This document shows positions 1-31,073 of a DNA stretch of 31,073 nt, in pieces (within the stretch, counting starts at the first letter, position 1; each line of letters opens with the position of its first letter). The translations under genes and the position numbers were made by a program. This DNA is from a virus. The notes below the pieces were generated by a model. The model was not told the DNA's origin. It was given only the letters and a program-made list of their open reading frames with translations, and made no database searches. The stretch spans positions 1 through 31,073 of IMG/VR virus record IMGVR_UViG_3300028597_000052. One strand, given 5' to 3'.

Positions 1-1301
1 CTGACATCGTCGGTAACAAGGTCACCCTCGACAAGTACATCGATATCATCGGTGGAGGCAAGACTTACGCCAGTAATAACGAAGTAGAGCTGTATGCCCT
101 TTATCAGGGAATGAAGTGGATTGAAGAGAACCCTCAAATCACCGAGGTGAAGTTCTTCTCCGACTCCATGTTCTGTGTCAAGGGTCTCGTCATGACCGAC
201 ACCTGGATCGAACGTAAGTGGATGACGGGTAAGGGTAGCCCGGTCCAGTACCGTCCGATGTGGGAGAAGGTCGTAGAGATGAGGAACAGGTTGCGTGAGA
301 CGGTGAACTTCACTGTCGCCTGGATCCCTCGTGATGCCAGTATCGGTAACACCTTGGCTGACGCCTTGGCAACCCGCGGCATTGTGCTCGGCACCAACGA
401 CAACGAGAACGTCATCAAGACGGAACGGGAAGCTCAAGGCTACTGGGGCATAAAGAACACTGCTCCTAGAATCCTGCAAGCTCCACGTTGCTACTTCTCG
501 ACGAACGACTTCGATTACCAGAAGGCCGATGGCTCAACTGAGTATTACGTCGGAGCGCATGGCACCAAGGATAAGGAAGACGATCTTCTCGGCAAGCGTT
601 ACGCCGATAACTTCCTCGGTGTGGTCAGGACGAAATCGCCTGATGCCGTGCTTGAGAAGCTGCGCCTGAACGCGATCAGCAAGGATCCGAAGAAGTACGG
701 TGCTATCGTCATCGCACATCTGGATGCCATCTTCTCGCCGCGTACGTACAAGGAGCTTGACGAATACGGGTCGACCTTCCTGTTCGATGATCCTAAGCGT
801 ATCGACCTGCTCGATGCGAAGAAGATCGAGCTGCTGGTTGAGCTGAAACCTGTTGGTCTTGGCTTCCGTGCAGCGGCTCAATGGGACTCCATGTCGAAGG
901 CTCTGGACGGCATAGCTGCGGCAGATAGCTACTATCGGGTGACCGATATTACCAACATAGTGTATGAGGATCGCGAGGAGAAGAAGAAAACCTTGCGTAA
1001 ACTCACACCTGCTATCACCCAGATTACGAAGTGGCTCGATGTGAAAGTCGAGTTCAATTTGGAGAAGCAGAAAGACGAGCCAAAGCCTTTCATGGGCAAG
1101 GTACGTTTGATCTTGGGCGGCGACATCCTTACGCGGAACCAGCTCTCGGCTCTATCGGATGAAGTGAAGTCGGTAAAAGTTGTGACCTGGAGGGATTCGG
1201 ATCTCGTAGGCCGTTACGCCACCCTGGTAGAGTTGAACTCTGGCGATGTGGGTTTGTGGGCCAGAACTGAAGCCAACATCTACTACGCGGTCAAGCGGTA
1301 A
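1..1301 (+). CDS. RNase H-fold protein with long C-terminal extension (5' partial)
   Basis: The frame is open from base 3 and runs off the left edge, so the N-terminus and the first catalytic Asp are missing; 432 codons plus the stop are visible. The rest of an RNase H type I active site can be read: the Glu of NNEVEL (codon 87-89), the Asp of FSDS (codon 162-164), and the Asp of NTLADALA (codon 360-362) after WIPRDAS, where host enzymes have a GH motif. Such enzymes cut the RNA strand of RNA-DNA hybrids, for example during primer removal. The catalytic domain ends near base 400; about 290 further residues follow with no motif I recognise, so this is much longer than a cellular RNase HI of about 155 residues. 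The phiKZ group is known to carry an RNase H-like gene. The domain call is fairly firm; the role of the extension is unknown. Confidence 0.72.
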   Translation, partial: DIVGNKVTLDKYIDIIGGGKTYASNNEVELYALYQGMKWIEENPQITEVKFFSDSMFCVKGLVMTDTWIERKWMTGKGSPVQYRPMWEKVVEMRNRLRETVNFTVAWIPRDASIGNTLADALATRGIVLGTNDNENVIKTEREAQGYWGIKNTAPRILQAPRCYFSTNDFDYQKADGSTEYYVGAHGTKDKEDDLLGKRYADNFLGVVRTKSPDAVLEKLRLNAISKDPKKYGAIVIAHLDAIFSPRTYKELDEYGSTFLFDDPKRIDLLDAKKIELLVELKPVGLGFRAAAQWDSMSKALDGIAAADSYYRVTDITNIVYEDREEKKKTLRKLTPAITQITKWLDVKVEFNLEKQKDEPKPFMGKVRLILGGDILTRNQLSALSDEVKSVKVVTWRDSDLVGRYATLVELNSGDVGLWARTEANIYYAVKR

Positions 1302-1327
1302 CCACCAACTGATCGTAGAGGTTCTCT

Positions 1328-1744
1328 ATGAGCGCCAAACAACTCATGGCCGTGGATTCACCTCGCGGCCTAAGGAATGAATCGCTCGATAAGCGAGCCG
1401 CCGGCCAGCAACACAGTATCAAAAGGATGATCTTCGTTGCATCGATGTACTTCTGGATGAACGGAATCAATAGTCCTACGAAGGACCAGCTGGCGGAAGT
1501 GAATCGGCGATTCGACCTGGTAAACCGAGCAAGCGCCCTCTTGTTCCCAGCCGCGATCTCTAAGATCGTTTGGGGCAAGGTCGACTTACCAGGCCTCCTT
1601 GATCGTTACAAAGCGGACCATACGGCGTTCGCAAACCTGTCGATGGAACTGCTCTCGCAGACTCCGGACTGGGTGAAGTACGCTGATGGAAGTAGCATTG
1701 TGCACGACATCAAAGCTGTCTTTGACAGCATGCGAACAGCGTAA
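1328..1744 (+). CDS. Hypothetical protein, 138 aa
   Basis: The ATG at 1328 has an AGAGG ribosome binding site about 6 bases upstream and lies 26 bases after the RNase H gene, so the two are probably co-transcribed. The product looks mostly helical and soluble, with a basic N-terminal third (SPRGLRNESLDKRAAGQQ) and no signal peptide. I do not recognise a family. It ends just before a perfect 14-bp inverted repeat that separates it from the convergent gene. Confidence 0.7.
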   Translation: MSAKQLMAVDSPRGLRNESLDKRAAGQQHSIKRMIFVASMYFWMNGINSPTKDQLAEVNRRFDLVNRASALLFPAAISKIVWGKVDLPGLLDRYKADHTAFANLSMELLSQTPDWVKYADGSSIVHDIKAVFDSMRTA

Positions 1745-1751
1745 AGGCTCT

Positions 1752-1784
1752 CTCGCCGTTAGTGGACGAACCACTAACGGCGAG
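1752..1784. terminator. Perfect 14-bp inverted repeat between convergent genes
   Basis: Arms 1752-1765 (CTCGCCGTTAGTGG) and 1771-1784 pair perfectly around a 5-base ACGAA loop. It fills the gap between the + gene ending at 1744 and the - gene ending at 1794. There is no U tract on either side, so it may work as a bidirectional terminator without a tail or as a 3'-end stabilising hairpin. Confidence 0.6.
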
Positions 1785-1793
1785 GGTATGCCC

Positions 1794-2651
1794 TTAACTC
1801 AGTTGTTGCAGCAGATCGTCGCGGCTGACCAACATGGCGTCAGTCATCTGCTTTGTCACGTCCATGAGCACCGCGCCGGCAGTCAGCGTAACGCCCATTT
1901 GGTAGAACAGGTCGGACAGCTGACTGGTAACGATACCCGACATCTCGTTGAACTCTTCCTTTTCGGTAGTGTGGTTCAGCGAGGTAGTGAGCTCTGCCAG
2001 ACGGTCAGAGAGCTTCTGAATGGCGTTGAAGTCGACGACCGACAGCTCAGCATTCAACTTGTTGCAGAGCGTGAAGGCGGTCTCGATATCGGCGTTACGA
2101 TCGACCACGGAGCTGACCAGTACCTCGGTCTTACCGTTGGCGTCGAAGAACTTCTTCATACGCTCGAAGTCGGTCACTTCAACCAACGCGATACGGCTGG
2201 CCAGATCGCGAATGCCCGACTGCGCTTTCAGGCGATCAGGTTCATTCAGGACGACCGCCATCTTGGTGTTGGCGATGGTGAGGGTCTGCTCGAGGGTCGA
2301 GACGGCTGGCATGATTTCCTTGAGCAGAAACTCAAGGAAGGGGATCCAGCGGCCATTGAAGCCGGCAGGAACCTTGACAGTCATCTGGCGAACCTTCGAG
2401 TAGTCGCTCAGCTTGATCTTTTCATCGAGCTCTTTGGTCTCGATCTTTTGCTTGGCGTAGTTGCCGACCTTGAAGCCGTTCATGAACGCAGATACGTCAT
2501 TGACGAAGTCGCGGAAGACGCCTTTGAGGGAAGCAGTGTATGGCACACCTTTGGATTCAGTCGACAGCATCGAACCGCGACGAATGAGGTCTTCCAGAGT
2601 GCCGGTCACGCCGGCGGAAAACTGTTCCATTGGGTTGTTCAAGTTTGGCAT
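1794..2651 (-). CDS. Hypothetical protein, 285 aa (possible virion protein)
   Basis: The ATG at 2651 (MPNLNNPMEQF) is preceded by CGGAG at about 9 bases; a TTG two codons upstream has no better site. The product is highly helical, with probable coiled-coil stretches (for example EFLLKEIMPAVSTLEQTLTI and LNAELSVVDFNAIQKLSDRL) and no membrane segment or enzyme motif. It stands alone on the - strand between the RNase H unit and the UvsX unit and is transcribed divergently from the latter. phiKZ has an abundant virion protein gene near its RNase H and UvsX genes (gp153, from memory), which would suit a structural role; this is inference from position only. Confidence 0.72.
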   Translation of the reverse strand: MPNLNNPMEQFSAGVTGTLEDLIRRGSMLSTESKGVPYTASLKGVFRDFVNDVSAFMNGFKVGNYAKQKIETKELDEKIKLSDYSKVRQMTVKVPAGFNGRWIPFLEFLLKEIMPAVSTLEQTLTIANTKMAVVLNEPDRLKAQSGIRDLASRIALVEVTDFERMKKFFDANGKTEVLVSSVVDRNADIETAFTLCNKLNAELSVVDFNAIQKLSDRLAELTTSLNHTTEKEEFNEMSGIVTSQLSDLFYQMGVTLTAGAVLMDVTKQMTDAMLVSRDDLLQQLS

Positions 2652-2702
2652 GAGCAAGGGCTCCGGTTTAGGTGTTCAGCTCATAGCAGAGCCTATTTAT
2701 TT

Positions 2703-2722
2703 ACAAGACGTCGCTATCTTGT
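2703..2722. promoter_or_regulatory. Short inverted repeat in divergent promoter region
   Basis: ACAAGA (2703-2708) and TCTTGT (2717-2722) pair around 8 bases inside the 98-base gap between divergent genes, just upstream of the UvsX-like start. The gap must hold promoters for both directions. A related CTATTCTTGT string occurs upstream of the gene at 30757. Function not shown. Confidence 0.25.
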
Positions 2723-2749
2723 GTACGCATATTCATTGGAGGTCCACCC

Positions 2750-4270
2750 GTGGCAATGCCCCCGTTTAAACTCAGTGCTTTCTCCGACATGTTCGCGAAG
2801 AAAGCAGATCCGTTTTACCCTATGCCGAACACGGGCATTATCCTCGACATTTCTGCCGGTAACTGGGTAAAGGGTCATAAAGGTCAGTCCATCCTCAATG
2901 GCGGCTTTGCCCTGTTCTGGTCCATCGGCGCCATGCCGAACATGTTCAAGTCCACCATCGCCGCATACTGCTCCGCAGCAGTCCTGCGAGCGTTCTCTCG
3001 CGCTGTGCTGCACGTCCACGATGCTGAGACCACCATGGTCATCGAGCGGATGGAACTGTTGGTCCGTCTGGCCATTCAGTACATCGATACTACCGGCAAG
3101 ATGCCGGAGTGCCTCATCGCATCGGGCCGGATGTTCTTCACCCGCTCGGTCGACTACGACGCCACCGACCTGTTCGACCTCCTCAAGAGCTTCTGCAAGA
3201 AGCGTCTCAAGGAAGAGAAGAAGCGCAAGCTGGAAATCATGCACCCGGACACCGGCAAGCCGTACGAGTACTACGATCCGATCGTATCGTTCTGGGACAG
3301 CTTCTCGGCCATGAAGGCGAAGAACGCCGTCGACATGCTGGCCGAAGGCGACGTAGGTTCGAAAGACCTCAACATGCTCGCCATGCGTGTCAACAGTGGT
3401 AAGAGTCAGATGGTCGACCAGATCCCTGACATGACCGCCAAGCACGCCTTCTACCTGCTCGCCACCTCTCAGGTCGGCCAGGCATATGAGCTCGATCCGA
3501 AGAAGCCTTCGGTCAAGACTCTGAAAATGCTGAAAGGTGAAGTGAAGCTTAAGCGTGTGCCTGAGAACTTCTCGTTCGCTACCGGCAACTGCTACATCGT
3601 CACTCACTACTCGCCGATGATCAATGGCACTGGTAAGGACGCGGCTCCTGAGTACCCGTACGAGCCGGGTGACGAAGATAAGCAGAACGACCTGATCCAG
3701 GTCAAGCTGACCAACATGCGCGGCAAGTTCGGTATCTCCGGTGTGCCTCTGCCGTTCGTCATCTCGCAGAAAGACGGCCTGCTGCCTGAAATGTCCAACT
3801 ACATCTTCCTGAAGGATGAAGCTGGCAAGTTCGGTATCATCAACCATGATGCGGCGAACCGTTTCTACAGCATGGCGCTGACGCCTGACGTCAAGATGCA
3901 GCGTACCGACGTGCGTCAAAAGTTCCGTCAGAACCCACAGTGCGGCCGCTCGGCTTTGATCTGCGCTGAGATGTTCTGGATGTTCACGTACTGGACCAAC
4001 TTCGATCAGCAGTACGTCTGCGATCCTGTTGAGCTGTACGCAGAACTTAAGAATATGGGATATGACTGGAACCTGCTGTTGAACACGCGGTACTGGTTCA
4101 TGCCGATCGAAGACGGCGAATCGATCCCTTACCTCAGTACGATGGACCTGCTGCGCATGCGCGTCGGTAAGTACCACCCGTACTGGTATCCAAAATCTCG
4201 TAAAGAAATGGGCCTGCCTGAAATTATCGAAGACGACAAGATCTTCGAAAAGGCGCCGGCTAAGCCTTAA
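2750..4270 (+). CDS. UvsX/RecA-like recombinase
   Basis: Starts at GTG 2750, chosen because GGAGG (2738-2742) is 7 bases upstream; the ATG at 2756 would be 13 bases away. The 506-residue product has a RecA-type core. A Walker A-like GAMPNMFKST (residues 60-69) has Phe in place of the last Gly, as in T4 UvsX (FKS). A Walker B-like IVSFWDS follows (Asp183), then an SQVG segment (Gln241) in the place of the RecA L2/glutamine switch. RecA family proteins load on single-stranded DNA and drive strand exchange in recombination-dependent replication. The C-terminal half (from about 260) has no recognisable motif and makes it longer than UvsX (about 390 residues). phiKZ-type phages have such a protein (gp152, from memory). 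It heads a + strand operon containing the candidate RNA polymerase beta tail. Confidence 0.7.
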   Translation: MAMPPFKLSAFSDMFAKKADPFYPMPNTGIILDISAGNWVKGHKGQSILNGGFALFWSIGAMPNMFKSTIAAYCSAAVLRAFSRAVLHVHDAETTMVIERMELLVRLAIQYIDTTGKMPECLIASGRMFFTRSVDYDATDLFDLLKSFCKKRLKEEKKRKLEIMHPDTGKPYEYYDPIVSFWDSFSAMKAKNAVDMLAEGDVGSKDLNMLAMRVNSGKSQMVDQIPDMTAKHAFYLLATSQVGQAYELDPKKPSVKTLKMLKGEVKLKRVPENFSFATGNCYIVTHYSPMINGTGKDAAPEYPYEPGDEDKQNDLIQVKLTNMRGKFGISGVPLPFVISQKDGLLPEMSNYIFLKDEAGKFGIINHDAANRFYSMALTPDVKMQRTDVRQKFRQNPQCGRSALICAEMFWMFTYWTNFDQQYVCDPVELYAELKNMGYDWNLLLNTRYWFMPIEDGESIPYLSTMDLLRMRVGKYHPYWYPKSRKEMGLPEIIEDDKIFEKAPAKP

Positions 4271-4281
4271 GGATCACGTCA

Positions 4282-4581
4282 ATGGCATCCGCTCATGATG
4301 GTAACAACGGCCAGCAGTCGCTGGCCGAGAAGGTGGAACAACTGCTGTCTCGCGATGGCAAGTTCCACTTCGGTCGGAATTACACTGGCTTCTCTCAGAA
4401 CGATGCCGATCAAGTAGTGTCCCTGAACAAGTACTTCCGTGGTGAGCTGGCCAAAGCGCCGGTATCGACCATCGATGAGCGTGGCTGCCTGCGTGATGAT
4501 CTCGCACCGGCGGCCTGGCTGAAGTATTTCCAGTCCCACGTTCTGCCGACGCTGAACCGCTTCAACCTCCCTTCGGAGTAA
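4282..4581 (+). CDS. Hypothetical protein, 99 aa
   Basis: The ATG at 4282 is 11 bases after the UvsX-like stop, with AAGGA overlapping that stop as the ribosome binding site, so translation is probably coupled. The product is small, soluble, has no Cys-rich or membrane segment, and is not a family I recognise. It sits between the recombinase and the candidate polymerase tail in the same operon. Confidence 0.65.
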   Translation: MASAHDGNNGQQSLAEKVEQLLSRDGKFHFGRNYTGFSQNDADQVVSLNKYFRGELAKAPVSTIDERGCLRDDLAPAAWLKYFQSHVLPTLNRFNLPSE

Positions 4582-4587
4582 ATCGCC

Positions 4588-5322
4588 ATGAATGCGAAAC
4601 GTGAGAAAGTCACTCGGTTCATCCTCAGCAACGTGGGGAAGATCATTCCTGAGGACAAGTCCAACGTTGAGCTACTCAAGGCGAAGTTCGCTGCGATGTC
4701 CGATGCTGAATTCGAAGCTTACATCAAGAAGCTGAAGAGAGCTCGGACACCGGAGGAAATCGCTCAACGCGAAGTGATCCCGTTCTATCTTCCCAACCTC
4801 TCGAAGTTCAAGGTGTCCATTGCCCGCAACTACGAGATCGTCCGGTCGATGGGGCGTAGCCTGGCCCACCGCCTTGTCATGACTGACCCGGCCACTGGGC
4901 TCGAATACGTGACGCTTCATGAATACCCGGTTTACGATCTGGCGGCACGTCGTCAGGCACAGACCGTGTCCAAGAAGCGTTCCATTCCAGAACACTATCA
5001 ACGGATCGACGATCTTACCGATCAGCCGACCAGCGAATCCAAAGGCAGCCGTATCTCGTCGCCGGAAGGCGTCGCTCTGCTGTCTCGTCGCCTTGACAAC
5101 ACCATGCTTGAGTTTGCGAAGATCCGCGGTGGTGACACTGCTGCTTATCGTGAGTTCAAGCGTCTGCTCGTTGAGACTGGTGAAGTCAGCATGGATCAGT
5201 TGACTGGCCTGGGCATTGCGAAGTCCACCAAGACTGCATCGGTGTTCTTCAACTGCATGCACATCGGTAACAACCTCGACCCGTCCACTCCGGTACCAGC
5301 TGATGCTAGAAAGACAGCTTAA
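4588..5322 (+). CDS. Candidate RNA polymerase beta-subunit C-terminal piece
   Basis: ATG 4588 follows GGAG at 8 bases, 6 bases after the preceding stop; 244 residues. Residues about 99-185 match the order of landmarks at the C-terminus of bacterial beta: DPATGLEY for the RTGE segment, a Tyr-containing strand YPVYDL for YMYMLKL, a basic RRQAQTVSKKR where beta has DKMHARS, DQPTSESKG for QQPLGGKAQ, then RISSPEGVALLSRRL for QRFGEMEVWALEAYG, and a helix ending IRGGD. This is exactly the part missing from the beta protein at 20027-24352, which ends soon after its paired lysines. phiKZ virion polymerase has a split beta (gp178 plus gp149, from memory), and gp149 lies near the UvsX gene as here. The first 95 residues are unassigned. 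Motif-order evidence only; a structural comparison would settle it. Confidence 0.55.
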   Translation: MNAKREKVTRFILSNVGKIIPEDKSNVELLKAKFAAMSDAEFEAYIKKLKRARTPEEIAQREVIPFYLPNLSKFKVSIARNYEIVRSMGRSLAHRLVMTDPATGLEYVTLHEYPVYDLAARRQAQTVSKKRSIPEHYQRIDDLTDQPTSESKGSRISSPEGVALLSRRLDNTMLEFAKIRGGDTAAYREFKRLLVETGEVSMDQLTGLGIAKSTKTASVFFNCMHIGNNLDPSTPVPADARKTA

Positions 5323-5773
5323 TAACGTGGGGCTGATCGACTTGGCGGAGGACATCTTCCTCCGTCATGCGGTCCACGCTGAACGAGCCAAAGCTTTGCT
5401 CGGCCTAGCCATGGATCTGAAGTTCGGCGTCGTATGGAGGACCAACCTCTATTCGAACGCAGCGGCTGTAAAGCTGCATGACTTCCTGCGGCAGAAGAAT
5501 CACGACCTCGAACTCATCATGTCGATGACGAACGAGTTCATCTACCGCAGTAACCTGAACTTCCAGAGCAGCGAGACGGCGCCAGAAATCATCGCGTCGT
5601 TGGCTCGCAGTCTGACCTGGCCGAGCAAGTCTCTCGCCCAACCTCAAGAAGTGGTCAAACTCACAGCCACCATCGATGACTACCGTAAGGTATTGCAGAG
5701 CGAGCCTTGGGCTCTGTTCCTGTATCTGGCATCGATGTCGTCTGTGATCCACAAACTGCAGGTGATAAAATAA
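5303..5773 (+). CDS. Hypothetical helical protein, 156 aa
   Basis: The start at ATG 5303 overlaps the upstream gene by 20 bases, suggesting coupled translation; the ribosome binding site is weak, so the start is uncertain. The product appears almost wholly helical (LNNVGLIDLAEDIFLRH and EIIASLARSLTWPSK) and soluble. I recognise no family. It ends directly against the next start codon, so it belongs to the same operon. Confidence 0.65.
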   Translation: MLERQLNNVGLIDLAEDIFLRHAVHAERAKALLGLAMDLKFGVVWRTNLYSNAAAVKLHDFLRQKNHDLELIMSMTNEFIYRSNLNFQSSETAPEIIASLARSLTWPSKSLAQPQEVVKLTATIDDYRKVLQSEPWALFLYLASMSSVIHKLQVIK

Positions 5774-6562
5774 ATGAGCAACCATCGGGCACTAATCGAC
5801 ATCGATATGGTGCTCGACAGCCGGTACGGCACATTGAAGCTCATCGACGAACAAGTCGCCGATGAGCTCGTTTCTTCTGAAGCGTACCGACGTCGGGCTA
5901 CTGACAACTTCGATGAGCTGTCAGGCGGCAGGATTAACCTGCAAGAGTACAAAGATCTTTATGCTGCTCGTACAGGGGATAACCTGTACTTTGCGAGACA
6001 CACTGAGTTCGTCTATCACTTCGCCAAAGACCTGCGGGGTGGCGTTGCGAAGATGGACCGCGGCGTGCTGACGGGGCAGTTCATGGTCGACATCAATATC
6101 TGGCCTTATGACCTTTCGGATCACGAGGCAGATAACATCGTTAAGGGTTTGCGTCACCACTTCCCAATCAGTTGCGAAACCAACTGGGTGAACCTGTCCC
6201 CTGAGACGCTGTCTCCGAATTACGTTGAGAAGTCTTACGAGCTCTTGGCGTACTACAATCACGAAGACTGGTTGGGACCAAACACCGAGGCATTGTTGCC
6301 GCCGGAGAACCGTCTACCAACCACCGTGCTGATGACTCCGATGATTGCCTCGAGCGGGAAGATTCCTGAGCTGACTTCTATTGCTAAGGATCCCTTCGCC
6401 GCCCGTGCCGCAACCCTCGTGAAGTTCATCGCACTTCAATATCTGCAGCCGTCGATGATTTGCACCAACCCGGCTATTCTTCAGCAGATATATAGTTCGC
6501 GATTGACAGAACTTGTTCGCCTTGGGCATCTTCCCCCGGATTCAACTTTACTGGAGGGATGA
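5774..6562 (+). CDS. Hypothetical protein, 262 aa
   Basis: The ATG directly follows the TAA of the upstream gene, and AGGTGAT (5760-5766) gives the ribosome binding site. The N-terminus reads HRALIDIDMVLDSRYG, which loosely recalls the DxDxxL start of HAD-type hydrolases, but I cannot find the later HAD motifs, so no function is assigned. The last 89 bases (6474-6562) overlap the 3' end of the gene on the other strand, giving a convergent antisense overlap. Last gene of the UvsX operon; no hairpin terminator is visible right after it. Confidence 0.68.
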   Translation: MSNHRALIDIDMVLDSRYGTLKLIDEQVADELVSSEAYRRRATDNFDELSGGRINLQEYKDLYAARTGDNLYFARHTEFVYHFAKDLRGGVAKMDRGVLTGQFMVDINIWPYDLSDHEADNIVKGLRHHFPISCETNWVNLSPETLSPNYVEKSYELLAYYNHEDWLGPNTEALLPPENRLPTTVLMTPMIASSGKIPELTSIAKDPFAARAATLVKFIALQYLQPSMICTNPAILQQIYSSRLTELVRLGHLPPDSTLLEG

Positions 6563-6920
6563 CGTGGTTCTCGGGTAGGGGCGAACGTCTGCGTGGGGGT
6601 GGGGCTACCTCACCCTCTACAGCAGGTCGCTCGTAAGGCTGGTTGTCGCCAAACATCTGTACCAGCTTGCTGAAGCTTTCGCGAGCCTGACGACCATCGT
6701 GGACAGTCTTCTCTTCGATGTTCAGCTTACGGGTGGTCAGTGCTGCGGCGTCAAGGTCGCGCAACAGCTGCATGGTGTCGCCAAGGTTCTTACTGATGTT
6801 CTGGCCGTTGTCGGTCAGTTCATTGAAGGCCTGGAAGCGAGCACGCTGGGTAAACTTAACGACGTCACCTGGATCAAGACTCGGTTCATCGTCGATCTTT
6901 GGGATGTATTCCTGTTCCAT
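6474..6920 (-). CDS. Hypothetical protein, 148 aa
   Basis: Starts at ATG 6920 with AAGGAG 7 bases upstream; a GTG one codon earlier is too close to that site. The product is hydrophilic: an acidic N-terminus (EQEYIPKIDDEPSLDPGD), a helical middle (residues about 20-85) that may be a coiled coil, then a Pro/Arg-rich linker (APPPRRRSPLPE) and an acidic tail ending ISAEE. Family unknown. It is divergent from the gene at 6956 (35-base gap holding both ribosome binding sites) and overlaps the convergent + gene by 89 bases. The strong ribosome binding site supports it being real. Confidence 0.62.
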   Translation of the reverse strand: MEQEYIPKIDDEPSLDPGDVVKFTQRARFQAFNELTDNGQNISKNLGDTMQLLRDLDAAALTTRKLNIEEKTVHDGRQARESFSKLVQMFGDNQPYERPAVEGEVAPPPRRRSPLPENHVIPPVKLNPGEDAQGEQVLSIANYISAEE

Positions 6921-6955
6921 CACAGTTCTCCTTCGATGCCCTCTTAGGAGGGGTT

Positions 6956-7468
6956 ATGTTCAAACGATTTGTATCGTGGTTCAAAGAATTCTTTGGGTTT
7001 GCTGAACAAGTGGTCGAACCTCTGCCCGATGATGCGTGGCAGCGGATGTTCGCATTGGCCGAGAAGGCCAAACTATTGAAGCTACCCGACATCAACATCT
7101 CTCACTTCGATGTCAACTTGGCCGTCTTCTCGAAGAACGTTGACGAGTTGTTCATGCGGTTTGAGATGATGATCAGCTGTATCGAGAAAGAGGAAGACAC
7201 ACCCCACTGGTGGGATGAACGAGGGAGAACCCGCTACCTCGATCCGCTCCCTGATTTCTATTACGAGATCAAGCCAGGTTACCGACATCCCCAGAAAGTC
7301 TTGGAGATGCTATTGGAAAAGGTGGAAGTCATACATAATCTACTTGAGGTCAAGAAGATTGACGTCAACCACCAATACTACCACTACATGCGAAAGGAGT
7401 TCTACTCGATAGTCAGTGACACGCTTGAAGTTTTGAATGTAAGCTTCGCTCTGGGTAACCAGAAGTAA
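6956..7468 (+). CDS. Hypothetical protein, 170 aa
   Basis: The ATG at 6956 is preceded by AGGAGG (6946-6951); an upstream in-frame start would run back through the divergent gene's leader. The N-terminus is amphipathic and aromatic (MFKRFVSWFKEFFGF), which might bind a membrane surface, but there is no clear transmembrane segment. The rest is helical with charged stretches. No family recognised. First gene of a + strand group that leads to the HTH-like and NADAR-like genes. Confidence 0.68.
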   Translation: MFKRFVSWFKEFFGFAEQVVEPLPDDAWQRMFALAEKAKLLKLPDINISHFDVNLAVFSKNVDELFMRFEMMISCIEKEEDTPHWWDERGRTRYLDPLPDFYYEIKPGYRHPQKVLEMLLEKVEVIHNLLEVKKIDVNHQYYHYMRKEFYSIVSDTLEVLNVSFALGNQK

Positions 7469-7533
7469 CCTAGACCCTATCCTTATTGCCGAGCCATCGT
7501 TTCGTAAGCTCGGACATGCCCGCAGGATTTACC

Positions 7534-7968
7534 ATGGCACGACGACCAAAGACTTCGACCTTCAGGGAGTTAATGAAGGATCCGAATAAGAAGGCAGACG
7601 AGACCGGTCACGTACTGGCCAAACTATTCCGCGATATTATCGCATCCCAAGGAATGGAGGCTGGCGGCTTCGATAACCTGATGGACAAGTACTACAAGAA
7701 GAAGTACACAAACCGTCATGGCGAAGTTGACATGATCAAGGTCAACCAGGAGAAGAGTAACCTCACCCGTGCTTTAGCGAAGGACTCTCTCCCTTGGTAT
7801 CGTTTCGAAACAGTGCTGCAGATTCTAGGCCCGAAAGTTTATAGCGTCACAATCGGAATGGAAGCTTCATCCGGACACACGTACTCCCACACAGTGCGCG
7901 TTCCGAACCGCTTCGCAATACTACCGCCAACACCTGTGGAAGGTGAAGACGAGGAGGAGGGTAAATGA
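7534..7968 (+). CDS. Small protein with HTH-like segment, 144 aa
   Basis: The start is set at ATG 7534 (MARRPKTSTF) because AGGA is 7 bases upstream; the ATG at 7516 has only a poor site. Residues about 66-105 (EKSNLTRALAKDSLPWYRF then VLQILGPKVYSV) resemble the helix-turn-helix of HigA/Xre-type addiction-module regulators, where a helix starting with a small-residue turn is followed by a LxxLG segment. Upstream residues 1-65 are basic. The C-terminus is acidic (VEGEDEEEGK). It could bind DNA as a phage regulator; the motif match is weak and by eye. Its stop overlaps the next start (ATGA), so it is coupled to the NADAR-like gene. Confidence 0.65.
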   Translation: MARRPKTSTFRELMKDPNKKADETGHVLAKLFRDIIASQGMEAGGFDNLMDKYYKKKYTNRHGEVDMIKVNQEKSNLTRALAKDSLPWYRFETVLQILGPKVYSVTIGMEASSGHTYSHTVRVPNRFAILPPTPVEGEDEEEGK

Positions 7969-8414
7969 ATCTTCCGGACCCTAAGCTGGACGGTGTTGAA
8001 CACATCAACACCTGGACAAAGGCCGTCACCCGCTTTGGACGGCGCATCACCAACCTCTCGGACGTTCCCACGAACCATCCTACCTACGGTCGTTTCCGTA
8101 CGATGGAAGGTCTCTGGTACTACCTGCGTACTGGGATGCAGCACGAGGACCTACGTGCCATGACTGGTTTCGAGGCGAAAGCTTACGGAACCAAACTGGA
8201 AGTGGTCTGGAACAAGACTTTCTACGAGGACATCAAGGTCGGCATCAGGGCCAAGATCGATATGGACGAGGAACTCACCACAGCAATGCGGGAAGAGATC
8301 CTACCGTTCGAACACTACTACGTCTACAATGGCAAAGTGGTGGTACCAAAGTCGGCGAAAGTCTTCTGCGGTATCCTCGAGGAAATTCGCAACGACATCA
8401 CCCTCGGCAGGTGA
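7965..8414 (+). CDS. Probable NADAR/YbiA-like N-glycosidase-fold protein
   Basis: The ATG at 7965 overlaps the upstream stop, with GGAGG close by; 149 residues, about the size of E. coli YbiA (160). Landmarks of the NADAR family appear in order: GRRITNLSDVP (25-35) for the N-terminal G-FSNF segment, FRTMEGLWYYLRTG (44-57) for TSEHYFQAQK with Glu48, GFEAKAYGTKL (68-78) for the SPxxARxxGR segment, Trp82, then IKVGIRAKIDMDEELTTAM (90-108) for the MxxALRAKFxQxxELRxxL helix, and PFEHYYVYNG near the active-site end. Family members cleave N-glycosidic bonds; some reverse ADP-ribosylation of guanine in nucleic acids, the antitoxin to DarT-type enzymes. A phage copy could counter host defence, but this is inference and catalysis is not shown. 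Confidence 0.55.
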   Translation: MNLPDPKLDGVEHINTWTKAVTRFGRRITNLSDVPTNHPTYGRFRTMEGLWYYLRTGMQHEDLRAMTGFEAKAYGTKLEVVWNKTFYEDIKVGIRAKIDMDEELTTAMREEILPFEHYYVYNGKVVVPKSAKVFCGILEEIRNDITLGR

Positions 8415-8420
8415 GTCACT

Positions 8421-8463
8421 ACGGAGCGGGAAACCGCTCCGTACCTCCTCCTTTCTTTTTTTT
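8421..8463 (+). terminator. Rho-independent terminator
   Basis: ACGGAGCGG (8421-8429), GAAA tetraloop, CCGCTCCGT (8434-8442): a perfect 9-bp stem, followed after a short pyrimidine spacer by a run of T (8455-8463). It lies 6 bases after the stop of the NADAR-like gene and should end that operon. Confidence 0.8.
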
Positions 8464-8496
8464 GTCCATGCTGTGTATCTTACAGAGGGATTCGCC

Positions 8497-9507
8497 ATGC
8501 CGGGCGCATTAGCAAACACTATTTTCCAGGGCAACTCCCGCGACGCGATGATCGTGGAGGATGCCTACAAGATCTCTACGAACGAAACACGCAACAGTGT
8601 GTTCGAAGCATCGAAGGGTATCTACAAAGATGCTGTCAAGGGGATGTACGCCAACAAGGGATCTGTGCGTGAACTGGCCAGTATTCTGCGCGATGCGAAG
8701 AACGGCAACGTCGATAAAGTCGATATGCTTGGCCGTACTCTGGGGATGTTTGGTAGCAGTCTGCCTAGCCTTCTTGGTACTCTGGGTGGTACGCTCAAGA
8801 ACAAGCTCGAAGCGGTAGCCGGTGACTTCATCAGTGACGACGCTAAGAAGTTCATCAGCGTCATCTATAACAACGCCTCGACTCTCATCGGGGTGGCTGA
8901 TGTAAACAACGCCGAGAGCCTGCTGGAGTTCGTAAGCGAGCTGACCGGTAACAGTGAGCTGGCTCAGTTCGTTAACCTGGAAGCCGAGTCCGCATTGATC
9001 GCAGGCCTTGCCAACGAGCTGATGTCGTTCGGTATCCCTGAGTTGGTCGATGAAGCTATCCAGCAAGCGCGTGACGAGCGTGTCAGGGCCAATGCTTGGG
9101 CTTACATCTCGACTACGGCCGTAAACGGTTCTGACCTTCAGATGGTCAGCAAGATCATCGATGAGATCGGCCTGACGAAGTTCCTCGAGAACAACCCTGA
9201 CGCGATCAATTCCATCCTGTCCGGCTTCTTCTTCGGGACCAACGACACTGTCGATAAGTACGAGGCCAAGTTCGTCGAGCTGACCAACCTGCTGGTTAAG
9301 ATCAACGTGAACTGGAACAAGTACCTGAGGAACGGGGAATACATCCCTAGTCTCGGTCCTTACATCGCAGCTAGCGCTGACGCCAAGACTTTGTTCTATC
9401 TCCACGAGCCGCACAAGACCCTCACCATGACTGCAAAGGGCAAGCAGCCTCGCAGCATGACTGACGTGATCAAGGGCATGTATCCTGACGCGTACATTCC
9501 GACGTGA
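8497..9507 (+). CDS. Hypothetical helical protein, 336 aa (possible virion protein)
   Basis: The start is placed at ATG 8497 (MPGALANTIFQGN), which has AGAGGGA 6 bases upstream; the longer in-frame extension would run back through the preceding terminator and gene. The product is helical and soluble with a Gly/Leu-rich stretch around residues 80-98 (LGMFGSSLPSLLGTLGGTL). No family recognised. It has its own leader after a terminator and converges on two probable virion genes. A structural role is plausible from position only. Confidence 0.68.
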   Translation: MPGALANTIFQGNSRDAMIVEDAYKISTNETRNSVFEASKGIYKDAVKGMYANKGSVRELASILRDAKNGNVDKVDMLGRTLGMFGSSLPSLLGTLGGTLKNKLEAVAGDFISDDAKKFISVIYNNASTLIGVADVNNAESLLEFVSELTGNSELAQFVNLEAESALIAGLANELMSFGIPELVDEAIQQARDERVRANAWAYISTTAVNGSDLQMVSKIIDEIGLTKFLENNPDAINSILSGFFFGTNDTVDKYEAKFVELTNLLVKINVNWNKYLRNGEYIPSLGPYIAASADAKTLFYLHEPHKTLTMTAKGKQPRSMTDVIKGMYPDAYIPT

Positions 9508-9513
9508 CATAAG

Positions 9514-9534
9514 GGCCGGGGAAGTTCCCCGGCC
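9514..9534. terminator. GC-rich hairpin between convergent genes
   Basis: GGCCGGGG (9514-9521) and CCCCGGCC (9527-9534) around AAGTT. It sits 6 bases after the + gene stop and 10 bases before the end of the - gene. Only weak T content follows on the + strand (CTATGCTGTTT). Likely a shared bidirectional terminator. Confidence 0.6.
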
Positions 9535-9544
9535 TCTATGCTGT

Positions 9545-11491
9545 TTACGAACGATCGGTTGGGTTGGAGAGCATCTTGATCAACTCACCAGGCATCCCCG
9601 ACATCAAGCCGGAGGTGATGTGGTAAGGAGACTTCCACTGGTCGAACGCAGCACGCGTACGTGCCATGGTCAACTGCCACTTACGGGTGGCGTTGATGTG
9701 AACGTCCAGAGGGATTGCACCCAACGTGGCCAGATAGTCGGTCCACTTGTTGTCCTCGCCATACGTCGACTTGGACAGTGCTGCCATGGCTTGCTCACCG
9801 GCAGAACCGAACAGCGCCGAAGCAGCTGCGGTCATCACGCCGGAGGTCGAGTCGAAGCCCGGGTTGATAGGCATGGAGAGGATGGTCGACAGATCGACGA
9901 TAGTTACCGTCACGTCAATGCCGAGCACCTTACCACCTTTAGCCCAACCTACGTCACCCACACCACGTTCGATCGAGATAGACTCAACGAGCCCTTCCCG
10001 GATCATCGTGTGACCTTGGTTAAACACCTCAAGCAGTGGCGGACCATCGTAGGACGAACGACCGGTTGCACGAGGCAGGCCAAGGGCAAGGATCGCACCC
10101 AGTGGGATGAACAGGTTCTGCAGACGCACCCAGTCATCCGCCGCCCACGAACGCAGGTGGAGGGTGAAACTGGTCCGGTTGAGATCTGCCGATGAGGACT
10201 CATAGACCTTCTGGATGTCAGCGAAGGCGTTACCTGCCAGTGCGATGAAACCTTCTACCTGAGCCGCTGCAAGCACGCCCTTAGCGACGTCTGCAAAGAT
10301 CTCAATAGCGTAACCAACTGGCCCTGCGATGTTACCGTCTGCCAAGTTGAAGCGCTGCATACGTGCCTTGGAAGACATCGCATTCACTTCGGACTGGATG
10401 GACGATTCCGTCGCCTGGTTGTTGAAGCTATCGGAGTTGCTCGAGGTGAAGTTCGCACGGAAGGTTACGAAGTCGGCACCCATACGGGCTTCGGACTTGG
10501 CCTGGTTAACCATCGAGTCGACGTAACTTTGCTCGGTAGTATCGGCATCCGATTGGATCGCTTTCTTTGGATCATACTTACCTGAAAACGCGAGATAAGC
10601 TGACTGATACTCCGCTAGCGATGCCCCAGGGTCCTGCAGCTTCTTGATGCCTTCATCGATCCCGTCCTGCATGATCCGAGCGAACTCGTCTGCACGTTTG
10701 GCTGGATCTGACGTAAGACCGGACAATGCCTCGTTGACCATGTCGTGATAACGGTTCGCTAGGCGCTGAGCCCTGGTCGACATGGCGAATACGTCGATAC
10801 CGCCTTCCTTCATCGCAATGTCCGGGAAGATCCGGTGCATCTGCTCGATGTCGACTTTATCAGGAACCGATAGGGGGTCAAAGAAGCGTTTCTGTTGGTC
10901 GTTTACAAACCGAGGGGAAAGGCCCAGGTTCACAAACATCGCGTTCACATAGCCGCTCAGGGCGTACCAGAACGGGTACATGGCCGGCTTCAGGTAGTAA
11001 TACTTCGACCGCGGCATGTTCGCGAAGAACTTGATCATCGATCCAGCCAGAATGAACGGCTGCAATGGAAGCGTACCAATGAAACCTGCTACACGACCTA
11101 CCTCGAACCATACCGACGGTGCCCGACCCGTCCGCGCCATGGAACCTGCGTAGACGTTGTAGAAGTTACCGAAGAAGTTCATCATGGAGTTGAACTTGGG
11201 AACGCCCGCACGGATGTGGATCAGCTGCGAGTTATCATCAAGGACTTCACTCCACCAACGCCCAACGCCCTCCGAGGCAGAAAAGATCGGCTTGTGTTTC
11301 AGGTCACAGTTGTCCGTGAACTGAGGTAAAGGGTTGATCGCAAAGTGTCCGCCGATAGTGGTATCGATGAACTTCCTCGACGATGTGGTGTAATACCGAC
11401 GCTTGTTGTTGATTGCGTCAGACAGGGCGCTAGGCGGCGCCAGGAAGGCGTGACCTGCCCATTGCTTATCCAGCAGATACTTTCGTGCCAT
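9545..11491 (-). CDS. Probable virion structural protein, 648 aa
   Basis: ATG at 11491 (MARKYLLDKQWAG) with CGGAG 5 bases upstream. The product is 648 residues, with aromatic-rich N-terminal third (GNFYNVYAG, KYYYLKPAMYPFWYALSGY) that includes hydrophobic stretches near residues 130-155 and 170-195 which could touch a membrane, a helical charged centre (about 215-340), and a mixed C-terminal half with IDVTVTIVDLSTI strands and Gly/Ala-rich stretches. I cannot name a family. It lies directly downstream of the giant transglycosylase on the same strand, separated by a terminator-like hairpin, and in phiKZ-type phages this neighbourhood holds tail/virion proteins; hence the structural call, which is inference. 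Confidence 0.6.
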   Translation of the reverse strand: MARKYLLDKQWAGHAFLAPPSALSDAINNKRRYYTTSSRKFIDTTIGGHFAINPLPQFTDNCDLKHKPIFSASEGVGRWWSEVLDDNSQLIHIRAGVPKFNSMMNFFGNFYNVYAGSMARTGRAPSVWFEVGRVAGFIGTLPLQPFILAGSMIKFFANMPRSKYYYLKPAMYPFWYALSGYVNAMFVNLGLSPRFVNDQQKRFFDPLSVPDKVDIEQMHRIFPDIAMKEGGIDVFAMSTRAQRLANRYHDMVNEALSGLTSDPAKRADEFARIMQDGIDEGIKKLQDPGASLAEYQSAYLAFSGKYDPKKAIQSDADTTEQSYVDSMVNQAKSEARMGADFVTFRANFTSSNSDSFNNQATESSIQSEVNAMSSKARMQRFNLADGNIAGPVGYAIEIFADVAKGVLAAAQVEGFIALAGNAFADIQKVYESSSADLNRTSFTLHLRSWAADDWVRLQNLFIPLGAILALGLPRATGRSSYDGPPLLEVFNQGHTMIREGLVESISIERGVGDVGWAKGGKVLGIDVTVTIVDLSTILSMPINPGFDSTSGVMTAAASALFGSAGEQAMAALSKSTYGEDNKWTDYLATLGAIPLDVHINATRKWQLTMARTRAAFDQWKSPYHITSGLMSGMPGELIKMLSNPTDRS

Positions 11492-11514
11492 GCTAGCTCC
11501 GATGTGAAAAGGAA

Positions 11515-11536
11515 GTGGGCGGTTTTACCCGCCCAC
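11515..11536 (-). terminator. Terminator after the giant virion protein
   Basis: On the - strand GTGGGCGG (11536-11529), 6-base loop, CCGCCCAC (11522-11515), then TTCCTTTTC. An 8-bp perfect stem followed by a T-rich tail, 5 bases past the stop of the transglycosylase gene. The gene at 11491 starts only 23 bases later, so read-through probably also occurs. Confidence 0.6.
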
Positions 11537-11541
11537 GTTCA

Positions 11542-14500
11542 TCAGACTGCCGCCTTACCGCGCTTGACGGACAGAGGGTGCCTGGCTTGAGGCTCTGGAG
11601 CCTTTACGACTTGCTGCTTAGGCTGCTGACTTTGAACCGGCTGTTGCTGAGCCCCACCGCCGCCAACACCTTCCATGTTGTTTAGTCGGGCGAGGATGTT
11701 TTTCAGCTGCTGGTTCGAGTCCAGATCCACTTCGTACATCTTCTGCATGATGGACGAGAGCGACGCTGCGTTTGCTGCTGCCTCTGCTGCACCACGCTGC
11801 TGGGATTGCTCCGCAGCTGCTTGGGTAGCCGTAGGTGGTGGGACAAAGCCTGCGCTTGGAGCAAGCTGTTCTTGGAACGTCCCACCTCCACCATCTGCCG
11901 GCTTGTTGATCTCCTGAGCCACGCTCACCGGCATCACGCCGGTAGTACCAGCCCCTGGAGCCGCTGCCGAAGCAACGGAGGTCGGAGCTGTCGCAGGAGT
12001 TGCCGACGGAGTACCCGCAGAACCACCAGCCGCCGCAGCGGCAGCCGAAGCTGCACCAGCTGCCACCATCGCGTTCGGATCTTCCGATGCCGAAGACGGA
12101 GTAGCAGAACCGCCGGAGCCAGCTGCCGAAGCTGCTGCATCTTCCGGAGCAGGCGCTGCTGGCATCCCAGCCTTCTTCAGACCGATGCCCATCCGCTTGT
12201 TCATCTCAATCAACACTTCCTGCACCGTGCGATGCTGGGTCGGGTTGCCGGACTTGTAGTCCTTGTAGAAGATGGACGCGTTAGGCTTCAGAACGATGTT
12301 ACCTCCATCGCCCTTAGCGTAGGACATCTTGTCAGATCCGTTACCGACGTGTTTCCACGCAGGATCACCCGGAGGTGCCGACAGGAAGCGCTTAGCGCCA
12401 CCCAGGCCGAGGAAGTGACTCATGTACAAGTCAAGGTCAGTGACCTCCTTGCCCAGAGCCGTCTTCAACCCTTCGTAGTTTTCCTTGAGGTAGCAGACAC
12501 CGAGGATTGCATTTGCACGCGGATCCTTACGGTCCGCGTTAGGCGAGATACCGTAAATGGCGCCGTACTTACGCAGACACCCGCGCCACGTATCGCCAAT
12601 GAACTGGAACAAGCCAGCCGCCATGCCGTTGTCAGCATCAGGGTTCAGACCAGACTCGGTCGCCGCAACGTTCACAGCGATCTTCGGATCGAAGCCCACC
12701 ATCTTGGCCGCAGCCGTGATGATGGCGATCATAGCCGCCTTGTCTTTGCTGGTAGGTTCTGGGATCGAGTTAATGTCACCGCCCGTCCCGCCGCCTGGGT
12801 GCTGTACAGCCGTACCCATCGGACCAGTCATCAACAGAGAGCCGTCACCTTGACCTGTGGTGGACTGACCTTGCACACCACCTGCCACCGCACCACTACC
12901 GTAGATCTTCCCGTAGTTGGCAAGCGTAGGACCAGTCCGACCGATGTTGCCTTGACCACCTGCACCGGTAGTGTTACCCAGCGCAACGTTAGTCATCCGG
13001 TTCCCGAACTCGGCGTTCTTACCCTCGGTACGTTTCTGAGCTTCCAGCCCAGGCACGTCAAGCACCTTCGAGGAGTCGCCAGTGTCCAGTGCGTCGATGT
13101 AGAGCTTGGTCGAGCCCGACATCGTCTCCAACTCAACGCCAGGCCATGGGCTGTTGGCGATGGTCCAAACGGACTTGGAGGAGAACAGCGTTTCGGTTTG
13201 AGCTGCCGTGACTTCGTTCAGCACTTCCTTCATCAGGGGACCTGTGAGGTTACGTGCCGCATCCTTCGCATTGCCGTTGTAACGACGGCGAGACGAGATT
13301 GCGTATTGCAAGAACGCAGGCATGAATCGATAGGTAATCCAGCGATCCACGTCAGCACGTTGCACATCGTCAGCCGGCTTGAAGATGTCAAACACCTTCG
13401 CTTTCAGCTCGTCCGTGTTACCGGTGATCAGAGCCTTATCCGTGCCGCTATATTCAACGTGGTCCCAGTAGACTTCCTCAACCCGCTGCAGCTGCTCGCA
13501 CTTGTCGAGCTTGAACTCCTTAAGGCCGTACGTTTTGAAGCGCACTGCGGTTGGGATATCCAAGTTCTTCAGCTGCTTAGCCGCCATCATCGCAGCGCGC
13601 TGCTGATACGCCCCACCGCCGCCCATCATCGGCGCAGAGACCTTCACGCCTTTAGCGATCTCAGATGGCGCCGTACCGTCCTTACCCACCGACAGCGTGG
13701 TAGCTGCCTTAACGCCTGCCGCACTACCCGCAGCTGCTGCAACAGCCAGCTGACGATCAGCATCCTTCTTCTTAACCTCACGGCGGTCACGGACCATCTT
13801 GATGGCATCCGCTACGTCATCGGCGTCAGTGTCCAGATCGCTATCGAACGGAGAGGTGTCGGTATCGTTGTAGACGTCCTGCATGTTAGGCAGGTCGACA
13901 GTGGTCAGGAAGGTATCCAGGTCACCATCGCCAATGCCGGAGTCGGCAGAGGACAGCTCGGTGGTGTTCCGGATCTTCTGCATGGCCAAGCAGTGCGCCA
14001 GGTACACAGGACGGAAGCGGTTCTGCAACCACTGCATCAGCTGCTGTTGGTCCTTGGTGTTCTTCACGGAGAAGAGTTGCACGAAGGCATTGATGTCGAT
14101 ACGTTCTGGGTCGAGCGATGCTTGACCATCCCCGCCAATAGTCACGCCTTTAGTGCACAGCTTCTCGAGCTGCATCATCTTCTCGACGCGATCTTTATCG
14201 GTAGGTGCTACACCGTACTGAGTCATCCGCAGATACAGCAGCGGGAACTTCTTAGCCTGACTCGACTTGTAGTAGCGATAGCCTAGATACGCAGCACCGC
14301 CAACCACAGCGGCACCGATGATCAGTGGAGCACCAAGCGCACCAACGACGGCAGTACCAGCAGTCAATGCAGCGGAACCAACAGCCGCCGCACCAGTAGC
14401 GATAGCACCACCTGCCGCAGCCGCTCCAGAAGCTAACAACGGAGCTGCCGCGACAGCTCCTCGTCCCAACCATCCCAGAGGAGAGGTTACCGCACCGAGT

Positions 14501-17500
14501 GCGAAACGACCAGCACCAGCCAGGCCACGGCCAACCCAACCAGCAGCTCTACCGATATTGCCGCGGATACCACGACCGCTACGGAAGCCACGCTTAGGAC
14601 GACCCTTACCTTTGCCTTCTTTTCCACCACCGCCTCCAGTGATGTCAGCCAAGTCAGCAGCATTCTCAAGCATGCTGTTCTCGCCGGCTTCTTCAGTCAC
14701 CTCAGCCAGGTTGTCCAGCTTCTTGTTCATGTCCTTGTTCATCTTCTCGACAGCGTCGACGATGTCAGAGTTAGGGCCACCAGTACCTGCGTTAGCGTCA
14801 GCAGCGGCTGCCTTCTCTTTACGACGCCTCAAGATATCCTGCCAAGAGTACTCACGCACCCCGTCGCCATCCACGTCACCGTGGACATCCTCAGGATCGA
14901 ACCTCTTCTTCAAGAGTTCGTAGATGTTAGTCTGAACCTTCAGCTGCTCGACAGATACTTCGAATGCGGCTTCAGCCATCTCGGCTTCGAGCACACCCAC
15001 CTGTCCTTTGAGACCCTTCCCGCGCAGACGGTTGACCATCGTACCGATGCCGCGACCAACGCCTTTGACTGCTCTCCACATTCCCTTGTAGACCTTGCCT
15101 ACGAACTTACCGTAAGCGAGGGCAGCTTTGACGCCCAGCTTGGTTGCCTCAAGACCGACCTTGGCAAAGCCGCGACCGATAGTGAACAGAAGCGAACCGT
15201 TTCTGGAGTAGAACGACTTGTACTTGTCGATCTCTTCCTGGCTGATGATCTCGTTACCTTCGATGTCGAACACCGGCCCTTTGATGTCCTTGAGGGACAG
15301 GATCGGAGCGCCATCTTTGTCGCGGTAGTAACCTTTCTTCATCAGCTTGCTGCGGATGCGTGGTTCCTCATCCCCAGGGAAGTAAGCATCGAATTGGGTG
15401 AACTGATCTACTGCGATCTCAGCTACCTTCTTGACGCCTTTCCAGATCATGCCGTACGTGAAGCCGAAGTACGCACCCAGACCCTTAGCGGCGAAGCCCG
15501 CAGCCTTGACGCCGAAGCGAGCTGCACGACCAGCGATGGTTTCCCCACGGCCGTTCATCAAGCCCTTCTCAAACTCCTCAGCGGTCAAAACGACGTTGCC
15601 GTCACGATCCTTGACTTCACCGGTGATGTCATCGATGGACTGAATGACCTTCTTGGAGTTTACGTCGAAGTACCAGCCATTGCGGATACCCTTAGCGAGC
15701 AGACTCGGTTCAGGATCACCCATGACGTGGATATCGGAAACACCAAAACCGTCGAGGCGTTTGAACGGGAACTTAGCAGCTCCCCACGCGGCTTTACGGC
15801 CGAGGTTCAGGCCTTTGAAGATAGTGCTGTATGCAAACTTGGTGTAAGCTGCAAAGCCCTTAGCGGCGCCTTTAACAGCCTTGGCACCATTACGAGCACT
15901 CCAACCCAGAATACCGCCCAGAGTGATCCTGCGGGAACCACCGAGGCCTGGAGTCGGTGCTGGACCGCCTTCGCCTTCGCCTTCACCACCCTGACCTTGC
16001 TGTTGTAGCAAGGAAGCTATCAGGTCGAGGTACTCAACACCCAGGAAGGTGTTCTCGTTCAGCTTACCGTTACCGTCAGTCAGCGTGGTTGCCAGGGCGA
16101 TCAGAGCGTCAAGTCGCTTGTGAGTTTCCTCGTCAGCGGTCTTGTACATCTCTGGAGCAGTTACCTTGACCGTCACGGGAGCGGGGGCCGGAGGAGGACT
16201 CATCCCAGGGGACCACACGTAAGGCTGAGGCCCTGCTGCTGGATTACCGCGTGGACCGAACTTGCCGCGAAGGTTGCGATCGTCTTCGACATCATGGATG
16301 CCTTCAGCTTCACGCTTCTTCTTCTGCTCTTCCTCGAACCGCTTCTTGGCACGCTCTTTAGCGCTGAGCTTGACTTCGTCCTTCTTGGTAAGGTCTTTCT
16401 CCTCGCCCTCGTTGATCAGCTGATCGAAGAGATCATCCAGACGAATGCTATCACCATCCTGACCATTCCAGTCAGTCAGACCCATCTCACGCCAAGCACG
16501 ACGACCAACGACTTTAGACATGATGTCCATGCGAGTTGGGATATCGGCCAGCCCGCTTTGGGCACCGATGAACTTATCCCGCACGTCGTTGTAGAACCCA
16601 GTCTGCGTCTCGTCCCGACTATGTTGCCCGGTTTCCTTGTCAAGCGCGAACTTGTCAGCGAAGAAATCAATGATCTCTTTAGCCACCGACGGATCGGTCT
16701 TGCTCCACGCTTCCTCTTTGACGTACCGCTCAGGCTTGAAGTCGTTAGCATCGGATAGATCCCGCATCAGACGCACACGCAATGCGCGACGCGCTTCTGG
16801 GGTCAGCTCGTTAGCGTTCATCTCGGTGAGGATACTATCCACCGTATAACGAAGACTGGAGCCTGCGCCTTTGAGGGCGATCTTAAGATGCTGCTGATTC
16901 AGGGTCGAACGTTTGACCAAGCTACCGGTGTAATGACTCCACGCGGTCTCTTCCTGATCTTCGCCAGTCGCAATGGTCTTTACCCAGCGGTCAATGCTGG
17001 CCAGTTGCGCGGGAAGGATTTCGGTGACGGTCTTGTGGAAAAGATCGTCGAACATCGCAGGCTTGTCAAGCTCGTCAATACTGCGTCCGGAGATGGACGT
17101 TGAAGTACTGTGAGTGTCAAGCAGAGCCTTAAGGCCCGCTTGAGCGAGGCCGGTCTTGGAATCATAGTCGGTGTCACTTTTCGCCCACTCGTTGATCCGT
17201 TGCGGAATCCCGGTCAGGTTACGACGCAGGAAGTTATCGGTCTTTCTGATGAAACCGAAGCGCTCAAGCAACGGCTTGGCCATTTCAGCGCCGCGTCCAA
17301 GAGCCTCTTCACCCCACTCGCCTAGCTGATCGCCAGCCAGAGTGCCCAGGATGGAACCAGCCATCTGAGCCTTGGTACGACCGAAGTCTTCAGCGGACTT
17401 AAGCTGCGAATGGAACTCCAGGCCTTGACCCAGCATCTCAGAAGCGTTCTGGGAAATGCCGTTGAACAACTTCTTGGCGTAACCGGCAGCACCACCAAAG

Positions 17501-18333
17501 GCGGCTTGTGCCAGCTTCTGCTTCATCTGCTGCTCGACCACCTCAGTGGTGCGCATCTTGACAAAGTCAGGCAGACCGGTGTTCTTACCGATGGCTTTAA
17601 GCAGACCGCCAGCTTCGTGGTAGAACTCACTCGAAGCTTTCAACATCCGCACGTTCACATCCAGCTGGCGATAGCTCAGCTCCAGATGCTTACGGTGGTA
17701 GTTGATCAGGATGTTGTCTTGGTAACCGACCAGGCGGCCGATGCCTTTGGCGGTAGCCATGTCCACGGACATCTGCGCTTTGAAGCGCTTCTGTTCGCGA
17801 GTATCTTTTACAGCATCGCGGAACTCACCACGGATACGATCATCAGCCTGAGCCTTGAACAGGCCGTCAAGGCCTTCGATGTTCATGGTCAGTTCGTCTT
17901 TACCGCCGACGGAGCTAGACGATTCGCTTTTGTCCGAAGCCATGTCCGCAGCTTCGCGGATGCTTCGCGGTACCAGGCGACGCAAGTTCGGGTTCATCAT
18001 GTCGAACTTGCGCTTCATTCCAATCAGGTACGGGTTCAATTCCGCCTGATTGTCCTTCATGATCTGCTCGATGCCTTGATCTAACGCATCGTATGCACCC
18101 ATGGCCTGGACGTAACCTTTCGGCAATGCTTTGGAGAGCACTCGCCGGAGGAAACCAGTGTCAGTCAGTTTGTTCTTGGCAGACTGCTTTACGGCTTCCT
18201 TAAAATGTTCGATGGGTTTTCGATTATCTTTGGCTTCAGCAAATGGATCATCCGACAAGTCGAAGTTCAGATCGCCAAAGTCCAGATCGTCGAGATCACC
18301 TTCACCGAAGTTGATTTCGTCTTTACTGGCCAT
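11542..18333 (-). CDS. Giant virion lytic transglycosylase, 2263 aa
   Basis: The start is set at ATG 18333 (MASKDEINFGEGDL) with GAGAGG 6 bases upstream; a TTG at 18402 would lengthen it but lies inside the start of the divergent gene. Order of regions: acidic Asp-rich N-terminus (about 9-40), long helical part, charged KKRFEEEQKKKREAEG (about 655-680), Pro-rich linker (about 698-721), a repeat region (about 805-1090), a Gly/Arg-rich basic patch (about 1232-1258), an Ala/Gly hydrophobic stretch (about 1298-1354) ending YLGYRYYKS, a soluble lytic transglycosylase domain (about 1870-2000) with catalytic-type Glu1893 in ATESGLNPDADNGMAAGLFQF, an Ala/Pro/Ser-rich linker (about 2054-2134) and a Gln-rich tail. 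Such enzymes cut murein glycan strands for local wall opening at infection. phiKZ gp181 is a virion protein of similar size and kind, next to polymerase genes as here. Confidence 0.85.
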   Translation of the reverse strand: MASKDEINFGEGDLDDLDFGDLNFDLSDDPFAEAKDNRKPIEHFKEAVKQSAKNKLTDTGFLRRVLSKALPKGYVQAMGAYDALDQGIEQIMKDNQAELNPYLIGMKRKFDMMNPNLRRLVPRSIREAADMASDKSESSSSVGGKDELTMNIEGLDGLFKAQADDRIRGEFRDAVKDTREQKRFKAQMSVDMATAKGIGRLVGYQDNILINYHRKHLELSYRQLDVNVRMLKASSEFYHEAGGLLKAIGKNTGLPDFVKMRTTEVVEQQMKQKLAQAAFGGAAGYAKKLFNGISQNASEMLGQGLEFHSQLKSAEDFGRTKAQMAGSILGTLAGDQLGEWGEEALGRGAEMAKPLLERFGFIRKTDNFLRRNLTGIPQRINEWAKSDTDYDSKTGLAQAGLKALLDTHSTSTSISGRSIDELDKPAMFDDLFHKTVTEILPAQLASIDRWVKTIATGEDQEETAWSHYTGSLVKRSTLNQQHLKIALKGAGSSLRYTVDSILTEMNANELTPEARRALRVRLMRDLSDANDFKPERYVKEEAWSKTDPSVAKEIIDFFADKFALDKETGQHSRDETQTGFYNDVRDKFIGAQSGLADIPTRMDIMSKVVGRRAWREMGLTDWNGQDGDSIRLDDLFDQLINEGEEKDLTKKDEVKLSAKERAKKRFEEEQKKKREAEGIHDVEDDRNLRGKFGPRGNPAAGPQPYVWSPGMSPPPAPAPVTVKVTAPEMYKTADEETHKRLDALIALATTLTDGNGKLNENTFLGVEYLDLIASLLQQQGQGGEGEGEGGPAPTPGLGGSRRITLGGILGWSARNGAKAVKGAAKGFAAYTKFAYSTIFKGLNLGRKAAWGAAKFPFKRLDGFGVSDIHVMGDPEPSLLAKGIRNGWYFDVNSKKVIQSIDDITGEVKDRDGNVVLTAEEFEKGLMNGRGETIAGRAARFGVKAAGFAAKGLGAYFGFTYGMIWKGVKKVAEIAVDQFTQFDAYFPGDEEPRIRSKLMKKGYYRDKDGAPILSLKDIKGPVFDIEGNEIISQEEIDKYKSFYSRNGSLLFTIGRGFAKVGLEATKLGVKAALAYGKFVGKVYKGMWRAVKGVGRGIGTMVNRLRGKGLKGQVGVLEAEMAEAAFEVSVEQLKVQTNIYELLKKRFDPEDVHGDVDGDGVREYSWQDILRRRKEKAAAADANAGTGGPNSDIVDAVEKMNKDMNKKLDNLAEVTEEAGENSMLENAADLADITGGGGGKEGKGKGRPKRGFRSGRGIRGNIGRAAGWVGRGLAGAGRFALGAVTSPLGWLGRGAVAAAPLLASGAAAAGGAIATGAAAVGSAALTAGTAVVGALGAPLIIGAAVVGGAAYLGYRYYKSSQAKKFPLLYLRMTQYGVAPTDKDRVEKMMQLEKLCTKGVTIGGDGQASLDPERIDINAFVQLFSVKNTKDQQQLMQWLQNRFRPVYLAHCLAMQKIRNTTELSSADSGIGDGDLDTFLTTVDLPNMQDVYNDTDTSPFDSDLDTDADDVADAIKMVRDRREVKKKDADRQLAVAAAAGSAAGVKAATTLSVGKDGTAPSEIAKGVKVSAPMMGGGGAYQQRAAMMAAKQLKNLDIPTAVRFKTYGLKEFKLDKCEQLQRVEEVYWDHVEYSGTDKALITGNTDELKAKVFDIFKPADDVQRADVDRWITYRFMPAFLQYAISSRRRYNGNAKDAARNLTGPLMKEVLNEVTAAQTETLFSSKSVWTIANSPWPGVELETMSGSTKLYIDALDTGDSSKVLDVPGLEAQKRTEGKNAEFGNRMTNVALGNTTGAGGQGNIGRTGPTLANYGKIYGSGAVAGGVQGQSTTGQGDGSLLMTGPMGTAVQHPGGGTGGDINSIPEPTSKDKAAMIAIITAAAKMVGFDPKIAVNVAATESGLNPDADNGMAAGLFQFIGDTWRGCLRKYGAIYGISPNADRKDPRANAILGVCYLKENYEGLKTALGKEVTDLDLYMSHFLGLGGAKRFLSAPPGDPAWKHVGNGSDKMSYAKGDGGNIVLKPNASIFYKDYKSGNPTQHRTVQEVLIEMNKRMGIGLKKAGMPAAPAPEDAAASAAGSGGSATPSSASEDPNAMVAAGAASAAAAAAGGSAGTPSATPATAPTSVASAAAPGAGTTGVMPVSVAQEINKPADGGGGTFQEQLAPSAGFVPPPTATQAAAEQSQQRGAAEAAANAASLSSIMQKMYEVDLDSNQQLKNILARLNNMEGVGGGGAQQQPVQSQQPKQQVVKAPEPQARHPLSVKRGKAAV
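15075..15915 (-). repeat. Tandem protein-level modules within the transglycosylase gene
   Basis: Two copies of a module spaced about 117 residues apart share GDPEP/GDEEP, then a Lys-x4-Gly-x-Tyr-x-Asp segment, DITGEVKDRDGN / DIKGPVFDIEGN, and an EE pair. The first copy is near 15737-15560 and the second near 15398-15230. Three helical linkers sharing AYxxFxxxxxKG (FAAYTKFAYSTIFKG, LGAYFGFTYGMIWKG, ALAYGKFVGKVYKG) flank and separate them, giving an alternating helix-module-helix-module-helix order. Confidence 0.7.
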
Positions 18334-18396
18334 ACCGAGCCTCTCTATATAGGGAGCCTTTAGTTCATACAACTTTGTTCCTACGAGGTGAATGTC
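18334..18396. promoter_or_regulatory. Divergent intergenic region between virion lysozyme and polymerase genes
   Basis: These 63 bases separate the oppositely transcribed transglycosylase and beta' genes, so they should hold both start signals. Visible are the - strand site GAGAGG, an AT-rich CTATATAGGG, and the + strand site GAGGTGA (18385-18391), which supports GTG 18397 as the beta' start. No host sigma-70 -35/-10 pair is evident. Confidence 0.45.
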
Positions 18397-20082
18397 GTGC
18401 AACCAGACATGTTACCTGCGCTTCTCTGGATCCTACATGCCGAGGATGCCGATCTTAAGCATATTGCCAGGATCGATCGACTCGACATCTTCGAAGGCGC
18501 AACCACCGATTTCCACGACGACGGCCTGTTCTCCACCCGGATCTTTGGCGTGGTAGGTTCTCCTGAGCGTGATGAGGTTTACGGTAAGATCGACCTCGTG
18601 GTACGCATCATCCATCCGAAGGTCTTCCGTGACCTGATCGGGATGCGTGAGCTTTACAAGAACATCCTGGAGGGTTCCAAGACCGCCAAGTTCGATGCCG
18701 TTACTGGTGACTTCGTTGCCAGTGTTGAAGAAGACGCCGAAAGCGGCTATGCATTCTTCATGCGCCATCTGGACAAACTGGTTCTGCGTACCAACAAGTC
18801 CCCAGCCCGTAACGAGAGAATCAAGTTCCTCGAGCGCTGGCGTCATCGTTGGACGATGAAGAACCTCGTCGTTATGCCTGCTGGCCTGCGTGACGTTGAG
18901 GTTGGTGACGATGGACGACCTACCAAGCACGAGATCAACGAGATCTATTGGAAGGTGTTGGCAATCAGTAAGACCATTACCAAATCCAGCGACATGGACT
19001 CTCCGGTCTATGATTCTGTCCGCAACTCGATGCAGAACGTCGTCAACCAGCTCTACAAATACCTCGAAGGTATCCAGGGCGGTAAGGACGGCTTCCTCAA
19101 AGACAAGTGGGCGTCTCGCCGGGTCCGTGAAGGTACGCGTAACGTACTGACCTCGATGAACACCTCGGGTACTCACCTCGAAAGCCCCAACGTGCCGAGC
19201 TTTGACAGTTCTGTTCTGGGCGTCTATCAGGCAGCGGTATCTGTAGCGCCTCTGGTCATCCACTGGCTGCGTAACGGCTACCTAGCTAAGGTGGTGACTT
19301 CTGGCGAGGGTGACGTCCCTCTGGTGAACCCTAAGACGCTGCGGCAGGAGTGGGTATCGCTCCCTCCTCACGAGCGTGACCGGTGGACCACCGAGGACGG
19401 CCTGCGTGATGTGATCAACACGCTGACTGACATCGAAGCACGTCACCGTCCGATCATGATCGCTGGGCGCTATCTGTCCTTGGTCTATCTGGGCGACGGT
19501 ACGTTCAAGGTGTTTGACGACATCGCTGAACTGCCGACTGGGTTCGATAAAGAAGCCGTCCACCCGATGACGCTGATGGAGCTCCTCTACCTCTGCGGTT
19601 ACAGCAAGTGGAGCAACTACTTCACCGACATCGTTCGTTATCCGATTACCGGTGACGACTCGACCTATCCGTCCCGACTCTACGTCAAGTCCACCTCTGT
19701 AGGTGAGATCCGACGTGAGCTCGATGAGAACTGGCAGGTCGTGGAAGGCGATGATCAGTACCTGGCTGTGGAATTCCCAAAGTTCGGGCTGACCACGTAC
19801 CACGATTCCGAATCCCCTCACCCATCCCGCCTAAGCGGCCTGGGCGCCGACTTCGACGGCGATACCGGTTCTGCCACCACCGTCATGGTGAAAGAATCGC
19901 TGGAGGAGACGGCTAAGTACTTGACGACCCGTGCTGCGTGGATTACTCCATCCGGCCAACCAAGGGCGAGTGTCGTTTACGATACCTCCGAACTTGTCAT
20001 CCGCAACCTGACGGGACGATTCGACCATGTCCGAAATGCTCCAGTTGCCGCAGTACAAACTGCGGTACAGTCTATTCCGTAA
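18397..20082 (+). CDS. RNA polymerase beta'-like subunit, N-terminal half
   Basis: The start is placed at GTG 18397 (MQPDMLPALLWIL) 5-6 bases after GAGGTGA; a GTG at 18388 lies within that site. The 561-residue product ends in a segment matching the double-psi barrel of bacterial beta': a pre-motif HPSRLSGLGADFDGD (DFDGD = residues 485-489, bases 19849-19863), then MVKESLEETAKYLTTRAAWITPSGQP, which parallels VPLTLEAQLEARxLMxSxNNILSPANGEP. The three Asp bind the catalytic Mg2+. The bacterial NAD becomes GAD. It lacks everything past this point (bridge helix, trigger loop), so a second beta' protein must be encoded elsewhere. phiKZ-type phages split beta' this way (gp180 in phiKZ, from memory). 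The next gene starts inside its last 56 bases, so the two are probably translated together. Confidence 0.85.
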   Translation: MQPDMLPALLWILHAEDADLKHIARIDRLDIFEGATTDFHDDGLFSTRIFGVVGSPERDEVYGKIDLVVRIIHPKVFRDLIGMRELYKNILEGSKTAKFDAVTGDFVASVEEDAESGYAFFMRHLDKLVLRTNKSPARNERIKFLERWRHRWTMKNLVVMPAGLRDVEVGDDGRPTKHEINEIYWKVLAISKTITKSSDMDSPVYDSVRNSMQNVVNQLYKYLEGIQGGKDGFLKDKWASRRVREGTRNVLTSMNTSGTHLESPNVPSFDSSVLGVYQAAVSVAPLVIHWLRNGYLAKVVTSGEGDVPLVNPKTLRQEWVSLPPHERDRWTTEDGLRDVINTLTDIEARHRPIMIAGRYLSLVYLGDGTFKVFDDIAELPTGFDKEAVHPMTLMELLYLCGYSKWSNYFTDIVRYPITGDDSTYPSRLYVKSTSVGEIRRELDENWQVVEGDDQYLAVEFPKFGLTTYHDSESPHPSRLSGLGADFDGDTGSATTVMVKESLEETAKYLTTRAAWITPSGQPRASVVYDTSELVIRNLTGRFDHVRNAPVAAVQTAVQSIP

Positions 20083-23000
20083 CACGCACTTCACAGCGCC
20101 AGTGGTTTATCCACTGGCTCGTCTCCAACTACCGAAGTTCTCGATCCTGCACTACGTAACGGTTGACGGCGTTACTGTTGGCCCGCAAGCGTCGGATCAG
20201 ATCTTCCTCAACAGCAATGCGCTGGTCTACGTTGATAACCTGACCCGTTATACCGATCCGGTGGGTAACCCTCAGAAGACCTTCAGCAACGCCGACATGA
20301 TGGTGACCGACTGGCGTCGTCGTAACCGGGCGTTCCGGCCGCTGCGCCGTATCGACCGTCTGGAGCGCGATGACCGATCGACTGTAGTGATCAACTACTC
20401 GATGCTCTCCCATCTGGTCAAGTACCCGATGTCGTTCCGAGCCAGCTGGTACATGTGGCGCAACGTCATGGCCGAGGTCTACAGTAACGTCAACAAGTAC
20501 GGTGCTGAATCTCGTCGTCAGCAGTTCATCGAGATCAACCTGCCGCCTGTGATGCCCGCGCTGGGTAGCCTGCGTGAGTACCGTGATCGTCAGGATCAGA
20601 ACACGCTTGCCAAGTTCCGTACCCCGGAGCTCAAGGCCGTGGCTGATCTCTTCATCTGGGCTGGTGAGAAACGCCAGAACAGTTTGATGAACGCTATCGA
20701 TCCTGCGCACTACGACAAGGTCAACTTGATCGTACGTCGTCTGAACGGCTGGGTTGTGATCAACCTCGGCTGGCTGAACGCCATGCGCTCCGAGAAGATC
20801 GACTTCGACGAGAAGGATCCGAACCTTACCGAGGAGGAGAAGAAAGAACTCAAGGCCGCTGCCAAAGCTGCTGCCAAGGGTCTTGATCCGGTAATGTTCA
20901 GCCTACGCGTTCTGAAGCTGCTCACGCTGATCCACCAGGCTACTTCGCCTATCGCTACCGAAACGGCCGCGGCTATTGTCGCTGAGCCGGAAGTCACTGT
21001 TGAGACCATCGATGAGACCGCTCTCGATAACCTCGACTTTGGCGTAGGTGACGAGGATCCAAGCTTCGCCTCTGAAGAACTGCTCGATGACGATGCTGAG
21101 CTCGCCGCTCTTGAGAAAGAGCTCGATGAGCTGGATAAGCTCAAGGCGTCGGTTGATGCAGTTGAGATGGTTGATGAAGATGGTGATTCCATTGACGTTA
21201 AGACCATCGACGTCGATGCACTGAGCCAGCGCGGCATTCCTGCGAAGGAAGGCGATGCGGTTGTCCAGAAGGCTGACGAGCTGGCAGGTAAAGGCCTGTT
21301 GACTCCGGGCGAACACCGCCGGTTGATCCGTCTGTCCGAAGTGTACAAGACTCTGCCTAACCCTTACGGTGGCGAGGGTACCTTCGAGGAGGCGATGCAG
21401 CTTGATGACAAAGACGTACTCATCGAGCCTGATCAGCTAACCAATGACGACGTGGTCCTTGACAAGTCGCTGACGCTGTCTCGCGTCGACGCGATGGAAC
21501 GTCAGTACATCAGCAAGGTCCTCAAGAAGGACATCATGCGTTGCGTAAGCTCCATGCAGCGCGGTGCTGTGTCGATCACTGGTTATTCGGTGGACCGTTA
21601 TACCGACGCGGTGAACGATCGTGAAACCCACATCGTGAAGTTCACCCCGGCTGTTGGTGTCTCCTCGACTGTGCGTATTCCGATCCCTGTGATCAAGGAA
21701 GACGGCACGTTCCTTTACAACGGCACCAACTACCGCATGCGTAAGCAGCGGTCGGACTTGCCGATTCGTAAAGTGTCGCCTGACCGTGTGGCGCTGTCCT
21801 CGTACTACGCCAAGATCATGGTGGAGCGTTCGAGCCGGAAGAAGTTCAGCTACAACAACTGGATCCTTGACCAACTGGTGCTCAAGTGCCAGGACCGTGA
21901 AGATCCGCACATCTCCAATGCGATCCTGTCTGACTCGACCAACTACAAGGCGGACGTTCCGCTGATGTACGCAACGTTGGCTGAGCAGATCACTTCGTTC
22001 ACCGTCGACAAGCTCGACCTGTACTTCGATTACAAGCGCCGCGTCGAGAAGATGAAGTTCGACGATGCTGAGCTTAAGTACGAGAAGAAAGGTTGGGTCC
22101 TCGTAGGTCGCTCGAAGGTCGGTGCGCTGGTAATGGATCCGAACGGGATGATCTACCAGATCGTCATGGACGAACAAGGTGGTAACCTCGAGGACATCGG
22201 TACTATCGAGACGCTGTGCGGTCTGTCGATCGATCCGCTGTCTGCGCCTACCTCGATGGCCGAGATGAAGATCTACTCGAAGGTCGTGCCGGTAGGTTGG
22301 TCGTTGGCGTATCTGCTGGGCTTGGAGGGTCTGTTGAAGATCCTGAAGGTCAAGCCTCGCCGTGTGCTGATTGGTGAGAAGATCAATCCGCAGTCTGACG
22401 AGTTCGTGGTTCGATTCAAGGATGAGTCTTTGGTGTTCAAGCGTGGGGACATGTTTGTCAACATGCTGATGAGCGGCTTCAACCGCTACGAGAGCGTCAT
22501 TAAGAACTACGAGATCGGTCTGTTTGAAGAGAAGGACGTGTACGGCGCTGTCCTCAACAACGAGGGCACTGGCGCGCGTTGCCTTACCGAACTGGATTCG
22601 ATGAACATCTTCTTCATCGATCCGATCACCGAAGATCTGCTCAAGTGGATGAAAGAGCCGATTGTGTTTACCGAGCTTCTGCTGCGTGCAGTGGAGATGC
22701 TGGTGAACAAGGTGGTCAAGACCCGTCGTGACGATAAGGACAAGATCGTCGAAGGTCTGGAGCGGGTGCGGGGTTATGAGCGGGTGGCAGGTATCGTTTA
22801 CGAGACCCTTGCAAAAGCGATGCGTTCGTACAACGCACGTATTACCACTGGCCGTTCCTCGATTCAGATCAACCCGAACGATCCGACCAACATGATCGTG
22901 CAGGATCCGACCTCGGCACCTGTGAACAACATCAACCCGATCCACAGCCTGCGTGAGCGTGAAGTAATTACGTTCGGTGGTCGTGGCGGTCGTAGCCGTC

Positions 23001-24352
23001 GTGCGATGGTGGCCAATACCCGTCTGTTCACCGACGAGGACATGGGCTTCATTTCCGAAGGTACGGTTGACTCGGGTGACGTGGCGATCATCACTTACCT
23101 GTCGCCTAACTCCAACATCACCAGTGCTCGCGGTACTGTTCGTCTGTACGATGAGAAACGTGACGGTGCATCGTCCATCATGTCGACCGCTGCTCTTCTG
23201 AGCTTTGCGTCTGACGGCGATGACCCTAAGCGTGTCAACTTCACCAACGTGCAGCACGGTCACGGTATCTCGGTAAGTGGTGCTGAAGTCCAGGCGGTAC
23301 GTACAGGCATGGAGCGTGTCATCGCATCTCGCATGAGCTCTGCGTTCGCGTCTGTTGCTGATGACGATGGCGAAGTGACCGAGCTTGGTGAAGACCACAT
23401 CGCAGTTACGTATGCGAATGGCAAGATCTCTCGCTTCCCGTTGGGTCTGACCCACACGACTGCTGAGGGTTCGACTTATCCTCACCAGCTGGCTACGATG
23501 TTGAAGCTGGGTGATAAAGTCAGCAAGTTCGACGTGATCACCTACAACTCCGGTTTCTTCAAGCCTTCTGTGTTCGATAAGAATCGTGTCGACTACATGA
23601 CCGGTTGCGTTGGCCGCATCGCTCTGCGTGAAGCCACCTACACCGTAGAAGACTCGAGCTCCCTCTCGGTAGATTTTGCTGAGCGGATGTCGACCATGGT
23701 GTCGAAGCCTAAGACAGTGCAAGTGGACTTCCGCGAGGGTGTTCATGACTTGGTTAAGGTCGGCGATAAGGTAGACCTTGATACAATTCTATGCACGATC
23801 GAGGGCGAGATCACTGCAGACACTGGGCTGTATGATGACGCCACTCGCGAGACTCTGAGAAACTGGTCCGCCATGTCTCCGCGCGCTAAGGCAGTCGGTA
23901 CTGTCGCGAAGATCGAGGTCTACTATAACGGTGACATCGATGACATGTCCGAGTCCCTGCAAGGGATCGTAGCGGTTTCTGAAAAGAACCGTCGCCGCAG
24001 CGCCAAGCGTCTTGGCGAGGAATACGTCACTGGTCAAGTTCCACGATCGGTACGGATTGACGGTCACACCCTAGAGCCTGGTCAGGCAATCATCATGGTC
24101 TTTATCACCACCCCGGTTGCAATGGGCGTGGGCGATAAGCTCGTGTTTGCCAACCAGATGAAGTCCACCGTTGGTGAGATCCTCTTCGGTAACACGCGGA
24201 CGCTGGAAAGCAATGAAACCATTGATGCTATCTTTGGTGCCAAGTCTTGCATCGACCGTATCGTAACCAGTCCATTCGTCATCGGTAGTACGAACACCTT
24301 GCTCCGTTACTTGGGCGAGGAAGCCTACGACATGTATTTCGGCGAAGACTGA
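20027..24352 (+). CDS. RNA polymerase beta-like subunit (virion type), 1441 aa
   Basis: ATG 20027 overlaps the beta' gene by 56 bases in another frame. Beta landmarks occur in order: EDGTFLYNGTNYRMRKQRSD (about 558-577) for the GTFIINGxERVxxxQxxRSPG segment; NPIHSLREREVITFGGRGGR (from 970) followed by RLFTDEDMGFISEGTVDSGD for the rifampicin-pocket segment NPLSxxTHKRRxSALGPGGL and VCPIETPEG; VRTGMERVIASRMSSA for the GTGxE segment; and GDKLVFANQMKS with Lys1371 and Lys1379, spaced 8 apart exactly as the two conserved lysines of GDKMxxRHGNKG. An acidic insertion fills about 311-390. It ends 62 residues after Lys1379, without the usual beta C-terminus, which may be the gene at 4588. This would be the virion polymerase beta (phiKZ gp178, from memory), injected to start early transcription. 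Confidence 0.88.
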   Translation: MSEMLQLPQYKLRYSLFRNTHFTAPVVYPLARLQLPKFSILHYVTVDGVTVGPQASDQIFLNSNALVYVDNLTRYTDPVGNPQKTFSNADMMVTDWRRRNRAFRPLRRIDRLERDDRSTVVINYSMLSHLVKYPMSFRASWYMWRNVMAEVYSNVNKYGAESRRQQFIEINLPPVMPALGSLREYRDRQDQNTLAKFRTPELKAVADLFIWAGEKRQNSLMNAIDPAHYDKVNLIVRRLNGWVVINLGWLNAMRSEKIDFDEKDPNLTEEEKKELKAAAKAAAKGLDPVMFSLRVLKLLTLIHQATSPIATETAAAIVAEPEVTVETIDETALDNLDFGVGDEDPSFASEELLDDDAELAALEKELDELDKLKASVDAVEMVDEDGDSIDVKTIDVDALSQRGIPAKEGDAVVQKADELAGKGLLTPGEHRRLIRLSEVYKTLPNPYGGEGTFEEAMQLDDKDVLIEPDQLTNDDVVLDKSLTLSRVDAMERQYISKVLKKDIMRCVSSMQRGAVSITGYSVDRYTDAVNDRETHIVKFTPAVGVSSTVRIPIPVIKEDGTFLYNGTNYRMRKQRSDLPIRKVSPDRVALSSYYAKIMVERSSRKKFSYNNWILDQLVLKCQDREDPHISNAILSDSTNYKADVPLMYATLAEQITSFTVDKLDLYFDYKRRVEKMKFDDAELKYEKKGWVLVGRSKVGALVMDPNGMIYQIVMDEQGGNLEDIGTIETLCGLSIDPLSAPTSMAEMKIYSKVVPVGWSLAYLLGLEGLLKILKVKPRRVLIGEKINPQSDEFVVRFKDESLVFKRGDMFVNMLMSGFNRYESVIKNYEIGLFEEKDVYGAVLNNEGTGARCLTELDSMNIFFIDPITEDLLKWMKEPIVFTELLLRAVEMLVNKVVKTRRDDKDKIVEGLERVRGYERVAGIVYETLAKAMRSYNARITTGRSSIQINPNDPTNMIVQDPTSAPVNNINPIHSLREREVITFGGRGGRSRRAMVANTRLFTDEDMGFISEGTVDSGDVAIITYLSPNSNITSARGTVRLYDEKRDGASSIMSTAALLSFASDGDDPKRVNFTNVQHGHGISVSGAEVQAVRTGMERVIASRMSSAFASVADDDGEVTELGEDHIAVTYANGKISRFPLGLTHTTAEGSTYPHQLATMLKLGDKVSKFDVITYNSGFFKPSVFDKNRVDYMTGCVGRIALREATYTVEDSSSLSVDFAERMSTMVSKPKTVQVDFREGVHDLVKVGDKVDLDTILCTIEGEITADTGLYDDATRETLRNWSAMSPRAKAVGTVAKIEVYYNGDIDDMSESLQGIVAVSEKNRRRSAKRLGEEYVTGQVPRSVRIDGHTLEPGQAIIMVFITTPVAMGVGDKLVFANQMKSTVGEILFGNTRTLESNETIDAIFGAKSCIDRIVTSPFVIGSTNTLLRYLGEEAYDMYFGED

Positions 24353-24366
24353 TGTAGCCACCCAAT

Positions 24367-24392
24367 GCCGCCTCGGGGAGTCCCGGGGCGGC
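24367..24392 (+). terminator. GC-rich hairpin after the polymerase beta gene
   Basis: GCCGCCTCGGG (24367-24377) pairs with CCCGGGGCGGC (24382-24392) with one G-U pair and a 4-base loop. It starts 14 bases after the beta stop. The following TGTATGTATACA is only modestly T-rich and is itself near-palindromic, so it may be a weak terminator or combine with a promoter for the next unit. Confidence 0.55.
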
Positions 24393-24420
24393 TGTATGTA
24401 TACACGAGGATAGGTCGAAA

Positions 24421-24612
24421 ATGACTCCCACGGAATTGAACAACCTGCCGGTTCTCGCCAACGCGATCCAGCTGGTGAGCGAAGTTGCCCTCAACGTGAT
24501 CGGTAACGACATCGCCGCTGAAGTGGATGGTGCCAAAGTAACCCAGGCGTCGGTAAAAACGCTGGCGGCTGCATACCTCAACCAAACGCTGGCGGAGAAG
24601 ACCAATGCTTGA
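24421..24612 (+). CDS. Hypothetical protein, 63 aa
   Basis: The ATG at 24421 follows AGGATAGG. The product is small, neutral and Ala/Asn/Val-rich (MTPTELNNLPVLANAIQLVS), probably two or three helices, with no membrane segment. Its end overlaps the next start by 8 bases, so it is coupled to the downstream gene. No family recognised. Confidence 0.65.
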   Translation: MTPTELNNLPVLANAIQLVSEVALNVIGNDIAAEVDGAKVTQASVKTLAAAYLNQTLAEKTNA

Positions 24613-25993
24613 CCCAAATGCCATCGCCGCCGCAGTCGGCCTGAATCAGAAGTACGCCGGTCTTGGCGTATCTCTGACCCCAATCCCTGACACCCCTTTG
24701 TCGATGATCTGCCGCGAGTGCCCATCGGTTGGCCTGTCCACCGAAAGCGCCACTTACGAAGTTGCGTCGACTCACCTGGTTGACGTTAGCCGTGGTGAAG
24801 AACATGCTCAGCTGATGGCACAAAGCGTCGAGCTGGCTTCGGGTGCGGTACGCCGTACTCTGGACTTCACCCGCAACACCGTCTACCCGCACATCCGCCG
24901 TGTGGTCGAGAAGTACACCACCGCAATGGCCTCGCTGGCCAGCTGCCCTCTGCCGTATGACCTCGATGCCCAGTACGTGCCTGAAGTGTATCGTCTGGCT
25001 CCAGGTCGTTCGTTCGTTGAGCAGTGGGAAAGCACTCCTCGCGCTTCCTCGCCTGGCGTTCAGAACTTCGGCAACTACTCGCCGGAAGAAATCATCTCTC
25101 TGTCCAAGCTGACCGACGACGGTGACTTCAACTCCTCGATGAAGGAACTGCTCGAAGCCCGTAACGGTGAAGGCGTGAACCTGATCACCCAGGTGCTCGA
25201 TGGCCGTATGGATGTCGAGAAGCTGCCGACCGAGTACGTGCTGCCGCTGGCCATCGTCATCAAGAACATCGAGATGCCGAAGGAAGGTCTGCAGACCACC
25301 GTTGCTAGCTACAACAACGCCCGTGCTCTGATCGCCAACATCGCCGGTCACCGGGCGCTGGGTGCTATCCGTCAAGCCGACACTGCGTTCAAGAACCTGT
25401 CGCTGTATCCGGTTGTGACCAGCGCCAAGCCTGGCTGCATCAGCGTCAACGGCGAAGTATGGAGCGAGCTGCTGGAGCAGAAGTTCAGCCTGGAAATGCT
25501 GATCGGTAACGAGATCCTCGGTCGTAAGTTCCGCGGTGCTCAGCTGAACGACGCCGATGCTCGCGAAGCCATGCTGTCCGCTTACGAAGGCGACAAGGCT
25601 CGCCGTCAAGCAGCTCACGAGCTGAACAAGAAAGTTGCCGAGCGTGCTGCTGTTCAGAACGTCCTGCGTGACGACATCAAGTGTGTGGCTGAATGCGGTG
25701 AGTTCACCGTCGAAGGCGACACCTACGACAAGGCCTGGGGTCGTCTGCGTGATTTCATCGACGCGGTCTACAAGAACCAGTTCGTTCAACATGACCCGGT
25801 CATGGTTATCTCGGCAGCTATCTGCCTGGTGTGGTACGGTCACACTGACGCAGCTCGCGTGGTGGACATCATGTACACCATCGAGAAAGAGCAGCCGAGC
25901 CTGCCGCCGAGCCAAGTGGCCACGCTGGCTACGCTCAAGTACCTCTGCGTATGGGTAACCTCGCAGATCACCGTGAGCGTCGCACAGCACTGA
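24605..25993 (+). CDS. Probable virion structural protein, 462 aa
   Basis: ATG 24605 with GGAG 7 bases upstream, inside the end of the 63-codon gene. The product is mixed helical, with a paired-Cys start (SMICRECPSVGL, residues about 30-41) but no full zinc site visible, and a hydrophobic helix near 398-411 (VMVISAAICLVWYG). I do not recognise a fold. Between the virion polymerase beta and the prohead protease, phiKZ-type phages carry two virion proteins (gp177 and gp176, from memory), which is the basis for the structural call. Confidence 0.6.
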   Translation: MLDPNAIAAAVGLNQKYAGLGVSLTPIPDTPLSMICRECPSVGLSTESATYEVASTHLVDVSRGEEHAQLMAQSVELASGAVRRTLDFTRNTVYPHIRRVVEKYTTAMASLASCPLPYDLDAQYVPEVYRLAPGRSFVEQWESTPRASSPGVQNFGNYSPEEIISLSKLTDDGDFNSSMKELLEARNGEGVNLITQVLDGRMDVEKLPTEYVLPLAIVIKNIEMPKEGLQTTVASYNNARALIANIAGHRALGAIRQADTAFKNLSLYPVVTSAKPGCISVNGEVWSELLEQKFSLEMLIGNEILGRKFRGAQLNDADAREAMLSAYEGDKARRQAAHELNKKVAERAAVQNVLRDDIKCVAECGEFTVEGDTYDKAWGRLRDFIDAVYKNQFVQHDPVMVISAAICLVWYGHTDAARVVDIMYTIEKEQPSLPPSQVATLATLKYLCVWVTSQITVSVAQH

Positions 25994-26008
25994 TCGAGGG
26001 CGTGAGCT

Positions 26009-26731
26009 ATGCTTTCAACAGCATACAAACGCTCGAAGTCCCGGGTGGACGCTGCCTATAAAAAGGTTGGCACCACCCTCGTCTGCCTGGAGCCGCTTCG
26101 GATTCAAATCCCGGAGCGGTTCGCTGAACGTGATCTGGCTGTCATCGAGGATGTCTCGTACATCCTCGGCTGTATGGCCATTATCACCGAAGACAACTAT
26201 TACGCTTCGTCCATGGTTACCGGCATGCTCAGAACCGAGCCTGACCGTATCGGGCGGACTGTGGTAGATGACGTTGGGTACATCGAGCTGTTCTACGACA
26301 AGGGTTCTAAGATCATCGCGTCGACCGACCCGGTTGTGAACGACAACTTGCCGCACCGTGTCTATACGGAACTGTACGGTAAGGGCCGTATCCCGTGGTA
26401 TTACGACTACGAGGACATCCCCCGCCTGTTTGAGAACTCTGGCAAATACAATGGTGTGACACTGGGGGCCGATTTGGCCATCTGGGAATACGTGGCTTCT
26501 TCTCTTTGTCGCGACCCAGAAGACCCAACCCGGTACTACCGTCAAGTGCCTAATGCCAAGGCTTCTCTACAAACCAAACGTCCGTACTTCATCGCACTTC
26601 GTAACGTGAGCTTCGGCTCCACGAACATGACCGCAAAACTCGGTGGCTCGTATTACGACCCGGGCATGACAAGTGCCTTGGCGAATCCGTCCGATCGTGC
26701 CGAACGGTTCGAGTCGATGTTGCGGCAATAA
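26009..26731 (+). CDS. Probable virion-associated protein, 240 aa
   Basis: ATG 26009 with GAGGG 8 bases upstream and 15 bases after the previous stop, so same operon. The product has a basic N-terminus (AYKRSKSRVDAAYKK), beta-rich centre with many Tyr, and ends KLGGSYYDPGMTSALANPSDR. No enzyme motif or membrane segment seen. Placed by order directly before the head maturation protease; a structural or assembly role is inference. Confidence 0.6.
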   Translation: MLSTAYKRSKSRVDAAYKKVGTTLVCLEPLRIQIPERFAERDLAVIEDVSYILGCMAIITEDNYYASSMVTGMLRTEPDRIGRTVVDDVGYIELFYDKGSKIIASTDPVVNDNLPHRVYTELYGKGRIPWYYDYEDIPRLFENSGKYNGVTLGADLAIWEYVASSLCRDPEDPTRYYRQVPNAKASLQTKRPYFIALRNVSFGSTNMTAKLGGSYYDPGMTSALANPSDRAERFESMLRQ

Positions 26732-26743
26732 GGAACATCGATC

Positions 26744-27544
26744 ATGGCCCAGGTAGCATTAAACTCCTCGCCCCGTGGTCCTGTCACGTCCTACAGCAAC
26801 GTAGCACTGGCAGGTTCCGGCAAGAAGGGGATTCTCAAGAAACTCGATAACGGCTACTGCGAAATTATCCTGGGTGCTTTCGGCGCCTTTGGTAATGGCG
26901 GTTGGCTGTACGACACCGCGTCGGCAATGCGCTACATGGAGAACGATCCTGAGTTCCTCCGTATGCTACAAGCCGGCCGCCTGCGCAGCGAATGGGGCCA
27001 CCCTCGTCGTCTGCCTGGGCAAAGCGATCAAGACTGGTTCGTCCGGATCTGTGAGATCATGGAGAACAACGTCTCGTCCCACATCCGTCGCGTGAGTGCT
27101 TCGCTCGACACTGTGATCGATGAGCGTGGCCGTAAGGTCGTAGCCATCATCGGTGAAGTGCGCGGCACCGGTCCTAAGTCTCGTGAGTTCAACGAGATGC
27201 TGGAGAACCCGGACGAGGACGTGAACTACTCGATCCGCTGCTTCGCCAAGAAGAACTTCGGAAACATGACCAAGTCGATGACCAAGATCATCACCTGGGA
27301 CAGCGTTTACGATCCCGGCGTGGCCGTGGCCAGCAAGTACAAAACGCCAAGCCTCGAATCGAAACAGCACGTTGGGCAATTGCTTGACGAAGCTGAGTTC
27401 AACCTCGAGCGCCTGCGCATGGGCTTCGATGCCTGCTCTAACGATGCCAGTTTCGAAAGCATGGCTCCGGCCGTGCAGATCCTGAACTCGTTGTATGAAG
27501 AAACCCGCGTCAGCATTGCGGTTCCCCGCAGCCTGTCGTGGTAA
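26744..27544 (+). CDS. Prohead maturation protease (T4 gp21/herpes assemblin-like)
   Basis: ATG 26744 follows AAGGA at about 8 bases; 266 residues. The pattern of assemblin-fold phage proteases is visible: RSEWGHPRRLPG with catalytic-type His86, and VNYSIRCFAKK with Ser163, the two being 77 residues apart; ITWDSVYDPG 23 residues after the Ser offers Asp186 as a possible third member. These enzymes sit in the prohead, cleave scaffold, inner-body and capsid proteins, and then themselves. phiKZ gp175 is such a protease, cutting after S/A/G-x-E. It lies just upstream of a gene whose product carries such sites. The His and Ser are read by eye from surrounding motifs; the Asp is a guess. Confidence 0.78.
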   Translation: MAQVALNSSPRGPVTSYSNVALAGSGKKGILKKLDNGYCEIILGAFGAFGNGGWLYDTASAMRYMENDPEFLRMLQAGRLRSEWGHPRRLPGQSDQDWFVRICEIMENNVSSHIRRVSASLDTVIDERGRKVVAIIGEVRGTGPKSREFNEMLENPDEDVNYSIRCFAKKNFGNMTKSMTKIITWDSVYDPGVAVASKYKTPSLESKQHVGQLLDEAEFNLERLRMGFDACSNDASFESMAPAVQILNSLYEETRVSIAVPRSLSW

Positions 27545-27570
27545 CTTGAGCCCTCATTGGAAAGAGATCA

Positions 27571-28995
27571 ATGAACAACGATTTCCTGAACAACCTCGCG
27601 TTCGAGTCCGGCGCTATCGAGCCCACCAGCGAAACCAACGCTGACCTGGTGGAAGTGCTCGCTGAAGACGCTGCTGCTCCTGCGCCTGGCGTCGTCGAAA
27701 CTCTCGACACTGCCGAAGCTACCGCCGATATCGCTGAGCAGCTGGAAGAGCTGGCTGAGCGTGCCGAAGTGGTTGCCGAGAAGGCAGCTGAAGAAGAGAA
27801 AGAGCAAGGTGGCGTTTCCGAAGTCAGCGTCGTATCGACCGAATCGATGCACCGCGAATTCGCAGCCATCATGCGTGCCAACAAACTCAACCTGCCGGCC
27901 ACCTCGTTCGAGTCCGCTGGTAGCGACCGTGAGCGTCTGAGCGGCTTGGCCCGTGACTGCCGTCGCGTTGCCGAGATGAACCGCGGCCTGCGCATGCAGA
28001 TGCTGGACTACTCCGAAGAAGGCGCCATCACCCGCTTCCTGCGTAGCGACACTGCTCGCTTCGAGAAAGCCAAGGGCGCACTGACCTCCGCTGCCACCCG
28101 TCTGCGTCAGAACATCGCTGACCTGAAGGAAGGCGCTGTCGTGATCAAGAACCAGGGTATCGCTCGGTTCATGACTCGTGAAGGCGCGCCGGTTCGTGAC
28201 CTGGTGCGTGCCATCCAGACCGAATCGTCCTACCTGGGCAAAGTCCACGACGCGGCTCAAGCCGCTGCTCAGTCGATCTCGGCCACTGCCGAAGCCATCG
28301 CTGCCGGCCGTTTCGCTCTGGACGAGCACAAGGTCGCCACCACCAAGATCACCGGCGGCCTGAACGAGCTGGGTAGTCCGATCGGCTTCATGATGGGTAA
28401 CCACACCCTGCGTGCCGAGATCGCTTCCGGTCCTCTGTCTGGCCTGACCGCTCCGAAGTTCACCCGTGTTGGTGAAACCCAGGTTCGTGGTAAGGACATC
28501 CTGTGGGGTCTGGTTGGCGGCTGGGCTACTGGTGCCGCGGTTGCTGGTATCTCCGGTCTCGTAGTGCTGGGCGGTATGGCTCTGGGCGCCCCTGCGTTGG
28601 TAATGGCCGGCGGCATTGCTGGTGCGACACTACCTCAGCCTGCTGCCGCCATCGGCCTCGTGCGCGGCTACACCAACAGCGCAGAAGGCTCTGACCTGAA
28701 ATCTCAGGCCAGTGCCAACGACATGCTGCAAGCCATTACCAACGTACTGGGCTACGAGCGCTACATCGACTACAAGGTCGATGCTGAAGCCATCCAGGCG
28801 AAGATCAAGGCAGCGCGCGGCGCTACCGCTGGACTGGACAGCGATCAGAAGAAGGCGGTGTCGAAGATCTGCGAAGCTCTCGAAACCAGCCTGGGTCGTT
28901 TGGTGCGTCTGGCCGACTGCGTATACGAGCAGGCGATCTACACCACCACCATGATGGCTACCGTTGCCGACTCGGCCGTCAACAAAGCCAAGTGA
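27571..28995 (+). CDS. Probable inner-head/virion protein with cleavable propeptide, 474 aa
   Basis: ATG 27571 with GGAAAGAGA upstream, 26 bases after the protease stop. The first 90 residues are rich in Ala and Glu (EQLEELAERAEVVAEKAAEEE, coiled-coil-like) and end at sites matching the S/A/G-x-E rule of the phiKZ protease: STE (89-91) and SFE (112-114). The middle is helical and basic. A Gly/Ala hydrophobic stretch spans about 311-365 (WATGAAVAGISGLVVLGGMA and following). Helices complete the C-terminus. An acidic removable head followed by a helical body is what phiKZ inner-body proteins look like, so that is the favoured role; the hydrophobic stretch could instead mark a protein that enters the host membrane. 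Ends right before a strong terminator. Confidence 0.6.
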   Translation: MNNDFLNNLAFESGAIEPTSETNADLVEVLAEDAAAPAPGVVETLDTAEATADIAEQLEELAERAEVVAEKAAEEEKEQGGVSEVSVVSTESMHREFAAIMRANKLNLPATSFESAGSDRERLSGLARDCRRVAEMNRGLRMQMLDYSEEGAITRFLRSDTARFEKAKGALTSAATRLRQNIADLKEGAVVIKNQGIARFMTREGAPVRDLVRAIQTESSYLGKVHDAAQAAAQSISATAEAIAAGRFALDEHKVATTKITGGLNELGSPIGFMMGNHTLRAEIASGPLSGLTAPKFTRVGETQVRGKDILWGLVGGWATGAAVAGISGLVVLGGMALGAPALVMAGGIAGATLPQPAAAIGLVRGYTNSAEGSDLKSQASANDMLQAITNVLGYERYIDYKVDAEAIQAKIKAARGATAGLDSDQKKAVSKICEALETSLGRLVRLADCVYEQAIYTTTMMATVADSAVNKAK

Positions 28996-29001
28996 CATAT
29001 T

Positions 29002-29037
29002 CCCCTACCTACGGTGAAAGCCGTAGGTAGGGGTTTT
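29002..29037 (+). terminator. Rho-independent terminator ending the protease operon
   Basis: CCCCTACCTACGG (29002-29014) and CCGTAGGTAGGGG (29021-29033) form a perfect 13-bp stem with a TGAAAG loop, followed directly by TTTT. It is the best terminator in the window and begins 6 bases after the stop codon. Confidence 0.88.
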
Positions 29038-29087
29038 ATGCCGTTAATAATCGTAGTTAAAAAATCTACAGTCACACATAGTCAGCG

Positions 29088-29108
29088 TGAATCAACATAC
29101 ATGATTCA
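29088..29108. promoter_or_regulatory. Inverted repeat TGAATCA...TGATTCA in leader
   Basis: TGAATCA (29088-29094) and TGATTCA (29102-29108) flank 7 bases, in the AT-rich 108-base stretch between the terminator and the next gene. Its right arm, within CATGATTCAACCAA, is repeated upstream of the gene at 30757. Likely part of a promoter or leader; not proven. Confidence 0.35.
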
Positions 29109-29125
29109 ACCAAACCCTACTGTAT

Positions 29126-29140
29126 CGTCCGTGGAGGACA
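29126..29140 (+). promoter_or_regulatory. Shared leader and ribosome binding site, copy 1
   Basis: CGTCCGTGGAGGACA, containing GGAGG 8 bases before ATG 29146. A 14-of-15 match occurs at 30010-30024 before the next gene. The strong site decides the start at 29146 instead of upstream in-frame starts. Confidence 0.55.
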
Positions 29141-29145
29141 TTGCA

Positions 29146-29958
29146 ATGACTTTCATCCCTAAAGCTATCAACATGAACGCTGAAGTAACTGTTGCTTCGG
29201 TTCAAGATTTCGTTTACAACGTTTACAACACTCCGGTCGAAGGCGGTCGGCTCATTAAGATCAGCCCTCGATCTGTCGAACAAATGAACGGCCTGGTCGA
29301 CGCCATGGCTAACCTGATCGGCTACGACGAATCGAAACTTACCAAAGACGATCTCGAAGCAGCCGCGATCATCGCCTACACCGTCGACAAAGCTTCGCTG
29401 AATGGCGTCATCGTAAACGGCGAGTTGACTGCTCTGCCGGAAGACGAGTACGACGCCATGATCAAGACTATCAAGAACACCGGCCCGTTCTGGGTCTCTC
29501 CTGCCCAGATCCTCGTAGTCATGGCTCTGGCGAAAGCAGTCAACGACAATCCGGAATACTGGATGCCTGTCGAAGCTGCTGTAGAGGGTGACGAGAATGT
29601 CGGTCGCCACACCCCTGCCCAGGAAGTATTCAACCGCCTCATCATGAACGGCGGTCGCTACATCGATGACCATAACGGTCGCAACGAAGTGAGCATCGCC
29701 CAAGGCTGGGGCATCTACAAGAACGGTAGCAAAGAGTACGCCTTCATCGGCTACGTCAATTCTCCGTTCTGCATCAATCGCTGCTACATCGGCGACGACA
29801 ACCTGGTGCACGTATCTACCTGGTCGGTAGGTGGTAACGTTCGGATGGATCGTTTCCCTGGCGAGCCTGAGAAAGCAATCGCCGCGTTCAACGAAGCTCC
29901 GGCGTTCCGTGGCGAGCGCCAAGATTCCATCATCGCTTGGATCACCAACCGTAAGTAA
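29146..29958 (+). CDS. Hypothetical protein, 270 aa
   Basis: The start is placed at ATG 29146 (MTFIPKAINMNAEV) because GGAGG is 8 bases upstream; longer in-frame starts overlap the terminator and leader. The product is soluble, mixed alpha/beta, acidic, with no signal peptide and no enzyme motif I recognise. A C-terminal segment (GWGIYKNGSKEYAFIGYVN) looks beta-rich. It forms a single-gene unit between two terminators with its own strong leader, which suggests separate, possibly high, expression. Confidence 0.68.
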   Translation: MTFIPKAINMNAEVTVASVQDFVYNVYNTPVEGGRLIKISPRSVEQMNGLVDAMANLIGYDESKLTKDDLEAAAIIAYTVDKASLNGVIVNGELTALPEDEYDAMIKTIKNTGPFWVSPAQILVVMALAKAVNDNPEYWMPVEAAVEGDENVGRHTPAQEVFNRLIMNGGRYIDDHNGRNEVSIAQGWGIYKNGSKEYAFIGYVNSPFCINRCYIGDDNLVHVSTWSVGGNVRMDRFPGEPEKAIAAFNEAPAFRGERQDSIIAWITNRK

Positions 29959-29971
29959 GATTCACCCCTGA

Positions 29972-29999
29972 GGGTGCTGGTATTCCGCACCCCTTCTTT
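29972..29999 (+). terminator. Hairpin terminator
   Basis: GGGTGC (29972-29977) pairs with GCACCC (29987-29992), extended inside by GG/CC around TATT with one bulged T, then CTTCTTT. It lies 13 bases after the stop codon. Confidence 0.6.
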
Positions 30000-30009
30000 A
30001 CTACAATAC

Positions 30010-30024
30010 CGTCCGCGGAGGACA
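30010..30024 (+). promoter_or_regulatory. Shared leader and ribosome binding site, copy 2
   Basis: CGTCCGCGGAGGACA with GGAGG 5 bases before ATG 30027; nearly identical to the leader at 29126-29140. Confidence 0.55.
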
Positions 30025-30026
30025 CC

Positions 30027-30668
30027 ATGGATAACGCAAACGTCAAGACCCTGCTGAACGTATTCCAGCAAATCGAAACCGTCATCGAGTACAACGAAGC
30101 CTGGGACAATGGCACAGGCTACATCGACGGCATCGTCCGCGCTGATCTGGGTCTGGCTACCGGTGAGCGCTTCAAGTGCATGACCACTGGTAAACACGTA
30201 CGCCACCTGGTTGGCGTGGTTACCAATGTTGGTAACTTCGTGTTCTTCGGTCACCACACCCACGCTGACCAGCTGGTTAGCTACCATCGTCCAAACGCTC
30301 TGCGCGGCCTGTTCACCGGCAACGTCGCTGACGAGGATCTGATCCTCGGCGTCATGGGCGGTGAGTTCGGCAACAACTACAACCTGGGCAAGACTCTGGA
30401 TCTGGTGGTGCAGAAGGCTAACGCTGGTAAGCCACAGCACCCTGCCAACCAACCAGGCTTCCCATCGCTGACTCCTGTTGATCACCAGCAGGTAGCTCTG
30501 CGTGTAGCCGAACGCATGGGTGAGATCAAACCTGGCGAGGTGTTCGACATCAACTCCATCTGGAATGACGAGTACCACAAGGTGCTCCTCAGTAAGGACT
30601 TCGCAGGTGACGAGCTCAGCGGTGCTCAATACGTGCAGCGCGATCCTGATCTGCGCCACGGCTATTAA
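30027..30668 (+). CDS. Hypothetical protein, 213 aa
   Basis: ATG 30027 with a strong GGAGG. The centre is His- and Gly-rich (HVRHLVGVVTNVGNFVFFGHHTHADQ, of which HHTHAD stands out) and might bind metal, but this is only a visual impression. The C-terminal third is hydrophilic. No family recognised. Like its upstream neighbour it forms a single-gene unit with a near-identical leader, hinting at shared regulation. Confidence 0.66.
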   Translation: MDNANVKTLLNVFQQIETVIEYNEAWDNGTGYIDGIVRADLGLATGERFKCMTTGKHVRHLVGVVTNVGNFVFFGHHTHADQLVSYHRPNALRGLFTGNVADEDLILGVMGGEFGNNYNLGKTLDLVVQKANAGKPQHPANQPGFPSLTPVDHQQVALRVAERMGEIKPGEVFDINSIWNDEYHKVLLSKDFAGDELSGAQYVQRDPDLRHGY

Positions 30669-30688
30669 GCCGAAATCGTAATCAACAA

Positions 30689-30717
30689 AATCATGGCGAT
30701 ACATTGTCGCCATGATT
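30689..30717. repeat. 11-bp inverted repeat between small genes
   Basis: AATCATGGCGA (30689-30699) and TCGCCATGATT (30707-30717) pair perfectly around 7 bases, 20 bases after the stop at 30668. No T run follows. The right arm continues into CAACCAACC, shared with 29102-29117, so it may be both a 3' hairpin and part of the next leader. Confidence 0.5.
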
Positions 30718-30756
30718 CAACCAACCTATTCTTGTAAGACCAATGGAGTTCCAAAC

Positions 30757-30984
30757 ATGTCCGGTGAAATGATCCAAGTTGCTGCCAAATCCGCTTCCCT
30801 GTTCGCTCGCCTGAAGAACGTCGCTGCCGCTCACCCAGTGGCTGCAGGCGTGGTCGGCACGGTTGTCGCCGGTGCCGCACTGGTCGGCACCTACAAGCTG
30901 GCCAAAGCTGCGTTCGGTAATAAGCCGGACAAAGTTGAAGTAACTGTGAAGACCGAAGGTTCCGCCGAACAAGCTAAGAGCTAA
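30757..30984 (+). CDS. Small single-span membrane protein, 75 aa
   Basis: The start is placed at ATG 30757 (MSGEMIQVAAK) with GGAG about 7-8 bases upstream; an in-frame ATG at 30712 lies inside the inverted repeat and has no ribosome binding site. One hydrophobic Gly/Ala/Val segment (about residues 25-46, HPVAAGVVGTVVAGAALVGTY) is followed by a basic patch and a charged Glu/Lys tail. A single-span membrane protein or a short virion peptide both fit; function unknown. It is flanked by hairpins, so it forms its own unit. Confidence 0.65.
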   Translation: MSGEMIQVAAKSASLFARLKNVAAAHPVAAGVVGTVVAGAALVGTYKLAKAAFGNKPDKVEVTVKTEGSAEQAKS

Positions 30985-30991
30985 TCGGCCG

Positions 30992-31028
30992 GCATGGATG
31001 CGGGCAACCGCATCCATGCACTTCTTTT
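30992..31028 (+). terminator. Rho-independent terminator
   Basis: GCATGGATGCGG (30992-31003), GCAA tetraloop, CCGCATCCATGC (31008-31019), then ACTTC and a T run. A perfect 12-bp stem 8 bases after the stop codon. Confidence 0.87.
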
Positions 31029-31073
31029 TTTCGTTGAAATTCAGGACAATCACACATTACCTGATTGAGATAC

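Follow-up and report, generated by a model that had tools for sequence, protein, structure and literature searches.

The second of two overlapping plus-strand genes (7534–7968, then 7965–8414) in a 31,073-nt window, which is the whole analysed stretch of virus record IMGVR_UViG_3300028597_000052, encodes a protein whose identity as a genuine phage-type NADAR enzyme is well supported. By the reading we favour with moderate confidence, this protein would be an active N-glycosidic ADP-ribose hydrolase, with guanine-ADP-ribose as the likeliest substrate, and would be used against host defence.

Organization of the locus

The neighbours of the NADAR gene are phiKZ-type core genes, and the features of the locus are as follows.

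6474–6923, minus strand: gene in the phiKZ gp169 position (phrog_5894), part of the colinear block
7534–7968, plus strand: partner gene, 144 aa, of the phiKZ gp171 / PhiPA3 gp200 family (phrog_7801, phrog_4910), assigned by PHROG, tblastn and profile
7965–8414, plus strand: phage-type (His-type) NADAR protein, 149 aa, key residues E48, R55 and H117
8420–8465, plus strand: intrinsic terminator 3′ of the NADAR gene, with a perfect 10-bp stem, a 4-nt loop and a T-rich tail
8458–8477, plus strand: conserved motif TTTTTTGTCCATGCTGTGTA in the interval between the terminator and the next gene
8497–9507, plus strand: phiKZ gp174 homologue (phrog_5028), the next gene, which marks the syntenic position

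The ATGA overlap with the upstream ORF described in the first-pass annotation was seen, the TGA of the ATGA closing 7534–7968, and an AGGAGG-type ribosome site lies immediately 5′ of the second gene's ATG at 7965. Judged by its sequence conservation, 7965–8414 is a real gene: homologues are 85–90% identical, and a dN/dS of 0.08–0.09 among close relatives indicates strong purifying selection; the corresponding value for 7534–7968 was 0.03–0.05. A tblastn search with the 7965 protein gave relatives in 486 phage records; most carry the annotation hypothetical, and 420 of the records cover at least 80% of the query.

The inverted repeat of the terminator is formed by 8420–8429 and 8434–8443. Since a stem-loop followed by a T-run, of differing stem sequence, occupies the NADAR 3′ position in 12 of the 12 loci compared, the 7534 and 7965 genes appear to close a single transcription unit. 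The TTTTTTGTCCATGCTGTGTA motif has a single match in the window, with zero expected by chance. This match, TTTGTCYATGNTGTG (8458–8477), which lies past the NADAR terminator and ahead of the gp174-like gene, is kept in close relatives and was found at the same place in 16 loci, a count that includes duplicate copies of the same contigs; it is a candidate promoter from which the phage RNA polymerase would transcribe the next unit. A sigma-70 promoter scan gave nothing above chance, as expected because the phage has its own RNA polymerase.

Assignment of the 7965 protein to the NADAR family

A direct scan of the 7965 protein against Pfam and NCBIfam models gave no NADAR match, PF08719 included. 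Within a 64-sequence set of relatives, the two Pfam families matched by the most members were NADAR (PF08719), weakly matched by 7 of the 64 with a best E of 0.0076, and Phage_30_3, weakly matched by 3 of the 64. In profile-profile comparison (hhalign), which bears on the family profile search proposed in the first-pass annotation, the probability was 94–96% to E. coli YbiA and 95% to a five-member T4 gp30.3 family profile. When compared with PDB sequences, a 20-sequence profile yielded one match, the NADAR 8bau (E 0.0015), and the 64-sequence profile matched 8bau and, weakly, YbiA. PHROGs 652 and 11222, both of unknown function in PHROG, match the 7965 protein at ~1e-30, and the best E-values against the phage NADAR proteins of these two PHROGs reach ~1e-29.

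The fold gave the same assignment. The AlphaFold (AF2) model of the 7965 protein has a pLDDT of 96.6, and VIA-align comparison of this model with the PDB returned YbiA (2B3W) at Z 12.8, 8bau, solved with ADP-ribose, at 12.0 and 8bat at 10.2, the next chain scoring 2.9, so that the top three fold matches are exactly the three solved NADARs. The similarity to YbiA that was to be sought by structure prediction was thus found, and fold matches in BFVD include many viral proteins named NADAR. Because the fold and profile-profile comparisons both point to NADAR, we read the missing direct Pfam match as a limit of model sensitivity, not of kinship.

Active-site residues

In characterised NADARs, the distal ribose is contacted by a Glu (E43 in the P. 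nicotianae protein, E48 in YbiA) and the diphosphate by a basic residue, K50/K95. The Glu of the TMEGLWYY segment, E48, corresponds to YbiA E48 in the alignment, and all 64 aligned sequences have it. It was one of the NADAR/YbiA landmarks claimed for the gene, and it was borne out; the claimed distal Trp, W82, pairs with YbiA W89 in a column that the family does not conserve (Trp in 11 of 64 sequences), and at column 133, where the family does conserve a distal Trp, the window protein has Val. R55 aligns with YbiA K55, the place of the essential diphosphate-contacting Lys. This position is Lys or Arg in under half of the relatives, many phage relatives having other residues; in the E. coli C7 NADAR, the Lys-to-Arg change K95R keeps in vitro activity (PMC11543638). 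H117 is present in 61 of the 64 sequences and aligns with T4 gp30.3 H123, which in turn aligns with YbiA E125, a correspondence by alignment only whose register is off by one when the shallower gp30.3 profile is used. According to Schuller et al., the second catalytic acid is His in phage NADARs (PMC11543638). D130 and W133 (YbiA numbering), which hold the diphosphate in solved NADARs, have no conserved counterpart in the window protein family. With the key Glu and the phage-type His present by alignment and the fold matching all solved NADARs, the NADAR-type assignment withstands the refuting conditions that the first-pass annotation set for it.

The window protein resembles T4 gp30.3 (Pfam Phage_30_3), a tested phage NADAR, in its size, the Glu in place, the His for the second acid and the stand-alone gene; unlike it, it has Arg where T4 has Lys, the neighbourhoods differ, and the link is by profile comparison only. 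The PHROG 652/11222 NADARs (Moabite gp214, named 'N-glycosidase', those of Agricanvirus and Asteriusvirus, and others) share the same domain at mostly 27–47% identity, but several are fused to Macro and/or SLOG domains (YAcAr), whereas the window protein is a bare domain. E. coli YbiA shares the fold, the catalytic Glu and the aligned Lys/Arg position, but has E125 in place of the phage-type His, and its D130/W133 region is not conserved in the phage protein. The DarT1-linked NADAR antitoxins (BC4488 type; 8bat) likewise share the fold, but carry Asp at the second catalytic position, and the window protein, as a bare domain, has no room for their N-terminal fold extension. A DarT1-NADAR toxin-antitoxin system does not fit the locus: no DarT gene was recognised beside the NADAR gene, and both flanking proteins lack an ART match in Pfam, NCBIfam and PHROG.

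The partner protein belongs to the phiKZ gp171 family

Both sequence profile and syntenic position place the 7534 protein in the phiKZ gp171 / PhiPA3 gp200 family, and tblastn together with the profile links it to 201phi2-1 gp257 and phiKZ gp171. The protein has an acidic C-terminal tail, and the family member is a tandem duplicate in phiKZ-like Pseudomonas phages. Published work places phiKZ gp171 and PhiPA3 gp200 in the phage nucleus (PMC11087766), and the latter was found, with no predicted function, in a phage-nucleus interaction study (PMC10643120).

The first-pass annotation had seen in the upstream protein an addiction-module-like HTH, to which the NADAR would be coupled. Overlapping genes and a NLTRALAKDSLPWYRFETVLQILG segment that resembles antitoxin HTH segments by eye would suit a toxin-antitoxin or regulator-enzyme addiction module with an HTH partner. 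The 7534 protein, however, gave no match in Pfam or NCBIfam, its profile matched nothing among PDB sequences, and its model (pLDDT 84) found no convincing PDB fold (best Z 2.9, best Foldseek E 1.2). An HTH may still be present despite a weak or missing match of this kind, but neither an HTH family nor a solved sequence or fold backs one; moreover, no ADP-ribosyltransferase toxin was recognised next to the pair, the partner's relatives are phage-nucleus proteins (PMC11087766; PMC10643120), and the pair sits within a colinear core block, all of which makes an addiction module very improbable. Of the proposed coupling, then, the conserved gene pair stands, with a gp171-family partner in which no HTH was recognised.

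Conservation of the pair and phage context

In 25 of 83 distinct NADAR loci, the gene immediately before the NADAR gene is of the gp171 family, at partner identities down to ~20–25%. In the supported clade of the window, the pair is adjacent in 16 of 17 rows; the seventeenth (L034) has an over-long start call, and the pair is adjacent there too. On the tree, NADARs adjacent to the partner (P2) required 3 changes, compared with 11.7 in shuffles, and with these counts and the 16 of 17 adjacent clade rows the phylogenetic test of whether the pair arose independently more than once was not decisive. Since the whole block, running from UvsX and RNAP-beta to the gp171-like, NADAR and gp174-like genes, is colinear among relatives, vertical synteny explains most of the pairing, which reads mainly as such with some outlying cases.

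The window carries further marks of a phiKZ-like genome fragment, namely the RNAP beta subunit genes at 18388–24352 and a Peptidase S80 head maturation protease gene at 26744–27541. ChmA, the protein looked for as a mark of nucleus-forming (Chimalliviridae-like) jumbo phages, has a homologue in LucasX and in long relatives of 253,921 and 258,357 bases, the window record being a 31-kb fragment. Several near-complete relatives also encode a Macro-domain protein, and the phiKZ Macro-family protein gp104 is nuclear as well (PMC11087766). In L080, L081, L082 and L088 (5461–5919), a second NADAR copy that keeps the Glu and has Ala for the His stands right behind the first.

Apparently degenerate NADAR copies at the same locus

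In phiKZ, gp172 stands in the NADAR position and overlaps gp171, and the order 171-172-174 is kept. The copies concerned are the following.

L136, 3947–4387: phiKZ gp172
L137, 1995–2372: gp172 family member
L138, 1992–2375: gp172 family member
L139, 1941–2336: gp172 family member
L023, 6293–6670: gp172 family member
L003, 3118–3861: LUCX_333, NADAR paralogue lacking the Glu and His
L061, 3676–4851: NADAR paralogue lacking the Glu and His

phiKZ gp172 was missed by an ordinary genome search using the NADAR alignment. With filters off, hmmsearch of the NADAR against gp172 orthologues gave a link in 201phi2-1 and Viktualia; the gp172 family scored 34.6 against the NADAR profile in hhalign, 200 column shuffles reaching at most 25.1 and the control scoring 15.5; and the fold matches of the NADAR model include Phabio and Psa21 proteins of a length matching gp172 orthologues. 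On these results and its position, the phiKZ gp172 family looks like a degenerate, mostly Glu-less NADAR relative. The catalytic Glu is kept in the 201phi2-1 and Viktualia orthologues, and the His was not seen at its expected place in the gp172 family alignment. The phiKZ gp171-gp172 pair therefore resembles the window pair in its position between gp170 and gp174 and in its gp171-family partner, and differs in the tandem duplication of gp171 and in a gp172 without the His and mostly without the Glu. Beyond this family, LucasX LUCX_333 and its L061 counterpart are extra paralogues, each flanked by the gp171-like gene on one side and an intact NADAR on the other. The annotation of LUCX_333 as an assimilatory nitrate reductase is probably an error.

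The losses of Glu and His in several relatives at the same locus are the main grounds for considering a non-catalytic role, in which the NADAR fold would chiefly bind, or act structurally with, the gp171-family nuclear protein and catalysis would be residual or, in some lineages, lost. The conserved gene order 171-172-174 fits such a role, as does the persistence of the pair despite replacement of the Glu in phiKZ gp172 (Lys), PhiPA3 (Asn), Psa21 (Arg), Phabio (Tyr), LUCX_333 (Ala), the L061 paralogue (Gly) and Burkholderia phage FLC6 (Gln). We consider such a role distinctly unlikely: E48 and H117 are kept in the window protein and its clade, and the window gene is under the strong purifying selection described above.

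Proposed function

We infer the substrate and purpose of the 7965 NADAR by analogy with characterised relatives. E48 would contact the distal ribose of the bound ADP-ribose, R55 would contact its diphosphate, and H117 would stand in for the second catalytic acid, leading to hydrolysis of the N-glycosidic bond to ADP-ribose. The substrate would most likely be ADP-ribosyl-guanine in DNA or RNA, or otherwise a soluble ADP-ribose derivative, and the likely use would be to undo or drain a host NAD/ADP-ribose-based antiviral attack, a phage counter-defence that is plausible by analogy. Supportively, the NADARs assayed in the literature consulted, T4's included, remove ADP-ribose from guanine in DNA or RNA, T4 gp30.3 doing so on both in vitro (PMC11125620; PMC11833690); T4 gp30.3, the sole phage NADAR tested in that literature, failed to rescue cells from DarT1 (PMC11125620). 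Counting against this reading are the lack of a conserved counterpart to D130/W133, the variability of position 55, the same-locus losses of Glu and His, and that failure of the T4 protein to protect against DarT1.

Iyer et al. assign phage NADARs to a network that counteracts NAD-derived attack by the host, and hold that the targets of most phage Macro, NADAR and SLOG proteins are low-molecular-weight ADP-ribose derivatives (PMC9503650). Relatives of the 7965 protein that are fused to Macro and SLOG domains, or lie near RNA ligase, Sir2 or Nampt genes, belong to this ADP-ribose network: the neighbours are Sir2, RNA ligase and PNK genes in Hena1, and RNA ligase and Nampt genes in 16Q. These associations would suit an enzyme acting not on ADP-ribosylated nucleic acid but on soluble ADP-ribose signals or toxic by-products, such as cyclic ADP-ribose variants or RNA-repair products. 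Set against them are the guanine-ADP-ribose hydrolysis by the assayed NADARs and the absence of any recognised SLOG or RNA-repair neighbour in the window, and we regard a soluble target as a serious but minority possibility.

In Salmonella phage SA002, a Macro-NADAR and a NADAR-SLOG fusion adjoin (L001, 2060–2929 and 2956–3933), and related ORFs of ~425–430 aa in L040, L043, L044 and L045 may hold Macro, NADAR and SLOG in one chain.

Returning to hydrolysis of ADP-ribosyl-guanine as the preferred reading, the enzyme may, speculatively, act inside the phage nucleus on phage nucleic acid, because the partner's relatives localise there. A bolder proposal, rather unlikely as a whole, is that the NADAR and its gp171-family partner make up a conserved two-gene unit handling ADP-ribose marks in the nucleus of nucleus-forming phages, and that phiKZ gp172 and its Pseudomonas-phage orthologues are its degenerate descendants, pseudoenzymes that would bind ADP-ribose or the partner.

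Significance

NADARs of jumbo phages have already been described (PMC7824862; PMC9503650), and Moabite gp214 is already annotated as a YbiA-like N-glycosidase. A limited literature search found no published statement of the gp171-NADAR pairing or of gp172 as a degenerate NADAR, and both the pairing and the worn-out phiKZ version appear to be new. For a family found in 486 phage records, where most members are called hypothetical and standard family models miss them, the analysis suggests a possible function. A reading is likewise offered for a phiKZ core locus, in which gp171, a proven nucleus protein, is paired with an intact NADAR in many relatives and with a worn-out-looking one in the phiKZ group. 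This opens to experiment the question of whether nucleus-forming phages remove ADP-ribose marks from nucleic acid inside the compartment.
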